From Lichenicoccus roseus (GTDB taxonomy: Bacteria > Pseudomonadota > Alphaproteobacteria > Acetobacterales > Acetobacteraceae), in the NCBI RefSeq assembly GCF_005844085.1, contig NZ_VCDI01000001.1, positions 1 through 64,000 of the forward strand: a stretch of 64,000 nt of DNA, read 5' to 3'. The translations under genes were made by a program, and so were the position numbers. The notes below the pieces were generated by a model. The model was given only the letters and a program-made list of their open reading frames with translations, had not been told where the DNA came from and ran no database searches. Shown piece by piece: positions 1 through 64,000 of the stretch. Position 1 is the stretch's first letter. Each line of letters begins with the position of its first letter.

Positions 1-1085
1 TGTCCAGCGACGAATGGGCCAGCCTGTCGAATGCGCAGGTCGCAAGCCTCACGCCGGCTCAGGCCGGCACGCTCACCGTCACCGAGATCGCCGAGATCGC
101 CCCGGCCCAGATCGCCAGCCTCGGCAGCGCCGACATCGCCGCCCTGACCACCAGCATCATCCGAGCCCTCGGCACCGCACAGATCCAGGCCCTTACCCAG
201 GGCCAGGTCGGCACCCTCAGCGCCACCCAGCTCGCCGCCGTCAGCCTGGCGGATATCGCCGCCCTCGGCAGCGACCAGTCACGCGTGCTGACCAGCACGG
301 CACTCGCCGGCCTCGGCTCGGCACAGCTCGTCGCCATGTCCTCCACCAGCGTCGAGGCACTCAACCAGATCCAGGTGCCGGGCCTCACCGTCGCCACCTT
401 CGATGCCCTCACCACCACCGAACTCGCCGGCCTGGTGAACAACCAGATGCCCTCGGTGACGGTGGCGCAGATCGCCTCGCTCTCCACCGCCCAGGTCCAG
501 GCCCTCGGCACCGGACAGCTGCTCGCACTCAGCACCGCACAGCTCGCCGCGCTGACTACCGCACAGATCGCAACACTGACCACCACACAGGTCGCAGGGC
601 TCGGCAGCACCCAGTTCAAAGCGCTCACGAACCAGCAGATAGCAGCCCTCAACACGACCGATACCGCCACCCTGCTACCGGCCCAGATCGGCTTCCTGTC
701 CAGCAGCCAGGTCGGCGCCCTCGGCTCGGCACAGGTTTCCGCCCTGCTGCCCGGCACAGTCGACTCGCTGACACCTGCCCAGCTCGCCAGCCTCGGCACC
801 TCTGCGATCGCAGTACTGACGTCGACCGAGGTCAGTGCTCTGACGACGGGCTGCATCGCCGCGATTTCAACGCTGCAGGTGGCGGCGCTGACGACTGCCG
901 AACTGGCGGGTCTCACGACGGCGCAGGTCCCGTTCCTGTCCAGCGCTCAGATCGGAGCCCTGTCCGCGGTGGATGTCGCCAGCCTGACCACCACACAACT
1001 CGGCGCCTTCACCTACCCGCAGGCGATGGACTTCTCGCTGAACCAGCTGCACGCCCTGAGCCAATCCCAGTTCCGGGCACTCTGA
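1..1085 (+). CDS. Octapeptide-repeat protein, 3' part (5' end outside window)
   Basis: The reading frame is open from base 3 and stops at 1083-1085, giving 360 residues with no start inside the window. After seven residues the whole sequence divides into 44 octads plus a final Leu without a single slip of phase. The consensus is Leu-[Thr/Ser/Gly]-x-x-Gln-[Ile/Val/Leu]-[Ala/Gly]-[Ala/Ser/Gly], for example LTTAQIAT followed by LTTTQVAG. No signal, membrane segment or catalytic motif is visible in this part. Large secreted or surface proteins of alphaproteobacteria can carry such Leu/Gln/Ala arrays, but I do not recognise a function. Long open frames in other phases over this stretch are by-products of the 24-nt periodicity. 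The gene is followed by a strong hairpin at 1123-1153. Confidence 0.8.
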   Translation, partial: SSDEWASLSNAQVASLTPAQAGTLTVTEIAEIAPAQIASLGSADIAALTTSIIRALGTAQIQALTQGQVGTLSATQLAAVSLADIAALGSDQSRVLTSTALAGLGSAQLVAMSSTSVEALNQIQVPGLTVATFDALTTTELAGLVNNQMPSVTVAQIASLSTAQVQALGTGQLLALSTAQLAALTTAQIATLTTTQVAGLGSTQFKALTNQQIAALNTTDTATLLPAQIGFLSSSQVGALGSAQVSALLPGTVDSLTPAQLASLGTSAIAVLTSTEVSALTTGCIAAISTLQVAALTTAELAGLTTAQVPFLSSAQIGALSAVDVASLTTTQLGAFTYPQAMDFSLNQLHALSQSQFRAL

Positions 1086-1122
1086 CCGGCGATAGCGCTG
1101 GTTCCGCGCTACCGCCAACGAC

Positions 1123-1153
1123 ATCCGGCGCGGGGAGAACCCCCGCGCCGGAT
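1123..1153. terminator. Strong hairpin between convergent genes
   Basis: A perfect 13-bp inverted repeat (1123-1135 with 1141-1153, loop AGAAC) lies between the stop of the octapeptide-repeat gene and the stop of the DUF4142 gene, which converge here. There is no run of T on either side, so it is a transcription terminator or mRNA 3'-stabilising stem by position and stability, not by a full intrinsic-terminator signature. Confidence 0.6.
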
Positions 1154-1178
1154 GCGTCCGTATCAGGCTGCCGGATCT

Positions 1179-1682
1179 TCAGCCGCCAGTCGGACCGATC
1201 GCCTTCAGCTCGCCGACATGCCGCTCGACGATGCGGTGCGTCTCGGCAGCAAACGCCCGCAGCTTCGGGTCCGTGCCATGGTGGGCCTCGGCCGCGAAGG
1301 CAGCGCCGTCCTTGGCGTGGATATCCTCCATCGCCTGCAGGTAGCTGCGGTCGAACGCCACGCCGGACAGCGACTTGAGCTTGTCCAGCCGTCCCTGGAA
1401 CTGCTCGTTCAGGGTATCGGGGAAGGTGATGCCGATACCGTTCGCGATCGACTTCAGCTTGTCGCCGACCAGCGTGTGGTCGTGCATCTCGGTATTGCCC
1501 TGGTCGCGGATATCCTGGGTCGCACCCTGGTCGGCCGCCACCTGGCCGAGCTTCACCTCGAACATGCCGCCCTGGCTGACCTTGGCCACGAAGGCTTCAT
1601 CGGTCGGCGATGCGGCAAAGGCGGCGGGTGCGAGCAGGGCGACGCCAAGGGCGGTGGCCAGGGTAACGCGTGCAAGCAACAT
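1179..1682 (-). CDS. DUF4142 family exported protein
   Basis: 167 residues. Residues 1 to about 23 form a signal peptide (LLARVTLATALGVALLAPAA, then AFAA), so the mature protein is periplasmic. The rest resembles the DUF4142 family, helical ferritin-like bundles usually found in the envelope of proteobacteria. The typical pattern is present: an early AFVAKVSQGGMFEVKLGQVA segment and a later TLNEQFQGRLDKLKSLSG followed by an FDRSYLQAM helix. I chose the ATG at 1682 rather than the in-frame TTG at 1691 because GAGGA lies nine bases upstream of it. It begins 12 nt after the photolyase stop and is probably the last gene of that leftward unit. The molecular function of the family is not established. 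Confidence 0.8.
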   Translation of the reverse strand: MLLARVTLATALGVALLAPAAFAASPTDEAFVAKVSQGGMFEVKLGQVAADQGATQDIRDQGNTEMHDHTLVGDKLKSIANGIGITFPDTLNEQFQGRLDKLKSLSGVAFDRSYLQAMEDIHAKDGAAFAAEAHHGTDPKLRAFAAETHRIVERHVGELKAIGPTGG

Positions 1683-1694
1683 CGACGGCAATCC

Positions 1695-3254
1695 TCATGA
1701 TGACGGCGATGCAACGGCGCCAGGCGATGCGGAGTTTAGTGACGAAAGGAAGTCGGCAGCCTGCGAGCGCATTGCCTCGACCCTGCCCGGATCCATCTTC
1801 GAAAGCGTGCGCACCGGCATCGCCATGCGGTGATTGGCTTCCAGACGCTGCCGGTGGCGCGCGATGAAGTCCCAGTAGAGGAAGTTGAACGGGCAGGCAC
1901 CATCCCCGGTGGCCCGCTTCACGTCGTAGGCGCAGCCTGCGCAATAATCGCTCATGCGGTTGATGTAGGCGCCCGACGCGGCATATGGCTTTGACCCCAT
2001 CACACCGCCATCGGCGAACAGCGCCATGCCGCGCACGTTCGGCATCTCGACCCACTGGTACGCATCGGCATAGACGATCATGTACCACTCATCGACCTGG
2101 TCGGGATCGAGGCCGGCCAGCAGGGCAAAATTCCCGGTGATCATCAGCCGCTGGATATGGTGCGCATACGCGTTCTTGCGCGTGTCGCCGATCGCCTGCG
2201 CCATGCAATTCATCTTCGTCTCGGCCGACCAGTAGAACCATGGGAGGGCACGACGCGCCTCCAGCGCATTGCCCTCGCCATACTCCGGCATGCGCAGCCA
2301 GTAGATGCCACGTACATATTCGCGCCAGCCAAGGATCTGCCGGATGAATCCCTCGACCGCATTCAGCGGCGCGCCACCGTCGGCCCAGGCCTGTTCGGCG
2401 GCGCGGCACGCCACCAGCGGATCGAGCAGCCCGCAATTCATCGACGTCGAGATCAGGGCGTGGAACAGCACCGGATCGCCGGTGCGCATGAAATCCTGCC
2501 AGTCTCCGAACGAAGCCAGCCGCTCCGAAACGAAATGATCGAGTGCCAGCATCGCCTGTTCATGCGTGACCGGCAGATCGAAATGCGCGGTGGTTCCGAA
2601 GTGCGAGCCGAACTCGCGTTCCACCAGCTGGATGACCGACGCGGTGATCGCATCGGGCTGGAACTGCGGCGGCAACGGCGGCTGCATGTCACGCGGCATG
2701 CGCTTGCGATTTTCCGCGTCGAAGTTCCAGCGACCGCCGGCCGGCGCATCACCCTCCATCAGCACGCCATGCCGCCGGCGCATCTCGCGATAGAAGAATT
2801 CCATGCGCAATTCCCGGCGTCCCTCGGCCCAGTGCCGGAACTGGCCATGCGAGCAGAGGAACCGCGTATCGCCGACGATCTCGACCGGCAATCCGGCCGC
2901 CTCCTGCCAACCGATCATGTCCTGCATCAGCCGCCACTCGCCGGCCTCGGTGACCACGATCCGCTTCGGCTTCAGGCGCCGCACCGCGCGCAGCATCTCG
3001 CCGCGCAGCGAGTGGGTGTTGCCGGCGTCGTCGAAGGCGACATACTCCACCGTGACGCCGCGCGCGCGCAGCCGGTCGGCGAAATGCCGCATCGCGGACA
3101 GCACCAGCACGATCTTCTTCTTGTGGTGCCGAACATAGGTGCATTCGTCGCGCACTTCGGCCATCAGCACGCGATCATGCGCCGGATCGAGGTCGTCCAG
3201 GGCGGCGATCGAGTCGGTGAGCTGATCGCCGAGGATCATCCGGAGCGTCTGCAT
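1695..3254 (-). CDS. phrB: Iron-sulfur bacterial cryptochrome/(6-4) photolyase (DPRP family)
   Basis: 519 residues, the usual length for the deoxyribodipyrimidine photolyase-related (FeS-BCP) family, which repairs (6-4) photoproducts using FAD, a lumazine-type antenna and a [4Fe-4S] cluster. The N-terminal Rossmann domain (MILGDQL from residue 6) and the helical C-terminal FAD domain are complete. Cysteines at 350 (KMNCMAQ), 438 and 441 (DYCAGCAY) and 454 (GACPF) sit at the same numbers that I recall for the cluster ligands of Agrobacterium PhrB. The frame is open far upstream of 3254, but the family N-terminus (MQTLRMILGD) fixes the start at the ATG there; a clear ribosome-binding site is not visible. 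The gene lies 46 nt after the Smr gene and 12 nt before DUF4142, and is likely co-transcribed with both. Confidence 0.93.
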   Translation of the reverse strand: MQTLRMILGDQLTDSIAALDDLDPAHDRVLMAEVRDECTYVRHHKKKIVLVLSAMRHFADRLRARGVTVEYVAFDDAGNTHSLRGEMLRAVRRLKPKRIVVTEAGEWRLMQDMIGWQEAAGLPVEIVGDTRFLCSHGQFRHWAEGRRELRMEFFYREMRRRHGVLMEGDAPAGGRWNFDAENRKRMPRDMQPPLPPQFQPDAITASVIQLVEREFGSHFGTTAHFDLPVTHEQAMLALDHFVSERLASFGDWQDFMRTGDPVLFHALISTSMNCGLLDPLVACRAAEQAWADGGAPLNAVEGFIRQILGWREYVRGIYWLRMPEYGEGNALEARRALPWFYWSAETKMNCMAQAIGDTRKNAYAHHIQRLMITGNFALLAGLDPDQVDEWYMIVYADAYQWVEMPNVRGMALFADGGVMGSKPYAASGAYINRMSDYCAGCAYDVKRATGDGACPFNFLYWDFIARHRQRLEANHRMAMPVRTLSKMDPGRVEAMRSQAADFLSSLNSASPGAVASPSS

Positions 3255-3300
3255 GAGCGTCGTGTCTATGCCTGTCTGAGGAGAGCAGCCTGACGCTGCG

Positions 3301-3852
3301 CTACCGGAGCTTGTTCTCCCGGCGACGCAGCAACACCCGTACCGATCCGGGGTTGCCCGGATGCGGATGCACCGCCGCCAGCACCAGGTGTCGCAGGTCC
3401 TGGCGGCTGAGCCAGAACGGCAGCTCGCGGCGCAGGATGCCGCCTTCCTGGCCCGATCCGACGCCGGTGATGATCTCGACGCAGCGCAGCCGGTCCCGCT
3501 GGGCGCGCAGCAGGAACCCGTGCAGGGCGACGAAGGCTGCCTGGGCGGTGCGGCCATGCAGGTCGAGCCGGCGTTCGGCGCGCAGGCGGCCGTTCGAGAG
3601 GTGTCGCCAGCTGGTATCGTCCAGGCCGGGCTGCCGGCGTCCGACCTCCACCATCTGGGTCGGCGCCACGGTCTGCGGACGCCGCTTAGGCGCCTTCGTC
3701 GCAATCGGCACGGGGGGTGCCGGCGCGGTGGGGGCCGGTGGGGGCGCCGGCGGCTCCGGCCGCCGCGGCGGAGCACGACCCTTCAATGGCCGGATCTCGC
3801 GGCTGAACACGTCCCAGAGCTGGCGCTCGCTCTCCCTCAGACCACGCGCCAT
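3301..3852 (-). CDS. Smr/MutS2-domain protein
   Basis: 183 residues. The first ~75 residues are a Pro/Ala-rich linker (PPAPPPAPTAPAPPVP and similar). The C-terminal ~90 residues are a Smr domain, recognised by the RRLDLHG motif and the ITGVGSGQEGGILRRELP stretch, with the conserved Gly-rich loop and a final VRVLLRR strand. Smr domains bind or nick nucleic acids (branched DNA in MutS2, stalled mRNA in SmrB). In many alphaproteobacteria the stand-alone Smr gene follows mltA; here mltA is about 9 kb away and Smr heads a leftward unit with a photolyase, which fits a nucleic-acid theme but does not prove it. It is divergent from the membrane protein that starts near 3954. Confidence 0.85.
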   Translation of the reverse strand: MARGLRESERQLWDVFSREIRPLKGRAPPRRPEPPAPPPAPTAPAPPVPIATKAPKRRPQTVAPTQMVEVGRRQPGLDDTSWRHLSNGRLRAERRLDLHGRTAQAAFVALHGFLLRAQRDRLRCVEIITGVGSGQEGGILRRELPFWLSRQDLRHLVLAAVHPHPGNPGSVRVLLRRRENKLR

Positions 3853-3953
3853 GCCATTCCGTTCCCTGCCCGCTGCCTGCTCATGGTCTCATGCGACCGC
3901 TCCCGCGTGCAAAGCCGTGCCTGGAGAGACCGGGCGTGCAACCCTGGTGGACC

Positions 3954-5384
3954 ATGGGGCGGGGCCGCCCTACAGAAGCCCGCGTGCGCCAGCCCCTCCT
4001 CGCCCTTCTCGCCATCCTCGCGGTGCTGTCCCTGCTGTGGCCGCGCGCGACGGTGATGCCACTCTCGAGCTACGACCAGCGCTTCTATCTCGGCATCGCC
4101 TACGACCTGCGCCAGCACGGCACCTTCACCGACGGCTTCTCCTATGCCGGCGGCGGCCCGGCGACGCTGCGGCCGCCCGGCATGCGCTTCACGCCGCTCT
4201 ATCCGGCATTCCTTGCAACCGCGGCCAGCTTCGATCCCGGGCTGCGCCGCGGCATCGCCTGCGTCGAGGCGACGGCGGGACGCGACCCCGGTTGCCCCCT
4301 AGCCGCGCCGGTCGCACGAGGCGCGCAGTTCCTGATGCTCCTGGCCTTCTACTGGCTGCTCTGGATCGCCATCGCCGGCGCCATGGGGTCACGGCGCGCC
4401 GGCTGGATCGGACTCGGCACCGGCCTGCTCGCCGCGCCGCTGCTACTGCTGTCGGTCAACACGCTGATGACCGAGACCCTTACCCTGGTGCTCTCCGCTG
4501 CCGCCTGCACCCTGGCGGCGAGCGCGGTCCGGCAGCCGGCAGCCACAGCCTGGCGGACCTGGCTGGCGACCGGGATCGCACTCGGCCTCGCCATCCTCAG
4601 CCGCCCTGCCTTCCTCTACCTGCTCTATGCGTCCCTGGGCTGCGCAAGCCTCCTGCTGATCCGGCGCCCCGCGAACCGGCCGGCAATCGCCCGCGGCGTG
4701 GCCGCCTTCGCCACCGGCGCCGCCATGCCGGTGCTGCCCTGGGTGTTGCGCAACGCCATCGTCCTGCATCGTGCGGCGCTCAGCTTCGGCTATGCGTCGC
4801 ACACCCTGGTGCAGCGCATCGCCTTCGACGCCATGACGCCACGCGAATACGGGCTGAGCTTCGTCTGCTGGCTGCCGGACGGTTCCGGTCTCGGCCGCCT
4901 GATCGCCGGGCGCCATGCCTGCGACCGTTTCGGCTGGGACGAGCATGCCGACAGCTTCTATTCGATCGGCAACGGCGCGCTGATGCGGCAGACCCTCGCC
5001 GCTGCCGGCGGCTGGCCGCATCACATGAACTATCTCGTGCACCACTACCTGCTCGCCGAGCCGCTGCGGCACCTGCTGGTGACGATCCCCCTGGCGCTGC
5101 GCGGCCTGTATGTCGACCACTGGTGGGGCGCACTCCTGGCGCCGTTCAGCCTGTGGGCGATGCTGCGCGCCTGGCGCGACCGCTCCTCCGCGGCTTCGGC
5201 GTGGCCGGTGCTGCTGCTGAGCATGCCGCCCTGGTTCCTGCTCGTGTTCAACGCCGCGGTCGCGGTCAACCAGCCGCGCTACAACCTGCTGCTGGTGCTG
5301 CCGTTCGCGCTTGCGGCGGCACTGGCGGTCGAACGCCGGCTGCCGCGACACGGAGGGGCAACCTTGCCGCCAGCCGTGTCGTAA
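3954..5384 (+). CDS. GT-C type polytopic membrane protein (ArnT/PMT-like)
   Basis: 476 residues from the ATG at 3954 (GGTGG just upstream); an ATG at 3891 would add 21 residues without hydrophobic character. A first membrane segment at about residues 14-28 is followed by a long extracytoplasmic loop starting SSYDQRFYLGIAYDL and containing LRPPGMRFTPLYPAFLA, the pattern of GT-C glycosyltransferases that use polyprenyl-phosphate sugars. About ten further hydrophobic helices follow. Function is likely transfer of a sugar to a lipid or protein at the outer face of the inner membrane; donor and acceptor cannot be deduced. It stands alone between a divergent Smr gene and the DUF3597 gene. A second, broken GT-C gene is present at 31511-33142. 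Confidence 0.65.
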   Translation: MGRGRPTEARVRQPLLALLAILAVLSLLWPRATVMPLSSYDQRFYLGIAYDLRQHGTFTDGFSYAGGGPATLRPPGMRFTPLYPAFLATAASFDPGLRRGIACVEATAGRDPGCPLAAPVARGAQFLMLLAFYWLLWIAIAGAMGSRRAGWIGLGTGLLAAPLLLLSVNTLMTETLTLVLSAAACTLAASAVRQPAATAWRTWLATGIALGLAILSRPAFLYLLYASLGCASLLLIRRPANRPAIARGVAAFATGAAMPVLPWVLRNAIVLHRAALSFGYASHTLVQRIAFDAMTPREYGLSFVCWLPDGSGLGRLIAGRHACDRFGWDEHADSFYSIGNGALMRQTLAAAGGWPHHMNYLVHHYLLAEPLRHLLVTIPLALRGLYVDHWWGALLAPFSLWAMLRAWRDRSSAASAWPVLLLSMPPWFLLVFNAAVAVNQPRYNLLLVLPFALAAALAVERRLPRHGGATLPPAVS

Positions 5385-5436
5385 CGACTGCACCGCCGCC
5401 ACGTCGGCGGCGTCCGCTTCAGGAGAAGCCACGTCC

Positions 5437-5895
5437 ATGAGCATTTTCGGCACGATCATGTCCAAGATCTTCAGCCACCCCGCCGCCGCCGCGGCACCCG
5501 AGGCATCGGCCAGCCAGACCGACAGCCCCAGCGGTGCGGCCCCGACCCCCGGCGCGGTTGCCCCGGCGGCTGCCCCGGACGGCGTTCCGGCGTCACCGAC
5601 CACCGCCAGCCAGACCACCGCCGCCGCCTCGCCGGCGCCGGTCGATGTCGGGGCCGTGCTGACCGAGATGGCCTCGAAGAACCCGCAGCAGCTGAACTGG
5701 CAGAGCTCGATCGTCGACCTTATGAAGCTGCTCGACCTCGACAGCAGCCTGAAGGCGCGCACCGACCTCGCCCACGAACTGAGCTATTCCGGCGACACCA
5801 ACGACAGCGCCTCGATGAACATCTGGCTGCACAAGGAGGTCATGACCAAGCTCGAGCAGAATGGCGGCAAGGTGCCGGCAGATCTCAAGGGCTGA
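5437..5895 (+). CDS. DUF3597 domain protein
   Basis: 152 residues. The N-terminus (MSIFGTIMSKIF) is amphipathic, residues ~14-70 are a low-complexity Ala/Pro/Thr/Ser linker, and the C-terminal ~80 residues form the DUF3597 domain (VDVGAVLTEMASKNPQQLNW, then IVDLMKLLDLDSS and LAHELSYSGD). The domain is related to helical peptidoglycan-binding-like folds, but its role is unknown. The open frame extends upstream to 5311; the ATG at 5437 is preferred because AGGAGAA lies nine bases before it and the family N-terminus starts there. It ends 3 nt from the stop of the convergent RND pump gene, with no separating terminator. Confidence 0.85.
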   Translation: MSIFGTIMSKIFSHPAAAAAPEASASQTDSPSGAAPTPGAVAPAAAPDGVPASPTTASQTTAAASPAPVDVGAVLTEMASKNPQQLNWQSSIVDLMKLLDLDSSLKARTDLAHELSYSGDTNDSASMNIWLHKEVMTKLEQNGGKVPADLKG

Positions 5896-5898
5896 CCG

Positions 5899-8800
5899 TC
5901 AGCTCAGTTCGAGCGCGTGCTCCCGGGCGCTTCCGGGAGCATGCTGGCGCGGCACGTGCCGGCCGGCGATCAGCATGTAGACCGCCGGCAGCACGAACAA
6001 CGTGAACAGCGTGCCGATCGACAGTCCGGACGCGATCACCAGGCCCATGACGTAGCGCGACGCCGCTCCCGCCCCGGTCGCGAACACCAGCGGCAGCACG
6101 CCCAGCACCATCGCCGCGGTCGTCATCAGGATCGGGCGCAGCCGCAGCAGGCAGGCGCGCTCGATCGCCTCGCGCTTGGACAGGCCCAGCGCCCGCTGTT
6201 CGTTGGCGACCTCGACGATCAGGATGCCGTGCTTGCTGATCAGACCCATCAGGGTCACCAGCCCGACCTCGGTGAACAGGTTCAGGCTCGCCCCGCCGAC
6301 GCCGAGCCAGACGAACAGCAGGGCGCCGGCGATCGACATCGGCACCGACACCAGGATGATCAGCGGGTCGAGCAGGCTCTCGAACAGGGCCGCCAGCGCC
6401 AGGTACGTCACCACGATGGCCAGTGCGAAGGTGGTGGCGAAGCCGCCGCTCTCCTGCACGAACTGGCGCAGCGGACCGACCGTGTCGATACCGTAACCGC
6501 TTGGCAGCGTCTGGCGAGCTAGCTGCTGCAGGAAGGCGTAGGCCTGCGCCTGGGTGACGCCGGGCATCGGCACGGCGCTGACCGTGGTCGCACCGAGCTG
6601 TTGGAAGTGCGCGATCGACTCCGGCACCACCGAGCGGCGGATGCTGGCGACCGATGACAGCGGCACCGAGATGCCGTTCACCGTGGTGATCGGATAGTCG
6701 AGGATCTGCGACGGGTTGAGCCGGAACTGCCGCCCGACCAGCGGCTCCACCTTGTATGAGCGCTCGCCGCTCGAGAAGAAGCCCACATAGTTGCCGCCGA
6801 GCATGGCGTTCAGCGTGTTGCCGACGTCGCTCATGGTGATGCCCAGGGTGGAGAGCTTGTCGCGGTCGATGACGATGGTCGCCTGCGGCTGGTCGATCTT
6901 GAGGTCCTTCTCCGCATAGGCGAACAGCCCGCTCGAGCGCACCTGGGCCAGGAAGGCATCGGACACCGTGTTCAGCGCGGCGACATTACCGGTGCCCTCG
7001 ATCACGAAGCTCACCGGCAGTCCCCAGGACCCCGGCAGGTAGGGCGGCACGTAGACCGCCATCTCCGACCCGGCGACGTGCGACAGCGCCCGCTGCACTT
7101 CGGCGGCGACGACCGCGGTGGTGCGATGACGCTCGGACCACCGTTTCAACACCAGCCCGTCATCGAACGAAGGCGGCGACATCGTGTGCCAGTAGCCGCG
7201 ACCTTCCTTCGGCGCTCTCAGGATGCCGAGGATCTGACTGTTGTAGAGCTGCATCTGGTCGAGCGTGGCATTGGCGTTGACCTGCCCGCTGATCACCATG
7301 ACGCCCTGGTCCTCCGGCGGCGACAGTTCCGCCTTCGATCCGGTGTACAGGAACCAGATGCTGACAAGCACCGCGACGCCGAACGCCAGGACCAGTGGCC
7401 GCAGGTCCAGCGACACCCGCAGCACCGCCATGTAGGCGCCCTGCACACGTTCCAGCACCGCATCCGCAATTCCCTGCAGGCGGTCGGGGCGGCTGCTGCG
7501 CGGCCTGAGCAGCCGCGAGCACATCATCGGCGACAGCGTCAGCGCCAGCAGCGCCGAGACGGTCACCGAGCCGGCCAGCGTGAAGGCGAACTCGGTGAAC
7601 AGCGCGCCGGTCAGGCCGCCCTGCAGCCCGACCGGAACGTAGGCGGCGATCAGCACCACGGTCATCGCCACGATCGGCAACGCCAGCTCGCGCGAGGCCA
7701 GCACGGCGGCGGGCAGCGGCCTCATGCCGCCGGCGACATGGCGGTTCACGTTCTCCACCACGATGATCGCATCGTCGACCACCAGCCCGGTCGCCAGCAC
7801 CAGCGCCAGCAGGGTCAGCAGGTTGATGGAGAAACCCATCATCGACATCATCGCAAAGGTGCCGATCAGCGAGAGCGGGATCGTGATGACCGGGATCAGC
7901 ACCGAGCGCGGCGAGCCCAGGAAGGCGAACACCACCAGCGCCACGATCAGCAGGGCCTCTGCGAGCGTCACCACCACCTCGTGCACCGAGCTGCGGATGA
8001 ACTCGCCGGAATCGTGCAGGATCTCGAGCCTGATGGCCGGCGGCATCTGCGCCTGGATCTCGGCGACGCGCGTCCGCAGCGCGGTGGCGAGCGTCAGGGC
8101 GTTGGCGGACGGCGTCGGCTTCACGTCGATGTAGATCCCGTCGTGGCCGTTCGCGATCACCGCGAAATTGTCCGGATCGGAACCGAACGCGACCCGCGCC
8201 ACGTCACCCAGCCGGATGATGCGGTTGCCCCTCTGGCGCACCACCAGGGAACGGAACTCGTCCGCGCTGTGCAGGCCGGAGTTGATGTCGAGCGTCACCT
8301 CGGTCATGCCGCCCAGCGTGTTGCCGGCGCCGGAGACGAAGTTGTTGGCGGCCAGCGCATTCTGCACGTCGAGACCGGTCAGGCCGTAGGCCGCCAGCTT
8401 CTGCGGATCGAGCCACGCGCGCATCACCACGTTCGGACTGCCCTGGACCTCGACCTGCTGCACGCCGGGAACCGCCTGCAGCCGTGGCGCAACCAGCCGG
8501 TGGATGTAGTCGCCCACCTGCGCCGGGGTCAGGACGTCGCTGCTGGCGTCGAGGTCCATCACCTCGCCGCCGCCGGCGGACAGCGTGATCGAGGACGCCT
8601 GCACACCCGCCGGCAGCTGCGAGGTCACCGAGGTGACATAGGACTGCACCTCGGCGAGTGCACGCGCCGGATCATAGTTCAGCAGCAGATGGATGGTGAT
8701 GTCGCTCAGGCTGGTGGTGCTCGACGACGTCATGTAGTCGATGCCCTGGGTCTGCGCGATCGCACCCTCCAGCGGCGTGGTGATGAAGCCCGCGATGGTG

Positions 8801-8970
8801 GCCGGATCGGCGCCATAGTCCGCAGTCTGGATCTCGATCGTTCCCGACACCGTATGCGGGAATTGCCGCACCGGCAGCGACTGCTCGGCGCGCAGGCCGA
8901 AGACCAGCACCAGCGCCGAGATCACGCAGGCCAGCACCGGCCGGCGGATGAACAATTCGGTCAGGTGCAT
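5899..8970 (-). CDS. RND efflux pump, inner-membrane permease (HAE1 family)
   Basis: 1023 residues, the normal length for AcrB/MexB-type proton-driven drug exporters. The N-terminus (MHLTELFIRRPVLACVIS) is typical of the family; the first large periplasmic loop follows TM1, and TM4 carries the proton-relay pair Asp399-Asp400 in TGLVVDDAIIVVENV. The second half repeats the fold, with a family-like VTYLALAALFESLLDP in TM8-9. Substrate is not deducible; the sequence resembles MdtB/MuxB-like or acid/drug exporters more than heavy-metal pumps. AGGGGG lies about 8 nt before the start. It is the last gene of a leftward operon (outer-membrane factor, adaptor, pump), 27 nt after the adaptor. Confidence 0.95.
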   Translation of the reverse strand: MHLTELFIRRPVLACVISALVLVFGLRAEQSLPVRQFPHTVSGTIEIQTADYGADPATIAGFITTPLEGAIAQTQGIDYMTSSSTTSLSDITIHLLLNYDPARALAEVQSYVTSVTSQLPAGVQASSITLSAGGGEVMDLDASSDVLTPAQVGDYIHRLVAPRLQAVPGVQQVEVQGSPNVVMRAWLDPQKLAAYGLTGLDVQNALAANNFVSGAGNTLGGMTEVTLDINSGLHSADEFRSLVVRQRGNRIIRLGDVARVAFGSDPDNFAVIANGHDGIYIDVKPTPSANALTLATALRTRVAEIQAQMPPAIRLEILHDSGEFIRSSVHEVVVTLAEALLIVALVVFAFLGSPRSVLIPVITIPLSLIGTFAMMSMMGFSINLLTLLALVLATGLVVDDAIIVVENVNRHVAGGMRPLPAAVLASRELALPIVAMTVVLIAAYVPVGLQGGLTGALFTEFAFTLAGSVTVSALLALTLSPMMCSRLLRPRSSRPDRLQGIADAVLERVQGAYMAVLRVSLDLRPLVLAFGVAVLVSIWFLYTGSKAELSPPEDQGVMVISGQVNANATLDQMQLYNSQILGILRAPKEGRGYWHTMSPPSFDDGLVLKRWSERHRTTAVVAAEVQRALSHVAGSEMAVYVPPYLPGSWGLPVSFVIEGTGNVAALNTVSDAFLAQVRSSGLFAYAEKDLKIDQPQATIVIDRDKLSTLGITMSDVGNTLNAMLGGNYVGFFSSGERSYKVEPLVGRQFRLNPSQILDYPITTVNGISVPLSSVASIRRSVVPESIAHFQQLGATTVSAVPMPGVTQAQAYAFLQQLARQTLPSGYGIDTVGPLRQFVQESGGFATTFALAIVVTYLALAALFESLLDPLIILVSVPMSIAGALLFVWLGVGGASLNLFTEVGLVTLMGLISKHGILIVEVANEQRALGLSKREAIERACLLRLRPILMTTAAMVLGVLPLVFATGAGAASRYVMGLVIASGLSIGTLFTLFVLPAVYMLIAGRHVPRQHAPGSAREHALELS

Positions 8971-8997
8971 CGGCTCAGCCCCCTGGCTGCGAAAGCA

Positions 8998-10152
8998 TCA
9001 TTCGTCCACCGGCTGCGGCGCCGGCTCGCTGCCAGGCTGCACGACGTTGTTCACCACCGCCTGGATGCCGTCGCGCAGCTTGACCTGCCCGGCGGTGACC
9101 ACGATCTCGCCCGCCTGCAGGCCGCGCAGGATCGCGACCTGATCGCCACGGGTGGCGCCCGCCTGCACCACGCGCGTCCGCACGGTGAAGCGGCCGGCAA
9201 AACGGTCGCTCCCGGCCGCGACGGTCGCATGCGGATCCGGCTGCAGCACATAGACGAAGTCGCCATAGGGATTATAGCTGATCGCCGCCTGCGGCAGCGT
9301 CAGCAGCGGACGCGGCGTGCCGGTCCGGATCTCGACCACCGCGAACATTCCCGGCAGCAGCGCATGGTCGTGGTTGTCGAGCTGGGCGCGGACCATGACC
9401 ATGCGGCTGGCGCTGTCCACCCGGCTGTTGATCGAATTGATATGCGCCTGGAACACCCGTCCGGGCCAGGCATCGACATGCACGTCCGCCAGCAAACCAG
9501 GCTGCAGCTGCGAGAGCGCCTGCTGCTGGATGTTGAAATCGACATAGATCGGATCGAGCGCCTGCAGCGTCACGATCGGCGTCCCCGCTGTCAGGTATTG
9601 CCCGACATCGACCAGGCGCACGCCGATGCGGCCCGCGAACGGGGCGCGCACGATCTTCTCGACGGTGACCGCCTTGAAAGCCGCCACCTGAGCCTGGTCC
9701 GACCGCAACGTGCTCTCGTCGGCGTCGAGGGTGGCCCGGCTGATCGCCTGTGCGTCGAACTGCCTGCGGTCGCGGGCCAGGTTGGCGTTGGCCAGGTCGG
9801 CCGCCGCCTGCAGCTGTGCCAGATGCGCCTCGTCGTCGTTGGCGCGAAGGCGCAGCAGCACGGTGCCGGCGCCGACGTCCTGACCTGAAGTGAAGGAGAT
9901 GCTGTCCACGATGCCGCTGACCTCGGCGGACATGTCGGCGCCCTGCACCGCCCGCACCTCTCCGGTTGCCCGCAGCGTGGTCTGCCACGGCTGCGTCTGC
10001 GCCACCGTGGCGGCAACGGTCTCGGGAGCGGCGGCCCCGGCCCCCGCTCCGGCCTCGGGCCGGCCGCTGGCCAATCCGTGCCGCTGCCAGTAGAGCCCGC
10101 CGCCGGCCAGCAGCAGGACGAGCGGCAGCGTGTAGAGCAGCTTCCTCAGCAT
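8998..10152 (-). CDS. RND periplasmic adaptor (membrane fusion protein)
   Basis: 384 residues. One N-terminal membrane anchor (YTLPLVLLLAGGGLYW, residues ~7-22) is followed by an adaptor body: a lipoyl/barrel-sandwich half (GEVRAVQGADMSAEVSGIVD), a helical hairpin of about 70 residues (LAQLQAAADLANANLARDRR), the second lipoyl half (APFAGRIGVRLVDVGQYL), and beta-barrel and membrane-proximal domains ending in a VVTAGQVKLRDG segment. This is the HlyD/AcrA family; it links the pump to the outer-membrane channel. It lacks a lipobox, so it is anchored by the helix and not by lipid. The gene lies between the outer-membrane factor (85 nt upstream) and the pump (27 nt downstream) on the same strand. 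Confidence 0.94.
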   Translation of the reverse strand: MLRKLLYTLPLVLLLAGGGLYWQRHGLASGRPEAGAGAGAAAPETVAATVAQTQPWQTTLRATGEVRAVQGADMSAEVSGIVDSISFTSGQDVGAGTVLLRLRANDDEAHLAQLQAAADLANANLARDRRQFDAQAISRATLDADESTLRSDQAQVAAFKAVTVEKIVRAPFAGRIGVRLVDVGQYLTAGTPIVTLQALDPIYVDFNIQQQALSQLQPGLLADVHVDAWPGRVFQAHINSINSRVDSASRMVMVRAQLDNHDHALLPGMFAVVEIRTGTPRPLLTLPQAAISYNPYGDFVYVLQPDPHATVAAGSDRFAGRFTVRTRVVQAGATRGDQVAILRGLQAGEIVVTAGQVKLRDGIQAVVNNVVQPGSEPAPQPVDE

Positions 10153-10237
10153 GGGCGGGTCGGTCTCCGGCGGGGCGTGTCGGCAATCGGCGTCATGGCA
10201 GTCGTCTTCGAGGTGTCCGGTGTCGAGGCGTCCGGCC

Positions 10238-11743
10238 TCAGGGCAGGGGCGAGCTCAGCAGCCCGGGCGGCGGTGGCGGCACGTCGCTGCGGTGCCACCA
10301 GCCGCCGCCCAGGGCCTGGAACAGGGCGATGGTGTCGGTGTAGCGCAACGCGCGCGCCCGGAGCAGCGACAGGCTGGCATTCTGGTAGCTCTGCTGCGCC
10401 GTCAGCACCGAGAGATACGATACGCCACCCAGCTTGTATTGCAGGCTGGCGAGCGACAGGCTGCGCGCCGAGGCACGCTCGGCATCGACCGAGGCGCGGA
10501 GCGAGAGGGCGTCGTTCTGCAGCGCCACCAGCACGTCGGCGACATTCTGGTATGCTGTGACCACGGTGTTGCGCCAGGCATAGCCGGCGGCATCGAGTGC
10601 AGCCCGCTGGGCGCGCTGGGCGTGCAGCAGCTGGCCGGCATCGAAGATCGGCTGCGCCGCCTGGTTGACCAGCGACCACAGGCCATTGGTCGGCGAGAAG
10701 AGCTGGTGGAAGTCGGGCGACTGCGACCCGACGCTGGCGGTCAGGGTGACCTGGGGAAGCCGGTTGGAGATCGCGACCCCGAGATCGGCGGTCTCCTGAT
10801 GCAACGTCGCCTCGGCCGCACGGATGTCGGGCCGCTGGTCCAGCAGCGCCGATGGCACGCTCACCGGCAGCATATCGGGCAGCACGATGGCGTCGAGATC
10901 CAGCGCCGGGATCGACACCTCGGACGGCGCACGCCCGAGGTAGGCGGCGAGCTGGTCGCGGGTCTGGGCGAGCTGGGTCTGCAGCGGTACCAGCACGGTC
11001 TGGGCAGTCGCCACCTGCGCTTCCTGGGTCGCGACATCGGTGCCGGTGGCGCCGCCCAGCTCGAACTGCCGTCGCACGGTCTGCAGCTGGCGCTGTTCGA
11101 AGCCGATCAGGTCCTGCTGCACCTTGATCTGGGCAGCCAGCGACGCGGCGGTCACGGCACTGGTGGCGACGCCGGCGGACAGCGCGAGGTCGATCGCCTC
11201 CAGCTCGTAGCGCTGGTAGTCGACATGCGCGCCGGCCGCCTCGACCGCGCGTCGCAGGCCGCCCCAGACATCAATCGTGTACGACAGGTTGAGCTGGGCA
11301 TCGACGTCGCTGAACAGCAGGGACGGCGTCCGTACGCCCTCGAAGCTGAGCGGTTCCTCCTGGCGCGCGTGGGCGAGCACGCCGGTGATGTCGGGGAACA
11401 GCGTGCCTTCCTGCTGCAGCCGGAGTTCCCGTGCCTGCCGCAGGCTCGCCTGCGCCGACGCGACGTTCGGGTTCTGCGCCAGCGCCGCCCGCACCAGCGC
11501 GGTGATCGCCGGCGACCGGAACAGCGCCCACCACTCCCCCGGGATGTCGCCGCCGACGACGGTCGACTGCGATCCGCCGCCGGGCACCGGTTCGGACTGC
11601 GTGCTCCCCGCCAGCGCCGTCTCGGTATAGCGGGTAAGCGGCGCCGTCGCCGGGCGGCGATAGTCAGGCCCGACCGCACACGCGGACAGCACGGCCACGG
11701 AGCATACCGCCGGCAGCGCACGGCTGCGCAGGGCGCCCGACAT
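10238..11743 (-). CDS. Outer-membrane efflux channel lipoprotein (NodT/OprM family)
   Basis: 501 residues from the ATG at 11743. The signal peptide ends in a lipobox (AVLSAC, then AVGPDYRRP), so the protein is a lipoprotein of the outer membrane, as for OprM. Two repeated coiled-coil/beta-barrel halves follow (for example ALVRAALAQNPNVASAQASL and ALLDQRPDIRAAEATLHQE), typical of the TolC superfamily. ATG or GTG codons at 11797 and 11821 are in frame but would place 18-26 extra residues before an already sufficient signal peptide, and a possible promoter lies at 11829-11856. It is the first gene of the tripartite efflux operon. Confidence 0.93.
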   Translation of the reverse strand: MSGALRSRALPAVCSVAVLSACAVGPDYRRPATAPLTRYTETALAGSTQSEPVPGGGSQSTVVGGDIPGEWWALFRSPAITALVRAALAQNPNVASAQASLRQARELRLQQEGTLFPDITGVLAHARQEEPLSFEGVRTPSLLFSDVDAQLNLSYTIDVWGGLRRAVEAAGAHVDYQRYELEAIDLALSAGVATSAVTAASLAAQIKVQQDLIGFEQRQLQTVRRQFELGGATGTDVATQEAQVATAQTVLVPLQTQLAQTRDQLAAYLGRAPSEVSIPALDLDAIVLPDMLPVSVPSALLDQRPDIRAAEATLHQETADLGVAISNRLPQVTLTASVGSQSPDFHQLFSPTNGLWSLVNQAAQPIFDAGQLLHAQRAQRAALDAAGYAWRNTVVTAYQNVADVLVALQNDALSLRASVDAERASARSLSLASLQYKLGGVSYLSVLTAQQSYQNASLSLLRARALRYTDTIALFQALGGGWWHRSDVPPPPPGLLSSPLP

Positions 11744-11828
11744 GGCGGCCAGCCATCCTGGAGGGGACGCTGCGGGGCAGGCACTCGGCAAAGACATCAG
11801 GTTCCAGTCGCTCGCAGCCACTGGAGGG

Positions 11829-11856
11829 AATACAGCAGGTTCCGTGCCAGTCTCAA
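11829..11856 (-). promoter_or_regulatory. Candidate sigma70 promoter of the RND efflux operon
   Basis: Read leftward, TTGAGA (11851-11856) and TGTATT (11829-11834) are separated by 16 nt, a fair match to a -35/-10 pair, upstream of the outer-membrane factor gene. No regulator gene is adjacent, so control of the operon is not evident. A transcript from here would favour the 11743 or 11797 start of that gene. Confidence 0.35.
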
Positions 11857-11965
11857 TTGGCGTGAAACAGCCGGAAATCTTTAAGTAAACAGCTGTGGCA
11901 TGGTGCGACGAGCCATCAAGTGGCCGGGCATGCCAATCTACCCCGGCTCGAAGCTGCGCCCGGAG

Positions 11966-12865
11966 CTAGGCCGCCTGGGAGGAGCGGAAGCTCGACAGCA
12001 ATCGGTTTCGCGCCACCGACACGTAGGCGGCATCGACATCGATCCCGATGCCACGCCCGCCCTCCTCCTCGGCGGCGATCAGGCTGGTGCCGCTGCCCAT
12101 GAATGGATCGAGCACCGTCGGCGCGGCCTTGCCATGCAGCCGGATGCACATGCGCGGCAGCATCACCGGGAAGGAAGCCGGATGGTTGAACTTCTGCGCC
12201 CGCGCCTGCACCGTCGAGTAAGGAATGAACCAGGTGTCGCCACGGCAGCGCAGGTCCTGCTGGTGGTTGCGGCGCGCGATGTTGCTCTTGTCCTTGTACG
12301 GCACGCCAACCGCCAGGCGCTTGATCGCGACGTTGCCGGTCTGCGTCAGATGAAAGATGTGCTCGTGGTTGCGGTGCAGGAAGCGGTCGGACCGGATCGG
12401 CTTGAAGTGGCCGAGGCTGTCCTCGCCCACCGAGATCGACTTCACCCAGGTGATGTGGTTCTGCAACTGGAACAGGCCACGCAACCGGACCATCAACTCG
12501 AACGGCAGCCAGGGCCTGGAGCTCGATCCGGTGATGTTGAGAAAGAACGAGGCATCCGGGGCCATCGTCCGCCGCACCTCGGTGGCGCAGGCGAGCATCC
12601 AGTCCAGGTAGTCGCCCTCGTCGCGCTGGTCCTGGTAGGTGCCGTAGTTCAACCCGAGGTTGTAAGGCGGCGAGGTCACCACGACGTCGATCTGACCCTC
12701 CGGCAGCGAGCGCAGCACCTTCAGGCAGTCGCCACGATAGAGGGTGTGCCGGCCGACCCCGTAGCGCAGCGTGCGGGCCGGAAGACGCTTGATGGACTGG
12801 TCCATCCGCAGGATGGCGGGTTTCGACGTATGCGACTCGGGACGCACCAGAAGACTCGAACTCAT
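11966..12865 (-). CDS. Orphan beta-class DNA methyltransferase (N4-cytosine or N6-adenine)
   Basis: 299 residues. The catalytic motif TSPPYN (motif IV, residues 64-69) precedes the AdoMet-binding motif DPFMGSGTS (motif I, residues 253-261), which is the beta-class order. TSPPY is most common in N4-cytosine methyltransferases and some N6-adenine enzymes; the target base and site cannot be read from sequence. The region between the motifs (KPIRSDRFLHRNHEHIFHLT) carries a target-recognition-like segment. No restriction endonuclease gene adjoins it: the neighbours are the efflux operon and mltA, both chromosomal, so it is probably a solitary methyltransferase that marks DNA for regulation, replication or self-protection. 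It is not CcrM, which has DPPYN and a different length. Confidence 0.85.
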   Translation of the reverse strand: MSSSLLVRPESHTSKPAILRMDQSIKRLPARTLRYGVGRHTLYRGDCLKVLRSLPEGQIDVVVTSPPYNLGLNYGTYQDQRDEGDYLDWMLACATEVRRTMAPDASFFLNITGSSSRPWLPFELMVRLRGLFQLQNHITWVKSISVGEDSLGHFKPIRSDRFLHRNHEHIFHLTQTGNVAIKRLAVGVPYKDKSNIARRNHQQDLRCRGDTWFIPYSTVQARAQKFNHPASFPVMLPRMCIRLHGKAAPTVLDPFMGSGTSLIAAEEEGGRGIGIDVDAAYVSVARNRLLSSFRSSQAA

Positions 12866-12933
12866 GCCCGCAGTATCGCCGTCCGGGCGATCCCGCCGCC
12901 AGTACCCAGCACCGCCGCAACGGCGAAATATCC

Positions 12934-14130
12934 CTATGTATTGCCCGCCCGGGCCGTCGCGCGAGTCGCGGGGCCCGCCGCCGCCGGAGTCGCCAAGGGG
13001 CGGGGCAGCAGGATTATGAGGCGCCCGCTCGCATGCATGGCGCCGGCCTGCTGCGCCGCCTCCTCGCCCCAGCCGAAGAACACATCAGCGCGAGCGGGAC
13101 CGGTGATGTCGGTGCCGAGATCCTGTGCGAGCATCAGGCGCTGCAATTTCGTTCCGGATGGCGTCGTGCTGTCTATCCAGAGCAGCGATCCGAGCGGCAC
13201 GAAACTACGGTCGATCGCCGCCGAGCGCAGCGGCGAGAGGTCGAGGCCCAGCGCGCCGGGCGGCCCCTGGTCGGGTCGCAGGTCGCCCATCACCCGGAAG
13301 AACACGTAGTTGGCGTCGGCTTCCATCACCGACTGCGCCTGCTCCGGATGCGCGCCCAGCCAGGCGCGGATCGTCTGCATGCTGATGCCATCAGCGGGCA
13401 AGTCGCCGCGCTCGAGCAGCAGCCGGCCGAGCGGCGTGTACCGGGCGCCGTTCCGGCCCGCATATCCGAGCCTCACGATCTGGCCGCCGGGCAGCCGCAC
13501 GCGACCGGAGCCCTGCACCTGCAGGAAGAACAGATCGACCGGATCGGCGAGCCAGAGGATTTCCAGGCCGCGCCCTTCGAGCGCGCCATGATCGATCTGG
13601 GCGCGCGTGAAATACGGCACGACATGCCCGTCCTGTACCCGGCCGGTCACTGCGGCGCCTTGCGCATCATGTACTGTCAGGAGATCCGGGGGGCGCCGAT
13701 AGACAGGCACCCGGTACGTCGCGTCGCGGGTCAGGGAGCCGTGGAACTCCGGTTCGAAATAGCCGGTGAACAAGGCGTCCTCGCGTCCGGCGTCTCCCAC
13801 CGCATAGGGCTGCAGCCAGAGCGCGATGACCCGCCGCAGCGACGCCGCATCGCCTGCCGGCACCGACTGGATCGCCTGGCAGAAGCCCGCCCAATCGCCT
13901 GCCTTGCCACCTTCCGCGGCGGCCGCCCCGGCTCCACCGAGGGCAGTATCTGGCGGCAGCAGGGCAAGCCGGTGGCACTGGTCGAGCAGCGCCGGCAGTA
14001 CGGTCGCGACCTGGTCGGACGACCATCCCGTCAGGGTGTCATAGCCGACCGGGCGCAAGGAGAGTGCGGGAGGGCCGGAGGGCTGCGCGGCGCATCCGGC
14101 CAGGCCGGCGAGCAGGGGCGCTGCACGCAT
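12934..14130 (-). CDS. mltA: Membrane-bound lytic murein transglycosylase A
   Basis: 398 residues from the ATG at 14130. It cleaves the glycan of peptidoglycan to 1,6-anhydro-muropeptides at the inner face of the outer membrane. A short lipoprotein signal ends in LLAGLAGC. The MltA domain (TGYFEPEFHGSLTRDATYRV onward) and the C-terminal 3D domain with the conserved Asp-containing segments (AQDLGTDITGPARADVFFGWG) are present, so it should be active. The frame continues to 14220, only 5 nt from the Tim44-protein stop; that longer start would put 42 residues before the lipid-modified Cys, so the shorter start is preferred but not certain. Tim44 followed by mltA is a conserved alphaproteobacterial pair. 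Confidence 0.9.
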   Translation of the reverse strand: MRAAPLLAGLAGCAAQPSGPPALSLRPVGYDTLTGWSSDQVATVLPALLDQCHRLALLPPDTALGGAGAAAAEGGKAGDWAGFCQAIQSVPAGDAASLRRVIALWLQPYAVGDAGREDALFTGYFEPEFHGSLTRDATYRVPVYRRPPDLLTVHDAQGAAVTGRVQDGHVVPYFTRAQIDHGALEGRGLEILWLADPVDLFFLQVQGSGRVRLPGGQIVRLGYAGRNGARYTPLGRLLLERGDLPADGISMQTIRAWLGAHPEQAQSVMEADANYVFFRVMGDLRPDQGPPGALGLDLSPLRSAAIDRSFVPLGSLLWIDSTTPSGTKLQRLMLAQDLGTDITGPARADVFFGWGEEAAQQAGAMHASGRLIILLPRPLATPAAAGPATRATARAGNT

Positions 14131-14225
14131 GAGGTGTGGAATGCGACGGAACGCACGCCAGGCCGCCGAACCCGGAACGAGCACAACGCGCCCGGCGCCA
14201 GGCCGGGCCGACGCAGCCATTGCCT

Positions 14226-14927
14226 TCAGGCGCTGCGAGCGTTGGCCAGCCGCCAGTTCGGACCTGCGGCGCTACCGGCGGCATCGAGCAGCCGTTCGAA
14301 CGTCCACAGATCGGCAAGCTCGGTGGTCGCATCCGCACCGGACACCGGTTGGCCGTCACGACCGATCACCAGGCTGACCTGGTCGGAGACGAACTTCACG
14401 TCGATGGCGGCCAGCCAGAGGCCGCCGCGCTCGTTCAGCGAGGCGTCGACGATGTCGGCATGCAGGATGTTGCGGATCTCGGCACGCTGCGTCTCACCGG
14501 CCTGTTCGCGGGAGGTGATCGCGGCGTCGAAGGCGTTGTACGCAGTCTCGGTGAGGTTGGAGCGCAAGGTGGTGCGGTCGCCTTCCGCGAAGGCCTGCAC
14601 GATCTTGCGGAACGCCGCCTCGGCGCCGCGCACGAAGCCGGCCGCATCGAAACCGCGGTCGCGCTCGCGTATGCGCGCCAGCTTCAGGCCGACAGGACCC
14701 GTCGGGTCCGGCAGCGGACGCTCCGACGCCGCGGCGGCCTCGACACGGCCGTCGATCACCGGCCCGCCAGCCTTCCGGCCCCCGATATTGGGCACCGTCT
14801 GTCCGCCGGTGGGACGCTGCAGGCCGGTCTGCTTGCCCAGGATGCCGCGCAGGCGCACCACGAGGAAGGCAGCGATCAGGCCCAGCAGCACGAGGTCGAC
14901 CGGAAAGTGACCTGCAGTGAAATCCAT
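14226..14927 (-). CDS. Tim44/TimA-domain membrane protein
   Basis: 233 residues. One N-terminal membrane helix (PVDLVLLGLIAAFLVVRL) is followed by a variable linker and a C-terminal Tim44 domain (FVRGAEAAFRKIVQAFAEGD, then LRSNLTETAYNAFDAAI). In mitochondria this domain tethers the import motor; bacterial relatives are inner-membrane proteins next to secB and mltA, and a role in envelope assembly or export is inferred from that linkage. I chose ATG 14927 (MDFTAGHF), which matches the family N-terminus; ATG 14939 (MGTIMDF) is one base after AGGAG and is the alternative. It is leftward, divergent from the histidine phosphatase and secB, and followed closely by mltA. Confidence 0.85.
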   Translation of the reverse strand: MDFTAGHFPVDLVLLGLIAAFLVVRLRGILGKQTGLQRPTGGQTVPNIGGRKAGGPVIDGRVEAAAASERPLPDPTGPVGLKLARIRERDRGFDAAGFVRGAEAAFRKIVQAFAEGDRTTLRSNLTETAYNAFDAAITSREQAGETQRAEIRNILHADIVDASLNERGGLWLAAIDVKFVSDQVSLVIGRDGQPVSGADATTELADLWTFERLLDAAGSAAGPNWRLANARSA

Positions 14928-15106
14928 GATCGTGCCCATTCTCTCCTGCGAAACCGGTGCCACCATGTTCGCGTGATGGAGATAGGCTGTCGCTCCTTGC
15001 GAGACAACCTGTTCGCATAGACACGGCCGGTCCGCTTCCCGAAGCAAGCTCGAAGGCTCGGAAAACGGCAGTTGCGGTGGCCGGTGCGGGGGCGTATCGG
15101 CCGGTG

Positions 15107-15661
15107 ATGATCGTGCTGCGGCATTGCCAGAGCGAGTTCAACCTGCATTTCACGCGCACGAAGTGTGATCCGGGCATCGTCGACCCGGTGCTCACGCCGC
15201 TCGGCGAGGAGCAGGCGGCACAGGCGGCGGCAGCGCTCGCCGGCCAGCGGATCGACCGCATCCTGGTGTCGCCCTACACCCGTGCCCTGCAGACCGCAGC
15301 ACCCATCGCCCGCGAACGCGGGGTCGCTCCGGTGGTGACGCCGCTGATCGGCGAGCGCTGCGCCTTCGTCTGCGACATCGGCACCCCTGCCAGCCAGCTC
15401 GCCCGACGTTGGCCGGATATCGATTTCAGCCATCTCGAGGAAGTCTGGTGGCCGCAGGCGACCGAGCAGGAGGAGCATGTGGTGGCCCGCGCCGAGCAGT
15501 TCCGCCGCGAGGCGGTGGCACTGCCACAACTCGCGATGACCCTCGTGGTGTCGCATTGGGGCTTCCTGCTGGCGCTGTCCGGCTCGAGCCTGCAGAACGG
15601 CGCCTTCCTGCGCATCGATGCGCAGCAGCGCCCGCCCTCGCCGCTGGTCTGGCGCCACTGA
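15107..15661 (+). CDS. Histidine phosphatase family protein
   Basis: 184 residues of the phosphoglycerate-mutase-like (histidine phosphatase) superfamily. The catalytic RH motif is near the start (MIVLRHCQSEFN, His6, with Cys in place of the usual Gly of RHG), the second catalytic His is in VVSHWGFLL, and the conserved LVSPYTRALQTAAPIA helix is present. These enzymes remove phosphate from small molecules or proteins through a phosphohistidine; the substrate is unknown. The ATG at 15107 begins directly with the first beta strand. It is inserted between the Tim44-domain gene and secB, which are usually immediate neighbours, and could be co-transcribed with secB 148 nt downstream. Confidence 0.85.
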   Translation: MIVLRHCQSEFNLHFTRTKCDPGIVDPVLTPLGEEQAAQAAAALAGQRIDRILVSPYTRALQTAAPIARERGVAPVVTPLIGERCAFVCDIGTPASQLARRWPDIDFSHLEEVWWPQATEQEEHVVARAEQFRREAVALPQLAMTLVVSHWGFLLALSGSSLQNGAFLRIDAQQRPPSPLVWRH

Positions 15662-15809
15662 CGCGGCGGGATTAGCCGCCTTCGGACGTGGCCAGGGTGT
15701 ATGGTCGGCCTGCTGGCCTCGGGCCGCCCGGCATGCTACCCGCCCGCTCCGAAGCCGAACCCTGCTTCTAAGTCTGCCTCCACTCCGCAGAATGCTCCGG
15801 GAGACCCTG

Positions 15810-16322
15810 ATGTCCGCCACCAATGCAGCCTCCGCTCCGCCGGCCCTGCCGCTGACGATGAACCTGCAATACACCAAGGACCTCTCCTTCGAGGTGCCGG
15901 CGGGAGCCGAGATCTTCGCGACGCTGCGCTCGAACCCGCAGATCTCGGTCAACATCGACGTGCAGGCGAACCGGCTGCAGCAGGACCAGGCGGTGTTCGA
16001 GATCGTGCTGGCGATCAAGACCGAGGCGACCGAGCCCGCAGGCGAGACCGGCGCCGCCCCGCGCGTGGTGTTCATCGCCGAGCTCGCCTACGCCGCGGTG
16101 GTGACGCTGAACGAGGTGCCCGACAACATGATCGAGCCGCTGCTGCTGGTCGAGGTGCCGCGGCTGATCTTCCCTTACGCGCGCAACATCATCAGCGAAG
16201 TCACCCGCGACGGCGGCTTCCCGCCGGTGGTGCTGCAGCCGATCGACTTCGTCGGGCTGTGGCAGGCCAAGCGCGGCCAGAACAATGCGGCGCAAGTCAG
16301 CACCCAGACCGGCCACGCCTGA
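15810..16322 (+). CDS. secB: Protein-export chaperone SecB
   Basis: 170 residues, normal for SecB. It keeps preproteins unfolded in the cytoplasm and hands them to SecA. The conserved core is complete: LNLQ-like opening (TMNLQYTKDLSFEVP), VNIDVQANRL, a GxxxFIAELAYA-like strand (VVFIAELAYAAVVTL), LLVEVPRLIFPYARNIIS and the TRDGGFPPVVLQPIDF segment. The ATG at 15810 follows GGGAGA at suitable spacing. Linkage to the Tim44-domain gene and mltA is typical of alphaproteobacteria. The stop codon touches the left arm of a large inverted repeat (16321-16483). Confidence 0.97.
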   Translation: MSATNAASAPPALPLTMNLQYTKDLSFEVPAGAEIFATLRSNPQISVNIDVQANRLQQDQAVFEIVLAIKTEATEPAGETGAAPRVVFIAELAYAAVVTLNEVPDNMIEPLLLVEVPRLIFPYARNIISEVTRDGGFPPVVLQPIDFVGLWQAKRGQNNAAQVSTQTGHA

Positions 16323-16483
16323 AACACGGTTGAGGCTGCACTACGCCGGCGGTCCGAGGCGTCTCTCGTCCGCTCCGGTGCTCACGGCCAGGAGGCCGCT
16401 CCGCTCCGGTGCTCGCAGAGCCGCCCCGGGCGTGCCGCTTTGCGGCACTCCCACTCGGCGTAGCGCAGCCTCAGCCGTGTTTC
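16321..16483. repeat. 163-bp imperfect inverted-repeat element between convergent genes
   Basis: A 28-nt arm at 16321-16348 pairs with 16456-16483 with two mismatches. The ~107-nt interior holds a 14-nt direct repeat (16370-16383 and 16401-16414) and a nested 7-bp hairpin (16432-16438 with 16442-16448). The element fills the spacer between the secB stop and the stop of the leftward exported-protein gene. It contains no gene. It may act as a bidirectional terminator, or be a copy of a small palindromic element dispersed in the genome. Confidence 0.7.
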
Positions 16484-16502
16484 CTCGTTTCCGGGAAGGT
16501 GT

Positions 16503-17666
16503 CTAGCTCCTCGGGTCGGCGTGCAGCTTGAACAGCATGCCTTGCGCCTTGACCCCTAGCTCCCCGTTCATCGGGCCCTGGGCCGGGCCTCGGAGGGTCA
16601 CGTGTTCGCTCGCGGCGTTGGTGGCGAGGCCGCTGCTGGTAGTGGCGTCCAGGCGGCAGCCGGCACCGGTCTCGCAGCGGAAATTGCCATCCAGGCCGGT
16701 GCTGCCGAGCCTGGAGATGCCCAGCCAGCTGTCGACCAGCGCGCCATCCTGGTCGGTCAGCAGCGACAGCCTGCCATCCAGGGCCTGGTTGTCCATGGTG
16801 AGCGTGACGGGAACGTCGTAGGAGGCGACCGGCAGCAGGTTGGGCACGTTGAGGTCCGCACCCATGCCACCCAGGGTGGCCGCCATGCCGTGCAGCGCCT
16901 GCGTCCAGAAGCCACGTGCCTGCTCTCCGAAGGCGGGGTCGCCATCGACATCGGCACCGACGCCATACGCGTAGAACACGCTCCGGCGGAGGTAGGTGCC
17001 CAGCTTCTGGCCGAGGCCGCCGAGATCGGGGCTCGCCTCCGGCGCGGCACCCGGCTTCGGGATGACCTCGCCGAGATCGCTGTCCTCGGACATGTCGGAA
17101 TAGACGATCGCGCGCAGCGTGACCCGGCTGGCCGCGAAACGGCCCTCGTCGGAGGCCAGCGCACGGATGATGTCCTTGTGCGGCGGATCGCCGGCATTGA
17201 TCCGGACCACATCGGCGGGGCGCTTTGACTGCTGGTAGATCGTGGTCAGTGCGGCGCCCATCGCGCCCAGGAAGAATTTCTGCTGGTCGCCGATGCCCGA
17301 CAGCGGGTTGCGGCTGAACAGGAAGCTCTGGCCGGCGATGTCGGCCTTCTGCGCGGCGGTATAGGCCGGCCAGCACGCGGTCCAGATCTCGCTGCTCTGG
17401 CCATTGGCGGGCGACAGCCGTACCACGGTGACCCGCTCTCCCGGCGAGAGCGTTGCGCGCAGCTTGACGGCGAGCTTGCGGGCCCAGTCGGTCTGGCCGT
17501 CGACCATCATCATGTCGTCGACATAGACCACCGTCTGGCGCACGCTCGGTGTCTTGCAGAACGCCGGATCGAGCCCGTCCGGGCCGAACAATGCGGCACG
17601 CGCCGGCACCGGCGCAAAAGCCGGGGCGAGCAACGGCAACAGGGCCAGCAGCCAACCGCCGCGCAT
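16503..17666 (-). CDS. Exported protein of unknown function, third gene of an envelope cluster
   Basis: 387 residues. A signal peptide (GGWLLALLPLLAPAFAPVP, then ARA) predicts export. The mature N-terminus (VRQTVVYVDDMMMVDGQTDW followed by ARKLAVKLRATLSPGERVTV) reads like the first strand and helix of an alpha/beta domain of the type that holds von Willebrand A modules, but the DxSxS metal motif is absent, so this is only a resemblance. Four or five cysteines (FCKTP, TACWPAY, FRCETGAGC) could form disulfides. The C-terminal ~90 residues look like a beta-rich module (LTMDNQALDGRLSLLTDQDG). It starts 1 nt after the stop of the coiled-coil membrane protein, so the two are translationally coupled. 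I do not recognise a family with a known role. Confidence 0.8.
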   Translation of the reverse strand: MRGGWLLALLPLLAPAFAPVPARAALFGPDGLDPAFCKTPSVRQTVVYVDDMMMVDGQTDWARKLAVKLRATLSPGERVTVVRLSPANGQSSEIWTACWPAYTAAQKADIAGQSFLFSRNPLSGIGDQQKFFLGAMGAALTTIYQQSKRPADVVRINAGDPPHKDIIRALASDEGRFAASRVTLRAIVYSDMSEDSDLGEVIPKPGAAPEASPDLGGLGQKLGTYLRRSVFYAYGVGADVDGDPAFGEQARGFWTQALHGMAATLGGMGADLNVPNLLPVASYDVPVTLTMDNQALDGRLSLLTDQDGALVDSWLGISRLGSTGLDGNFRCETGAGCRLDATTSSGLATNAASEHVTLRGPAQGPMNGELGVKAQGMLFKLHADPRS

Positions 17667-17667
17667 C

Positions 17668-19017
17668 TCAGGACTCCAGTTCGGACAGCAGGCCGCGATC
17701 GACGGTGAGACGCGCGGGCTCCGGCGGCCGCTCGCCGGGCACCGTCAGCGCGCCCCCGGTGGCGGCTGCCGTGGCGGTGCCGGTCGCTGCCTGGGCCGTC
17801 GCCAGCGCCGCCCGGTACTGCTCGGCGTTGCTGCGTACGGCGGCGGTGATGGCGTCGCGCAAGGCACGGTCACGTGCCTCGACCTGGTCGAGCAGCGCCT
17901 TCGCCGGCAGAGCCGCATCGATGCGGCTGCGCGACGCCAGTTCGGTCTCGCGCAGTTCCTTGGCGGTGCGGCTCTCGATCTGCAGGATGCGGGCATCGGC
18001 GGGCTTGCGCAGCCGGTGGTAGCGACGCCAGGCGACGCGCCGCTGGCCGGTCGCGTCCATGTAGTCGGGATCGCTGTCGTGCGAGACATAGGCGAGGAAG
18101 ATGCCGACCAGCCACGCCGCCAGGTTGGCCAGCAGCGACAGCAGCACGTCGATGCCGGGATCGCTCTGTACCGCGACGTCGCTGCCCAGGATGTTCGGGC
18201 CGCCCTGCTCGCGGATGACGTGCAGCGCCGCCATGTAGCGCGAGCCGCCGGCCGCCCCGAGCACGACCACCAGCGCCAGGGTGGAGAGCCCGAGGAAGCG
18301 CCAGTCCGCGATCCGCCTGGTGCGCTCGGCATGGTGGCCGAAGCGGTGCGTCCACTGCTTGAGGATGGCGCCGTGGCCGTGCGAGGCGAAGGCCAGCAGG
18401 CAGGCCAGGATCAGGGTGGTGCCGGCGGCGATCGCCGGAACGCCGAAGAACAGGAAGAAGGTGGTGTAGTTGATCAGCCACTCGGTCAGCCCGACGCAGA
18501 ACAACGCCAGCAGATAGACCGGCTGGCGGGCGATCATCACCGCGCCACGGTTGCCGTTGGCGTCGCTGTAGCGGCGGAACCGGGCGTCGGCCTCCTCGAA
18601 GCGGGTGCGGCGCTCGCGGTAGCGATGGTTCTGCTCCATCTCGCGCTCGACCTGCGCCATGTCCTCGTCGCGCCGGCGGCCCAGGTCGGCAAGCTCCTGC
18701 TGCAGCCGCGACGCGCCGTCCAGGGCGTCGCGATGCGGCCCGAGCCTGGCGTCGAAACCCGCGCGCACCTGCTTCCACTCAGACAGCAGCGCCCGCGCCG
18801 GCTCCAGCACGGCGCCGCGCATGCCGGGGGTGAAACCACGCGCATCGGCCTGCACCGGCGAGCCTCCTTGGCGGACCTCTCGCTGCGCCGCCTCGGCAAG
18901 CAGCGCCGGCGGCACCAGCAGGCGCCCGGCCCGGTCGGGCCCGAACGCCATCGCCTCTTGGAAGGCAGCCTGCAGCGGGTCCGGATGGCCGGGCTTGCCG
19001 GGAAAGCCGATCGCCAT
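17668..19017 (-). CDS. Four-helix membrane protein with long coiled coils (DUF4407-like architecture)
   Basis: 449 residues. The N-terminal third is soluble and charged, with a coiled coil at about residues 75-155 (RLQQELADLGRRRDEDMAQV and following). Two close membrane helices (~165-215: LLALFCVGLTEWLINYTTFF, then GTTLILACLLAF) are followed by two more (LGLSTLALVVVLGAAGG and LLSLLANLAAWLVGIFLAYV). The C-terminal ~130 residues are a second coiled coil ending in a Pro/Thr-rich tail. The layout recalls DUF4407-type membrane proteins; the family assignment is tentative. It lies between an OmpA-like lipoprotein gene (19 nt upstream) and a secreted-protein gene (1 nt downstream), suggesting a three-component envelope structure spanning inner membrane to outer membrane. 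Confidence 0.8.
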   Translation of the reverse strand: MAIGFPGKPGHPDPLQAAFQEAMAFGPDRAGRLLVPPALLAEAAQREVRQGGSPVQADARGFTPGMRGAVLEPARALLSEWKQVRAGFDARLGPHRDALDGASRLQQELADLGRRRDEDMAQVEREMEQNHRYRERRTRFEEADARFRRYSDANGNRGAVMIARQPVYLLALFCVGLTEWLINYTTFFLFFGVPAIAAGTTLILACLLAFASHGHGAILKQWTHRFGHHAERTRRIADWRFLGLSTLALVVVLGAAGGSRYMAALHVIREQGGPNILGSDVAVQSDPGIDVLLSLLANLAAWLVGIFLAYVSHDSDPDYMDATGQRRVAWRRYHRLRKPADARILQIESRTAKELRETELASRSRIDAALPAKALLDQVEARDRALRDAITAAVRSNAEQYRAALATAQAATGTATAAATGGALTVPGERPPEPARLTVDRGLLSELES

Positions 19018-19036
19018 GCTCAGTCTCCGGATCGGT

Positions 19037-19735
19037 TCAGTAGGAGACCGGCGCGCCGAGCGGAGCCCGGCTGACGCCGTCGGGAACGCGTGGCTGCACC
19101 CGCACCACTTGCAGGCGGTTTGGATGCAGGCCGAGCGGCGACGGATGACGCGCCGCCAGCACGCCGTCGATGGCATGACGGCTCGCCCCGATCAGCACCT
19201 CGACGCGCCGGTTGCGGGCGCGGGCGTCGGCATCGTCCTGGCCGCCCGGCAACGGCTCGCGCAGCCCGACGCCGATCGCCTGCAGCCCGGAGGCCGGCAG
19301 CCCGGCGGCCACCAGTTCGCGGACGATCTCGCGGGAGCGGCGCCGCGACAGCGCGAGGTTGTAGGCATCGCTGCCGACATCGTCGGTGTGGCCGACAACG
19401 GCGATCTGCCTGGCGTTCGGGCCGGCAGCGCGGAGGCGGGAAGCCAGCGCGGCGAGCACCGGAGCGGCATCCGGACGCGGATGGTCGCGGTTGGTATCGA
19501 AGAACACGCGGGAGTCGTAGGTCAGGCTGGTGACCCGCGTGGTGCCGCCTCCGGCCGCCGGCACGGTCAGCTCTGCCACGACCGGCTCGAACGGCTGGCC
19601 GGGCGCGGCAGCGGCTGCAGCGGCCGGTGCAGGACGTCCGGCCTGCGCCACCGGCGTGGATGGACCGGGCGAATTGCAGCCGACGCAGCACGCGCACAGC
19701 AGGACAGGGAGAAGGATGCGCGCGGCACGGCTCAT
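19037..19735 (-). CDS. OmpA-family peptidoglycan-binding lipoprotein
   Basis: 232 residues. The signal peptide carries a lipobox (LLPVLLCACCVGC, then NSPG), so the protein is lipid-anchored. After an Ala/Pro-rich linker the C-terminal domain is OmpA-like (VFFDTNRDHPRPDAAPVLAA, then IAVVGHTDDVGSDAYNLALS, SRRRSREIVRELV, and ARARNRRVEVLI), with the Asp and Arg positions that bind meso-diaminopimelate (GHTDD and NRRVE). The start is the ATG at 19735, the only one giving a signal peptide. It is the first gene of a three-gene unit, with a strong promoter match at 19793-19821. Confidence 0.88.
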   Translation of the reverse strand: MSRAARILLPVLLCACCVGCNSPGPSTPVAQAGRPAPAAAAAAAPGQPFEPVVAELTVPAAGGGTTRVTSLTYDSRVFFDTNRDHPRPDAAPVLAALASRLRAAGPNARQIAVVGHTDDVGSDAYNLALSRRRSREIVRELVAAGLPASGLQAIGVGLREPLPGGQDDADARARNRRVEVLIGASRHAIDGVLAARHPSPLGLHPNRLQVVRVQPRVPDGVSRAPLGAPVSY

Positions 19736-19792
19736 GCCCCGAATATGCGGATCGAGCCCAAAGACTCCAAGCGTCGCGAAGGGTTCGTTTCG

Positions 19793-19821
19793 ATAATAGA
19801 ACGTACCTGTGTCAGCTGCAA
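19793..19821 (-). promoter_or_regulatory. Sigma70-like promoter of the OmpA/coiled-coil/exported-protein operon
   Basis: Read leftward, TTGCAG (19816-19821) and TATTAT (19793-19798) are separated by exactly 17 nt, about 58 nt before the OmpA-lipoprotein start codon. In DNA this GC-rich the match is unlikely to be accidental. It would start a leader of roughly 50 nt. Confidence 0.5.
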
Positions 19822-19836
19822 GCAGCGTCAGAGCGC

Positions 19837-20463
19837 TCAGCTCGCCAGCGAGGCGGCGATATTGACGCCGAGCGCAATGATCGCGGTGTTGAACAGGTAG
19901 GCCACGAGCGAGTGCGCCAGCACCAGCTTGCGAATGCCGGCGCTCTGCGTGGTGACGTCGCTGACCTGGCTCGCCACCGCCATGCAGAAGGAGAAATAGA
20001 GGAATTCCGGATAATCCGGGCGGTCGTTGCCTGGGAACAGCAGCCCCTTCGCGTCCCGCCAGAACTCGTGCGCGTAGTGGGTCGCGAAGATCGTGTGGAT
20101 GAAGAACCACGACAGCAGCACGGTACCGCCGGCCAATGCCTCGCTGTACGGCGCATGCGGCTTGCCATGCGACTGCGCCAATTCGACGACGATGGCACCG
20201 AGGGAGGCCACCGCCGCCACGATGGTGCCCAGCAGCACACCCCAGTTGCCCTCGTCGAGGAGGTCCGCGATGCGTGCCAGCCCCTCGGTGGTGGAGCGTC
20301 GTACCACCACCACGAAGGCGACCCCGTAGGCCAGCACCCCGAGGTTCCAGCCGATCAGGCCCGATGTGATCGGCCGCAGGTGGGGTGCCGCGAGTGCGGC
20401 CGCCAGCAGGCCGACCGCAAGGCCGATCAGCAGCGCGGGACGGTAGCGAAGATGGCGCAGCAT
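19837..20463 (-). CDS. DUF1345 membrane protein
   Basis: 208 residues with five predicted membrane helices (for example LLIGLAVGLLAAALAA, LGVLAYGVAFVVVV, VLLGTIVAAVASLGAIVVEL). The family-typical segments WFFIHTIFATHYAHEFW and YPEFLYFSFCMAVASQVSDV are present, which identify DUF1345. The biochemical role of this family is unknown; the conserved His and Tyr residues in the third and fourth helices suggest a channel or a ligand site. It stands alone on the leftward strand between the OmpA operon and the BLUF gene; 121 nt separate it from the BLUF stop. Confidence 0.9.
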   Translation of the reverse strand: MLRHLRYRPALLIGLAVGLLAAALAAPHLRPITSGLIGWNLGVLAYGVAFVVVVRRSTTEGLARIADLLDEGNWGVLLGTIVAAVASLGAIVVELAQSHGKPHAPYSEALAGGTVLLSWFFIHTIFATHYAHEFWRDAKGLLFPGNDRPDYPEFLYFSFCMAVASQVSDVTTQSAGIRKLVLAHSLVAYLFNTAIIALGVNIAASLAS

Positions 20464-20584
20464 GAGCCGGATCCGGAGCCTTCTGACCTGGGAAGCCGGA
20501 GCAATAGAGGCTTCGCGCCGGGGGCGGTAGCTGCCAGGGCATGATCCGATCGATGATGCGCTGCCTGTCTCGTGGTAAAGCTGC

Positions 20585-21040
20585 TCAGGCCGATTGCCGG
20601 GCCGGCGCCTCCTCTTCCTCGAGCGTCAGGGTGTGCAGGATCTCGAACAGGTCGTTGGCGGTCAGCGTCACGGGGTCGAACCCGGTGCTGCCGGCGATGC
20701 CTCCATAGCGGGCGGCGCCGGCCGTGGACCGGCCGACATAGGCCATGGACCAGTTGTCGAAGGCACGCGCCGTGACCGGCTCGCAGGCCAGCAGCAGGAC
20801 GTCGCCATGGTTCGGGTCCTGCTGGATCCGCTCGAAGGTCTGCTCGACCGCCACCGTCGGGCCTTCGAGCACCTGGGCAAAGCAGCCGTCGTTGAACATC
20901 AGCGCACCGGTCACCCCGACCCGCTCGTTGTTGCGCCGGCTCACCTCCAGGATGTGTGCGATGATCACGTCGATCTGTTCCGGCGGACCGGCGATCCGGT
21001 TCCGGCTGTAATACACCAGGCGATGCAGGACGTCGTTCAA
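20585..21040 (-). CDS. BLUF-domain blue-light sensor
   Basis: 151 residues. A complete BLUF domain (residues ~5-97) binds FAD and switches its hydrogen bonds on blue light. The key Tyr (Tyr10 in HRLVYYSRN), the Asn pair 37-38 (SRRNNERVG) and Gln56 (GCFAQVLEGP) are all present, so it should be photoactive. A C-terminal tail of about 50 residues ends in an acidic stretch (TLEEEEAP) and has no output domain. Translation starts at TTG, which shares the sequence TTGA with the stop codon of the GGDEF-EAL gene in front of it. The coupling suggests that this sensor acts on that cyclic-di-GMP enzyme in trans. Confidence 0.93.
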   Translation of the reverse strand: MNDVLHRLVYYSRNRIAGPPEQIDVIIAHILEVSRRNNERVGVTGALMFNDGCFAQVLEGPTVAVEQTFERIQQDPNHGDVLLLACEPVTARAFDNWSMAYVGRSTAGAARYGGIAGSTGFDPVTLTANDLFEILHTLTLEEEEAPARQSA

Positions 21041-22713
21041 GCTGCGAACTCCTTTTGCGACGCAAGGTGCAAGGCTGGCGAGTCGTCGGGACCTGCCGGT
21101 TCGAGCAGGATGCCGGCCGCCGCCGCGGCGCTCATCGGCCTGCCGGTCAGGTAGCCCTGCACCTCGCTGCAGCCCTCCGCGCGCATGCGGGCCAGCTGCT
21201 GGTGGGTCTCGATGCCCTCCGCGGTGGTGCGCATGCCGAGGCTGGCGCCAAGTGCCGCCACCGCCCGCACGATGGCGACGGCGTGCGCATCCTCGGAACC
21301 ACTGACGAAGGACTGGTCGATCTTGATCTTGTCGAACGGGAACCGCCGCAGGTAGCTCAGCGAGGAATAGCCGGTGCCGAAATCGTCCATCGAGATGCGC
21401 ACCCCGAGCGCCTTGAGCGCGTGCAGGATCTCCAGGGTGCGATCGGTGTCGTTCAGGAGCACGCCCTCGGTGATCTCGAGTTCCAGCCGGGACGGCTTCA
21501 GGCCGGTGGCGTCCAGTACCGATCTGACCGTCGCCAGCAGCGAGGCGTCGCTGCGGAACTGCATGGCGGAGACGTTCACCGCGATCGAGACCTCACGTGG
21601 CCAGCCGGCAGCCTCGCGGCACGCGGTGCGCAGCGTCCACTCGCCGATCGAGGTGATGAGGCCGATCTCCTCGGCAAGCGGCACGAACTCCCCGGGGGAG
21701 ACCAGGCCGCGAACGGGATGGTTCCAGCGCAGCAGCGCCTCGAAGCCCACCAGCGTGTTGTGCTCGAGATCGAACTGCGGCTGGTAGACCATCTCGAACT
21801 GCTTCAGCGCGACCGCGCGGCGCAGATCGAGCTCCAGGGTGCGTCTCGCCTCCATCGCCTCGTTCATGCCGGCGCTGAAGAAGCGGTAGCGGCCGCGGCC
21901 GCCGCTCTTGGCGCGGTAGAGCGCGAGATCCGCGTGCCGGAGCAGTTTTTCCGCCTCCTCGCCGTCTTCGGGGATCAGCGCGATGCCGATGCTGACGCCG
22001 ATATTGGCCATGTGGCCGGCGACCACATAGGAGCGCCCGATCAGGTCGACGAGCCGCGCCGCCAGCGCCTCGACCGCCGCCGGCTGCGGCCGTTCGGGCA
22101 GCAGGACGGCGAACTCGTCGCCGCCGAGGCGCGCCAGCACGTCGCCCTGTCGCACCGCACTGCGAAGACGCTCCGTCACCTTGACCAGGAGCGCGTCGCC
22201 GACCGGATGGCCGAGCGTGTCGTTCACCGCCTTGAAGCGATCCAGGTCCAGCACAAGGAGTGCCGCGCTGCCGGGGTCCCGACGGTGCACCGACAGCAGC
22301 GCCTCGATCCGCTCGCTCATCTCGAGGCGATTTGCGAGGCCGGTGAGAGGGTCGCGCGACGCCCGCTGGGTCTCGTGCACGTAGCGCGTCACGTCGATCA
22401 GCGTTATCGCCTGGCCGCCGCACGACGCGGGCCTGCTGCGCGCCTCCAGGACGCGGCCGTCGAGCAGGCGAATGCGCGCGCCGTCAGCCTCGACAGCCTC
22501 CGCCAGCGACTCCGGATCGGCAACGCCAGCGAGGCTGAACAGCGTGCGCAGCCTCAGCCCTACCGGGTCGACGGGCGAGAAGAAGCCAGCCGCGCACGGG
22601 TTGGCGAGGACGATCGCGCCGCCCGGATCGACGGCGATCACGCCGGCCGCAAGATCGGCCAGAGCCCTTGCGACGGGATCGGCGCCGCCGTCCGAGAAGT
22701 TGTCTTTGTCCAT
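21037..22713 (-). CDS. PAS-GGDEF-EAL cyclic-di-GMP turnover protein
   Basis: 558 residues without membrane segments. A PAS-like sensor (residues ~12-110, including a LDGRVLEARSRP core) is followed by GGDEF (RDPLTGLANRLEMSER, then intact GGDEF at 197-201, with the product-inhibition RxxD at 188-191) and EAL (EALLRW at 325, ELEITEGVLL at 411-420, DDFGTGYSSL at 443-452). Both the cyclase and the phosphodiesterase motifs look intact, so either activity is possible; which dominates cannot be told. The gene overlaps the BLUF gene by 4 nt and precedes it in the same leftward unit, so light may bias cyclic-di-GMP levels. Confidence 0.94.
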   Translation of the reverse strand: MDKDNFSDGGADPVARALADLAAGVIAVDPGGAIVLANPCAAGFFSPVDPVGLRLRTLFSLAGVADPESLAEAVEADGARIRLLDGRVLEARSRPASCGGQAITLIDVTRYVHETQRASRDPLTGLANRLEMSERIEALLSVHRRDPGSAALLVLDLDRFKAVNDTLGHPVGDALLVKVTERLRSAVRQGDVLARLGGDEFAVLLPERPQPAAVEALAARLVDLIGRSYVVAGHMANIGVSIGIALIPEDGEEAEKLLRHADLALYRAKSGGRGRYRFFSAGMNEAMEARRTLELDLRRAVALKQFEMVYQPQFDLEHNTLVGFEALLRWNHPVRGLVSPGEFVPLAEEIGLITSIGEWTLRTACREAAGWPREVSIAVNVSAMQFRSDASLLATVRSVLDATGLKPSRLELEITEGVLLNDTDRTLEILHALKALGVRISMDDFGTGYSSLSYLRRFPFDKIKIDQSFVSGSEDAHAVAIVRAVAALGASLGMRTTAEGIETHQQLARMRAEGCSEVQGYLTGRPMSAAAAAGILLEPAGPDDSPALHLASQKEFAA

Positions 22714-22814
22714 CCTGCAGCCTCGCCCCTGATACGGTCAGGGCGTCCAGGTGTCAGCCAATACGCTCAAGTCGTTAACGTAATGTTAGAGCGCGCAGGA
22801 TGGAACCAAAAACG

Positions 22815-23855
22815 TCAGGCCGAGACGGCCTCCGAGGTGGCCGAGCCACGCCACAGATCGATGCCGCTCTCGACCGCGTGGCTGTCGATCTCGCGCAGTT
22901 CCTCGTCGCTGAAGCCGAGCGTGCGCAGGGCGTCGAGGCTGTCGTCGAGCTGCTTGACCGAACGGGCGCCGATCAGCGCCGAGGTGACGCGGCGGTCGCG
23001 CAGAACCCAGGCGATCGCCATCTGCGCCAGGCTCTGGCCACGCCGCTTCGCGATCGCATCCAGCGCCCGCACCCGCGCGAGCAGGTCGTCGCTCAGCAGG
23101 TTCCTGGAGAACGAGCTGCCCTTGGCGGCGCGGGCGTCCTCCGGCACGCCGTTGAGGTACTTGCTGGTGAGCAGTCCCTGGCCGAGCGGCGAGAAGGCGA
23201 TGCAGCCGGCACCGATCTCGTCCAGCGTGGACAGCAGCCCGTCCTCGATCCAGCGGTTCACCATCGAATAGGACGGCTGGTGGATCAGCAGCGGGGTGCC
23301 GAGGCCGCGCAGGATGGCATGCGCCTTGCGCGTCATCTCCGGCGAGTAGGACGAGATGCCGACGTAGAGGGCCTTGCCCTGGCGCACGATGTGGTCGAGC
23401 GCCCCCATGGTCTCCTCGAGCGGCGTGCTGGTGTCGAGCCGGTGCGAATAGAAGATGTCGACATAGTCGAGCCCCATGCGGGCAAGGCTCTCGTCGAGGC
23501 TGCTCACCAGGTACTTGCGCGAGCCGCCGACGCCGTACGGACCGGGCCACATGTCCCAGCCGGCCTTGCTCGAAATCACCAGCTCATTGCGGTGCGACTT
23601 GAGGTCGGTGGCCAGCATGCGGCCGAAATTCTCCTCGGCGGAGCCGTACGGAGGACCGTAGTTGTTGGCGAGGTCGAAATGGGTGACGCCGCGATCGAAG
23701 GCGCGGCGGACCACGGCGCGACCTGTCTCGTAGACGTCGGTGCCGCCGAAATTGTGCCACAGGCCAAGCGAGATCGGCGGAAGGTCGAGCCCGCTGCGCC
23801 CGCAGCGACGGTATCGGGCCTCGGCGTAGCGTTCGGGATTGGCGAGATAGGTCAT
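22815..23855 (-). CDS. Aldo/keto reductase, L-glyceraldehyde-3-phosphate reductase type
   Basis: 346 residues, close to YghZ/Gpr (about 346). The catalytic tetrad is present: Asp in HFDLANNYG, Tyr in NNYGPPYG, Lys in VISSKAGWDM and His in IFYSHRLD, with the YghZ-type insert GPYGVGGSRKYLVSSLDESL. It should reduce aldehydes such as L-glyceraldehyde 3-phosphate or methylglyoxal with NADPH in the cytosol. AGGAGG lies 6 nt before the ATG at 23855. That ATG shares ATGA with the hemD stop, so it is the last gene of a hemC-hemD-reductase unit; a role in haem synthesis is not implied by the family. Confidence 0.92.
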   Translation of the reverse strand: MTYLANPERYAEARYRRCGRSGLDLPPISLGLWHNFGGTDVYETGRAVVRRAFDRGVTHFDLANNYGPPYGSAEENFGRMLATDLKSHRNELVISSKAGWDMWPGPYGVGGSRKYLVSSLDESLARMGLDYVDIFYSHRLDTSTPLEETMGALDHIVRQGKALYVGISSYSPEMTRKAHAILRGLGTPLLIHQPSYSMVNRWIEDGLLSTLDEIGAGCIAFSPLGQGLLTSKYLNGVPEDARAAKGSSFSRNLLSDDLLARVRALDAIAKRRGQSLAQMAIAWVLRDRRVTSALIGARSVKQLDDSLDALRTLGFSDEELREIDSHAVESGIDLWRGSATSEAVSA

Positions 23856-24583
23856 GACTGCCTCCTGGCTGTTGGACCGGTCCGCCGAAGGAGTGCCACC
23901 ACCGCATCGGCGTCCGGACGATCGGCAACCTGTATGCCCCGCCATGGTAGCGCTCCCAAGACCCCGGCGGCGCCCTGGCCTATCACCATTGCGTCGACGG
24001 TGGCCAGGACCGGCAGCAGGGCGGCCGGATACCGGCGTACGAAGCTGTCGGCGGTTTCGGCGGACAGGAACAGGCAGGCCGTGACCGCGCCGGCCGCAAG
24101 CGCCGCTCGTGCCTCCGCCGCGAGCGCCGGCGCCGGCCTTGCCGCATACACCACCCGCCGGTGCACGGTGAGGCCATCCTGGCGCAGCCGCGCGGCGAGG
24201 GCGTCACCCTGCCGGGCGCCACTGGCCAGCAGGATGGCGGCGCCCGGCGGCAGGCTCGCCCTCACCAGCGCCGCCAGCGTTGCGGCGTCGCCTTGTGCGC
24301 TGTCCACGCTGGTGAAGCCGGCATCGCGGGCGCGCCGCGCGGTGCGATCGCCGACGGCGAGCAACCGTGTCGCAAGCCAGGCCGGCTCGGTCCGGGCGGC
24401 GCCGGCCAGCGCGTCGACCGCTTGGCCGCTGGTCAGCACGATGGCGTCCAGGCGTCGGGGCGACGGCAGGCGGGGTCGGCGCATCACGATGCGGAGCATC
24501 GGGCAGGCGACCGGGCGGTAGCCGAGGCCGGCAACCGCCTGCATGGTCTCGCGCAGGCCGGGCTCGGGGCGGGTGACCAGCAC
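23852..24583 (-). CDS. hemD: Uroporphyrinogen-III synthase
   Basis: 243 residues from a GTG at 24583 (the frame is open to 24682 but the extra residues overlap hemC and are unlike the family). HemD closes and isomerises hydroxymethylbilane to uroporphyrinogen III in tetrapyrrole synthesis. The protein is very variable in sequence; recognition rests on the opening VLVTRPEPGLRET, the DAIVLTSGQAVDAL segment, LLAVGDRTARRARDAGF, and the second-half FLSAETADSFVRR and MVIGQGAAGVL. It follows hemC by 25 nt and overlaps the aldo/keto reductase start by ATGA. The GTG start has only a weak ribosome-binding sequence. Confidence 0.85.
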   Translation of the reverse strand: MLVTRPEPGLRETMQAVAGLGYRPVACPMLRIVMRRPRLPSPRRLDAIVLTSGQAVDALAGAARTEPAWLATRLLAVGDRTARRARDAGFTSVDSAQGDAATLAALVRASLPPGAAILLASGARQGDALAARLRQDGLTVHRRVVYAARPAPALAAEARAALAAGAVTACLFLSAETADSFVRRYPAALLPVLATVDAMVIGQGAAGVLGALPWRGIQVADRPDADAVVALLRRTGPTARRQS

Positions 24584-24608
24584 CGCACCACCGCAAGCTG
24601 CGGCCGGG

Positions 24609-25673
24609 TTATTCGGCAAAGATGTCGGGCGGGCTGTCGAGGCGCAGGCTGTGGCCGAGTTCGCGGCCGAGCCGCTCGGCATCCGCCGGCGCGCCGCTGA
24701 TCGCGCGCTTCAGCAGGAACGAGCCGTCCGCGCGTGCCACCAGGCCGGTCAGATGCAGCTCCGGCGTGCCGCCGGCCACCACCGGGATCAGCCTGGCATA
24801 GCCACCGATCGGGGTGCGGCAGGAGCCGTCGAGCTCGGCAAGCAGGGCGCGCTCGGCGGTGGCGACCGCCCTCGCCTCGTAATCCTCGATCGCCGACAGC
24901 AGCTCGCGCAGCTCGGTATCATCTTCACGAACCGTCACGCCGACGATGCCCTGGCCGGCGGATGGCACCATCACCTCGGGATCGAGAACGAGGTCGGCAC
25001 GATCCTCCATGCCGAGGCGCCTGAGGCCGGCGAGCGCCAGCAGGCTGGCATCGCAGCGGCGCGAGGCCAGCTTGTCGAGCCGGCTCTGCACGTTGCCGCG
25101 CAGCATGGTGATGCGAAGATCCGGCCGCGCATGCAGCAGCTGCGACTGCCGGCGCACCGACGAGGTGCCGATCAGCGCGCCCTGCGGCAGGCTGCTGAAC
25201 GGGTCGGTGGAATCCGGCAGCACGCAGTCCTGGCCCAGGATCAGCACGTCGCGGGCATCCTCGCGGCGCAGCGTGCAGGCCAGCACCAGGCCGGGCGGCA
25301 GCGTGGTCTCCAGGTCCTTCAGGCTGTGCACCGCGAAATCGATGCGGCCGTCCAGCAGCGCCTCGTGGATCTCCTTGGCGAACAGGCCCTTGCCGCCGAT
25401 CTCGGCCAGCAGCCGGTCCTGCACGCGGTCGCCGGTGGTGCTGATCGGGTGTTCCTGGAAGGCGCCCATGTCGCGCAGCACCGGACAGAACCGGGTGAGC
25501 ATGGTCAGGAAGGCACGCGTCTGCACCATCGCCAGCGGCGAGCCGCGGGTGCCGACGCGCAACGGAAGCAGGCGCCGGTGCGAGGCGGCCGCCGGCGCCT
25601 GGATGGACAGGCCGCGCGCGGCGGCGGCGGCGGCGGCCTTCTGGAGCGCCGATGAAGGCTGTGCGGGACCCAT
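24609..25673 (-). CDS. hemC: Porphobilinogen deaminase (hydroxymethylbilane synthase)
   Basis: 354 residues. It joins four porphobilinogens to hydroxymethylbilane. Visible family motifs are LRVGTRGSPLAMVQT, GKGLFAKEIHEALLDGRIDF, AVHSLKDLE with the catalytic Asp, IGTSSVRRQSQLL, and LDGSCRTPIGGYA with the Cys that holds the dipyrromethane cofactor. The start is probably the ATG at 25673, which has AGGA seven bases upstream; the in-frame ATG at 25679 is only one base from it. An Ala-rich N-terminal stretch of about 30 residues precedes the core. It is divergent from tsaD across about 45 nt. Confidence 0.95.
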   Translation of the reverse strand: MGPAQPSSALQKAAAAAAARGLSIQAPAAASHRRLLPLRVGTRGSPLAMVQTRAFLTMLTRFCPVLRDMGAFQEHPISTTGDRVQDRLLAEIGGKGLFAKEIHEALLDGRIDFAVHSLKDLETTLPPGLVLACTLRREDARDVLILGQDCVLPDSTDPFSSLPQGALIGTSSVRRQSQLLHARPDLRITMLRGNVQSRLDKLASRRCDASLLALAGLRRLGMEDRADLVLDPEVMVPSAGQGIVGVTVREDDTELRELLSAIEDYEARAVATAERALLAELDGSCRTPIGGYARLIPVVAGGTPELHLTGLVARADGSFLLKRAISGAPADAERLGRELGHSLRLDSPPDIFAE

Positions 25674-25717
25674 TTGCATGTCCTATTACCGGCCCGAGGT
25701 TAAAGAAAGACTGACCG

Positions 25718-26830
25718 CTGGAGCAGAGCCCGCTGCCGAACCATCCTGGCGGATACGTCTTCGCCATCGAAAGTTCCTGCGACGAGACCGCTTGCGCGGT
25801 GCTCGACGGCAACGGGCGCGTGCTGGCCGAGGCGGTGCTCAGCCAGGCCGGCCATGCCGAGTTCGGCGGCGTGGTGCCCGAGATCGCCGCCCGCGCCCAC
25901 CTGCTGCACCTGCCGGAGCTGGCGCGACGCGTGCTGGCGGAGGCCGCCATCGCCGAACCCGGCTTCGTGCCGGCCGATCTCGTGGCGGTCGCCGCCAGTA
26001 CCGGTCCCGGACTGATCGGCGGCCTGATCGTCGGCAGCGGGCTGGGCCGCGGGCTGGCGCTGTCACTCGGTGTTCCATTCGTGCCGGTCAACCATATCGA
26101 GGCGCACGCCCTCACCGCGCGCCTGCCCGGGCTGGTGCCGGGGGGCGCCGAATTCCCCTACCTGCTGCTGCTGGTGTCGGGCGGCCACTGCCAATGCATC
26201 GCCGTCGACGGGCTGGGGTCGTACCGCCGGCTCGGCGGCACCATCGACGATGCCGCGGGCGAGGCGTTCGACAAGGTCGCCAAGCTGCTCGGGCTCGGCT
26301 GGCCCGGTGGCCCGGCGCTGGAGCGCCTCGCGCTGGAGGGCGATCCCGCCGCGATACCGTTGCCGCGCCCGCTGCTCGGGCGTGCCGGCTGCGACTTCTC
26401 GTTCAGCGGCCTGAAGACCGCGGTGGCGCAGCGTCTTGCCGGCAGGCCGGCGGACCAGGCGCTTGACCGTCGCGAGGCGGCCGACCTGGCGGCGAGCTTC
26501 CAGGCGGCGGTGGCCGACGTGATGGCCGACCGGGTGCGCCACGCGCTGGGCATGATGCCGGAGGCGACCCTGCTGGTTGCGGCCGGCGGCGTCGCGGCCA
26601 ACGCCACCTTGCGGTCCCGGCTCGCAGCGGTCGCATCGGCGCAAGGAGTACGGTTCGCGGCGCCGCCGCTGCGGCTGTGCACCGACAATGCGGTGATGGT
26701 CGCCTGGACCGCGATCGAGCGACTGCGGGCCGGGGCCGTGGAAGGCGGCGTCTCCGGCGACCTGCTGACACCGGCGCGGCCGCGCTGGCCGTTGCAGGAG
26801 ATGGCGGCGACGCCAGGGTCGCCAGGATGA
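25718..26830 (+). CDS. tsaD: tRNA threonylcarbamoyladenosine transferase subunit TsaD (start codon unclear)
   Basis: About 370 residues. TsaD transfers the threonylcarbamoyl group to adenosine 37 of ANN-decoding tRNAs, with TsaB and TsaE. The essential N-terminal motif (FAIESSCDETACAVL) and the metal site HIEAHAL are present, as are SGGHCQCIAV and FSFSGLKTAV. The first ATG in the frame (25799) lies after the ESSCDE motif, and no ATG, GTG or TTG exists between the preceding in-frame stop (25712-25714) and that motif. I placed the start at CTG 25718 as the least bad choice; a sequence error or frameshift near 25700-25750 is the alternative. It is divergent from hemC and overlaps rlmJ by ATGA. 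Confidence 0.85.
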   Translation: MEQSPLPNHPGGYVFAIESSCDETACAVLDGNGRVLAEAVLSQAGHAEFGGVVPEIAARAHLLHLPELARRVLAEAAIAEPGFVPADLVAVAASTGPGLIGGLIVGSGLGRGLALSLGVPFVPVNHIEAHALTARLPGLVPGGAEFPYLLLLVSGGHCQCIAVDGLGSYRRLGGTIDDAAGEAFDKVAKLLGLGWPGGPALERLALEGDPAAIPLPRPLLGRAGCDFSFSGLKTAVAQRLAGRPADQALDRREAADLAASFQAAVADVMADRVRHALGMMPEATLLVAAGGVAANATLRSRLAAVASAQGVRFAAPPLRLCTDNAVMVAWTAIERLRAGAVEGGVSGDLLTPARPRWPLQEMAATPGSPG

Positions 26831-27690
26831 ACTACCGTCACGCCTACCACGCCGGCAATTTCGCCGACTGCATGAAGCACGCCCTGCTGGTCTGGCTGCT
26901 GCGCGCCCTCGCCCGCAAGCCGGCGGCCTTCGGTGTGCTCGACACCCATGCCGGCGCCGGCGGCTACGATCTGCAGGCAGACGAGGCGACCAGGACCGGC
27001 GAGTGGCAGCAGGGCATCGGCCGGCTGCTCGCGTCTCCCCCCGACGAGGCGCTGGCGGACTATCTCGGCCTGGTGCGGGCGGCGGGCGCGCCGGCGTACT
27101 ATCCGGGCTCGCCGCGGCTGGTGCGCGCGTTGCTGCGGCCGCAGGACCGGCTGGTCTGCTGCGAGATGCACGGCGAGGATCATGCAGGCCTGCGCCGGCT
27201 GTTCGCGCGTGATCCGATGGTGGCGGTGCATGCCCGGGACGGCTGGACGGCGATCGAGGCGCTGCTGCCGCCCCGCACTGCGCGTCGTGGCCTCACCCTG
27301 ATCGACCCGCCGTTCGAGCAGCCCGGCGAGTTCGACCGCATCGTGGCGGCGATCGGCGCGGCGCGGCGCCGGTTCGCCGCCGGGGTGGTGGCAGCGTGGT
27401 ATCCGATCAAGCATCGCGCCCCGGTCCGCGACATGCAGGACCGGCTGCGCGCCGGCGGCGAGCCGGACCTGATCTGCGCCGAGCTACTGCTGCGGCCACC
27501 GCTCGATCCGTCGCGCCTGAATGGCTGCGGGCTGCTGGTGGCGTCGCCGCCCTGGGGCTTCGAGGCGGCGGCGGCGGCGATCCTCGATGCCATCGCCGAC
27601 CGGCTCGGCCGCGACGAGAGTGCCGCGCATGGCAGCGTGACCCGGCTCACCCCGGAGCTGCCGGAAGCCCCGATGAGGACCCGGGGTTGA
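26827..27690 (+). CDS. rlmJ: 23S rRNA (adenine-2030-N6)-methyltransferase
   Basis: 287 residues. RlmJ methylates A2030 of 23S rRNA. The N-terminus NYRHAYHAGNFADCMKHALL is a family hallmark, the AdoMet-binding region contains DTHAGAGGYDL, and the catalytic motif IV is DPPFEQPGEF. The ATG at 26827 shares ATGA with the tsaD stop and AGG lies upstream. Its own stop overlaps the gpsA start in TTGA. The gene is complete and ordinary in length. Confidence 0.95.
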   Translation: MNYRHAYHAGNFADCMKHALLVWLLRALARKPAAFGVLDTHAGAGGYDLQADEATRTGEWQQGIGRLLASPPDEALADYLGLVRAAGAPAYYPGSPRLVRALLRPQDRLVCCEMHGEDHAGLRRLFARDPMVAVHARDGWTAIEALLPPRTARRGLTLIDPPFEQPGEFDRIVAAIGAARRRFAAGVVAAWYPIKHRAPVRDMQDRLRAGGEPDLICAELLLRPPLDPSRLNGCGLLVASPPWGFEAAAAAILDAIADRLGRDESAAHGSVTRLTPELPEAPMRTRG

Positions 27691-28646
27691 GCGAGGCGAT
27701 CGCGGTGGTCGGCGCCGGCGCCTGGGGCATCGGCCTCGCCATCCAGGCTGCCCGCACCGGCCATCCGGTGACCCTGTGGGGCCGCTCGCCGCAGCGACGC
27801 GGCGCGGATGGTGCCCTGCCGCGGCTGCCCGGCATCGCCGTGCCGGACAGCGTGGCGCTCTCCGACCGGCTGCCGGCCTCGGCGCGGCTCGTGCTCCTCG
27901 CGGTGCCGGTGCAGAACCTGCGCGCGGTCGCCACCGGCATCGGCTCGCGGGCGCCGATGATCGCCTGCTGCAAGGGGATCGAGCGCGGCACCCACCGGAT
28001 GCCGCTGGAGATCCTGGCCGAGCTGCATCCCGGCGTGCCGCTCGGCGTGCTGTCCGGCCCGAACTTCGCGCACGAGGTGGCGTCCGGCCTGCCGGCGGCG
28101 GCCGTGCTGGCCTGCGCGGACGCGTTGCTTGGCGCCCACCTGGCCCGGATGGTGGCGAGCGAGAATTTCCGCGTGTATCCCAGCGACGACGTGGTCGGCG
28201 TGCAGCTCGGCGGCGCCGCCAAGAACGTGATCGCAATCGCCGCGGGGGCCGCGTCCGGCAACGGTCTCGGCGAGAATGCGCGGGCGGCGATCATCACCCG
28301 CGGCATCGCCGAGATCTCCCGCCTGATCGTGGCGCTCGGGGGGCGCGCCGCGACCGCCGCCGGCCTGTCCGGCCTGGGCGACCTGGTGCTGACCTGCACC
28401 GGCGCCACCTCTCGCAACTACAGCCTCGGCGTGGCGCTCGGGCGGGGCGAGAGCCTGACCTCGATCCTGTCGTCGCGCAGCACGGTGGCGGAGGGGGTCG
28501 AGACGGCGCCGGCGCTGGCGTCGCGCGCGGCGCTGCTTGGCGTCGGGGTGCCGGTGATCGAGGTGGTGGCGTTGCTGCTGGCCGGCAGCCTGACGCTGGA
28601 CGAGGCGCGCGCGCTGCTACTCGCGCGCCCGATCGGACCGGAGTGA
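27687..28646 (+). CDS. gpsA: Glycerol-3-phosphate dehydrogenase [NAD(P)+]
   Basis: 319 residues. GpsA makes sn-glycerol 3-phosphate for phospholipids. The nucleotide fold starts almost at once (IAVVGAGAWGIGLAIQAA); further motifs are CCKGIERGTHRMPLEI, LSGPNFAHEVASGLPAA, GAAKNVIAIAAGAASG with the catalytic Lys, GLSGLGDLVLTCTGATSRN and EGVETAPAL. Translation begins at TTG 27687, overlapping the rlmJ stop (TTGA); no other start would keep the first beta strand. tsaD-gpsA linkage is common in Rhodospirillales. Confidence 0.95.
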   Translation: MSEAIAVVGAGAWGIGLAIQAARTGHPVTLWGRSPQRRGADGALPRLPGIAVPDSVALSDRLPASARLVLLAVPVQNLRAVATGIGSRAPMIACCKGIERGTHRMPLEILAELHPGVPLGVLSGPNFAHEVASGLPAAAVLACADALLGAHLARMVASENFRVYPSDDVVGVQLGGAAKNVIAIAAGAASGNGLGENARAAIITRGIAEISRLIVALGGRAATAAGLSGLGDLVLTCTGATSRNYSLGVALGRGESLTSILSSRSTVAEGVETAPALASRAALLGVGVPVIEVVALLLAGSLTLDEARALLLARPIGPE

Positions 28647-28651
28647 ATCGC

Positions 28652-29545
28652 ATGAATTGCAAGATGCGCGGCGTGTGGGCCGCCCTCGCCGTGCTGCCCG
28701 GCATCGCGGCGGCCGCTCCGGCGCCGACCCCGGTCGAGATCGTCGCCGCCGCGCCGGCCGGCGCCTGGAGCACGATCCCCGCCGGCCAGCTGATGCTGGT
28801 CGATCTCGGTGGCGCATCGCATCGCCGGGTGACGATCCAGCTGGCACCCGACTTCGCGCCGGTTCATGTCGCCAACATCCGCCGCCTGATCGCCGCACGC
28901 GCCTTCGAACACACCGGCGTCGCGCGGGTGCAGGACGACTACGTCGTGCAGTGGGGCGATGCGACCCGGCCGCCGCCGGCGGGGCTGGTGGCGCATCCGC
29001 CCGCCGAGTACGAGCGCACGCTGCGGGGCCTGGCGGTGACGCCGCTTCCGATGCCCGACGCCTACGCGCCCGCGGTCGGCTTCGCGCTGGGCTGGCCGGT
29101 CGGCATCGATCGCGCCGCCGGCTCCGCCTGGCTGGCGCATTGCTATGGCATGGTCGGCGTCGGCCGCGACATGCCGCCGGATACCGGCTCGGGCGCCGAG
29201 CTGTATGCTGTGATCGGTCAGGCGCCGCGTCAGCTCGACCGCAACATCGCGCTGGTCGGGCGCATCATCGACGGCATCGACGCGCTGGATACGCTGCCGC
29301 GCGGCAGCGCGGCGCTCGGCTTCTATGCGCAGGCCAGCGAGCGCACGCCGATCCTGCGCGTCCGCCTCGCGAGCGAACTGCCGCCGGGCGAGCGTCCGCA
29401 GTGGCAGGTGATGCGGACAGGCACGCCAGCTTTTTCTGCCTATGTTCAGGCCCGTGCCAATCGGCGCGACCCCTTCTATGTCCGGCCAGCGGGCGGCGTT
29501 GACCTCTGCAACGTTCCGCTGCCGGTGCGCAGGATGAATTTCTAG
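28652..29545 (+). CDS. Exported cyclophilin-like peptidyl-prolyl isomerase
   Basis: 297 residues. A signal peptide (GVWAALAVLPGIAAAAP) directs it to the periplasm. The core follows the cyclophilin pattern: VTIQLAPDFAPVHVANIRRL, a FEHTGVARVQDDYVVQWGD stretch, AHCYGMVGVGRD and LYAVIGQAPRQLDRNIALVG. The usual Arg of the active site (F-H-R) is replaced by THTGVAR-like residues, so activity is uncertain. GGAG lies eight bases before the ATG at 28652; a GTG at 28643 that overlaps the gpsA stop is the alternative. It is the last gene of the tsaD operon. Confidence 0.8.
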   Translation: MNCKMRGVWAALAVLPGIAAAAPAPTPVEIVAAAPAGAWSTIPAGQLMLVDLGGASHRRVTIQLAPDFAPVHVANIRRLIAARAFEHTGVARVQDDYVVQWGDATRPPPAGLVAHPPAEYERTLRGLAVTPLPMPDAYAPAVGFALGWPVGIDRAAGSAWLAHCYGMVGVGRDMPPDTGSGAELYAVIGQAPRQLDRNIALVGRIIDGIDALDTLPRGSAALGFYAQASERTPILRVRLASELPPGERPQWQVMRTGTPAFSAYVQARANRRDPFYVRPAGGVDLCNVPLPVRRMNF

Positions 29546-29630
29546 AGCTTTATCCGTTCGAGTGGTAGATCGATCGGATGATGCTCTGATCGATGACGGC
29601 AGCTCGGATTATCCCGATCCAGCGCCCTCG

Positions 29631-29650
29631 GCCGGATCATCGGATCCGGC
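29631..29650. terminator. Hairpin at the LysR gene end
   Basis: GCCGGATC (29631-29638) pairs perfectly with GATCCGGC (29643-29650) around a four-base loop, across the stop codon of the LysR gene and between it and the convergent cyclophilin-like gene. There is no T run, so this is a weak terminator call. Confidence 0.4.
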
Positions 29651-30560
29651 GCAGCAGGCTCTCGAGCCGCCGGCGCAGCAGCGGCGTCGCGTGGTCGATG
29701 AAGGCACGCACGACGCCGTCCTGCCTGATGCCTCCATCGAAAAGAAGATGTACCGGAAGCGGATCGATTTCATGTCCGGGCAGAAGACGGACCAGGCGCC
29801 CCGAGGTGACATCATCGGCAACCTGGTATGCCATGTAGCGTCCGATCCCGCGCCCCGAACGCGCGACATCGCGTGACGTCACCAGGCTGTTCAGCCAGAG
29901 ACGTGACGGAACGGCAATCGAGCGGACGCGGGCGCGCCCGGCGGTCTCGAAGCGGAACGGCCACGTATCGCGGTCGCCAGCCACGTCGCGGCCGATGCAG
30001 GCATGGTGTCGCAGGTCGGCGGGAACCTGCGGGGTGCCGTGGCGCCGCAGGTAGTCGGGAGACGCGCACAACATCTGTCGCATCGTGCCCAGCTTCACCG
30101 CGCTCAGCCCGGAATCCGGAAGCACCGCGATGCGGATCGCAACATCGGTGCCATCGTCGACGAGATTGGTGATCTCGTTGTGCAGGACCATCCTGATCGA
30201 GGCGCCCGGATGCGCGTCGAGGAAACTCTCGATTACCGGCAGCACCTCCAACCGGCCGAACATCTCGGACGCGGCAACTCGCACGGTTCCACGTAGCTGC
30301 TTCTGCGGCGCCTGATCGCGGCCGAGGCTGTCCAGGTCGGACAGGATGTGGCGGAACACGGCCAGGTGCCGCTCCCCCGCATCGGTCAGCTTCATCCCTC
30401 TCGCCGACCGGTGCAGCAGCCGCTCGCCGGCGATCGTCTCCAGCCCGGAAATCGCCCGCGAGACCGAGGCCGGAGAATGCGACAGCCGGTGACCGCCCTT
30501 GGCCAGCGACCCTTCCTCCACCACGGCGACGAACAGCCGCATCGCGTCGATTCGGTCCAT
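29637..30560 (-). CDS. LysR-family transcriptional regulator
   Basis: 307 residues. The N-terminal winged helix-turn-helix (MRLFVAVVEEGSLAKGGHRL, then SPASVSRAISGLE) and a type-2 periplasmic-binding-like effector domain (GTVRVAASEMFGRLEVLPVI) are complete. It most resembles the subgroup that governs single oxidoreductase or hydrolase genes. The ATG at 30560 has GGGGAAG upstream and matches the family start; the ORF could begin at 30581. It diverges from the alpha/beta-hydrolase gene, which is the likely target; a perfect palindrome (30595-30610) lies in the shared 96-nt region. Confidence 0.93.
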   Translation of the reverse strand: MDRIDAMRLFVAVVEEGSLAKGGHRLSHSPASVSRAISGLETIAGERLLHRSARGMKLTDAGERHLAVFRHILSDLDSLGRDQAPQKQLRGTVRVAASEMFGRLEVLPVIESFLDAHPGASIRMVLHNEITNLVDDGTDVAIRIAVLPDSGLSAVKLGTMRQMLCASPDYLRRHGTPQVPADLRHHACIGRDVAGDRDTWPFRFETAGRARVRSIAVPSRLWLNSLVTSRDVARSGRGIGRYMAYQVADDVTSGRLVRLLPGHEIDPLPVHLLFDGGIRQDGVVRAFIDHATPLLRRRLESLLRRIR

Positions 30561-30594
30561 GCTTCCCCGTCCTGCAATCACAGCTGCCAGGATA

Positions 30595-30610
30595 GCCGGC
30601 TACTGCCGGC
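30595..30610. promoter_or_regulatory. Palindrome in the LysR/hydrolase divergent region
   Basis: GCCGGC-TACT-GCCGGC is a 16-bp perfect inverted repeat 35 nt from the LysR start and 46 nt before the hydrolase start. It is a candidate regulator site by position; it does not have the T-N11-A form typical of LysR boxes, so the assignment is weak. Confidence 0.3.
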
Positions 30611-30656
30611 AGATGGGTGTCACATATTGACTGTCAGGATGCTCCTGGAGATTGCC

Positions 30657-31508
30657 ATGAAAAATACCTTCCATACGACGCAGGTCGGCGACGTCGAGAT
30701 CTTCCACCGCGAGGCTGGCCCCAGTGATGCGCCGGTGATCCTGCTGCTGCACGGCTTCCCGACCGCCGGGCACATGTTCCGCGAGTTGATGCCGAAGCTT
30801 TCGGACCGCTACCGCGTCATCGCCCCCGACCTGCCCGGGTTCGGCAACACCAGGGCGCCCGCGCGTGGCAGCTTCGACTACAGCTTCGAGCAGCTCGCGG
30901 CGGTCATCGAAAAGTTCGTCGATGCGATCGGCCTTGCGCGATATGCGCTCTACATCTTCGACTATGGCGCCCCAATCGGACTGCGGCTGGCGATGCGTCA
31001 TCCCGAGCGGGTGACCGCGATCGTGACGCAGAACGGCAACGCCTATGCCGAGGGGCTCAGCGATGCGTGGGGCCCGTGGCAGGCGTATTGGCGCACACCC
31101 TCGCCGGCCACCCGCCAGGCTTGTCGCGCGTCACTGGACGATGCCGCGATCCGCATGCAGTACTTGCAAGGCGCGCCGCCAGGCCTGGTCGCGCCAGACG
31201 GCTACCTGCTCGACAGCTTCTACATGCACCGGCCGGAAGCCTACGAGATCCAGCTGGACCTCGTGCTCAGCTATCGGACCAACGTCGCGCTCTATCCGGA
31301 TTTCCAGCGCTATTTCCGTGAGCACCGGCCGCCCCTGCTGGCGGTGTGGGGCAGGCACGATCCATTCTTCCTGCCGGCCGGAGCTGAAGCCTACCGCCGT
31401 GACCTGCCGGACGCGGAGGTGCATCTCCTAGAGACCGGTCATTTCGCGCTCGAGACGCACCATGCGGAGATCGCGGCGCTGATGCGCACGTTCCTGGCCC
31501 GGGTCTGA
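30657..31508 (+). CDS. Alpha/beta hydrolase (haloalkane-dehalogenase/epoxide-hydrolase-like)
   Basis: 283 residues. The oxyanion loop HGFPTAG, the nucleophile elbow YIFDYGAPIG with Asp102, the acid in WGRHDPFF and the catalytic His in LLETGHFALE give a complete triad with Asp as nucleophile, as in epoxide hydrolases and haloalkane dehalogenases. The residue after the nucleophile is Tyr, where haloalkane dehalogenases mostly have Trp, so an epoxide or ester substrate is as likely. GGAG lies six bases upstream of the ATG at 30657. It is divergent from the LysR gene, which is probably its regulator. Confidence 0.9.
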   Translation: MKNTFHTTQVGDVEIFHREAGPSDAPVILLLHGFPTAGHMFRELMPKLSDRYRVIAPDLPGFGNTRAPARGSFDYSFEQLAAVIEKFVDAIGLARYALYIFDYGAPIGLRLAMRHPERVTAIVTQNGNAYAEGLSDAWGPWQAYWRTPSPATRQACRASLDDAAIRMQYLQGAPPGLVAPDGYLLDSFYMHRPEAYEIQLDLVLSYRTNVALYPDFQRYFREHRPPLLAVWGRHDPFFLPAGAEAYRRDLPDAEVHLLETGHFALETHHAEIAALMRTFLARV

Positions 31509-31510
31509 CG

Positions 31511-33142
31511 TCAGGGCCGCCGAGCCAGGAACGAGGTCATGCCGCATTGCGCGACCGGACCGAACACCCTGGCGTCCGACCGCTGGTAGGTCGTGCTGTG
31601 CAGCAGCGCCTCGCGCACCGCGCCCAGCCCGGCATCCGGGTCCGCGATGCCGTTGCGGTAGTCGGACTTCTCCGGCGTATCGAGCACCATCACCAGATCG
31701 GCACCGGCACGGGCGGGATCGGCCCGGTCCGGGCGCGACAGGTCGATCGATGCCACGTCGGCGAGGATGCCCTGGCGCAGGAAGGCAGCCTGGATCTGGA
31801 CATGGTTGATCGCCGCGGTGATGCCGTAGAACCGCACCTGCGGCCGCGCCACGTGCGCAGCCACGGCGCGGATCGGCCCGGTGAAGTCGCAGGTCGGGTT
31901 GTTGCGCCACGAGTTGGTCAGCAGCGTGGTGCCGTAGAGCGTGTCGGAGCCGTCCACCGCATAGGGACCGGTGGCGATGAAAACGAGCATGATCGCCGCC
32001 TGCACCGAGGCCACGCCGGCCATCGCGAGGCCCAGAAACGGCCCGCTCCCGGCGGCCAGCAACAGCGCCAGCACGGGCAGTGCGCCCAGCATGTAGCGGG
32101 CATTCTGGTTATGGCCGAAGATGTGCGGCAGCACGGTCAGCACCAGCATTGCGCCGCACGCGATGGCGATGAACCGGCGGGGCGATGGGCGGTGCGCATC
32201 GGCGGTCGATCTTGTTGGCAGCAGGTTGCGAACTACCAGAACAAGCGCCACCGGCAGCAGGATCAGGGCGGGCAGGCCGACAGCGCTGAGCGCAAGTTCC
32301 TCCAGGTAGTTGCGGACATAGTCGAACCCCTACCCCTGCATCTCGTCGAGCGGCCAGAGCACCGCGAAGCGGCCGTAGGCGGCATAGCGCAGCCCGTTAT
32401 AGGCATAGAAAGGCCAGGCCAGCAGCGACGAGACCAGCAGCGTGACGAGGCAGCCGTGCCAGCTGCGGCGTTTCCATGACGCGACTGCCAGCATCAGCAG
32501 GAACACCGCCGCCAGCGGGGCGAAGCTGAACTTCGCGAGCATGCCGAAGCCGAGCGCCACTCCCATCGTCACCGACAGGACGCGTGGCGGGTGGGGCCCG
32601 GCATCGCGCACCAGGCACCACAGGGCCAGGGCCAGCGCCGGGATCAACGCGGTCTCCGACATGAACTCCTCGCTGCCGCGCACCCAGATCGGTGCGACCG
32701 CGACCATGGCGGCAGCACCGGCCGCGGCGGCGATGCCGGACATCCGGCGGCCGGCATCGAACACGAGCAGGATCGAGACCACGAAGAGGAGCAGCGAAAG
32801 CAGTCGGAAGGCGGCGTTGCTGTCATGGTGCAGCGAGACCAGCGGCAGGCCAAGGAAGCGCGTGCCCGGCGGCATCCAGCGATAGTCGTTGAACAGGGAG
32901 TCAGGCAGCGCGCCGGCACCGTCTAGGCGCCTGGTCAGGCCGTCCTTGAGCGAAATGTCGATATACTGGACTTGGTCCCAGCCGGAAACGCCGGGATGCA
33001 GCAGGATCCAGCGTAGCGCCACTGCACTGATCGTCGCCACGACGAACGCGAACGACAGGAACGCTAGGCCATCGGTGACAGCCAGACCGAGTTGTGCGAG
33101 CGGCCCCGCGGGGCGCTTCTTTGTTGTCGTCAAGCCCGCCAT
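31511..33142 (-). pseudogene. GT-C membrane glycosyltransferase interrupted by an in-frame amber codon
   Basis: One frame runs leftward from ATG 33142 to 31511 (543 codons) broken only by TAG at 32330-32332. The first 270 residues have an N-terminal helix (AFLSFAFVVATISAVALRW), the GWDQVQYIDISLKDGL loop of GT-C enzymes and about seven helices; the 272 residues after the stop (GFDYVRNYLEELALSA onward) carry four or five more helices and a periplasmic tail. The halves together make a normal-sized protein, and both keep coding character, so the break is recent, a sequencing error, or a programmed/readthrough stop. A single C-to-T change from CAG would restore it. The downstream part would also be open from 32251, but without a first helix set. 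Confidence 0.75.
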
Positions 33143-33250
33143 CCATCCGCTGCGGAATATCTGCAGCGGGGATGGCAGACGGGCTAGCCTATCGCAACCG
33201 AGGCGTGACCCTGCTGCCCGGCTGCCGGCCGGCCCGACGCGGGCAACCGC

Positions 33251-34465
33251 TCAGCGCTTCGTTCCGGTTGCGATATCCAGCCAGACCGCGAGCAGCAGGA
33301 TCACGCCCTTCACGATCATCTGCCAGAAGGTGTCGACGCTGAGCATCGACATGCCGTTGTCCAGGCTCGCCATGATCAGCGCGCCGATCAGCGCCCCGAA
33401 CACGGTGCCGGAGCCGCCGCGCAGCGAGGTGCCGCCGATCACGCACGACGCGATGGCGTCGAGTTCCTGCAGGCTGCCGGCCGAAGGCGAGCCGGCGGCG
33501 AGGCGCGCGGTGGTGGTGATGCCGGCGAACGCCGCCATCAGGCCCATCAGGGCGAACACCAGCAGCTTGACCCGCTGCACGTTCACGCCCGAAAGCCGGG
33601 TCGCCTCCAGGTTGCCGCCGATGGCGTAGATGCGCCGGCCGAACACCGTGCGGCGCGCCATCAGGGTGAACACGCCGAGCAGCACCAGCAGCACCAGCAC
33701 CGGGGTCGGCATGCCGCGATAGGAGTTCACCGCATAGACGAAACCGCCGATCGCCGCAGCCGCGACGAACAGCTTCAGTCCGTCGAGCCAAAGCGCCGGC
33801 ACCTCCAGCTGGTGATGCTGGCGACGGTTGCGCCCCTGTGCCGAGACGAACACCAGCAACCCCAGCACCGCGGCCGCCATCACGTAGGTCACGAGGTCCG
33901 GCAGGTAGCTTTGCCCGATGGCGATCAGCGGCGCACTGGTCGGAGAGATGGTGACGCCGCCGGTGATGCCGAGCAGGATACCGCGGAACACCAGCATTCC
34001 AGCCAGCGTCACGATGAAGGACGGCACCCGCAGGTAGGCGACCCAGTAGCCGTTGAACATGCCCGCCGCGATGCCGAGGATCATCACCACGAGCAGCGTG
34101 ACCGGCAACGGCATGTGGTAGGTGACGTCGAGGATTGCGGCGACGCCACCGAGCAGGCCGAGCAGCGATCCGATCGAGAGGTCGATCTCGCCCGAGACGA
34201 TGACGAACACCATGCCGGCTGCCAGCATGCCGGTGATCGACATCTGGCGCAGCAGGTTCGAGAAGTTGCGCGCGGTGAGGAAGTCGCCGTCGGTGAGCTG
34301 CCAGAACAGCGCCCAGATGACCGCGATCGCCAGCAGCAGGGCCAGGATCTTGTAGCGCGAGAAGGCGCCTTTCACGTGGTCGAGCTTCACGCCGAAGCCG
34401 GGGTTCCTGGCGGCTCCCGAGGGCGCGGTGGCGGTCGCGGTGCTGGCGAGGGCAGGCTTGTTCAT
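33251..34465 (-). CDS. xylH: D-xylose ABC transporter, permease
   Basis: 404 residues with ten or so membrane helices, a CUT2-family permease. Typical segments are [60 protein letters not shown] and the repeat-like [20 protein letters not shown]. The insert between helices 6 and 7 ([14 protein letters not shown]) is characteristic of XylH, which is longer than RbsC. It is the third gene of the leftward xylFGH operon, 36 nt after xylG. Confidence 0.94.
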
Positions 34466-34501
34466 GGTGGTAACTCGGTCCCTCAGATCAGGCAGTCAAA
34501 A

Positions 34502-36043
34502 TCACTCGGCGGCGTGCTTGTGGGCGGGCAGGATCGCGGCCGACAGCACCTGCTCCTGGGTCAGCCCCTGGTTCGCGAAATTGCCTCGCAGCTCGCCCTC
34601 GCCGATCACCAGCACGCGGTCGCTGATGCCGAGCACCTCGGGCATCTCGGACGACACCATGATCACCGCGGTGCCGGTGCGGGCGAGCGCGAAGATGAGC
34701 TTGTAGATCTCGTACTTGGCGCCGACATCGACGCCGCGGGTCGGCTCGTCGAGGATCAGCACCTTGGGCGCCGGCGCCAGCATCTTGGCGATCACCGCCT
34801 TCTGTTGGTTGCCGCCGGAGAGGTTCGAGATCGGCAGGATCGGCGAAGCGGTCTTGATCCGCATGCGGGCGATGTCGCGGCCGATGGCGTTCATCTCGGC
34901 GGCCTCGTTGATCAATCCGCCCGGCGCGAACGAGTTCAGCACCGCCATCGTCATGTTCTGGCCGACGCCCATATCGGGGACGATGCCGTGGGCCTTGCGG
35001 TCCTCCGGAACCATGCAGATACCGGCCCTCACGGCATCGCTCGGCGAGCGGATGCGGAGCGGCTTGCCGTCGAGGATGACGCTGCCCTCGCTGGTGCCGC
35101 GCCAGGCGCCGAAGATTGCGCTGACCAGTTCGGTGCGTCCCGCGCCGACCAGGCCGGCGATGCCGAGGATCTCGCCGCGCCGGACCGAAAAGGAGATATC
35201 GTCGACCCGCTTGCGCTGGCGGTTCTCGGGGTCCCAGACGGTGAAGTTGCGGGCCTCGAACACCACCTCGCCGATCTCGTGCTCCTCGCGAGGGAACAGG
35301 TTGTTCATCTCGCGGCCGACCATCATGCGTATGATGTCGGACTGCTTCAACTCGGCCATCGGCGCCGAGCCGACGAAGGCGCCGTCGCGGATCACGGTGA
35401 CGCTGTCGGCGATCGCCTCGATCTCGTCGAGCTTGTGCGAGATGTAGACGCACGCGGTGCCACGCCGCTTGAGGTCGCGCACCAGGTCGAGCAGCACGTC
35501 TATCTCGCGCCTGGTCAGCGAGGAGGTCGGCTCGTCGAGGATCAGCAGGCGGGCATTCTTGCTCAGCGCCTTGGCGATCTCGATCAGCTGCTGCTCGCCG
35601 CCGCCATAGTTCGACACCGGCTTGGCCGCGTTGATGTGCGGCATACGCAGGTCGTTCAGCATCGCGGTGGCGCGCGCGAACATGGCGTCGAAATCGATCA
35701 GGCCGCTGCGGGTCTTCGGCTCCCGGCCGAGGAATATGTTCTCGGCGACCGAGAGCTGCGGCACCAGCATCAGCTCCTGGTGGATGATGACGATACCGGC
35801 ATCCTCGGTCGCGCGCACGCCGCTCGCCTGCAGCGGTTGCCCGTCCCACAGGATCTCGCCCTGCCAGGTGCCGTACGGATAGACCGCCGACAGCACCTTC
35901 ATCATGGTCGACTTGCCGGCTCCGTTCTCGCCGCAGAGCCCGACGCATTCGCCGGGCTTCACCGCGAGATCGATACCGTTGAGCGCGCGGACCCCCGAGA
36001 ACTCCTTGATGATGCCACGCATCTCGAGAAGATACTCGCTCAT
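34502..36043 (-). CDS. xylG: D-xylose ABC transporter, ATP-binding protein (two ABC modules)
   Basis: 513 residues with two ATPase modules in one chain, as in XylG/RbsA. Module 1 has Walker [10 protein letters not shown], signature [16 protein letters not shown] and Walker [12 protein letters not shown]; module 2 has a degenerate Walker A (LVGAGRTEL), signature [15 protein letters not shown] and [19 protein letters not shown]. One module is therefore likely the main ATP hydrolyser. The start is ATG 36043 (GAGGG seven bases upstream); GTG 36049 is in frame. It lies 29 nt after xylF and 36 nt before xylH. Confidence 0.95.
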
Positions 36044-36072
36044 CCGCACGCCCTCGCCATCAGCAGACTATG

Positions 36073-37113
36073 TTACTCGCCGATCTGGGACTGCGTGTAG
36101 AAGCCGTCCTTGACCAGCAGGTTGACGTTCGACTTGGTGACCAGGATCGGCGTCAGCAGGATGGTCGGCACATCCTTCTTGCCGTTGTTGATCGAGGAGT
36201 TGTAGGGCGGCTTCTGACCCTTGGCGAGCTCGACCGCCACCTTCGCCGCGGTCGAGGCGATCAGCTTCAGCGGCTTGTAGACGTCGCTGCTCTGGGTGCC
36301 GGCAACCACGCGCTTGATCGCCGAGAGATCCGCATCCTGGCCGGATACGCCGACCTTGCCCGCGAGACCCTGCGCGTTGAGCGCCTGGATGGCGCCGCCG
36401 GCGACCGCGTCGTTGGAGGCGACGATGCCCTGGATATTGTTCTTGTTGGCGGTGAGCGCGTTCTCGGTGATCGACAGCGCCTCGGTCGCCGACCATTCCG
36501 GGACCCACTGCGAGCCGGCGATCTTGATGTCGCCCTTGTCGACCAGCGGCTGCAGCACCTTCATCTGGCCTTCGCGCAGCAGCTTGGCGTTGTTGTCGGT
36601 GGGCGCTCCGCCGAGCAGGTAGTAGTTGCCCTTCGGCACGGTGTCGACCACGCCCTGCGCCTGCATCTCGCCGACGCGTACGTTGTCGAACGAGATGTAG
36701 GCGTCGATGTCGGCATCCAGGATCAGGCGGTCGTAGGAGATGACCTTGATGCCGGCCTGCTTGGCCTCGTTGACGACGTTGCCGAGAACCTTGCCGTTGA
36801 ACGGCACGATGACGATCACGTCGACGCCGCGCGAGATCATGTTCTCGATCTGCGAGATCTGCGTGGCCTCGGAGGCATTCGCGGAGGTCACGGTGACGGT
36901 GGCGCCGAGCGACTTGGCGGCGGCGGTGAAATAGTCGCGGTCGCGCGACCAGCGCTCGATGCGCAGGTCGTCGATGGAGAAGCCGATCTTGGGATGGGCG
37001 GGGCTGGCATGCGCGGGCGCGGACAGCAGCGCGGGGGCCGAGGCGCTGGCCAGCAGCGAGGCGAGGGCGGCAGCGACGGCGCGGCGACGGTTCAGCATTG
37101 GCAACAGACGCAA
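36073..37113 (-). CDS. xylF: D-xylose ABC transporter, periplasmic substrate-binding protein
   Basis: 346 residues. A Sec signal peptide (RRRAVAAALASLLASASAP, ending AHASPA) precedes a type-1 periplasmic binding fold: KIGFSIDDLRIERWSRDRDY, ISRGVDVIVIVPFNGKVLGN, VISYDRLILDADIDAYISFD, GIVASNDAVAGGAIQAL. These match XylF. Translation should start at TTG 37113, because a perfect AGGAGG lies five bases upstream; ATG 37098, five codons later, has none. It is the first gene of the xylFGH operon, divergent from the LacI-type regulator, with a candidate operator at 37253-37265. Confidence 0.95.
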   Translation of the reverse strand: MRLLPMLNRRRAVAAALASLLASASAPALLSAPAHASPAHPKIGFSIDDLRIERWSRDRDYFTAAAKSLGATVTVTSANASEATQISQIENMISRGVDVIVIVPFNGKVLGNVVNEAKQAGIKVISYDRLILDADIDAYISFDNVRVGEMQAQGVVDTVPKGNYYLLGGAPTDNNAKLLREGQMKVLQPLVDKGDIKIAGSQWVPEWSATEALSITENALTANKNNIQGIVASNDAVAGGAIQALNAQGLAGKVGVSGQDADLSAIKRVVAGTQSSDVYKPLKLIASTAAKVAVELAKGQKPPYNSSINNGKKDVPTILLTPILVTKSNVNLLVKDGFYTQSQIGE

Positions 37114-37252
37114 GGGATCCTCCTGTGACGGCGTGGATGCGAGGACGCCCTTGTGGGCCGCTCTTCTGTGGCATCCGTGCGGCAATGCCTAACAGCATGA
37201 GGCACGTGCAGCAACTCCGTTTCGGTGTTGCAAACGGCTTTTATGCCGCCTG

Positions 37253-37265
37253 TGCTCGTCGAGCA
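37253..37265. promoter_or_regulatory. Candidate operator of the xylose regulon
   Basis: TGCTCG-T-CGAGCA is a 13-bp palindrome with perfect 6-bp arms and one central base, in the 258-nt region between xylF and the LacI-type regulator. It overlaps TTGCTC (read leftward, 37261-37266), a possible -35 box for xylF whose -10 would be TAAAAG 17 nt on. A second, weaker inverted repeat with TTGC/GCAA arms lies next to it at 37271-37284. LacI-type regulators bind such palindromes; the link to this regulator is inference. Confidence 0.4.
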
Positions 37266-37371
37266 AATTTTTGCGCTGCAGCAATACTGCCAGGCTTCGT
37301 AACAACTGAAATAATGTGGCCGTCGCGAAAACTGACTATCGTACATCAACGACCTCGCTATGCTGTCGGCG

Positions 37372-38409
37372 ATGAAGCGGATCACCGTGCATGATGTGGC
37401 GGCGCAGGCCGGCGTGTCGCTCGCCACCGTCGACCGGGTGCTGAACGGCCGGCGCGGCGTCAGCGAGGCGATGAGCCAGCGCGTGCACTCCACCATCGAC
37501 CGGCTCGGCTTCACCCGCGATCATTACGCCGCCAGCCTTGCCACCAGCCGCCGCCATCGTTTCGTCTTCGTGCTGCCGCAGCCGGATGGCAACAGCTTCA
37601 TGCACGCCCTGCATGACGGCGTGCTCGCCCAGCGCCCGGTATTCATGGCGCGCCGCATCCAGCTCACGGTGCAGGCCTACCCGGCCTTCCAGGCGGCCGC
37701 CCTCGCCCGCCTGCTCGACCGCATCGACCGGCAGCAGACCGACGGCGTGGCGGTGGTCGCGGTCGACGCGCCACGCGTGCGGGCCGCACTCGAGGCGCTG
37801 CATGCGCGCGGGGTCGCCGTCATCACCCTGGTATCGGATGTCGCAACACGGGGTGCGGCCTCCGGGCGGCTGCATTGCATCGCCATCGACAACGTCGCCG
37901 CCGGGCGCGTCGCCGGCTCGCTGATCGGCCGGTTCAATGCCCGCCGCCGCGGCCGCGTCGCCGCCATCGCCGGCAAGCTCACCCTGCGCGACCATAGCGA
38001 ACGACTTCTCGGCTTCTCGCAGGTGATCGGCCAGGAGCATGCGCAGCTCGAACTGCTGCCGCCGCTCGAGGGGCTCGATGACGGCCAGGCGACCGGCGCC
38101 ATCGTGCGCCGGCTGCTCGATGCGCATCCCGACCTGGTCGGGCTGTATTCGATCGGCGCCGGCAATCGCGGCATCATCGAGGCGCTCGAGCAGTCCGGCC
38201 GGCAGCACGACATCGTCGTGGTCGGCCACGAGCTTACGCCGCACACGCGGGCCGCCCTGCTGCGTGGCGCCTTCGACGCGGTGCTGCACCAGTCGGTGGA
38301 AGGCGAGATCGCCACCGCCGTCGAGGCGCTGCGCGCGGTGGCCGATGGCGATACCGGCCATGTGCCGGAGCCGATCCGGATCGACATCTTCATGCGCGAC
38401 AACGTCTGA
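37372..38409 (+). CDS. xylR: LacI-family xylose regulator
   Basis: 345 residues. The N-terminal helix-turn-helix and hinge (RITVHDVAAQAGVSLATVDR, then VLNGRRGVSEA) are canonical, followed by a sugar-binding periplasmic-type core (VAVVAVDAPRVRAALEALHA, IAIDNVAAGRVAGSLIGRF). It sits directly before xylB and xylA and divergent from xylFGH, so control of xylose uptake and breakdown is the natural inference; the ligand is not proven. The start is taken at ATG 37372; ATG 37360 would add four residues. The name xylR follows this context and differs from the AraC-type XylR of enteric bacteria. Confidence 0.9.
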   Translation: MKRITVHDVAAQAGVSLATVDRVLNGRRGVSEAMSQRVHSTIDRLGFTRDHYAASLATSRRHRFVFVLPQPDGNSFMHALHDGVLAQRPVFMARRIQLTVQAYPAFQAAALARLLDRIDRQQTDGVAVVAVDAPRVRAALEALHARGVAVITLVSDVATRGAASGRLHCIAIDNVAAGRVAGSLIGRFNARRRGRVAAIAGKLTLRDHSERLLGFSQVIGQEHAQLELLPPLEGLDDGQATGAIVRRLLDAHPDLVGLYSIGAGNRGIIEALEQSGRQHDIVVVGHELTPHTRAALLRGAFDAVLHQSVEGEIATAVEALRAVADGDTGHVPEPIRIDIFMRDNV

Positions 38410-38425
38410 ACGGAGCCGGCAGACC

Positions 38426-39883
38426 ATGTTCATCGGAATCGATATCGGCACATCCTCGGTAAAGGCGGTGCTCATCGACGAGCACCAGGCCGTGCTGGCC
38501 ACCGCCAGCGAGGCGCTCGCTGTCAGCCGTCCGCATCCGGGTCATTCCGAGCAGGACCCGCAGGCCTGGTGGGACGCGACGCTCGCGGTCCTCGGAGCGC
38601 TCGCCCGCACGCAACCGGAGGCGATGCGCGCGGTCGCCGGCATCGGCCTGTCCGGCCAGATGCACGGCGCGGTGCTGCTCGATGCGGACCACAAGGTGCT
38701 GCGCCCGGCGATCCTCTGGAACGATACCCGCAGCGAGGCGGAATGTCTCGCCCTCGAAGCCGATTGCCCAGAGCTGCGCACGATCTTCGGCAACATCATG
38801 ATGCCGGGCTTCACCGCGCCGAAGCTGCGCTGGGTGGAGACGCACGAGCCGGAGATCTTCGCCCGCACCCGGCTGGTGCTGCTGCCGAAGGACTACGTGC
38901 GCCTGCAGCTGACCGGCGAGACGGCATCCGACATGTCGGATGCCGCCGGCACCGGCTGGCTCGACGTGGCGGCGCGCGACTGGTCCGACGCTGCGCTGCA
39001 AGCCGGCCATCTCGACCGCTCGCACATGCCTCGCCTGGTCGAGGGCAGCGCGGTATCCGGCCTGCTGCGGCCGGCGCTCGCCGACCGCTTCGGCATCAGC
39101 GGCGCGGTGGTGGTGGCCGGCGGCGGCGGCGACAATGCGGCGTCCGCCTGCGGCATCGGCGCGGTCCGGCCGGGCACCGCCTTCGTATCGCTCGGCACCT
39201 CGGGCGTGCTGTTCGCCAGCACCGACCGGTTCGCGCCCAACACCGCCTCCGCGGTACATGCCTTCTGCCATGCGGTGCCGGACACCTGGCACCAGATGGG
39301 CGTGATCCTGTCGGCGACCGACAGCATCGAGTGGCTGGCCCGGCTGTTCGGCAGCGACGCCGCCAGCCTGACCACGGCGCTCGGCGAGCGCGTCGCGGCA
39401 CCTTCGCGCGCGCTGTTTGCCCCCTACCTCGCCGGCGAGCGCACTCCGCACAACATGGCCGGCCTGCGCGGCGGCTTCGCCGGCCTCGGTCACGAGGCCG
39501 ATCGCGCCAGCATGACCCAGGCCGTGCTCGAAGGCGTCGCCTTCGCCTTCCGCGACTGCCAGGAAGCGCTGACCGATGCCGGCACCGGCTACGACCGCGC
39601 CTGGGCGGTCGGCGGCGGCGCACGCTCGCCGGTCTGGTTGTCCATCGTGGCGAGCGTGCTGCGCCGGCCGCTCGACCTGCCCGCCGGCGCCGACAGCGGC
39701 GGCGCGTTCGGCGCGGCGCGGCTCGCGATCTGCGCGGCGCGGCACGCCGACCCGCTGGAGGTCTGCACCCCGCCCGGCATCGCCGCCACCATCGAGCCGG
39801 ACCCGGCGCTCGCCGACGCCTACGATCTTGCCTATGGCCGCTACCGCATCCTGGCGGACGGCCTCAAGCAACTCGCCCGATAA
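38426..39883 (+). CDS. xylB: Xylulokinase
   Basis: 485 residues, the FGGY kinase length. It phosphorylates D-xylulose to D-xylulose 5-phosphate. The ATPase fold motifs are intact: [43 protein letters not shown], and the C-terminal [22 protein letters not shown] and NDTR are features of xylulokinases as opposed to glycerol or gluconate kinases. It is 16 nt after the regulator gene and 16 nt before xylA in one rightward operon. GGAG lies 11 bases before the ATG. Confidence 0.96.
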
Positions 39884-39899
39884 GCAAAGGACGCCTTCC

Positions 39900-41207
39900 A
39901 TGACATCGATCTTCGGCAACCTGCCCACCGTCGCCTACGAAGGGCCAGAGACGCACAACCCGCTGGCCTATCGCTGGTACGACAAGGACCGCGTCGTGCT
40001 CGGCCGCACCATGCGCGAGCATCTGCGCTTCACCGTGTGCTACTGGCACAGCTTCGTCATGAACGGCTCGGATCCGTTCGGCGCGCCGACCATCATGCGC
40101 CCCTGGAGCGGCCGCGACGGCCTGGACGCGGCGCGGCAGAAAGCCGATGCGGCGTTCGACCTGTTCCGCGTTCTCGACGTGCCGTTCTACAGCTTCCACG
40201 ACCGCGACGTGGTCTCCGAGGGCGCCACGTTCCAGGAATCTGTCTCCAATCTCGATGCCATCGCCGACGTGCTCGGACAGAAGCAGGACGAGACCGGCGT
40301 CCACCTGCTGTGGGGCACCGCCAACCTGTTCAGCCATCCGCGCTACATGGCGGGTGCGGCGACCAATCCCGATCCGGAAGTATTCGCGTACGCCGCCGCC
40401 ACGGTGAAGCACTGCCTCGACGTCACCCGCCGCCTGGGCGGCGCGAACTACGTGCTGTGGGGTGGCCGCGAGGGCTACGAGACGCTGCTCAACACCGATC
40501 TCGGCCGCGAGCTCGACCAGATGGGCCGCTTCCTCAACCTGGTCGTCGAGTACAAGCACAAGACCGGCTACACCGGAACCATCCTGATCGAGCCGAAGCC
40601 GAAGGAGCCGACCAAGCACCAGTATGATTTCGACACCGCCACGGTCTACGGCTTCCTCAAGCGCTACGGTCTCGAGAACGAGGTCAAGCTGAACCTCGAA
40701 GCCAATCACGCCCAGCTTGCCGGTCACAGCTTCGAGCACGAGATCGCGCTGGCCTCCGCGCTGGGCATCCTCGGCTCGCTCGACGTCAACCGCGGCGATC
40801 CGCTGATCGGCTGGGACACCGACCAGTTTCCGAACTCTCTGCCGGACACCGCGCTCGCGCTGTACTACGTGCTGAAGTCGGGCGGCCTCGGCAACGGTGG
40901 CCTGAACTTCGACGCCAAGATCAGGCGGCAATCGATCGACGCCGAGGACCTGGTGCATGCGCATGTCGGCGGCATCGATCTCTGTGCCCGCGCATTGCTG
41001 GTGGCGGCCGGGATGATCGAGGATGGCCGCCTCGCCCGGCATGTCGAGGATCGCTACGCCGGCTGGAACAGCGCGCGCGGCAAGGCACTGGCGTCATCGA
41101 TGTCGCTCGAGGACATCGCCCGCGATGTCGCGGGTCGCAGCGACGGGCCGCAGCCGAAATCGGGCCGGCAGGAATATCTCGAGAACCTGCTCAACAGCTA
41201 CTTCTGA
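39900..41207 (+). CDS. xylA: Xylose isomerase
   Basis: 435 residues, a class II xylose isomerase converting D-xylose to D-xylulose. The active-site and metal ligands are visible: the catalytic His/Asp pair in YSFHDRDVV, Glu and Lys in [17 protein letters not shown], Glu and His in [18 protein letters not shown], the Asp set in [18 protein letters not shown], and [11 protein letters not shown]. The start ATG (39900) is preceded by AAAGGA. It is the last gene of the regulator-xylB-xylA operon; a stem-loop at 41216-41242 follows nine bases after the stop. Confidence 0.97.
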
Positions 41208-41215
41208 CGCCTGCC

Positions 41216-41242
41216 CGGGCAAGGGGCGCTGCTCCTTGCCCG
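41216..41242 (+). terminator. Stem-loop after xylA
   Basis: CGGGCAAGG (41216-41224) pairs perfectly with CCTTGCCCG (41234-41242) around a nine-base loop, eight bases after the xylA stop. No clear T run follows. It is the likely end of the xylose operon. Confidence 0.55.
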
Positions 41243-41258
41243 CCAGCCTCGCCGACCT

Positions 41259-41390
41259 TCAGTGAAGATGTGGCTTCGATGCCTCGCGGATGAGGTGCGG
41301 GACGGCGGCGACGACCTGATAAATGGCGAACGGCTTCGGCAGGATCAGGCTGCCCGGGGCGCCATGGGCCTCGAAGGTCGCCGAAGTCAT
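41259..41390 (-). CDS. Small ORF resembling the tail of a response-regulator receiver (possible remnant)
   Basis: 43 codons from ATG 41390 to TGA 41259, with AAGGA eight bases before the start. The middle part, LILPKPFAIYQVVAAVPHLI, has the LxKPF...V..ALL pattern of the last strand and helix of a two-component receiver, whose invariant Lys precedes Pro-Phe. Nothing else of a receiver is seen upstream in any frame, so it is either a decayed fragment or a chance match. It sits alone in the 298-nt gap between xylA and the antiporter; I see no other feature in that gap besides the xylA hairpin. Confidence 0.35.
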   Translation of the reverse strand: MTSATFEAHGAPGSLILPKPFAIYQVVAAVPHLIREASKPHLH

Positions 41391-41505
41391 ATCGCAATCC
41401 TTCGCAAGGCGGCTGCGACTACCGGCAAGAGCGGCATAGCCGCGTCGGACCTCGCGGCGTCCGGACTACCAGGCATGTGACCGGGAGGGGTGAAGCGGGC
41501 CCAGG

Positions 41506-43308
41506 TCAGCCCGGAGCCTGCGGAGGCGTCAGGCGGATGACGTGATCCCCGGGCAGCGGCTTGAAGGCGGAGACGTCCTCGCCCGACCTGATGACGATGC
41601 TTTTGCCGCCGCGGACCAGGGCGAAGTCCAGCGCCTTGTGGTCGTTCGTTGTCTTCACCGGCAGGTCCGCATCGGGCTCCAACGCCACCTCGAAGCGCCA
41701 GCCGCCCCCGTGGCGTGCCTCGATGCCCCCGACCGTCCAGTCCGCCTCCCCGAGCAGCTTGCCGCGGGCGTCACGATTGAGACCGCGGTAGCGGTCCACG
41801 CCATCCGCGCCCGGGCTGCACTGGAACACCCGTTCGCGTCCGAGCTCCGGTCCCATCCGGGCGCATATCAGGCCGTTGTAGATGCTGTCGGGGGTGGCCG
41901 CGATCAGGTACTCGACCGGGCTTTCCTCGAAGCGTTCGCCGCCGTGCTGGGAAAGGATCTCCGCCTGCAGCACCGGGATGCCGCGCGCCCGCGCGCCTGC
42001 CAGCGCGCCGGGAAAGGTGTCCACCAGCAGAACGCGCGCACCGGCCTGCTGCAACGCGTCGGCGAGATCGGTCGACCAGGGCGAGGCGCCGACGATGGCG
42101 ATCCCGGGTTCGTCGGACAACGTCAGCTTCAGCCGTCGCGCCAGCGGACGCAGCGAGAAGCCATGCAGCACCATGGTGGCGGCGATCACGGCGAACACCG
42201 AGGGCGTTACCAGGGACGCGCTCGCGTATCCCGCCTGTTGCAGCCGCAGCCCGGCGACACCGGCGACCGCGGCGGCGACGATGCCGCGCGGTGCGATCCA
42301 GGCCGCAAGCAGGCGCTCGGCCGTGGTGAGGTTCGAGCGCAGGGTGGACACCACGATCGCCGCCGGGCGCACCACGAACAGGATCGTCGCGGTGAGCCCG
42401 AGGATCGGCCAGGACAGCCGCCCCAGCACGTCGCGCTGGAGGTCTGCGGTCAGGGTGATGAACAGCGCCGACACCACCAGCACCACCAGGCTCTCCTTGA
42501 AGCGCCGCAGGTCGGCGAGGCCCGGCACGCCGAGATTGGCCAGCGCCATGCCGAAGGCGGTCGCAGACATCAGGCCGGCGCCGTCCATGATCAGGTTGGC
42601 GACCGAGGCGACCGACAGCGCGAGCGCAAGCAGCACCGGCGTCTTGAGGATCTCCGGCATCAGGTCGCGCAGGAACAAGGCGCGCACCAGCAAGGCCGGC
42701 AGGATCCCGAGGGCGGCCGAGGCGGCGATGCTGAGCAGCAGCCGGCCGGCGATGTCGCCGAACTGGGTGGCGTGCGCGGTTCCGGTAACCAGCAGGATCT
42801 GCAGCACCAGGGTGGCAAGGATGGCGCCCACCGGATCGTTAAGGATCGCCTCCCAGCGCAGGAACGAGGCGGTGCGCTGCTGCAGCCTGGTATGGCGCAG
42901 CAGCGGCAGCACGACGGTGGGGCCGGTGACCACGGTGATGGCGCCGAACAGCAGCGCCGGACCCCAGCCGAGCTGGCCGACGAAGTGCGCGGCCATCGTG
43001 CCGAGGAACCAGTTGATCGGCAGCGCCAGGGCGGTCAGCCGCAGCACGCCCTCGCCGGCGGCGCGCAGCTCGCGGAAGTCGAGCGCCAGGCCGCCCTCGA
43101 AGACGATGATCGCCACCGCCAGCGAGACGATGGGCTGCAGGTAGGGTCCGAGCGAGGCGGACGGATGCAGCAGGCCGAGCCCCGGCCCGACCGCGAGGCC
43201 GAGTGCGAACAGCAGCACGATCGCCGGCAGCCGGTAGCGCCACGCAACCCATTGCGCGACCACGCCGCCAAGCACGATGCAGAGGATGCCGGTGGCGGCA
43301 CTGTTCAT
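41506..43308 (-). CDS. CPA1-type cation/proton antiporter with a C-terminal nucleotide-binding-like domain
   Basis: 600 residues. The first ~390 form about 12 membrane helices (ILCIVLGGVVAQWVAWRYRL, LQPIVSLAVAIIVFEGGLAL, GPALLFGAITVVTGPTVVL), with the Asn-Asp pair of CPA1 exchangers in EAILNDPVGAILA. Residues ~395-500 resemble a TrkA-N/RCK Rossmann fold (IAIVGASPWSTDLADALQQA), and the last ~100 are a further cytosolic module. It should exchange Na+ or K+ for protons. ATG 43308 is chosen since the 20 residues upstream (to 43368) are hydrophilic and unlike the family. It is divergent from the ferritin-like genes. Confidence 0.88.
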   Translation of the reverse strand: MNSAATGILCIVLGGVVAQWVAWRYRLPAIVLLFALGLAVGPGLGLLHPSASLGPYLQPIVSLAVAIIVFEGGLALDFRELRAAGEGVLRLTALALPINWFLGTMAAHFVGQLGWGPALLFGAITVVTGPTVVLPLLRHTRLQQRTASFLRWEAILNDPVGAILATLVLQILLVTGTAHATQFGDIAGRLLLSIAASAALGILPALLVRALFLRDLMPEILKTPVLLALALSVASVANLIMDGAGLMSATAFGMALANLGVPGLADLRRFKESLVVLVVSALFITLTADLQRDVLGRLSWPILGLTATILFVVRPAAIVVSTLRSNLTTAERLLAAWIAPRGIVAAAVAGVAGLRLQQAGYASASLVTPSVFAVIAATMVLHGFSLRPLARRLKLTLSDEPGIAIVGASPWSTDLADALQQAGARVLLVDTFPGALAGARARGIPVLQAEILSQHGGERFEESPVEYLIAATPDSIYNGLICARMGPELGRERVFQCSPGADGVDRYRGLNRDARGKLLGEADWTVGGIEARHGGGWRFEVALEPDADLPVKTTNDHKALDFALVRGGKSIVIRSGEDVSAFKPLPGDHVIRLTPPQAPG

Positions 43309-43546
43309 CCGGAGCCCCGATGGCCTGTGTTCAAGAGCGGTCCTGGACGGTCCGGCGCGTATCTTCACGGTCGCGTAACTTCACGTCCAAGTGTTTCCGG
43401 ACCCTGAAGTTTCGTCCACTCCTTTCGCATCCGAATGCGTTGGGCAGAAGTAGATGACGAGGATGGTGGCGATGCTGCATCCCTTCATTCCGACCACCAG
43501 CCCGGGATCTTGTCCTGGGCAACGCTCCAATGGGACAGGAAACACG

Positions 43547-44449
43547 ATGATCGATGTGAACAAGGCTGCTGGCGAGTGGGGTGAGATCGGTCGCCGCAAG
43601 CTGATGAAGCAGGCCGGCATGGGTGCGGCAGCGATCGGCGCCATGAGCGCGATCGGCGTTGCAGCGACGTCCGAGCCGGCCGCCGCGGCGACCTACACCG
43701 ACGCCGATATTCTCAACTTCGCGCTTAATCTCGAATATCTCGAGGCGGAGTATTACCTGCGTGCCGTCACCGGCTCGGGCCTGAGCGCGTCGCTGGTCGG
43801 TGCGACTGGCGGCGTGACCGCTCCGTCGAACACCCTGGTGCCGTTCCAGATCCCGGCCCTCGCCTACTATGCCCAGCGCATTGCCAACGACGAACTCGCC
43901 CACGTCGTGTTCCTGCGCACCGCCCTCGGCAGCGCCGCCGTCGCCGAACCCGCCATCGACTTCGTCAACAGCTTCACGACGCTGGCCGTCGCAGCCGGCC
44001 TGATCTCGGCAGGGCAGACCTTCAACCCGTTCGAGAGCGAGGTGAACTTCCTGCTGGGCTCCTACATCTTCGAGGATGTCGGCGTGACCGCCTATGCCGG
44101 CGCCGCCAATCTGCTGACCAATCCCGACAATCTCTCGTATGCCGCCAGCGTCCTGGCTGTCGAGGCGTATCACGCCGGCGCGATCCGCGGCTACCTGTCG
44201 ACGATCGGTGCGGGCGTCGCCACCAATGCGATCTCGGCGCTGCGGGCGACCCTCTCCGGCGTGGCCGACGACAACGGCACGCAGTCCGCGACCAATCCCT
44301 ACCAGTTCAACAATGTCGACTATAACGGCCAGGTCTTCCGCCGCACGCCGCAGCAGGTGCTGAACATCGTCTATGGCGGCGCCTCGCCGACCGCCGGGTT
44401 GTTCTTCCCCAAGGGCGTCAACGGGATGTTCACCAGCTCGGCGACCTGA
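43547..44449 (+). CDS. Tat-exported ferritin-like protein, copy 1
   Basis: 300 residues. A twin-arginine signal (GRRKLMKQAGMGAAAIGAM) predicts folded export. The ferritin-like four-helix bundle carries candidate iron ligands in each helix: NLEYLEAEYY (Glu63, Glu66, Glu68), NDELAHV (Glu116, His119), YIFEDVGV (Glu176) and AVEAYHAG (Glu206, His209). The family (PF13668 type) is linked to desiccation or oxidative stress in other bacteria. AGGAAA lies upstream of the ATG at 43547. It is followed by a paralogue 88 nt downstream; the two share most of their length and a C-terminal FRRTPQQVL(N/A)I(V/A)YG block. Confidence 0.9.
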   Translation: MIDVNKAAGEWGEIGRRKLMKQAGMGAAAIGAMSAIGVAATSEPAAAATYTDADILNFALNLEYLEAEYYLRAVTGSGLSASLVGATGGVTAPSNTLVPFQIPALAYYAQRIANDELAHVVFLRTALGSAAVAEPAIDFVNSFTTLAVAAGLISAGQTFNPFESEVNFLLGSYIFEDVGVTAYAGAANLLTNPDNLSYAASVLAVEAYHAGAIRGYLSTIGAGVATNAISALRATLSGVADDNGTQSATNPYQFNNVDYNGQVFRRTPQQVLNIVYGGASPTAGLFFPKGVNGMFTSSAT

Positions 44450-44465
44450 GCGAGCCAGATCTGAT

Positions 44466-44481
44466 CGGGGCGCAGGCCCCG
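44466..44481 (+). terminator. Small hairpin between the two ferritin-like genes
   Basis: CGGGGC (44466-44471) pairs with GCCCCG (44476-44481) around GCAG. There is no T run. It may attenuate or process the transcript so that the two genes are expressed at different levels. Confidence 0.35.
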
Positions 44482-44537
44482 TCGACGCAGAAGCATTTCA
44501 TTCCGGGCCGCCTGAAGGCTCGCTGGAGATCTCCAAA

Positions 44538-45455
44538 ATGTTGGACGAAACCACTATCGCGGCGGTCAAGGACGACGCCGTCGAGGCGACCAAGAACGAG
44601 GCTCCCCGCCGCTCCATGCTACGCCGCGCCGGACTGGGACTGGCTGGTGTCGCGGCAGCGGGCGCGCTGACCAGCAAGAAGGCCAATGCGCAGGCCATCA
44701 CCGACGCCGTGATCTTCAACTTCGCGCTGAACTTCGAATATCTCGGCGCCGAGTATTATCTGCGGGCAGCGACCGGCAAGGGCCTTAGCAGCTACAGTGC
44801 CGTGACCGGTACCGGCACCCAGGGAACCGTCACCGGCGGCTCGGCGGTGCCCTTCCAGACCACGGCGCTCGCCTACTATGCCCAGCAGCTCGCCAACGAC
44901 GAGCTCGCGCATGTCCTCACCGTGCGCGAGGTTCTTGGCTCGGCGGCGATCGCCGAGCCCTCGATCGACCTCGCCGACAGCTGGACCGTTCTCGCAACCG
45001 CGGCCGGCCTGATCGCGCCCGGCCAGAGCTTCAATCCGTTCGCCGACGAGGTCTCGTTCCTGCTCGGCGCGTACGTGCTCGAGGATGTCTGCGTCACCGC
45101 CCTCGCCGGTGCCGCGGCTCTGCTCACCAACCCGACCAACATCGCCTACGCCGCCAGCTTCCTCGGCGCCGAAGGCTACCAGGCGGGTGCGATCCGTGGC
45201 TTCCTCTCGAACATCGGGGCGGGTGCCGCGACCGACGCGATCTCGGCGCTGCGGGCGAAGCTGTCAGGCGTTGGTGACAACGGCACCAGTGTCGCCGGAA
45301 ACCCGTTCAACCTCACCAACGTCGACACCAACGGGCAGAACTATCGTCGCACCCCGCAGCAGGTGCTGGCGATTGCGTATGGCAGCAGTGCCGCCGGCAC
45401 CGCGGGTGGGCTGTTCTTCCCGAACGGCGTGAACGGTTCCGTCACCGTCGTCTGA
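44538..45455 (+). CDS. Tat-exported ferritin-like protein, copy 2
   Basis: 305 residues, a paralogue of the gene just upstream. The Tat-like signal is PRRSMLRRAGLGLAGVAAAG. The bundle keeps NFEYLGAEYY, NDELAHV (Glu122, His125), LEDVCVTAL (Glu182) and AEGYQAG (Glu212), but the His of helix 4 in copy 1 (His209) is replaced by Gln215. One of the paired sites may therefore bind metal less well, so the copies may differ in role. GGAG lies upstream of the ATG at 44538, in a GGAGATCTCC palindrome. A strong intrinsic terminator follows (45477-45507). Confidence 0.9.
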   Translation: MLDETTIAAVKDDAVEATKNEAPRRSMLRRAGLGLAGVAAAGALTSKKANAQAITDAVIFNFALNFEYLGAEYYLRAATGKGLSSYSAVTGTGTQGTVTGGSAVPFQTTALAYYAQQLANDELAHVLTVREVLGSAAIAEPSIDLADSWTVLATAAGLIAPGQSFNPFADEVSFLLGAYVLEDVCVTALAGAAALLTNPTNIAYAASFLGAEGYQAGAIRGFLSNIGAGAATDAISALRAKLSGVGDNGTSVAGNPFNLTNVDTNGQNYRRTPQQVLAIAYGSSAAGTAGGLFFPNGVNGSVTVV

Positions 45456-45476
45456 TCGATCGAGATACCTTGATCC

Positions 45477-45507
45477 AGGCCGGAGCCCTCGTGGCTCCGG
45501 CCTTTTT
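45477..45507 (+). terminator. Intrinsic terminator after the ferritin-like genes
   Basis: AGGCCGGAGCC (45477-45487) pairs perfectly over 11 bp with GGCTCCGGCCT (45493-45503) around CTCGT, followed by TTTTT up to 45507. It is the best intrinsic terminator in the window and separates this pair from the convergent glycosyltransferase gene, whose stop codon adjoins it. Confidence 0.9.
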
Positions 45508-48500
45508 CATGACCCCTGATCGAGAGTTCGCGTGCGGATCAAACCGGCGATCATACCGGACAGGCGTCGACCGATATCCGGCCACTGGCGGGCCGCGATC
45601 CAGTCCCGGCTGCGATACTGCTGCGCCATCCGGAGGTCCCGATCGGCGAGCAGGCTGGCAATCCCCCTTGCCACCGCGTCCGCAGTGGTGTCGTCGAAGC
45701 GGTAGACCGCCTCCCCGGCTTCCTCGAAAAGATCGACCGGGGTGACCGCGACCGCGACTCCACTGGTGAGGGCGGTACGCATCGCGGCGCTCGACGCCTC
45801 CTTGGACGGACGATACGGCAGGGCCACCACGTCACAGGTCGAGAGAAGTTCGAGCGAGCGGCGGTGCGTCAGGAAGCCGGTCTCGAAGGTCACCGCCCCG
45901 TCTATGCCGAGATCGGCCGCCAGTGCCTGGCAGCGGTGGATCTCGCCAAGCGAGTCAGGATGGTCGTATTCGGCGTTCACCAGCAGCAGCCTCGCGCCCG
46001 GCCAGCGCCTGCGCAGCATGGCAAAAGCACCGATCAGGATGTCGATGCCCTTGCCCGGCAGGAAAAATCCGTAGCAGCCGATGATCGGCCGATCGTCTTC
46101 TCCGATTTGCCGCGGCGCCGGCGGCGGCGGCGAATGCGCGACGCCGTGCGGCAGCAGCACGATATTGTCGACGAGGCCGAGCGACTGCAGCCTTTCGAGG
46201 TCGGCTACGGTATGCACCAGGACCCGGTCTGCGCGTCGCAAGGCGACGACTGCCGATTGCAGCGCTTGGTCGGCGAGGTCGAGCAGGTGGCTGGTGTTGT
46301 GCAGCGTCACCAGCACGATCCGGCCCCGCATGGCCCGATGATCGAGCAGTCGACCCAGGTTCTCGAAGGACAGCAGGCCGGGCTGGTGCTGCAGCACGAC
46401 GGCCTGCGCGTCGTCGGCCGCGATCGCCAAGGCCAGGGGCTCGACGGTTCGCCGGTCGCCGGAGTTCCAGCAGGGCCAGACCTCGATCTTCCGGTCGTCG
46501 TCGGCAGGTGCGTCGTGGTCGATCACGGTGCGCCGGTCGCACAGGACACGGACGTGTAATCCGGCCCCCTCGCCCGGCCGATCCAGCATCCCATCCAGCA
46601 TCTGGCGCGAATATTCGGCGACACCGCAGCGGATACCCCAGCTGGAAACCCAGGTGACGCGTGGGATCGTGGCCGGCGCCGCCAGCAGCAGGTCACGGGC
46701 GAGACCGGACCAGGCAGCTGCGAGATGGTTCGCGTCGGGCAGGCGCAGTCCCTCCGCTGCCGGCCGGATGGTCGCGATGCGTTCCCGCAGCGCGGCGACG
46801 AGATCGTCATGCGCCGGTTCCAGCCAGAGCGAATGCGGCGTCGCAAGATGGGTTCGCGAAGGCGCCGCCCGGTAGTGCACCAGCCGCACGCCGGGCAGCG
46901 GACCATCCGGCCCGGTGCAGAAATCCATGTGGCCGCCACGCCCGGTGACGATCAGCCCGAGACCGGCGGCCAGCGCTTCCGCCGCCGGCAGATTATAGCC
47001 CTCGCCGCGGGTCGGCAGGACCATCGTGTCGGCATCCCGGTACAGCGCCAGCAGGGCGTCGCCTTCCAGGTCGGCATCGATCAGCTCCACGGGGGCAAGG
47101 CCGGGTTCGGCCGCGCGCAACGCCTCCAGCTGCTGCGCCACGTCGTTGTGCGGGTTGGGAAAGCCCTTGATCACCAGCCTGACCGGATCGCCGGCGCGGA
47201 ACGCGACGGCCCAGGCGCGCAGCAGCGCGTCGACCCCCTTGCGCGGAAAGCACGACGACACGTGCAGGAAGCGGTGCACCGGCGAGGGCGTGCGCGGCGC
47301 GGCGCGCAGCGCCGCGAACCGCTCCAGCCGTACCGCCGGCGGGATCACCCGGACCGGCACACGAAGCCCGCTCTGCAGCAGCGCATCGCGCACGAAGCAT
47401 GTCGGTGCAACCACGGCATCGAAATGCCGGCCCAGCAACTCGATCGTGCTCGATGGCAGCAGCGTCTCTTCCCAGAACAGCATCGCCACCGTGACATCGC
47501 CGCGACGCGGTGGCACGTGCACCGGATAGTGCTGGCTGATCACCAGTCCGGGCCCGGTCGCATGCGGCGGTCGATGCGCCAGCGCCGTGAGCTCCGGCAT
47601 CTCGTCAGCCGGCACGCCGGACAGGTCCATGGTCGGCGCGCCCTCGACCGGCAGTACGCGCACGGCGCCCGGACGCACGGATTCCAGCGCGCGCGCAAGG
47701 TCGCGGTTGATCGCCGCCAGGCTGTAGCTGCCATTCACATGCCCGGTGATCGAGAACCGCAGGTTGGCTTCCAGCAACGTCGCGGTCGTAGAGTCGGCCG
47801 GCGGCGCCGCGCCGGCGCGCAGCAGCGCCTGCGCCAGAACCCCGCACTGACGGTCGAGCGTGAAACGATCCAGGCAGGCAGCCTGTGCCAGGGTGACCGC
47901 GGCACGCGCGTCGGCATCCTCGGCCAGGCTGAACATGCGCCCGGCGACAACCGCCGGCGCGCGATCCTCCAGCAGGCCGCTTGCGGTGCCGAGCGTGTAC
48001 GGCACCGCACCCCCCGGCCAAGCCAGCACCGGCACGCCATGCGCCACCGCCTCGACCAGCGGCACCCCGAAGCCTTCATGCCAGCTCAGCGAGACATAGA
48101 GATCGGCCGCCGCATACCATTCATGCAGCATCGTGTCGCTGACGCCGCCCGCCAGCACGATGTCCGCCTGCAGGCCGTGCCGCTCGATCGCCTGCCGCAC
48201 CATGGCGACATAGCGTCCGTCGGCGGCATCCTCCTCGCCGACCAGCACCAGCCGCGCCGGCCGCGACAACCGTGACCGGAAGGCGGCGAACGCCTCGACC
48301 AGTTCGAGCTGGCCCTTCGACGAGTTGATGCGTCCGACGAATAGAACCGTGAACACCGCGCCGTCGCGCAGCTTGGCTTTCGCGTCCGCGGCGCTGCGCC
48401 GCAACCGCTCCGGATCGAACAGCAGCGTGCAGGCGCGCACCGGAGCGAGGCCGAGGCCACGCAGCTCGTTGGCGTTGTATTCGCTGTCCGCCAGCGCCGC

Positions 48501-50144
48501 CGCGACCCGGCCGCGGAAGGTGGCAAGCTGCCGTCGACCCAGCTTTGCATAATGCGCGAGATGCGGATGCCGCAGCAGCAGCTCGGGCGGCGTGATGTTG
48601 TGGTACAGCAGCAGCTTCGGCGCCGGCAGGGCCAGGATCTGCTCGAAACGGTCGTAGCCCATCGAATGGCGGACGATCAGCACGTAGCCGTCGTGACGCG
48701 GCAGCGCCTCCATCGGCAACAGCTCGTCCGCCAGCGCCTCCGGCGGCTGTTCGGTATAGATCTCGCTGTGATAGCCCATGCCGCGCAGCAGCCCGCGCGT
48801 GAGCAGCATCGCGTTGGTGATGGCGTCGTGCACGGCGGAACCGGAATGAAACTGGTGCACCGCGGTCAGCCCGCCGGACTGCAGGGCCGTCGCGGTCAGC
48901 GGCGGCGGCGGCGTGATCGGCAGCGGCGGCAGCGATGCCAGGAACAGCTCCTCATCCTGCTCCCCAGGCTCGTCCGTTGCCTCGTCCGCGGCATGGTCAT
49001 CCGCAAGCGGCGCGAGCGTGGCCGGCACCGGGCCCGATGACGGCGCCACTGCCTGCGGCGACGCCGGTGGTGCGCCACCGCCGGCAAACCGGCGTGCCTG
49101 GCGGATGGCCACCCGCACCGGCCGGGTCAGCTTCCACGAGCTGCTTTCGTGCAGGGCCTCGACTTCCTGCAACGCCCTCTGCAGGCGCAGATGCGTATGC
49201 TGCAGCTCATGGCGGCTGAGATGCAGCGCCGCCTGCTCGGCGGCGAGATCGCGCGCCAGTTCCTGCTCGGTCTGCGTGGCCTGGTTGCGCAGTCGTCCGA
49301 GGCTTTCGAGCAGCCGTTCGCTGTCGTGCAGCGCAGTCTCGCGCCATCGCCGCTCGGAACCGGACGCCGCCTGCGCCTGCGCTTCGGCGAGGCCGATCCG
49401 CTCGCGCAGCATGGCAACCTCGGTTTCCAGGGCAGCCGCGCGTCCGATCAGCGCGCTGTCCCGGTCACGCATGAAATCATCGAAGACGTTGGGCTGGCTG
49501 CTGAACGCAGGCGCCAGCCGGTCATGACGCTCATGCGCGACGTAGTAGCGGTTCAGCCCGTCGAACCAGACGAAGTCATACTCGGCCTCGAGCAGCAACG
49601 GCTCCCAGCCGGCATGCGTCGGCCGACTGGTAGTGGGCGCAGTTGCCTCGACCAGCACGATCCACGGCCGGAACCGCACCAGATCGGCGCCCTCCAGCAC
49701 GGCGCGCTCGGCACCCTCGACATCGATCTTGAGGAAATGGATCTCGGGCTGTGCGTGCAGCGTGCAGATCTCGGCCAGGGTCGATACGCGTACACGGCCC
49801 GGCGTGACCCGCAGTCCAGCCGCCTCGTGCTGCGCCGCGATCTCCGGATCCAGCGTCGACAGGCCGCTGCCGTCGATGCGATAGAACGGCATCTCGCCGG
49901 CCTCGGCGCCGATGGCGACCTGCAGCGTGACGTCGCGTGGCCTTGCTGCGATCAGGCGCCGCGCCGCCTCGGCCAGCGGCTCGATGTTGAGGCCGCTCCA
50001 GCCGCGGTCGTAGAAGGCACGGGTCACGCTGTCGCTGTCGGGATGATAGGCACCGACATCGACATAGAAGCCGCGCTCGATCCCGCCGAGGGCACGCCAC
50101 AGCAGGACGTCCTCGAGATTCTGCGCGTAGGAGATGAAAGTCAT
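45507..50144 (-). CDS. Giant FkbM-methyltransferase / coiled-coil / triple glycosyltransferase
   Basis: 1545 residues in one chain. Residues ~1-215 are an FkbM-type methyltransferase (FYVDVGAYHPDSDSVTRAFY and FLKIDVEGAERAVLEG). Residues ~222-345 form a long coiled coil (LETEVAMLRERIGLAEAQAQ and following). A Pro/Ala-rich linker (~353-415) leads to three GT-B glycosyltransferase domains: ~420-780 (with FVGRINSSKGQLELVEAF and HEGFGVPLVEAVAHG), ~790-1160 (SSCFPRKGVDALLRAW and RGEGYNLPAAEALAAG) and ~1161-1540 (TWVSSWGIRCGVAEYSRQML and PHGVAHSP). Polysaccharide, O-antigen or glycan-tail assembly is inferred. The ATG at 50144 begins the FkbM domain; the frame extends to 50357 without homology. No other glycan gene is adjacent. 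Confidence 0.88.
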   Translation of the reverse strand: MTFISYAQNLEDVLLWRALGGIERGFYVDVGAYHPDSDSVTRAFYDRGWSGLNIEPLAEAARRLIAARPRDVTLQVAIGAEAGEMPFYRIDGSGLSTLDPEIAAQHEAAGLRVTPGRVRVSTLAEICTLHAQPEIHFLKIDVEGAERAVLEGADLVRFRPWIVLVEATAPTTSRPTHAGWEPLLLEAEYDFVWFDGLNRYYVAHERHDRLAPAFSSQPNVFDDFMRDRDSALIGRAAALETEVAMLRERIGLAEAQAQAASGSERRWRETALHDSERLLESLGRLRNQATQTEQELARDLAAEQAALHLSRHELQHTHLRLQRALQEVEALHESSSWKLTRPVRVAIRQARRFAGGGAPPASPQAVAPSSGPVPATLAPLADDHAADEATDEPGEQDEELFLASLPPLPITPPPPLTATALQSGGLTAVHQFHSGSAVHDAITNAMLLTRGLLRGMGYHSEIYTEQPPEALADELLPMEALPRHDGYVLIVRHSMGYDRFEQILALPAPKLLLYHNITPPELLLRHPHLAHYAKLGRRQLATFRGRVAAALADSEYNANELRGLGLAPVRACTLLFDPERLRRSAADAKAKLRDGAVFTVLFVGRINSSKGQLELVEAFAAFRSRLSRPARLVLVGEEDAADGRYVAMVRQAIERHGLQADIVLAGGVSDTMLHEWYAAADLYVSLSWHEGFGVPLVEAVAHGVPVLAWPGGAVPYTLGTASGLLEDRAPAVVAGRMFSLAEDADARAAVTLAQAACLDRFTLDRQCGVLAQALLRAGAAPPADSTTATLLEANLRFSITGHVNGSYSLAAINRDLARALESVRPGAVRVLPVEGAPTMDLSGVPADEMPELTALAHRPPHATGPGLVISQHYPVHVPPRRGDVTVAMLFWEETLLPSSTIELLGRHFDAVVAPTCFVRDALLQSGLRVPVRVIPPAVRLERFAALRAAPRTPSPVHRFLHVSSCFPRKGVDALLRAWAVAFRAGDPVRLVIKGFPNPHNDVAQQLEALRAAEPGLAPVELIDADLEGDALLALYRDADTMVLPTRGEGYNLPAAEALAAGLGLIVTGRGGHMDFCTGPDGPLPGVRLVHYRAAPSRTHLATPHSLWLEPAHDDLVAALRERIATIRPAAEGLRLPDANHLAAAWSGLARDLLLAAPATIPRVTWVSSWGIRCGVAEYSRQMLDGMLDRPGEGAGLHVRVLCDRRTVIDHDAPADDDRKIEVWPCWNSGDRRTVEPLALAIAADDAQAVVLQHQPGLLSFENLGRLLDHRAMRGRIVLVTLHNTSHLLDLADQALQSAVVALRRADRVLVHTVADLERLQSLGLVDNIVLLPHGVAHSPPPPAPRQIGEDDRPIIGCYGFFLPGKGIDILIGAFAMLRRRWPGARLLLVNAEYDHPDSLGEIHRCQALAADLGIDGAVTFETGFLTHRRSLELLSTCDVVALPYRPSKEASSAAMRTALTSGVAVAVTPVDLFEEAGEAVYRFDDTTADAVARGIASLLADRDLRMAQQYRSRDWIAARQWPDIGRRLSGMIAGLIRTRTLDQGS

Positions 50145-50253
50145 ACCGAAACCATACCGGAACTTTTCAGAAACCAATCCATGTTCCAGGGTAACGTCTG
50201 GATCAACCCGACGGATGATCGCACGGCCTCGTTTTGCCCCGCCTGTCTGCGAG

Positions 50254-50937
50254 CTAGCCGATCTTGTACGGGCCGCCGCGTTCGAGCGCACGTGCGTATG
50301 CCGGACGGACACGCAGCCGGTCGAGCCAGCCTTGCAGGTTGGGCCGCGCCGCGCCAAGCGCCTTCAGGCGCAGGCCGGCGATCTCGATCGGGAAGCTCAT
50401 CTGCGCATCGGCCACCGTGAATGTGTCCCCGGCAAAAAATTGCCGGCCCTCCAACTCACGGTCGAGGAAGTTCAGGTGCAGGTCGAGCTGGGGACCGAGG
50501 AATTGCCGGTCGACGCCCCCGACGATGCCGCGCAGAAGAGGTCGCAACAACGGCCGCAGCGGCTTCGGCGGAGACTGCGGCAGGCGCGAGACGACCAGCT
50601 GCAGCAGCATCAACGGCATCAGCGAGCCCTCGGCATAATGCAGGTAGTACGTGACCCGCTCGCGCTCCTTCGAGCCGGGCGCACCCATCAGCGTGCCATC
50701 GCCATGATGGCTTGCCAGGTACTCCATGATGGCGCCGGTCTCCGCCAGCGTACGCTCGCCGTCGGTGACCAGCGGCGACTTGCCGAGCGGATGCACCGCG
50801 CGGAGTTCGGCCGGCGCCAGCATGGTCCTGGGATTGCGCCGGTAGCGACGCACCTCGTAAGGCACGCCAAGTTCCTCGAGCAGGAACAGCACGCGCTGCG
50901 AGCGGCTGTTCTCGAGATGATGCACGGTCAGGGTCAT
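50254..50937 (-). CDS. Glutathione S-transferase
   Basis: 227 residues. The thioredoxin-fold N-terminus (LTVHHLENSRSQRVLFLLEE) with Ser/Arg near the glutathione site, the HPLGKSPLV and LAETGAIMEYLASHHG segments, and a helical C-terminal domain (TFTVADAQMSFPIEI) define a cytosolic GST. The start ATG at 50937 is in place of an upstream ATG at 51003 because the GST fold begins there. It lies 34 nt after the nucleoside-transporter gene, on the same strand. The conjugated substrate is unknown. Confidence 0.92.
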   Translation of the reverse strand: MTLTVHHLENSRSQRVLFLLEELGVPYEVRRYRRNPRTMLAPAELRAVHPLGKSPLVTDGERTLAETGAIMEYLASHHGDGTLMGAPGSKERERVTYYLHYAEGSLMPLMLLQLVVSRLPQSPPKPLRPLLRPLLRGIVGGVDRQFLGPQLDLHLNFLDRELEGRQFFAGDTFTVADAQMSFPIEIAGLRLKALGAARPNLQGWLDRLRVRPAYARALERGGPYKIG

Positions 50938-50971
50938 TCGTAATCGATCCGCATGGTTCGGGGCAAAGGCG

Positions 50972-52225
50972 TCAGGAGATGAACATGCCGGCGATGGTGG
51001 CACTGGCGAGGTTCGACAACGTGCCGGCCAGTACCGCGCGCAGGCCGAGCCGCGAGACCTCGGCGCGGCGCTCCGGGGCGACGCTGCCGAAGCCGGCGAG
51101 CAGGATGCCGATCGAGGAGAAGTTGGCGAAACCGCACAGCGCGAACGACGCGATCGCCAGGCTGCGGTTGTCCAGCGCGTGCGCGTGGATCAGCGGCGAC
51201 AGATGCACGTAGGCGACGAACTCGTTGAACACGATCTTCTGTCCGATGATGCCGCCGACCAGCACGCAGAGATCCGACCGCACGCCGATCAGCCAGGCCA
51301 GCGGCGCGAACAGCCAGCCGAGGATGCCTTCGAGCGACAGGCCGGGATGGTGCGCGAGGCCGCCCAGCCAGCCGACCAGCCCGTTCAGGCAGGCGATCAG
51401 GCCGATGAAGGCGACCAGCATCGAACCCACCGCGACCGCGACCCGGACGCCGTTGGTGGTGCCGATCGCCACCGCCTCGAACACGTTGGCCGGACGGCGC
51501 TCCTCGAAGTCGAGATCGAGCGTGGTGACCGGCGACGGCTCGCTGCTCGGCAGCAGCAGCTTCGCGAACAGCAGGCCGCCGGGGATCGCCATGAAGGAGG
51601 CCGCCAGCAGATAGTCGATCGGCACACCTAGGCCGGCATAGCCGGCGAGCACCGAGCCCGCCACCGAGGCGGTGCCGCTCGACATCACCGCGAACAGTTC
51701 GGCCCGGGTCAGCAGCGCCACGAAGGGCCGGATCGCCACCGGCATCTCGCTCTGGCCCAGGAAGATCGTGGTGACCGCCGAGAAGCTCTCGATCGCCGAG
51801 GTGCCGACCACGGCTCGCAGCGCACCGCCGAGGATGCGCGCCAGGGTCTGCATGATGTGGAAATAGTACAGCACCGCGATCAGCGCCGAGATGTAGATGA
51901 TCTGCGGCAGCACGCGCAGCGCGAACACGAAGCCGCCGTCGGGAAACACCGTGAACATGCGCGGTCCGACCAGGCCGCCGAACAGGAATTCTATGCCGTC
52001 GTTGCCGTAGCCGAGCACCTGGTTCACGACCAGGGAGACGCCGTGCAGAGCCTGCCGTCCGGCGGGCACGAACAGGATCAGCGCGCCGATCGCGAACTGC
52101 AAGGCGAGGGCCGCCGCCACCGTGCGCAACCGGATCCGCCTGCGATCGAACGAGCAGGCGACCGCGATTGCGATCAGCACCGCGATGCCTGAAACGCCAT
52201 GCAGGATGGCGGTCAGGGCCGGCAT
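50972..52225 (-). CDS. nupC: Concentrative nucleoside transporter (CNT/NupC family)
   Basis: 417 residues with about ten membrane segments. Family patterns include FVFALRVLPQIIYISALIAV, FLGQSEMPVAIRPF (Gln-Ser-Glu, a nucleoside-binding motif), AVMSSGTASVAGSVLAGYAG, and IGQKIVFNEFVAYVHL with the conserved Asn-Glu-Phe. It imports nucleosides with H+ or Na+. An adenine deaminase gene about 6 kb away fits purine salvage. It is divergent from glutathione peroxidase and followed by the GST gene. Confidence 0.94.
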   Translation of the reverse strand: MPALTAILHGVSGIAVLIAIAVACSFDRRRIRLRTVAAALALQFAIGALILFVPAGRQALHGVSLVVNQVLGYGNDGIEFLFGGLVGPRMFTVFPDGGFVFALRVLPQIIYISALIAVLYYFHIMQTLARILGGALRAVVGTSAIESFSAVTTIFLGQSEMPVAIRPFVALLTRAELFAVMSSGTASVAGSVLAGYAGLGVPIDYLLAASFMAIPGGLLFAKLLLPSSEPSPVTTLDLDFEERRPANVFEAVAIGTTNGVRVAVAVGSMLVAFIGLIACLNGLVGWLGGLAHHPGLSLEGILGWLFAPLAWLIGVRSDLCVLVGGIIGQKIVFNEFVAYVHLSPLIHAHALDNRSLAIASFALCGFANFSSIGILLAGFGSVAPERRAEVSRLGLRAVLAGTLSNLASATIAGMFIS

Positions 52226-52362
52226 GCCGGGATCCGGAAGAGCATGCGGCCGCGGTTCATGGCATGGTTATGGCCGAAGAACCCGTCGCCACCAATCCTG
52301 CCGCCAAGATCCCTCGTCGGATCCGGGCGTTGCCCCGTCTCGCCCGACCGCACCACCCGAGC

Positions 52363-52866
52363 ATGGATATGCCGATGCCCCAGCAGACCGCCCACGACTA
52401 CAGCCTGGACCTCCTCGAAGGCGGCGCCTTGCCGCTGAGCCGCTATGCCGGCCAGCCGGTGCTCCTGGTTAACACCGCGTCGAAATGCGGCTTCACGCCG
52501 CAGTACGAGGAGCTGCAGGCGGTCTGGTCGCATTACCGCGGCCGCGGGCTGGTGGTGATCGGCACGCCCTGCAATGATTTCGGCCGCCAGGAGCCGGGCA
52601 GTGCCGAGGAGATCCAGGCCTTCTGTGCCCGCAACTACGGGGTCTCGTTCCCGATGGCTGCGAAGCTGCACGTGAGCGGTCCGGAGGCGCACCCGCTGTA
52701 CCGGTGGCTGGCCCAGCAGGGCGGCGTGCTGTCGAAGCCGCGCTGGAACTTCTACAAATACCTGATCGGCCGCGACGGCCGGCTGCAGACCTGGTTCACC
52801 AGCGTCACCAAGCCGATGAACCACCGCGTGCGGACCGCGATCGACCGGGCCATCCTGTCGGAGTGA
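52363..52866 (+). CDS. Glutathione peroxidase (Cys type)
   Basis: 167 residues. The active site is NTASKCGFTPQYEEL with a peroxidatic Cys; the Gln of the catalytic set is represented in the IGTPCNDFGRQEPG loop, and the partner Trp/Asn is in RWNFYKYLIGRDG. Bacterial members of this type mostly use thioredoxin as donor. Three in-frame ATGs (52363, 52369, 52375) are possible starts; I use the first. It is divergent from nupC and converges on the sugar-ABC ATPase gene, 35 nt away. Confidence 0.92.
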   Translation: MDMPMPQQTAHDYSLDLLEGGALPLSRYAGQPVLLVNTASKCGFTPQYEELQAVWSHYRGRGLVVIGTPCNDFGRQEPGSAEEIQAFCARNYGVSFPMAAKLHVSGPEAHPLYRWLAQQGGVLSKPRWNFYKYLIGRDGRLQTWFTSVTKPMNHRVRTAIDRAILSE

Positions 52867-52901
52867 GGCCAGCTCCCCAAGGCCGGCGCCAGGGCTTCCG
52901 G

Positions 52902-53686
<785 letters not shown>

Positions 53687-53690
<4 letters not shown>

Positions 53691-54691
53691 CGCGCACCAC
53701 CCAGGCGGGACAGCCGCGTCATGTGGATGTTGAAGACCATGGCGATCAGGATCGCGGCCCCCAGGATGATGTTGAAGGTGAAGGCGTTGATGCCGATCAG
53801 CGTGAAGCCGTCGTTCAGCACGCCCAGCACGGTGGCGCCGATCAGGCCGCCGATGATGGTGCCCGAACCGCCGGCGAGCGAGGTGCCGCCGATGACGCCG
53901 GACGCGACCGCCAGGAACATGATCTGGCTGCCGCCCGCCTGCGGATCCACCGACGAGATGCGACACCCTTCGAGGATGCCGACAAACCCCGACAGCACCG
54001 CGCTGAGGATGAAATTGCCGATCTTGAGGCGCCTCACGTTTATGCCGGTCTCCGCGGCGCCGTGCGGATTGCCTCCGGAGGCGACGGTGTGCAGGCCCCA
54101 GCGGGTGTTGCGCAGCAGGACGTGCATCATGAGCCCGATGACGATCGCCCAGCAGATCTCGCTATAGCCCCAGTGGCCGAAGAAGGCCTGGAAGCCCGGC
54201 GACCCCGGCACGTCGACCGGGGTGCCGGCAGACAGCGTCAGCGTCAGGCCGTTGAGCAGGAACATGGTGCCGAGCGTGGTGACGAAGCTCGGCACGCGCA
54301 GGAACAAGGTGACGACGCCGTTGACGACGCCGATCAGGCCGCTCGCGAGCAAGGCGAGCAGCAGCCCGACCGGCGCCGGCATTCCGGCAACGACCGCGAA
54401 ATGCATCACGAACGGCGCGAAGGCGAAGATCATGCCGGCGGAAAGATCGATCTCCCCGCCGATCATCAGCATGATTTCGCCGAACGAGATGATCGCTGCC
54501 GGCGCGATGAATTGCGACAGGTTCTCCAGGCTGGCCGACGTCAGCAGGAAGTCGCGGTTCTCGGCTTCGAAATAGGCGATCAGCAGCACCGCCACCAGGA
54601 GGATGCTGATCTCGCGCCACTTGAGCACGCTCTCCAGCAGCACTCCTGTCGAGGAGCGCCGGACCGGCTGGGTGACGCCTGTCGTTGCCAT
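53687..54691 (-). CDS. ABC importer permease (CUT2/ribose type)
   Basis: 334 residues with about ten membrane helices. Matches to the family are FGEIMLMIGGEIDLSAGMIF, LRVPSFVTTLGTMFLLNGL, WGLHTVASGGNPHGAAETGI and IGGTSLAGGSGTIIGGLIGA. It forms the channel with the adjacent ATPase (ATGA overlap) and the binding protein (12 nt). It is shorter than XylH and lacks the XylH-type insert, so it serves a different solute. Confidence 0.93.
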
Positions 54692-54703
54692 CGACGGGTA
54701 CCG

Positions 54704-55783
54704 TCAGCCGCCGATGGCGCCGGTCATCGGCACGATCTGCGCCGTCGCCGATTTCCCCTCGTACCGGGTGGAGGTGGAGAGATACGGCTTGACGTTGTCC
54801 TTGGTGACGAACTTCAGGCCAGTGTTGATATCGGCAGGACCGGTAAGGCCGCCGGAGACCAGGAAGGTGAACATCTCCATGCAGGTATAGAAGCCCTGCA
54901 GGTAGGCCTGCTGGTCGATGGTGAAGTCGAGCGCTCCCTTCTGGATCAGCTCGAGGGTGCGCGGCAGCAGGTCGAAGCCGCCGCCATGCACGCCTTTGGA
55001 CGCCAGCGAATACTGGTCCATGGTCTCGGCGATGCCCTGGGTGCTGCCGGCATCGACCGCGAACATGCCCTTCACGTGTTGGTGGCCCAGATAGTACGAC
55101 TTGATCTTCGACAGCTCCTCGTTGACCGTCGCACCGGTCGCGACGACGTCGATGGTGATCGACTTGCCGGACTTCTTGATGGCGCTGGTGGCGCCGTCGA
55201 GTCGTGGCTGGATGTTGAGCTGCCCGGGGGTTGCGATGAACATCGCGATCGTTCCGCTATCGACCAGGCTCACGATCCGCTCGCCGAGCAGCACGCCCGC
55301 CTCGAACAGGTCCTGGCCGATATAGGCAAGACGCTTGCTGCCGCTGTTGGCAGGTGCGTCGGCATTGTAGGCGAACACCGGGATGCCGGCGGCGAGCGCC
55401 CGCTCGATCGGGTCGTTGAACGCCTTCGGGTCGACGATGCAGACGCCGATCGCGCTCGCCTTGGCGGCGATCGCGGAGTTCATCGCGTTCACCATCTCGC
55501 TGACGTCGGCGGTCGCGGACCCGGTCCACTGGTAGCTGCAGCCGAGCAGCGCGGTGGCGTCGTGGATGCCGTACTGGGTTGGCGTGAAGAACGGATTGGT
55601 CGTCACGTGGTTCACGAAGACGAAGCGCCAGTTCGGATGGCTCGGGAACGGGCCGGCCGGGGCGGCCGTCGCACGGCCACCGGCCAGCAGCGCCGCCGAA
55701 GAGGCCAGGCCGGCGAGCCCGGCGCTATGCAGAAGGCCGCGCCGCAGGCGATCTGCGGGCGGCGCATCGTCGTCGTGAGACAT
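54704..55783 (-). CDS. ABC importer periplasmic binding protein (sugar-type, CUT2)
   Basis: 359 residues. An RR-containing N-terminus (DRLRRGLLHSAGLAGLASSA) gives a Sec or Tat signal, followed by a type-1 periplasmic-binding fold (RFVFVNHVTTNPFFTPTQYG, IGVCIVDPKAFNDPIERALA, IPVFAYNADAPANSGSKRLA, AYIGQDLFEAGVLLGERI). This set resembles ribose/fructose-class proteins, but nucleosides or amino sugars cannot be excluded. GGAGGAAT lies just upstream of the ATG at 55783. The gene follows the GHKL gene (67 nt) and precedes the permease. Confidence 0.9.
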   Translation of the reverse strand: MSHDDDAPPADRLRRGLLHSAGLAGLASSAALLAGGRATAAPAGPFPSHPNWRFVFVNHVTTNPFFTPTQYGIHDATALLGCSYQWTGSATADVSEMVNAMNSAIAAKASAIGVCIVDPKAFNDPIERALAAGIPVFAYNADAPANSGSKRLAYIGQDLFEAGVLLGERIVSLVDSGTIAMFIATPGQLNIQPRLDGATSAIKKSGKSITIDVVATGATVNEELSKIKSYYLGHQHVKGMFAVDAGSTQGIAETMDQYSLASKGVHGGGFDLLPRTLELIQKGALDFTIDQQAYLQGFYTCMEMFTFLVSGGLTGPADINTGLKFVTKDNVKPYLSTSTRYEGKSATAQIVPMTGAIGG

Positions 55784-55850
55784 GGGTATTCCTCCGGATG
55801 CGCCTCTTGAACGGGCGCCGCCGCGAGATTTGCGCGGTTGCCGTCGGTTG

Positions 55851-57683
55851 TCAAAGCGACCCGCGGGGTTTTTGCGTAACATCGTATCGGGACTGCCGGA
55901 ATATCGCACGCAGTACCTCCCGGGACACCGGCAGGCTGCCGTAATGATCGTCGGCCGCCAGCGTCAGCGCCTGGCTCGACAGCGCGTGGTCCATCTCCCA
56001 GCCCGCCCAGCTCGGCTGCTTGGCCAGCCCGAACACCAGCATGCGCCCGACCCGCTCGACCATGGACTGCTCGGCCTGGTGCTGCGCACGCTCCCGGAGC
56101 GTGTCCTGGTCTGCCATCCAGCCGAACTCGCGCTCGAGCACCGACTGCATGGCCGCCACCGCCGCATAGAGGCAGTTCACGAACAGCTGGTGGGTCTCGG
56201 GATAGTAGCGCGCGGCCCGCTCCCGCAGGCCGCGTGCCGAAACCTCGACCTCGTCGCGCAGCATGACGATCTGCGGCGCCGACTCGAAGTCCGCGCCTTC
56301 CGGTTCGATCTCCTCGTGCCCGTCCGGCTGGCCGGCATCGGGTGCCGCTACGGCCGGATCGGCGGCCTCCCCCGCATCGAGTTGCACCGCCTCTGCGTCC
56401 GGTGGTGGCGACACGTCCGCCGCCCGCCGCGTCGCTGCCCGGCTCCGGCGCGGCACCCCGAGGTCGCGCAGCAACTGTGCGAGGGTGGCGGCGATTTCCG
56501 GCGAGGCTGCGCTGCCCGGCGCCCGCGCCTGGATCAGCGCCACCAGCCAGCCGGGCCGGTTTGCAGCCACCAGGCCCGCATAGTCGCGCAGCGAGACCTG
56601 CTGCTGCAGCCCGCCGCGATGCCGCAGGAACTGGCGGTAGCCGTCGGGCAGCACGGGGAAGTCGTCCGGAAGCTCGACATAGACGGATATGTTGCGGCCT
56701 GCGAACGGGATGCCGAACACCGGCCCGGCGTGCAGCCAGTCCTGGTTCCAGGCGAGGTCGTAGATCTCGTCCCTGAACACCAGCCCGCCGGCGCCGTGAA
56801 CGAAATACGGCATGCCGTTGCCGGCGCACGTGACCGTCGTGCTGCCAGGCAGGAACTCATCGAAGAGGTAGTGCACCACGATGCCGTCGCCGACCGCCAC
56901 GCTTTCGGCACGGCTGTAGTCATGGCCGGGACCGGAACCGAACCGTTCCGCGATGGCACGAAAGCGGAAGCACCCGGGCGCGGTGGTGGCACCCGGCTGC
57001 AGCAGCACCTCGATGCCGTCCGGCAGCCGGAAGAATTTCTTGGTCAGCTCCTCGGCAACCCAGTAGGCGGGCATCGCGGGCGCACCATCATACGGGTCGG
57101 CGAGCGTGTCCTGGCCGGCCCGGTTGCCGAGCAGCACCACCTCGGTCCAGTCGGCCGCCAGGCTGCGTCCGTCCGCCCGCGCCTGGGCAGTGGCATCCTG
57201 CATGTCGTGCCAGCCCTCGACGCCGTCGACGCTGCGCCTCAGGCGGCCATATACGCCGTTGCGCTGGCCGATCTGCACCTCGTGCACACGTCCCTGGTGG
57301 CAGGAGCGGTAGCGCATGCCGTGCCGGTTCGATGGCAGCGAGGCGACCTTGGCGCCCATGCCGAAATTCTGCTCCAGGCTGTTCTGCTTGCGGATCGAGG
57401 ATGCGATGTCGCACATGCGGTGCAGCTCATCTGCCGTCATGCCGCGGCCGCCGTTCCAGATCGCAAGCTTCCGCACGCCATTGACGAGGATGGCGGACAA
57501 TTCGACCCGACGCTGGTTTCCCGGGCCGGTGTCGGGGGATGTGCCCGGCACGGTCTGGGCCGCCTCGATCGCGTTGCGCACCAGCTCGCGCAGCATCATC
57601 GATTTCGGGCACCGGTCGATCATGCTGGTGACGAGAAAGCCCTCGTCGCCGACACGCAGCTGCGTGACCTGCGCGTGCATCAT
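55851..57683 (-). CDS. GHKL-type (Hsp90/histidine-kinase-like) ATPase-fold protein, unusual
   Basis: 610 residues. The first ~230 resemble a GHKL ATP-binding fold: N-box ELVRNAIEAA (Glu33, Asn37), a G1-like box IWNGGRGM (75-82) in which the usual Asp is Asn77, and NFGMGAKVA (106-114) like the G2/lid. No phospho-acceptor His or MutL/Hsp90 signature is seen. Residues ~230-430 contain aromatic segments (YFVHGAGGLVFRDEIYDLAW), then an acidic linker (~430-490) and a helical end. It is the fourth gene of a leftward run, 26 nt after ade and 67 nt before the ABC binding protein. I do not know its function. Confidence 0.75.
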   Translation of the reverse strand: MMHAQVTQLRVGDEGFLVTSMIDRCPKSMMLRELVRNAIEAAQTVPGTSPDTGPGNQRRVELSAILVNGVRKLAIWNGGRGMTADELHRMCDIASSIRKQNSLEQNFGMGAKVASLPSNRHGMRYRSCHQGRVHEVQIGQRNGVYGRLRRSVDGVEGWHDMQDATAQARADGRSLAADWTEVVLLGNRAGQDTLADPYDGAPAMPAYWVAEELTKKFFRLPDGIEVLLQPGATTAPGCFRFRAIAERFGSGPGHDYSRAESVAVGDGIVVHYLFDEFLPGSTTVTCAGNGMPYFVHGAGGLVFRDEIYDLAWNQDWLHAGPVFGIPFAGRNISVYVELPDDFPVLPDGYRQFLRHRGGLQQQVSLRDYAGLVAANRPGWLVALIQARAPGSAASPEIAATLAQLLRDLGVPRRSRAATRRAADVSPPPDAEAVQLDAGEAADPAVAAPDAGQPDGHEEIEPEGADFESAPQIVMLRDEVEVSARGLRERAARYYPETHQLFVNCLYAAVAAMQSVLEREFGWMADQDTLRERAQHQAEQSMVERVGRMLVFGLAKQPSWAGWEMDHALSSQALTLAADDHYGSLPVSREVLRAIFRQSRYDVTQKPRGSL

Positions 57684-57709
57684 GCTTCCCCAAGGTAAGG
57701 AGGCGGCCC

Positions 57710-59521
57710 TCAGACCGCCTCGAAGAGGGGAAGGCTCTGCATCTGCGGCACCGTCACCAGCCCCTTGTCGGTGATGCGTATAGCAGGGATCACCGACAGC
57801 GGGATCAGGTTGAACCCCATGTACGGCAGCCGGCAGCCGGCCGCGATCCAGGCCTGCTTGAGCACCGACGCCTGCGCCGCGACCTCGGTGGCGCGCAGGT
57901 CGGACAACAGCCCGGCCACCGGCAGCGCCACCATCGCCACCACCGCGCCCGCCTGCACCACCACCACGCCGCCATTGGCGGCACGGATCGCCTCGACCGC
58001 GATCCGCATGTCGGCCTCGCCGGTGCCGGCAACCACGAGGTTGTGCGCATCGTGGCCGACACTGCTGGCGACCGCGCCGTTGCTGAGCCCGAAGCCGCGC
58101 AGCAGCCCATGCGCCACCTCCCCGGAGCGGCCGTGCCGTTCCAGCACCGACACGAAGCACAGGTCGTGGCTGTCGAGATGCTCCTGCCAGCCGGCGGCGG
58201 CGTGCAGCTCCAGCACCTCGTGATGGAGCGCGATGTCGGTCGGATCGCGCACCGCGATGACGTTGACGCGGCAGGGTGCTTCGGGAAGTGCCGGTGTCAG
58301 CGCCGCCTGCGCGGGCAGATGCACGGTCCGGTAGGCCGCCTGCGGATAGCGGTAGCGCATGGTCGAGAGCTGACGGTCGAGCTCGGGGGTCACCCGGCCG
58401 TCCTCGACCGCCAGTGCGCCGCCATACCAGGTGTTGCGCACCCGCATGTCGTCGTCGAGCAGCACCAGGTCGGCGCGCCGGCCGCCGCCGAGGCCGCCGA
58501 TCTCGCCGTCCATGCCGAAGCGCGTCGCCGCATGCAGCGAGCCCATCGTCCAGGCGGTCTCGCGCGCGATGCCGGCGCCGATCGCCTGGCGCAGCACCCA
58601 GTCCTGGCCGAACAGGAACAGGTCGTCGGCATCTCGGTCGTCGGTGCACAGGCACACCCGCTGCGCGCTCACTCCGAGCTCGGTCACCGCACGGATCGCC
58701 GCCGGCAGGCTGTGCCAGGGCGTGCCGGGCGGGCCGCCGCGCAGGAAGATCCACACCCCGGCCTCGATCAGGTCGGCGGCGATCTCGCGCGTCACCGCCT
58801 CGTGGGTGTCGGTGACGCCGCTCGCCGCATAGGCCGCCACGAACTCGCGCCCATACACATGTCCGCTGACCGGACGGCCGCGGCGCAGCGCCTCGGCGAC
58901 GATGGCGTGGCTGCGCACGTCGCCGTCGCAGAGCTGCACGAAATCCATCTTCTCGCCGAGCGCCACCGCCTCCGGCCAGCGGTCGAACAGGGCGCCTATC
59001 TTGGCGGGCGTCAGGTCGCCGCCGGCGGTCTCGAACACCGGCGAGGTCGCCGGCACCGTGCTCGGCACGGTCAGGAAGATGCTGAGCGGTGCGGCGCGCG
59101 CGTCCTCCAGCATCCACTCGACGCCGTCCGCGTCGCACACGTTGCCGATCTCGTGGCTGTCGCAGAAGATCGTGGTGGTGCCGTTCAGCAGCGCCGCTTC
59201 CGCGTATGCGCAGGCGGTCATCATGCTGCTCTCGATATGCAGGTGCGGGTCGATCAGCCCCGGGGCGACGATGCCGCCCTGCGCGTCATGGATCCGTCCC
59301 GCCTCGCGCGCCGATCCCTGCGGCTGCATCGCGGCGATCCGGCCATGGCTGATCCATAGCTCGCGCCCCTCCAGCATCCGGCCGGAATAGGTCGAGAGCA
59401 GCCTTGCGCCGCGTATCACCAGCTCCGGCGCCTGCCGCCCGGAGGCAACGGCGGCGAGGCTGCGCGTCACCTCGTGCAGGGGTGGAACCGAGAAGCGCGT
59501 CAGGCCGGGTGCTGCTGTCAT
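57710..59521 (-). CDS. ade: Adenine deaminase
   Basis: 603 residues, normal for bacterial Ade. It hydrolyses adenine to hypoxanthine with a bimetal centre. Amidohydrolase metal motifs are visible: [32 protein letters not shown] and the C-terminal [10 protein letters not shown] and [20 protein letters not shown] segments. The gene is 74 nt after the ammonia-lyase-like gene and 26 nt before the GHKL gene on the same strand. The ATG at 59521 begins the family N-terminus. Together with the CNT transporter it suggests purine use. Confidence 0.94.
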
Positions 59522-59595
59522 GGCGTGGATGCTAGTGGAAGCGGCGCCGGACGACATAGCTTTCCGACCGCCGGCCGGCGGTCGCGGCGACCGAT

Positions 59596-61095
59596 CTACA
59601 GGTCGGCGGACCCCAGCGCGCGGTGCAGCTCCTGAAGCTCATGCGCCAGGCTGCGATCCTCGGCGAGAGCCGGGACCAGCCGCCGGATCGCGGCATGATG
59701 ACGGGCCGTCCCGAGGCCCAGCCGGTGCCCCGGCCGCAGGTCGATGGCCTGCGCGGCGGTGATCATCTCGGCCGCGGCGAGCAGGCCTAGCATCCCGCCG
59801 ATCGATGCGGTCTTGCGCACCACCGGGACAGCCATCGTCGCGTAATCCTCCATCCCGTCGGCGACCGGCAGGATCGTGGCCGGCATCGGCTGCGACCGGT
59901 GCGCGATGTCGGCGACCAGGGCGGCCACCGTCTTCTGCAACGGCGCCAGCCCGCTGCTGCCATCCTGGTCGGGCGCCAGGAAGCGGGGCAGCCCGGTGGT
60001 GCCGGCCGACATCAGCTGCAGGATCCGCGCGCCGGCCAGGCTCGCCGCGCGCGCCATCGCCTGGCCGAGCATCTCGAACGCCAGCACCAGGTGCGTGGTA
60101 TCGAAGCCGGCGGTGCCGACGATCGCGTCCGCTCCGGGCAGCACCGCCGGATTGTCGTCCGGGGTCCGCAGCGCAAGCGCCACCGCCGCGTCGGCCAGAT
60201 CGATCGCATGCAGAAGCGCGCCCAGCACCGGCGCCACGCACCGGAAGCTCAGCGGATCGTGCAGGCGCCGTCCGGCCGCGGCGGCGGCCAGGTCGCCGCC
60301 CTCGAGCAACTGCCGGATCTCGCCGGCGATCCGCGCGGTCCCGGGGGTCGGACGAAGCGCCACGGCATCCGCCCGCAGCGGCGACAGGTTGGCCAGCTGC
60401 GCCTCGAAGGCCAGCGCCGCGGAGGCCGTCAGCCGCGACAACGCCGTGCGCGCGGCATCCAGGGCCAGCGCCCCCAGCGCCACCGACACCGCGTTCGACG
60501 AGACCAGGGCAAGGCCGTCCTTGGGTCCGAGCGCGGCCGGCTGCAGCCCGGCGCGACGCAGCGCCTCCGCGCCGGGCATGGCCTGCGCCCCGATCCGCGC
60601 GCTGCCCTCCCCGATCAGCACCAGGGCGACATGGGCGAGCGGGGCGAGGTCGGCTTCGCCGAGCGATCCACGCAGCGGCATCACCGGATAGATGCCGGCG
60701 GCGAGCATGGCCGCGTATGCCCGGACGGTCGCAGCCGATGCTCCGGAGACGCCGCACGCGAAACCCGCAAGCCGCGCGATCATCACCGCGCGCACCTCGA
60801 CATCCGTGGCCTCCGCCCCCACGCCGACCGCACGCGCCCGGATCACCCGACGCTGCAGCCCGGCATCGTCGAAAGCGATCGCGGTATCCACCACGGCGCC
60901 GAGACCGGTCGACACGCCGTAGATCGCGGCACCGCCCGCCGCCTGCCGCACGACCGTCCGGTGCGCCGCCTCGATCCGGCCCAGCGCGTCCGGATGCAGT
61001 CGCACGGTATGGCTTTGCCGTGCTGCCTCGACCAGGCGACGGGGCGTGAGGGTCTCGCTGCCGCCGAGCTCGAGCACCCGATCCGCCGGCGCCAT
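59596..61095 (-). CDS. HAL/PAL-family ammonia-lyase-like protein lacking the MIO tripeptide
   Basis: 499 residues, the length of histidine ammonia-lyase. The family fold is clear ([15 protein letters not shown], with Tyr59; [45 protein letters not shown]). In place of the Ala-Ser-Gly that forms the MIO cofactor, the sequence is [13 protein letters not shown] (143 onward), one residue shorter and with Glu-Ala instead. It cannot form the normal prosthetic group, so the reaction, if any, is not the standard one. The start ATG shares one base with the cyclodeaminase-like stop (TGATG). It precedes ade in the same direction. I know no characterised relative. Confidence 0.85.
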
Positions 61096-62096
61096 CAGGC
61101 GAAGCGCAGCTTCTGGCCGATGCACAGGCGGGCCGCCTTGGCCAGCATCGCATGGCCGAGCGCGATGTCGGACAGGGAGAGCCCGCGATGCCACAGCAGG
61201 ATGGTCTCCGCATCCGACTCGCGACCGGGCCTGAGCCCTGCGACGATCTGGCCGAGCTCGGCATGCAGCGTCGCCTCCGACAGCAGCCCGGCCTCGACAT
61301 GGGCGCGCAGGCTGCCGAACCTGCCGGCCCGGCACTGGCCCCAGTCATCGACCACCATCTTGTCCATGATCCCGCACAACGACAGCTCGACCGCGCTCAT
61401 GGTGCCGTACGGGATGACCAGCGCTCCGGGCTTGATCCAGTCCGTGCGCAGCAGCGGCTCCGGCTGCGACAGGCGCGACGCCTCGACCACGATGTCGGCG
61501 CCCTCGACGCAGGAGCGCCAGTCCGCGGTGGCGATCACCGGCTTGCCGAGGTCTTCGCTCAGCCTCGCCGCGAACGCCTCGCGACTCTCCGGCCGCCGGG
61601 AATGGATGCGTATCTCGTCGAAGCCGAACAGGCGGTCGAGCAGCCGGACGTTCCAGTACGCCGTGCCGCGCGCCCCGACATGGCCGAGCACCTTCGAGTT
61701 CCGCCGTGCGAGATGCCTGGCGCCGATGGCGGTGACCGCGCCGGTACGCATGTCGGTGATGCCGCTCGCATCCAGGATGGCGCGCGGGATCCCGGTGGCG
61801 GGATCCATCAGCAGCAGGGTGGCGAGTTCCGACGGCAGCCCGAGCCTGTAGTTGTCCACGAAGTCGCCGACGACCTTGACGCCGGCAAGATCGATCGGCG
61901 CCCGCAACGCCCCGCGCAGCACGTTGAAGTGCCCGTTCGCAACGCCCGGCTCCAGATGCATGCGCGGCTCGATCACCGCCTCGCCGCGCCCCTGCGTCGC
62001 CAGGCTGGTCTCGATCGCGTGGAGGATCTCGTCGTCGGTGATCGCCAGCGCCTCGATGTCGAACCGGTTGAGGAAGTCGATGTAGATCGGCTGCAT
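61095..62096 (-). CDS. Ornithine cyclodeaminase / mu-crystallin family protein
   Basis: 333 residues. Recognised by IEPRMHLEPGVANGHFNVLR, VVGDFVDNYRLGLPSELATL, the NAD-binding region VLGHVGARGTAYWNVRLLDR, and IVVEASRLSQPEPLLRTDWI. Members convert ornithine to proline or act as imine reductases, alanine dehydrogenases or ketimine enzymes, so the substrate is open. AGGAG lies ten bases before the ATG at 62096. The stop overlaps the start of the ammonia-lyase-like gene by one base, so both are made together. It is divergent from the MFS gene across 83 nt. Confidence 0.9.
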   Translation of the reverse strand: MQPIYIDFLNRFDIEALAITDDEILHAIETSLATQGRGEAVIEPRMHLEPGVANGHFNVLRGALRAPIDLAGVKVVGDFVDNYRLGLPSELATLLLMDPATGIPRAILDASGITDMRTGAVTAIGARHLARRNSKVLGHVGARGTAYWNVRLLDRLFGFDEIRIHSRRPESREAFAARLSEDLGKPVIATADWRSCVEGADIVVEASRLSQPEPLLRTDWIKPGALVIPYGTMSAVELSLCGIMDKMVVDDWGQCRAGRFGSLRAHVEAGLLSEATLHAELGQIVAGLRPGRESDAETILLWHRGLSLSDIALGHAMLAKAARLCIGQKLRFA

Positions 62097-62179
62097 CGTC
62101 GGCGTGCTCCTGTCCGATTGGGACGGCGAATCTAGCAGGCCGCTAGCCGGGGCGGGGTCGCGCTGCTACGCCGCACCCC

Positions 62180-63421
62180 ATGACCGCGCGCCAGCTCCGA
62201 CGCATCCGGATCGTGACGCTAGGCCTGCTGATGATCGCCGGCTGCGTCAACTATCTCGACCGGTCTGCGGTGGCGATCGCCAATGCGCCGATCCGCCAGA
62301 GCCTCGGCCTGTCGCGCGCCCAAATGGGCGTGCTGCTGTCCGCCTTCTCCTGGAGCTACGGGCTCTCGCAGATCCCGGTCGGCGTGCTGATCGACCGCTA
62401 CGGCCCGCGATGGCTGCTGACCCTTGGATTATGCGTCTGGTCGTGCGCGCAGGCCGCCGCCGGCTTCGCGGGCGGGCTGGGCAGCTTCGTCACCGCACGG
62501 CTGGCGCTCGGCGTCGGCGAATCGCCGCTCTATCTGGCCGGAACCAAGGCCTGCACCGCCTGGTGGGGTCCGGGCAGCCGCGCGCTGCCGATCGGCATCT
62601 TCAACGCCTCCTCGGCGCTCGGCCCGGCGATCGCCCCGCCCATCCTGACCGTGCTGATCCTCGGCCTGGGCTGGCGGGCCGCCTTCGTGGTGATCGGCGC
62701 GCTCGGACTGCTCGTGGCAGTGGCCTGGCATGCGCTGTACCGCGATCCGCACGCGGACCACCAGCCGGACCAGCCGCAGGACCGCATGCCGGAACGGACG
62801 GTCGCGACCACCGGCCCGGGAGACGGCTGGCGCGCCCTGCTGCGCACCCGGACCAGCTGGAGCATGGCGACCGGCTTCTTCGGCGTGATCTACCTGACCT
62901 GGCTCTACGGCGCCTGGCTACCGGACTACCTGCACAGCGTGCTGCATCTGTCGCTGCATCAGGTCGGCATCTGGGCGGCGGTGCCGCAGCTCTGCGGCTT
63001 CGGCGGCGCGCTGCTCGGCGGCGCGGTGTCGCACGCGCTCGGACGCAGGGGGGTGGCGCCGGTCGCCGCCTGCGTCCGTCCGCTGGTCGCCGGATTGCTG
63101 CTCGCCGCGGCGGCGACCGCGGCGCTCGCCCTGTGCCGTTCGGCATGGCCGGCGATCCTGCTGTCCAGCCTCGCCCTGTTCTGCGCCAACCTCGCCTCCT
63201 CCTGCGGCTGGGCGCTGGCGGCGGTGGCGACCGGGCCTGCCTCGGTGGCGACGCTGGAGGCGATCCAGAATGTCGGCGGCTCGCTCGGCGGCGCGCTGGC
63301 GCCGATGCTCACCGGCCTGTTGATCGACGAGACGCAATCGTTCTCGGCCGCCCTGTTCACCGGTGCCGCCGTCGCCGTTGCATCCGCCCTGATCTACGCA
63401 ACCGGAATGCGCGCACGCTGA
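62180..63421 (+). CDS. MFS transporter (anion:cation symporter type)
   Basis: 413 residues with 12 membrane helices. The loop motif GVLIDRYGPRW between helices 2 and 3, ARLALGVGESPLYLAGTKA in helix 4, and the opening GCVNYLDRSAVAIANAPI place it in the ACS-type families that carry organic acids, tartrate, hexuronates or related compounds. It is divergent from the cyclodeaminase/ammonia-lyase genes and probably imports or exports their substrate or product; this is inference from position. Confidence 0.92.
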   Translation: MTARQLRRIRIVTLGLLMIAGCVNYLDRSAVAIANAPIRQSLGLSRAQMGVLLSAFSWSYGLSQIPVGVLIDRYGPRWLLTLGLCVWSCAQAAAGFAGGLGSFVTARLALGVGESPLYLAGTKACTAWWGPGSRALPIGIFNASSALGPAIAPPILTVLILGLGWRAAFVVIGALGLLVAVAWHALYRDPHADHQPDQPQDRMPERTVATTGPGDGWRALLRTRTSWSMATGFFGVIYLTWLYGAWLPDYLHSVLHLSLHQVGIWAAVPQLCGFGGALLGGAVSHALGRRGVAPVAACVRPLVAGLLLAAAATAALALCRSAWPAILLSSLALFCANLASSCGWALAAVATGPASVATLEAIQNVGGSLGGALAPMLTGLLIDETQSFSAALFTGAAVAVASALIYATGMRAR

Positions 63422-63460
63422 CGACGGGACGGTCCGGTCAGGCCCGAACGCGTTTCAGCC

Positions 63461-63495
63461 TGTCCCCGAGACGGACCGCGGCAAAGTCGGGGACA
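63461..63495. repeat. Inverted repeat after the MFS gene
   Basis: TGTCCCCGA (63461-63469) pairs with TCGGGGACA (63487-63495) around 17 nt. It lies 40 nt after the MFS stop and may end that transcript. Apart from it, I see nothing in 63422-63667 that supports a gene. Confidence 0.4.
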
Positions 63496-63667
63496 CCCGC
63501 ACCTCCAAGGGCAATCCACCCCGGCTGGCATCGATGAGATCCACCGGCACCGGTTCGGGCTCGGATTGCGTCAGGATCAGGCGGAGCGAGCCTCTGTGGA
63601 GGGCATCGTCGCACTGGTAGTGGAGCACCCTGGTCACCCCGGTACCCCGGGATGCGGACCCGACCGC

Positions 63668-64000
63668 GGCCTTGGCAACCTCTCGGGGAACGACCGGGCG
63701 GCGCTGATCCTGATGGACTACCCGAACCGCAGCAGGATGAAGCTGTACGCCCGCGTCGGGACACGCGGCCTCGCTGCCGATCCGGAGCCCGCCGCGCGGC
63801 TTGCCACCCCGGGCTGCAAGGGGAAGGTGGAGCGCGGATTCCTGCTTCCCCTGGAGCATCTCGACTGGAACTGCCCGCAGCACGTCGTGCCGCGTTTCGC
63901 CGGGCGCGAGATCGCGGCCGCACCCCAGCCGATGCGGGCCCGGGCTCGATGCGCTGGAAGCGGATGATGCCGTCTTGCAAGCCGAGCTGGCGGCGTCCGC
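63668..64000 (+). pseudogene. Degenerate pyridoxamine-phosphate-oxidase-family gene (5' lost, frameshifted, runs off the edge)
   Basis: From 63668 one frame reads GLGNLSGNDRAALILMDYPN, then KLYARVG, KGKVERGFLLPLEHLDWNCP and QHVVPRF, which is the C-terminal half of a PNPOx-like flavin-nucleotide-binding protein. The first half expected upstream (about 90 residues) is not found in any frame. The frame ends at TGA 63965-63967, while the usual C-terminal coiled coil (LDALEADDAVLQAELAAS) continues in another frame from about 63945 to the window edge, so a frameshift lies at about 63910-63945. A sequence error could explain the shift but not the missing front. Confidence 0.7.

What the first reader, a model, noticed from the sequence alone, without database searches (positions are those of the whole stretch)
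16503..19735. Uncharacterised three-gene envelope machine: OmpA lipoprotein, coiled-coil membrane protein, secreted protein
Three coupled genes (19 nt and 1 nt spacing) behind a 17-nt-spaced TTGCAG/TATTAT promoter encode a peptidoglycan-anchored outer-membrane lipoprotein, an inner-membrane protein with four helices and two long coiled coils, and an exported Cys-containing protein with no known family. The trio would span the envelope, in outline like Tol-Pal, Zor or gliding-type assemblies, but no MotA/TolQ-type component is present. I know no description of such a set.
Basis: partly seen in the sequence, partly recalled or inferred. Interest (0 to 1): 0.6.

Follow-up and report, generated by a model that had tools for sequence, protein, structure and literature searches.

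The report
Mobile envelope module around periplasmic vWA
Three neighbouring genes in this acetic-acid-type bacterium belong to a little-noticed gene set that recurs as a unit in scattered alphaproteobacteria and on some plasmids, and probably builds a cell-wall-anchored assembly across the cell envelope; what it does is not known.

Summary
The trio is real and is a conserved unit. On the minus strand lie an OmpA lipoprotein (19735-19037), a 4-TM inner-membrane protein with cytoplasmic coiled coils (19017-17668) and an exported protein (17666-16503). Searches started from the exported or from the membrane protein found the other next door each time: 12 of 12 and 11 of 11 loci, and the same 7 plasmids (7 of 7). 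The three proteins diverge in parallel. The set is rare and scattered (9 of 397 family genomes, 9 genera), also on rhizobial and sphingomonad plasmids (6 of 7 typed conjugative); three virus searches found none. The fuller form has four genes: 13 of 21 long-type loci add a glycine-zipper-like protein, absent from the window's genome. Six loci have only the membrane protein and a short exported protein. The exported protein, without a profile family, is predicted as a vWA domain plus an eight-stranded barrel. The membrane protein reaches no family cut-off and keeps Glu179, Asn183 and Asn298 in its TM helices (26 of 26 rows). Tests for Tol-Pal, Zorya and the FtsZ-like-1/vWA/OmpA system were not met. 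Best reading: an accessory trans-envelope assembly, function unproven. The proposed promoter is unsupported.

The parts
19037..19735 (-). OmpA-family lipoprotein, 232 aa, C-terminal tail ending in Tyr
   Evidence: PF00691 E 2e-12; Gly115, Asp118, Arg133, Asn175-Arg177 kept in 17 of 17 OmpA rows
19211..19504 (-). OmpA C-terminal (peptidoglycan-binding) domain, residues 78-175
17668..19017 (-). inner-membrane protein, 449 aa: cytoplasmic coiled coil, 4 TM helices, cytoplasmic coiled coil (predicted); no family above cut-off
18082..18522 (-). four-TM region, residues 166-312, with Glu179, Asn183, Asn298 in TM helices and Gly216, kept in 26 of 26 rows; His213 (24 of 26) at the cytoplasmic edge; His313 and Asp314 (25 of 26) follow just after
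16503..17666 (-). exported protein, 387 aa: signal peptide, vWA-like domain, eight-stranded barrel (predicted)
16827..17549 (-). vWA-like domain, about residues 40-280; first-strand Asp50 and fourth-strand Asp191 present, DxSxS serines absent
16506..16829 (-). C-terminal eight-stranded antiparallel barrel, about residues 280-387 (predicted)

Best explanation
A mobile accessory module builds a cell-wall-anchored assembly across the envelope. Its core is a pair: a four-helix inner-membrane protein with cytoplasmic coiled coils, and a periplasmic vWA protein that acts as adaptor on its outer face, probably by gripping a peptide of a partner. In the larger form the vWA protein has a barrel domain, and an OmpA protein (wall and, as a lipoprotein, outer-membrane anchor) and often a glycine-zipper-like protein are added. 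The membrane protein would pass a signal or force between cytoplasm and periplasm; the invariant Glu/Asn residues in its helices suggest ion coupling. Shown here: the genes, their linkage, order, scatter and conservation. Predicted: folds and topology. Inferred: physical complex, adaptor role, ion coupling, and any benefit to the cell.
For: Linkage from both directions: from the exported protein, the membrane protein was directly upstream in 12 of 12 distinct loci (read with 18, 28, 95); from the membrane protein, a vWA relative was directly downstream in 11 of 11 new genomes (read with 40, 57, 85, 95); both L043 proteins hit the same 7 of 72,556 plasmid records, side by side in 7 of 7. The 27 loci tabulated have membrane protein then vWA; OmpA in 18 of 21 long-type loci, fourth gene in 13 of 21, neither beside the 6 short-type loci. 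The short vWA proteins are relatives by an independent profile comparison over their length (hhalign probability 97.2, E 4.4e-11). Distances correlate: membrane-vWA r 0.88 (23 loci), membrane-OmpA 0.83 and vWA-OmpA 0.83 (17 loci), 0 of 2000 label shuffles as high. OmpA-domain residues intact. vWA-like fold. Glu179, Asn183, Asn298, Gly216 in 26 of 26.
Against: No interaction data, and no complex prediction could be run. Correlated divergence also arises from shared ancestry of linked genes without contact. The OmpA domain is lost in L019 and L022 and no OmpA lies beside the six short loci, so a wall anchor is not essential to the core. Single-profile scores of the window-type vWA against the short type are weak (E 0.027 to 0.39, none for L066). 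Ion coupling rests on three conserved polar residues; they may serve structure or metal transport. The vWA model has mean pLDDT 68.5, with most of 198-278 under 50, and the metal-binding motif of vWA domains is incomplete. Flanking genes give no functional lead.
Confidence: 0.45

Rival explanations
1. It is a phage- or plasmid-defence (or exclusion) module that senses envelope disturbance at the cell wall and acts inward through the membrane protein, in outline like Zorya.
For: Scattered distribution, 9 of 397 family genomes, 9 genera; on plasmids, 6 of 7 typed conjugative; differing neighbours; the OmpA part hits ZorB models through its OmpA domain; cytoplasmic coiled coils (predicted).
Against: No effector enzyme in the module; membrane and vWA proteins hit no PADLOC model at E up to 10; of ten genes picked near four plasmid copies one gave a weak PADLOC hit, E 2.6e-4; the window's neighbours are ordinary genes such as SecB, Tim44-like, MltA, BLUF; no relative found in viral contigs or phage records with the queries used.
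Confidence: 0.2
2. It is a passive envelope tether or stress-tolerance device (Pal-like), with the membrane protein as an inner anchor and no energy coupling.
For: OmpA domain with its conserved residues, a lipobox in the window's protein, a further glycine-zipper-like protein at 13 of 21 loci.
Against: 388 of 397 family genomes gave no match, and the core pair occurs without an adjacent OmpA or fourth gene; invariant acid and amide residues inside the membrane are not expected of a plain anchor.
Confidence: 0.2
3. The membrane protein is an ion or metal transporter and the vWA protein its periplasmic partner.
For: Invariant Glu/Asn in the helices and conserved His213, His313, Asp314 near the cytoplasmic edge; a CorC/CNNM membrane domain appears among structural matches over residues 196-315 (7cff, Z 7.3, rmsd 3.1, 97 aligned).
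Against: That Z lies under the level the tool calls meaningful for helical bundles; no transporter profile reaches its cut-off in Pfam or NCBIfam; two long coiled coils and an OmpA partner are unusual for a transporter.
Confidence: 0.1
4. The vWA protein is exported to the surface as an adhesin, like CglB of Myxococcus gliding (recalled; here only its title was seen, in a reference list).
For: vWA-like domain; lipobox-like starts of the vWA protein in L038 and L046 (by eye).
Against: No surface-export signal noticed, DxSxS absent in 26 of 26 rows, tight link to an inner-membrane protein.
Confidence: 0.05

Closest known systems
FtsZ-like-1 (FtsZl1) / vWA / OmpA / GTPase operons (PMC2875224; passages seen)
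   Same: vWA protein and OmpA-domain protein encoded together with membrane proteins; proposed membrane-linked machinery
   Different: No tubulin-like protein: PF13809 found in 2 of 20 genomes bearing our module, not in the window's, and on other contigs than the module
Tol-Pal
   Same: OmpA-domain lipoprotein plus inner-membrane and periplasmic parts
   Different: No Tol genes among the neighbours identified; lipoprotein scores 56 bits against Pal's cut-off of 125.35; periplasmic partner is vWA plus barrel, not TolB's propeller (recalled)
Zorya (ZorA/ZorB)
   Same: Inner-membrane protein with cytoplasmic extension, OmpA domain, patchy spread
   Different: Membrane protein hits no PADLOC model, ZorA included; the OmpA part starts with a lipobox; window neighbours carry other Pfam names
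McaA of magnetotactic bacteria (PMC9512821; passages seen)
   Same: Periplasmic vWA domain linked to a cytoplasmic part, used to place things inside the cell
   Different: One protein with an intact MIDAS motif that it needs; ours is separate from its membrane protein and has no DxSxS
MoxR-vWA ternary systems (PMC7159879; passages seen)
   Same: vWA as peptide-capturing partner; some subsystems include OmpA domains
   Different: Those pair the vWA with an AAA+ ATPase; our module encodes none

Membership tests
OmpA-family PG-binding proteins | OmpA C-terminal domain with conserved Asp/Arg and NRRVE motif | tested here: met
   PF00691 47.7 bits over 27.2; Asp118, Arg133, Asn175-Arg177 in 17 of 17; that this Asp/Arg pair contacts peptidoglycan is recalled
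vWA domain proteins | vWA (Rossmann-like) fold | tested here: inconclusive
   prediction only: 17 chains with Foldseek E under 0.001, best 7.4e-5, among them Sec23, ITIH1, integrin, VWA2; VIA Z 9.4-11.3 to Ku, INTS13/14, Rpn10 and CLCA1 entries; no Pfam family for the protein at E up to 10
vWA domain proteins | complete MIDAS with DxSxS | tested here: not met
   0 of 26 rows have DxSxS; first-strand Asp in 26 of 26, fourth-strand Asp in 21 of 26 (for 25 rows, for L066)
Tol-Pal | Pal equivalog score and linked tolQRAB | tested here: not met
   TIGR02802 56 of 125.35 bits; identified neighbours are SecB, histidine phosphatase, Tim44-like, MltA, DUF1345, BLUF, GGDEF-EAL
Zorya | MotA-like ZorA | tested here: not met
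   no PADLOC family at E up to 10 for the membrane protein; by fold alone inconclusive
Zorya | ZorB with TM anchor and OmpA domain in one protein (recalled) | tested here: not met
   the OmpA protein starts with a lipobox; best ZorB hit E 7.5e-12 covers residues 70-180, the OmpA domain
FtsZl1/vWA/OmpA system | FtsZ-like-1 protein (PF13809) | tested here: not met
   0 in the window's genome, 2 of 20 module-bearing genomes
Cap15 / eight-stranded sensing barrels | eight-stranded antiparallel barrel fold | tested here: inconclusive
   7n34 Z 11.0, rmsd 2.8, 96 aligned; tied with 1jmx (11.0) and OmpA TM barrel 1qjp (10.8), so only the barrel shape is shown
Cap15 | cyclic-dinucleotide binding | not testable with these tools
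   no ligand test possible; the domain here is predicted to be exported

The most novel reading that the evidence does not exclude
A new class of horizontally spread, ion-coupled trans-envelope machine: a four-helix inner-membrane protein unrelated to MotA/TolQ/ExbB drives or senses a periplasmic vWA adaptor that is tied to the cell wall by an OmpA lipoprotein, which some copies exchange for a proline-rich one; it grows from a two-gene core to a four-gene assembly.
Probability: 0.25. Interest if true: 0.8.

Novelty: new variant of a known kind. Interest (0 to 1): 0.5.

Why it matters
If the reading holds, there is a mobile class of envelope-spanning assemblies in alphaproteobacteria, on plasmids of plant symbionts among others, whose core pair (four-helix coiled-coil protein plus periplasmic vWA) no searched profile library names. 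Few unrelated motor families are known to couple the inner membrane to the cell wall (recalled); a further one would be worth having, and the two-gene form offers a small test system.

Tried and rejected
Rejected: Zorya, Tol-Pal and FtsZl1 membership. Virus origin: no relatives in viral contigs with the vWA alignment or with L043's vWA, nor in phage records with L043's vWA; these are a few queries of limited reach. Plasmid searches with the window's own vWA, the L037 membrane protein and the L038 vWA: no match; only L043 and L036 queries hit plasmids. Fold search of the membrane protein: nothing with E up to 0.001; VIA matches up to Z 9.7 are at the level of helical noise. Viral fold library: vWA proteins and barrels, no lead. 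Empty-site test: DUF1345 is itself patchy (23 of 60 genomes, own included) and SecB was found in none of 24 DUF1345 loci with about 1.5 kb flanks, so no syntenic site could be compared. GC content is not foreign: trio 71.5%, window 69.1%. Class of G812: 1 of 48. Literature: among the papers listed by searches (98 listed 10 of 23) I saw none that describes this gene set, but I saw passages of only five; the library lacks most subscription journals, so this does not show it is unpublished. The Cap15 likeness was considered as a defence clue and set aside because other eight-stranded barrels score the same.

Limits: searches scored only the best 4 or 5 candidates of a genome, so their counts are lower bounds. 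One search scanned with two peptide patterns only and missed L012. For the fourth gene 8 of the 13 loci are profile rows, and its glycine-zipper Pfam scores lie under the cut-offs. Rows are related: L037, L063, L064 and L065 are near copies. Errors of mine: the L035 OmpA row and the L066 vWA row were out of frame, and L066 again; redone. The plasmid hits H3, H5 and H6 were not opened.
Full report
What is there. On the minus strand, 19735-19037 encodes a 232-aa OmpA lipoprotein, 19017-17668 a 449-aa membrane protein and 17666-16503 a 387-aa exported protein. Gaps are 19 and 1 nt. The OmpA domain is clear (PF00691). For the exported protein Pfam, NCBIfam, PADLOC and PHROGs list no family. For the membrane protein PADLOC lists none and the best others are weak and under their cut-offs where there is one (Pfam E 0.0082, PHROG 0.0062, NCBIfam 0.041). 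The claimed promoter does not stand out.

The window's organism. Its family is f1 of the genome search. So the window lies in Acetobacteraceae (inference).

Is the trio a unit? Three searches started from the exported protein: 5 of 100 relatives and 9 of 397 family genomes in 9 of 102 genera, both counting the window's own, and 10 loci in the contigs of 84,980 species, whose titles name Acetobacteraceae, genera of that family, or Rhodospirillales. Searches with membrane-protein alignments in 289 class, 299 phylum and 59 further genomes gave 11 new genomes; a vWA relative lies directly downstream in 11 of 11. For the short form this relation is weak by single profile (E 0.027-0.39, L066 none) but clear by profile-profile comparison (probability 97.2, E 4.4e-11, columns 1-243 on 1-257). 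In 72,556 plasmids each L043 protein hit the same seven records, side by side: four Rhizobium, one Sinorhizobium, one Agrobacterium, one Novosphingobium, six typed conjugative. I opened four of the seven.

Anatomy across loci. Of 27 loci tabulated, 21 have a long exported protein and 6 a short one. Long type: OmpA in 18 of 21; of the other three, L010 is cut by a contig end, and L019 and L022 carry a proline-rich lipoprotein that lacks the OmpA domain but keeps a lipobox and a tail ...PLGPAxxY. A fourth gene, a small protein with a glycine-zipper-like part and a CR...CR..GD[WY] C-terminus, mostly with a lipobox, is present in 13 of 21 (L027 cannot be judged, its contig ends inside the vWA gene); the window's genome gave no match. 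Order is OmpA-membrane-vWA(-fourth), or in five loci fourth-membrane-vWA-OmpA. Short type: membrane protein and a vWA protein whose match ends where the barrel would begin, with no OmpA and no fourth gene within 6 kb in 6 of 6, as far as the loci reach. G569, a short-type genome, has a fourth-gene relative elsewhere (E 4e-11).

Co-divergence. Pairwise distances of membrane protein and vWA correlate at r 0.88 over 23 loci, membrane-OmpA 0.83 and vWA-OmpA 0.83 over 17, with 0 of 2000 label shuffles as high. This fits inheritance and transfer as one unit; it does not prove contact. L062, in another family of the class, is as close to the window (36% membrane, 45% vWA) as several Acetobacteraceae copies are, which suggests transfer between families.

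Structures. The exported protein (mean pLDDT 68.5) has a vWA-like domain at about 40-280: Foldseek lists Sec23, ITIH1, integrin and VWA2 chains (that these carry vWA folds is partly recalled), and VIA gives Z 9.4-11.3 to Ku, INTS13/14, Rpn10 and CLCA1 entries. Most of residues 198-278 is low in confidence. A C-terminal eight-stranded barrel at 280-387 matches Cap15 (Z 11.0, rmsd 2.8, 96 aligned), a quinohemoprotein amine dehydrogenase chain (11.0, 2.6, 98) and the OmpA barrel (10.8, 2.9, 103) equally, so it shows shape, not function. The MIDAS motif is incomplete: the first-strand Asp is kept in 26 of 26 rows, the fourth-strand Asp in 21 of 26, DxSxS in none. Cys98 is kept in 26 of 26 and Pro100 in 25 of 26. 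The membrane protein (mean pLDDT 83.4) has no informative fold match. The TM2-TM3 loop and the stretch after TM4 are rich in Lys/Arg (6 and 7 against 1 in the TM3-TM4 loop), so both coiled coils should be cytoplasmic. Glu179 and Asn183 in TM1, Asn298 in TM4 and Gly216 are kept in 26 of 26; His213 in 24, His313 and Asp314 in 25.

How it may work. I think the membrane protein and the vWA protein form the core at the inner membrane, and that the lipoproteins tie the larger form to wall and outer membrane. vWA domains bind extended peptides through MIDAS (PMC7159879, passages seen), which is incomplete here. A periplasmic vWA that places a protein in the inner membrane is known from McaA (PMC9512821, passages seen), although McaA needs its MIDAS motif. 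The polar residues in the helices suggest coupling to an ion or a signal. None of these steps is shown here. Scatter and plasmid carriage say it is accessory; they fit defence, competition or stress roles alike.

What it is not. Tests against Tol-Pal, Zorya and the FtsZl1/vWA/OmpA operons of PMC2875224 (passages seen) were not met. Neighbours of the window's trio are ordinary (SecB, histidine phosphatase, Tim44-like, MltA, DUF1345, BLUF, GGDEF-EAL), and of ten genes picked near four plasmid copies one gave a weak PADLOC hit. Five literature searches listed no paper that I could see describing the set.

Verdict. The finding is real and better than ordinary: a conserved, mobile envelope module without a name in the libraries searched, seen here in a three-gene form. 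The claim of a machine remains inference. Interest 0.5.

Noticed in passing
window 16320-16490: Just downstream of the trio lies a near-palindromic stretch (about 28-nt inverted ends, by eye) that has 8 matching places in the window's own genome, itself included: a dispersed repeat, perhaps MITE- or REP-like.
   Followed up: partly
window 19037-19042 and related lipoproteins: The lipoprotein's tail ends in Tyr or Phe in 10 of 12 window-type loci, also in L019 and L022 where the OmpA domain is gone; in the other clade it is the vWA protein that ends in Phe (7 of 8 rows). It may be a C-terminal recognition tag.
   Followed up: partly
L046:9630-17243 (Novosphingobium plasmid pSA2): The four-gene module lies upstream of HxsB and HxsC, annotated His-Xaa-Ser radical SAM maturases, with two small hypothetical genes between. 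Not listed at the other three plasmid loci opened (the gene tables are incomplete).
   Followed up: no
L037, L063, L064, L065: The two-gene form lies beside genes that read like typA (L037, L063, L065) and rpoH (L063, L064, L065), by eye, yet only 4 of 11 sampled genomes of that genus gave a match.
   Followed up: no
L038:8965-9738 and L046:11842-13143: In these two loci the vWA protein itself starts with a lipobox-like stretch (LAAC, LTAC), so it may be membrane-anchored.
   Followed up: no
L021:592-1851, L022:8353-9540: Two window-type loci have a Peripla_BP_6 binding protein as neighbour, probably chance because such genes are abundant.
   Followed up: partly
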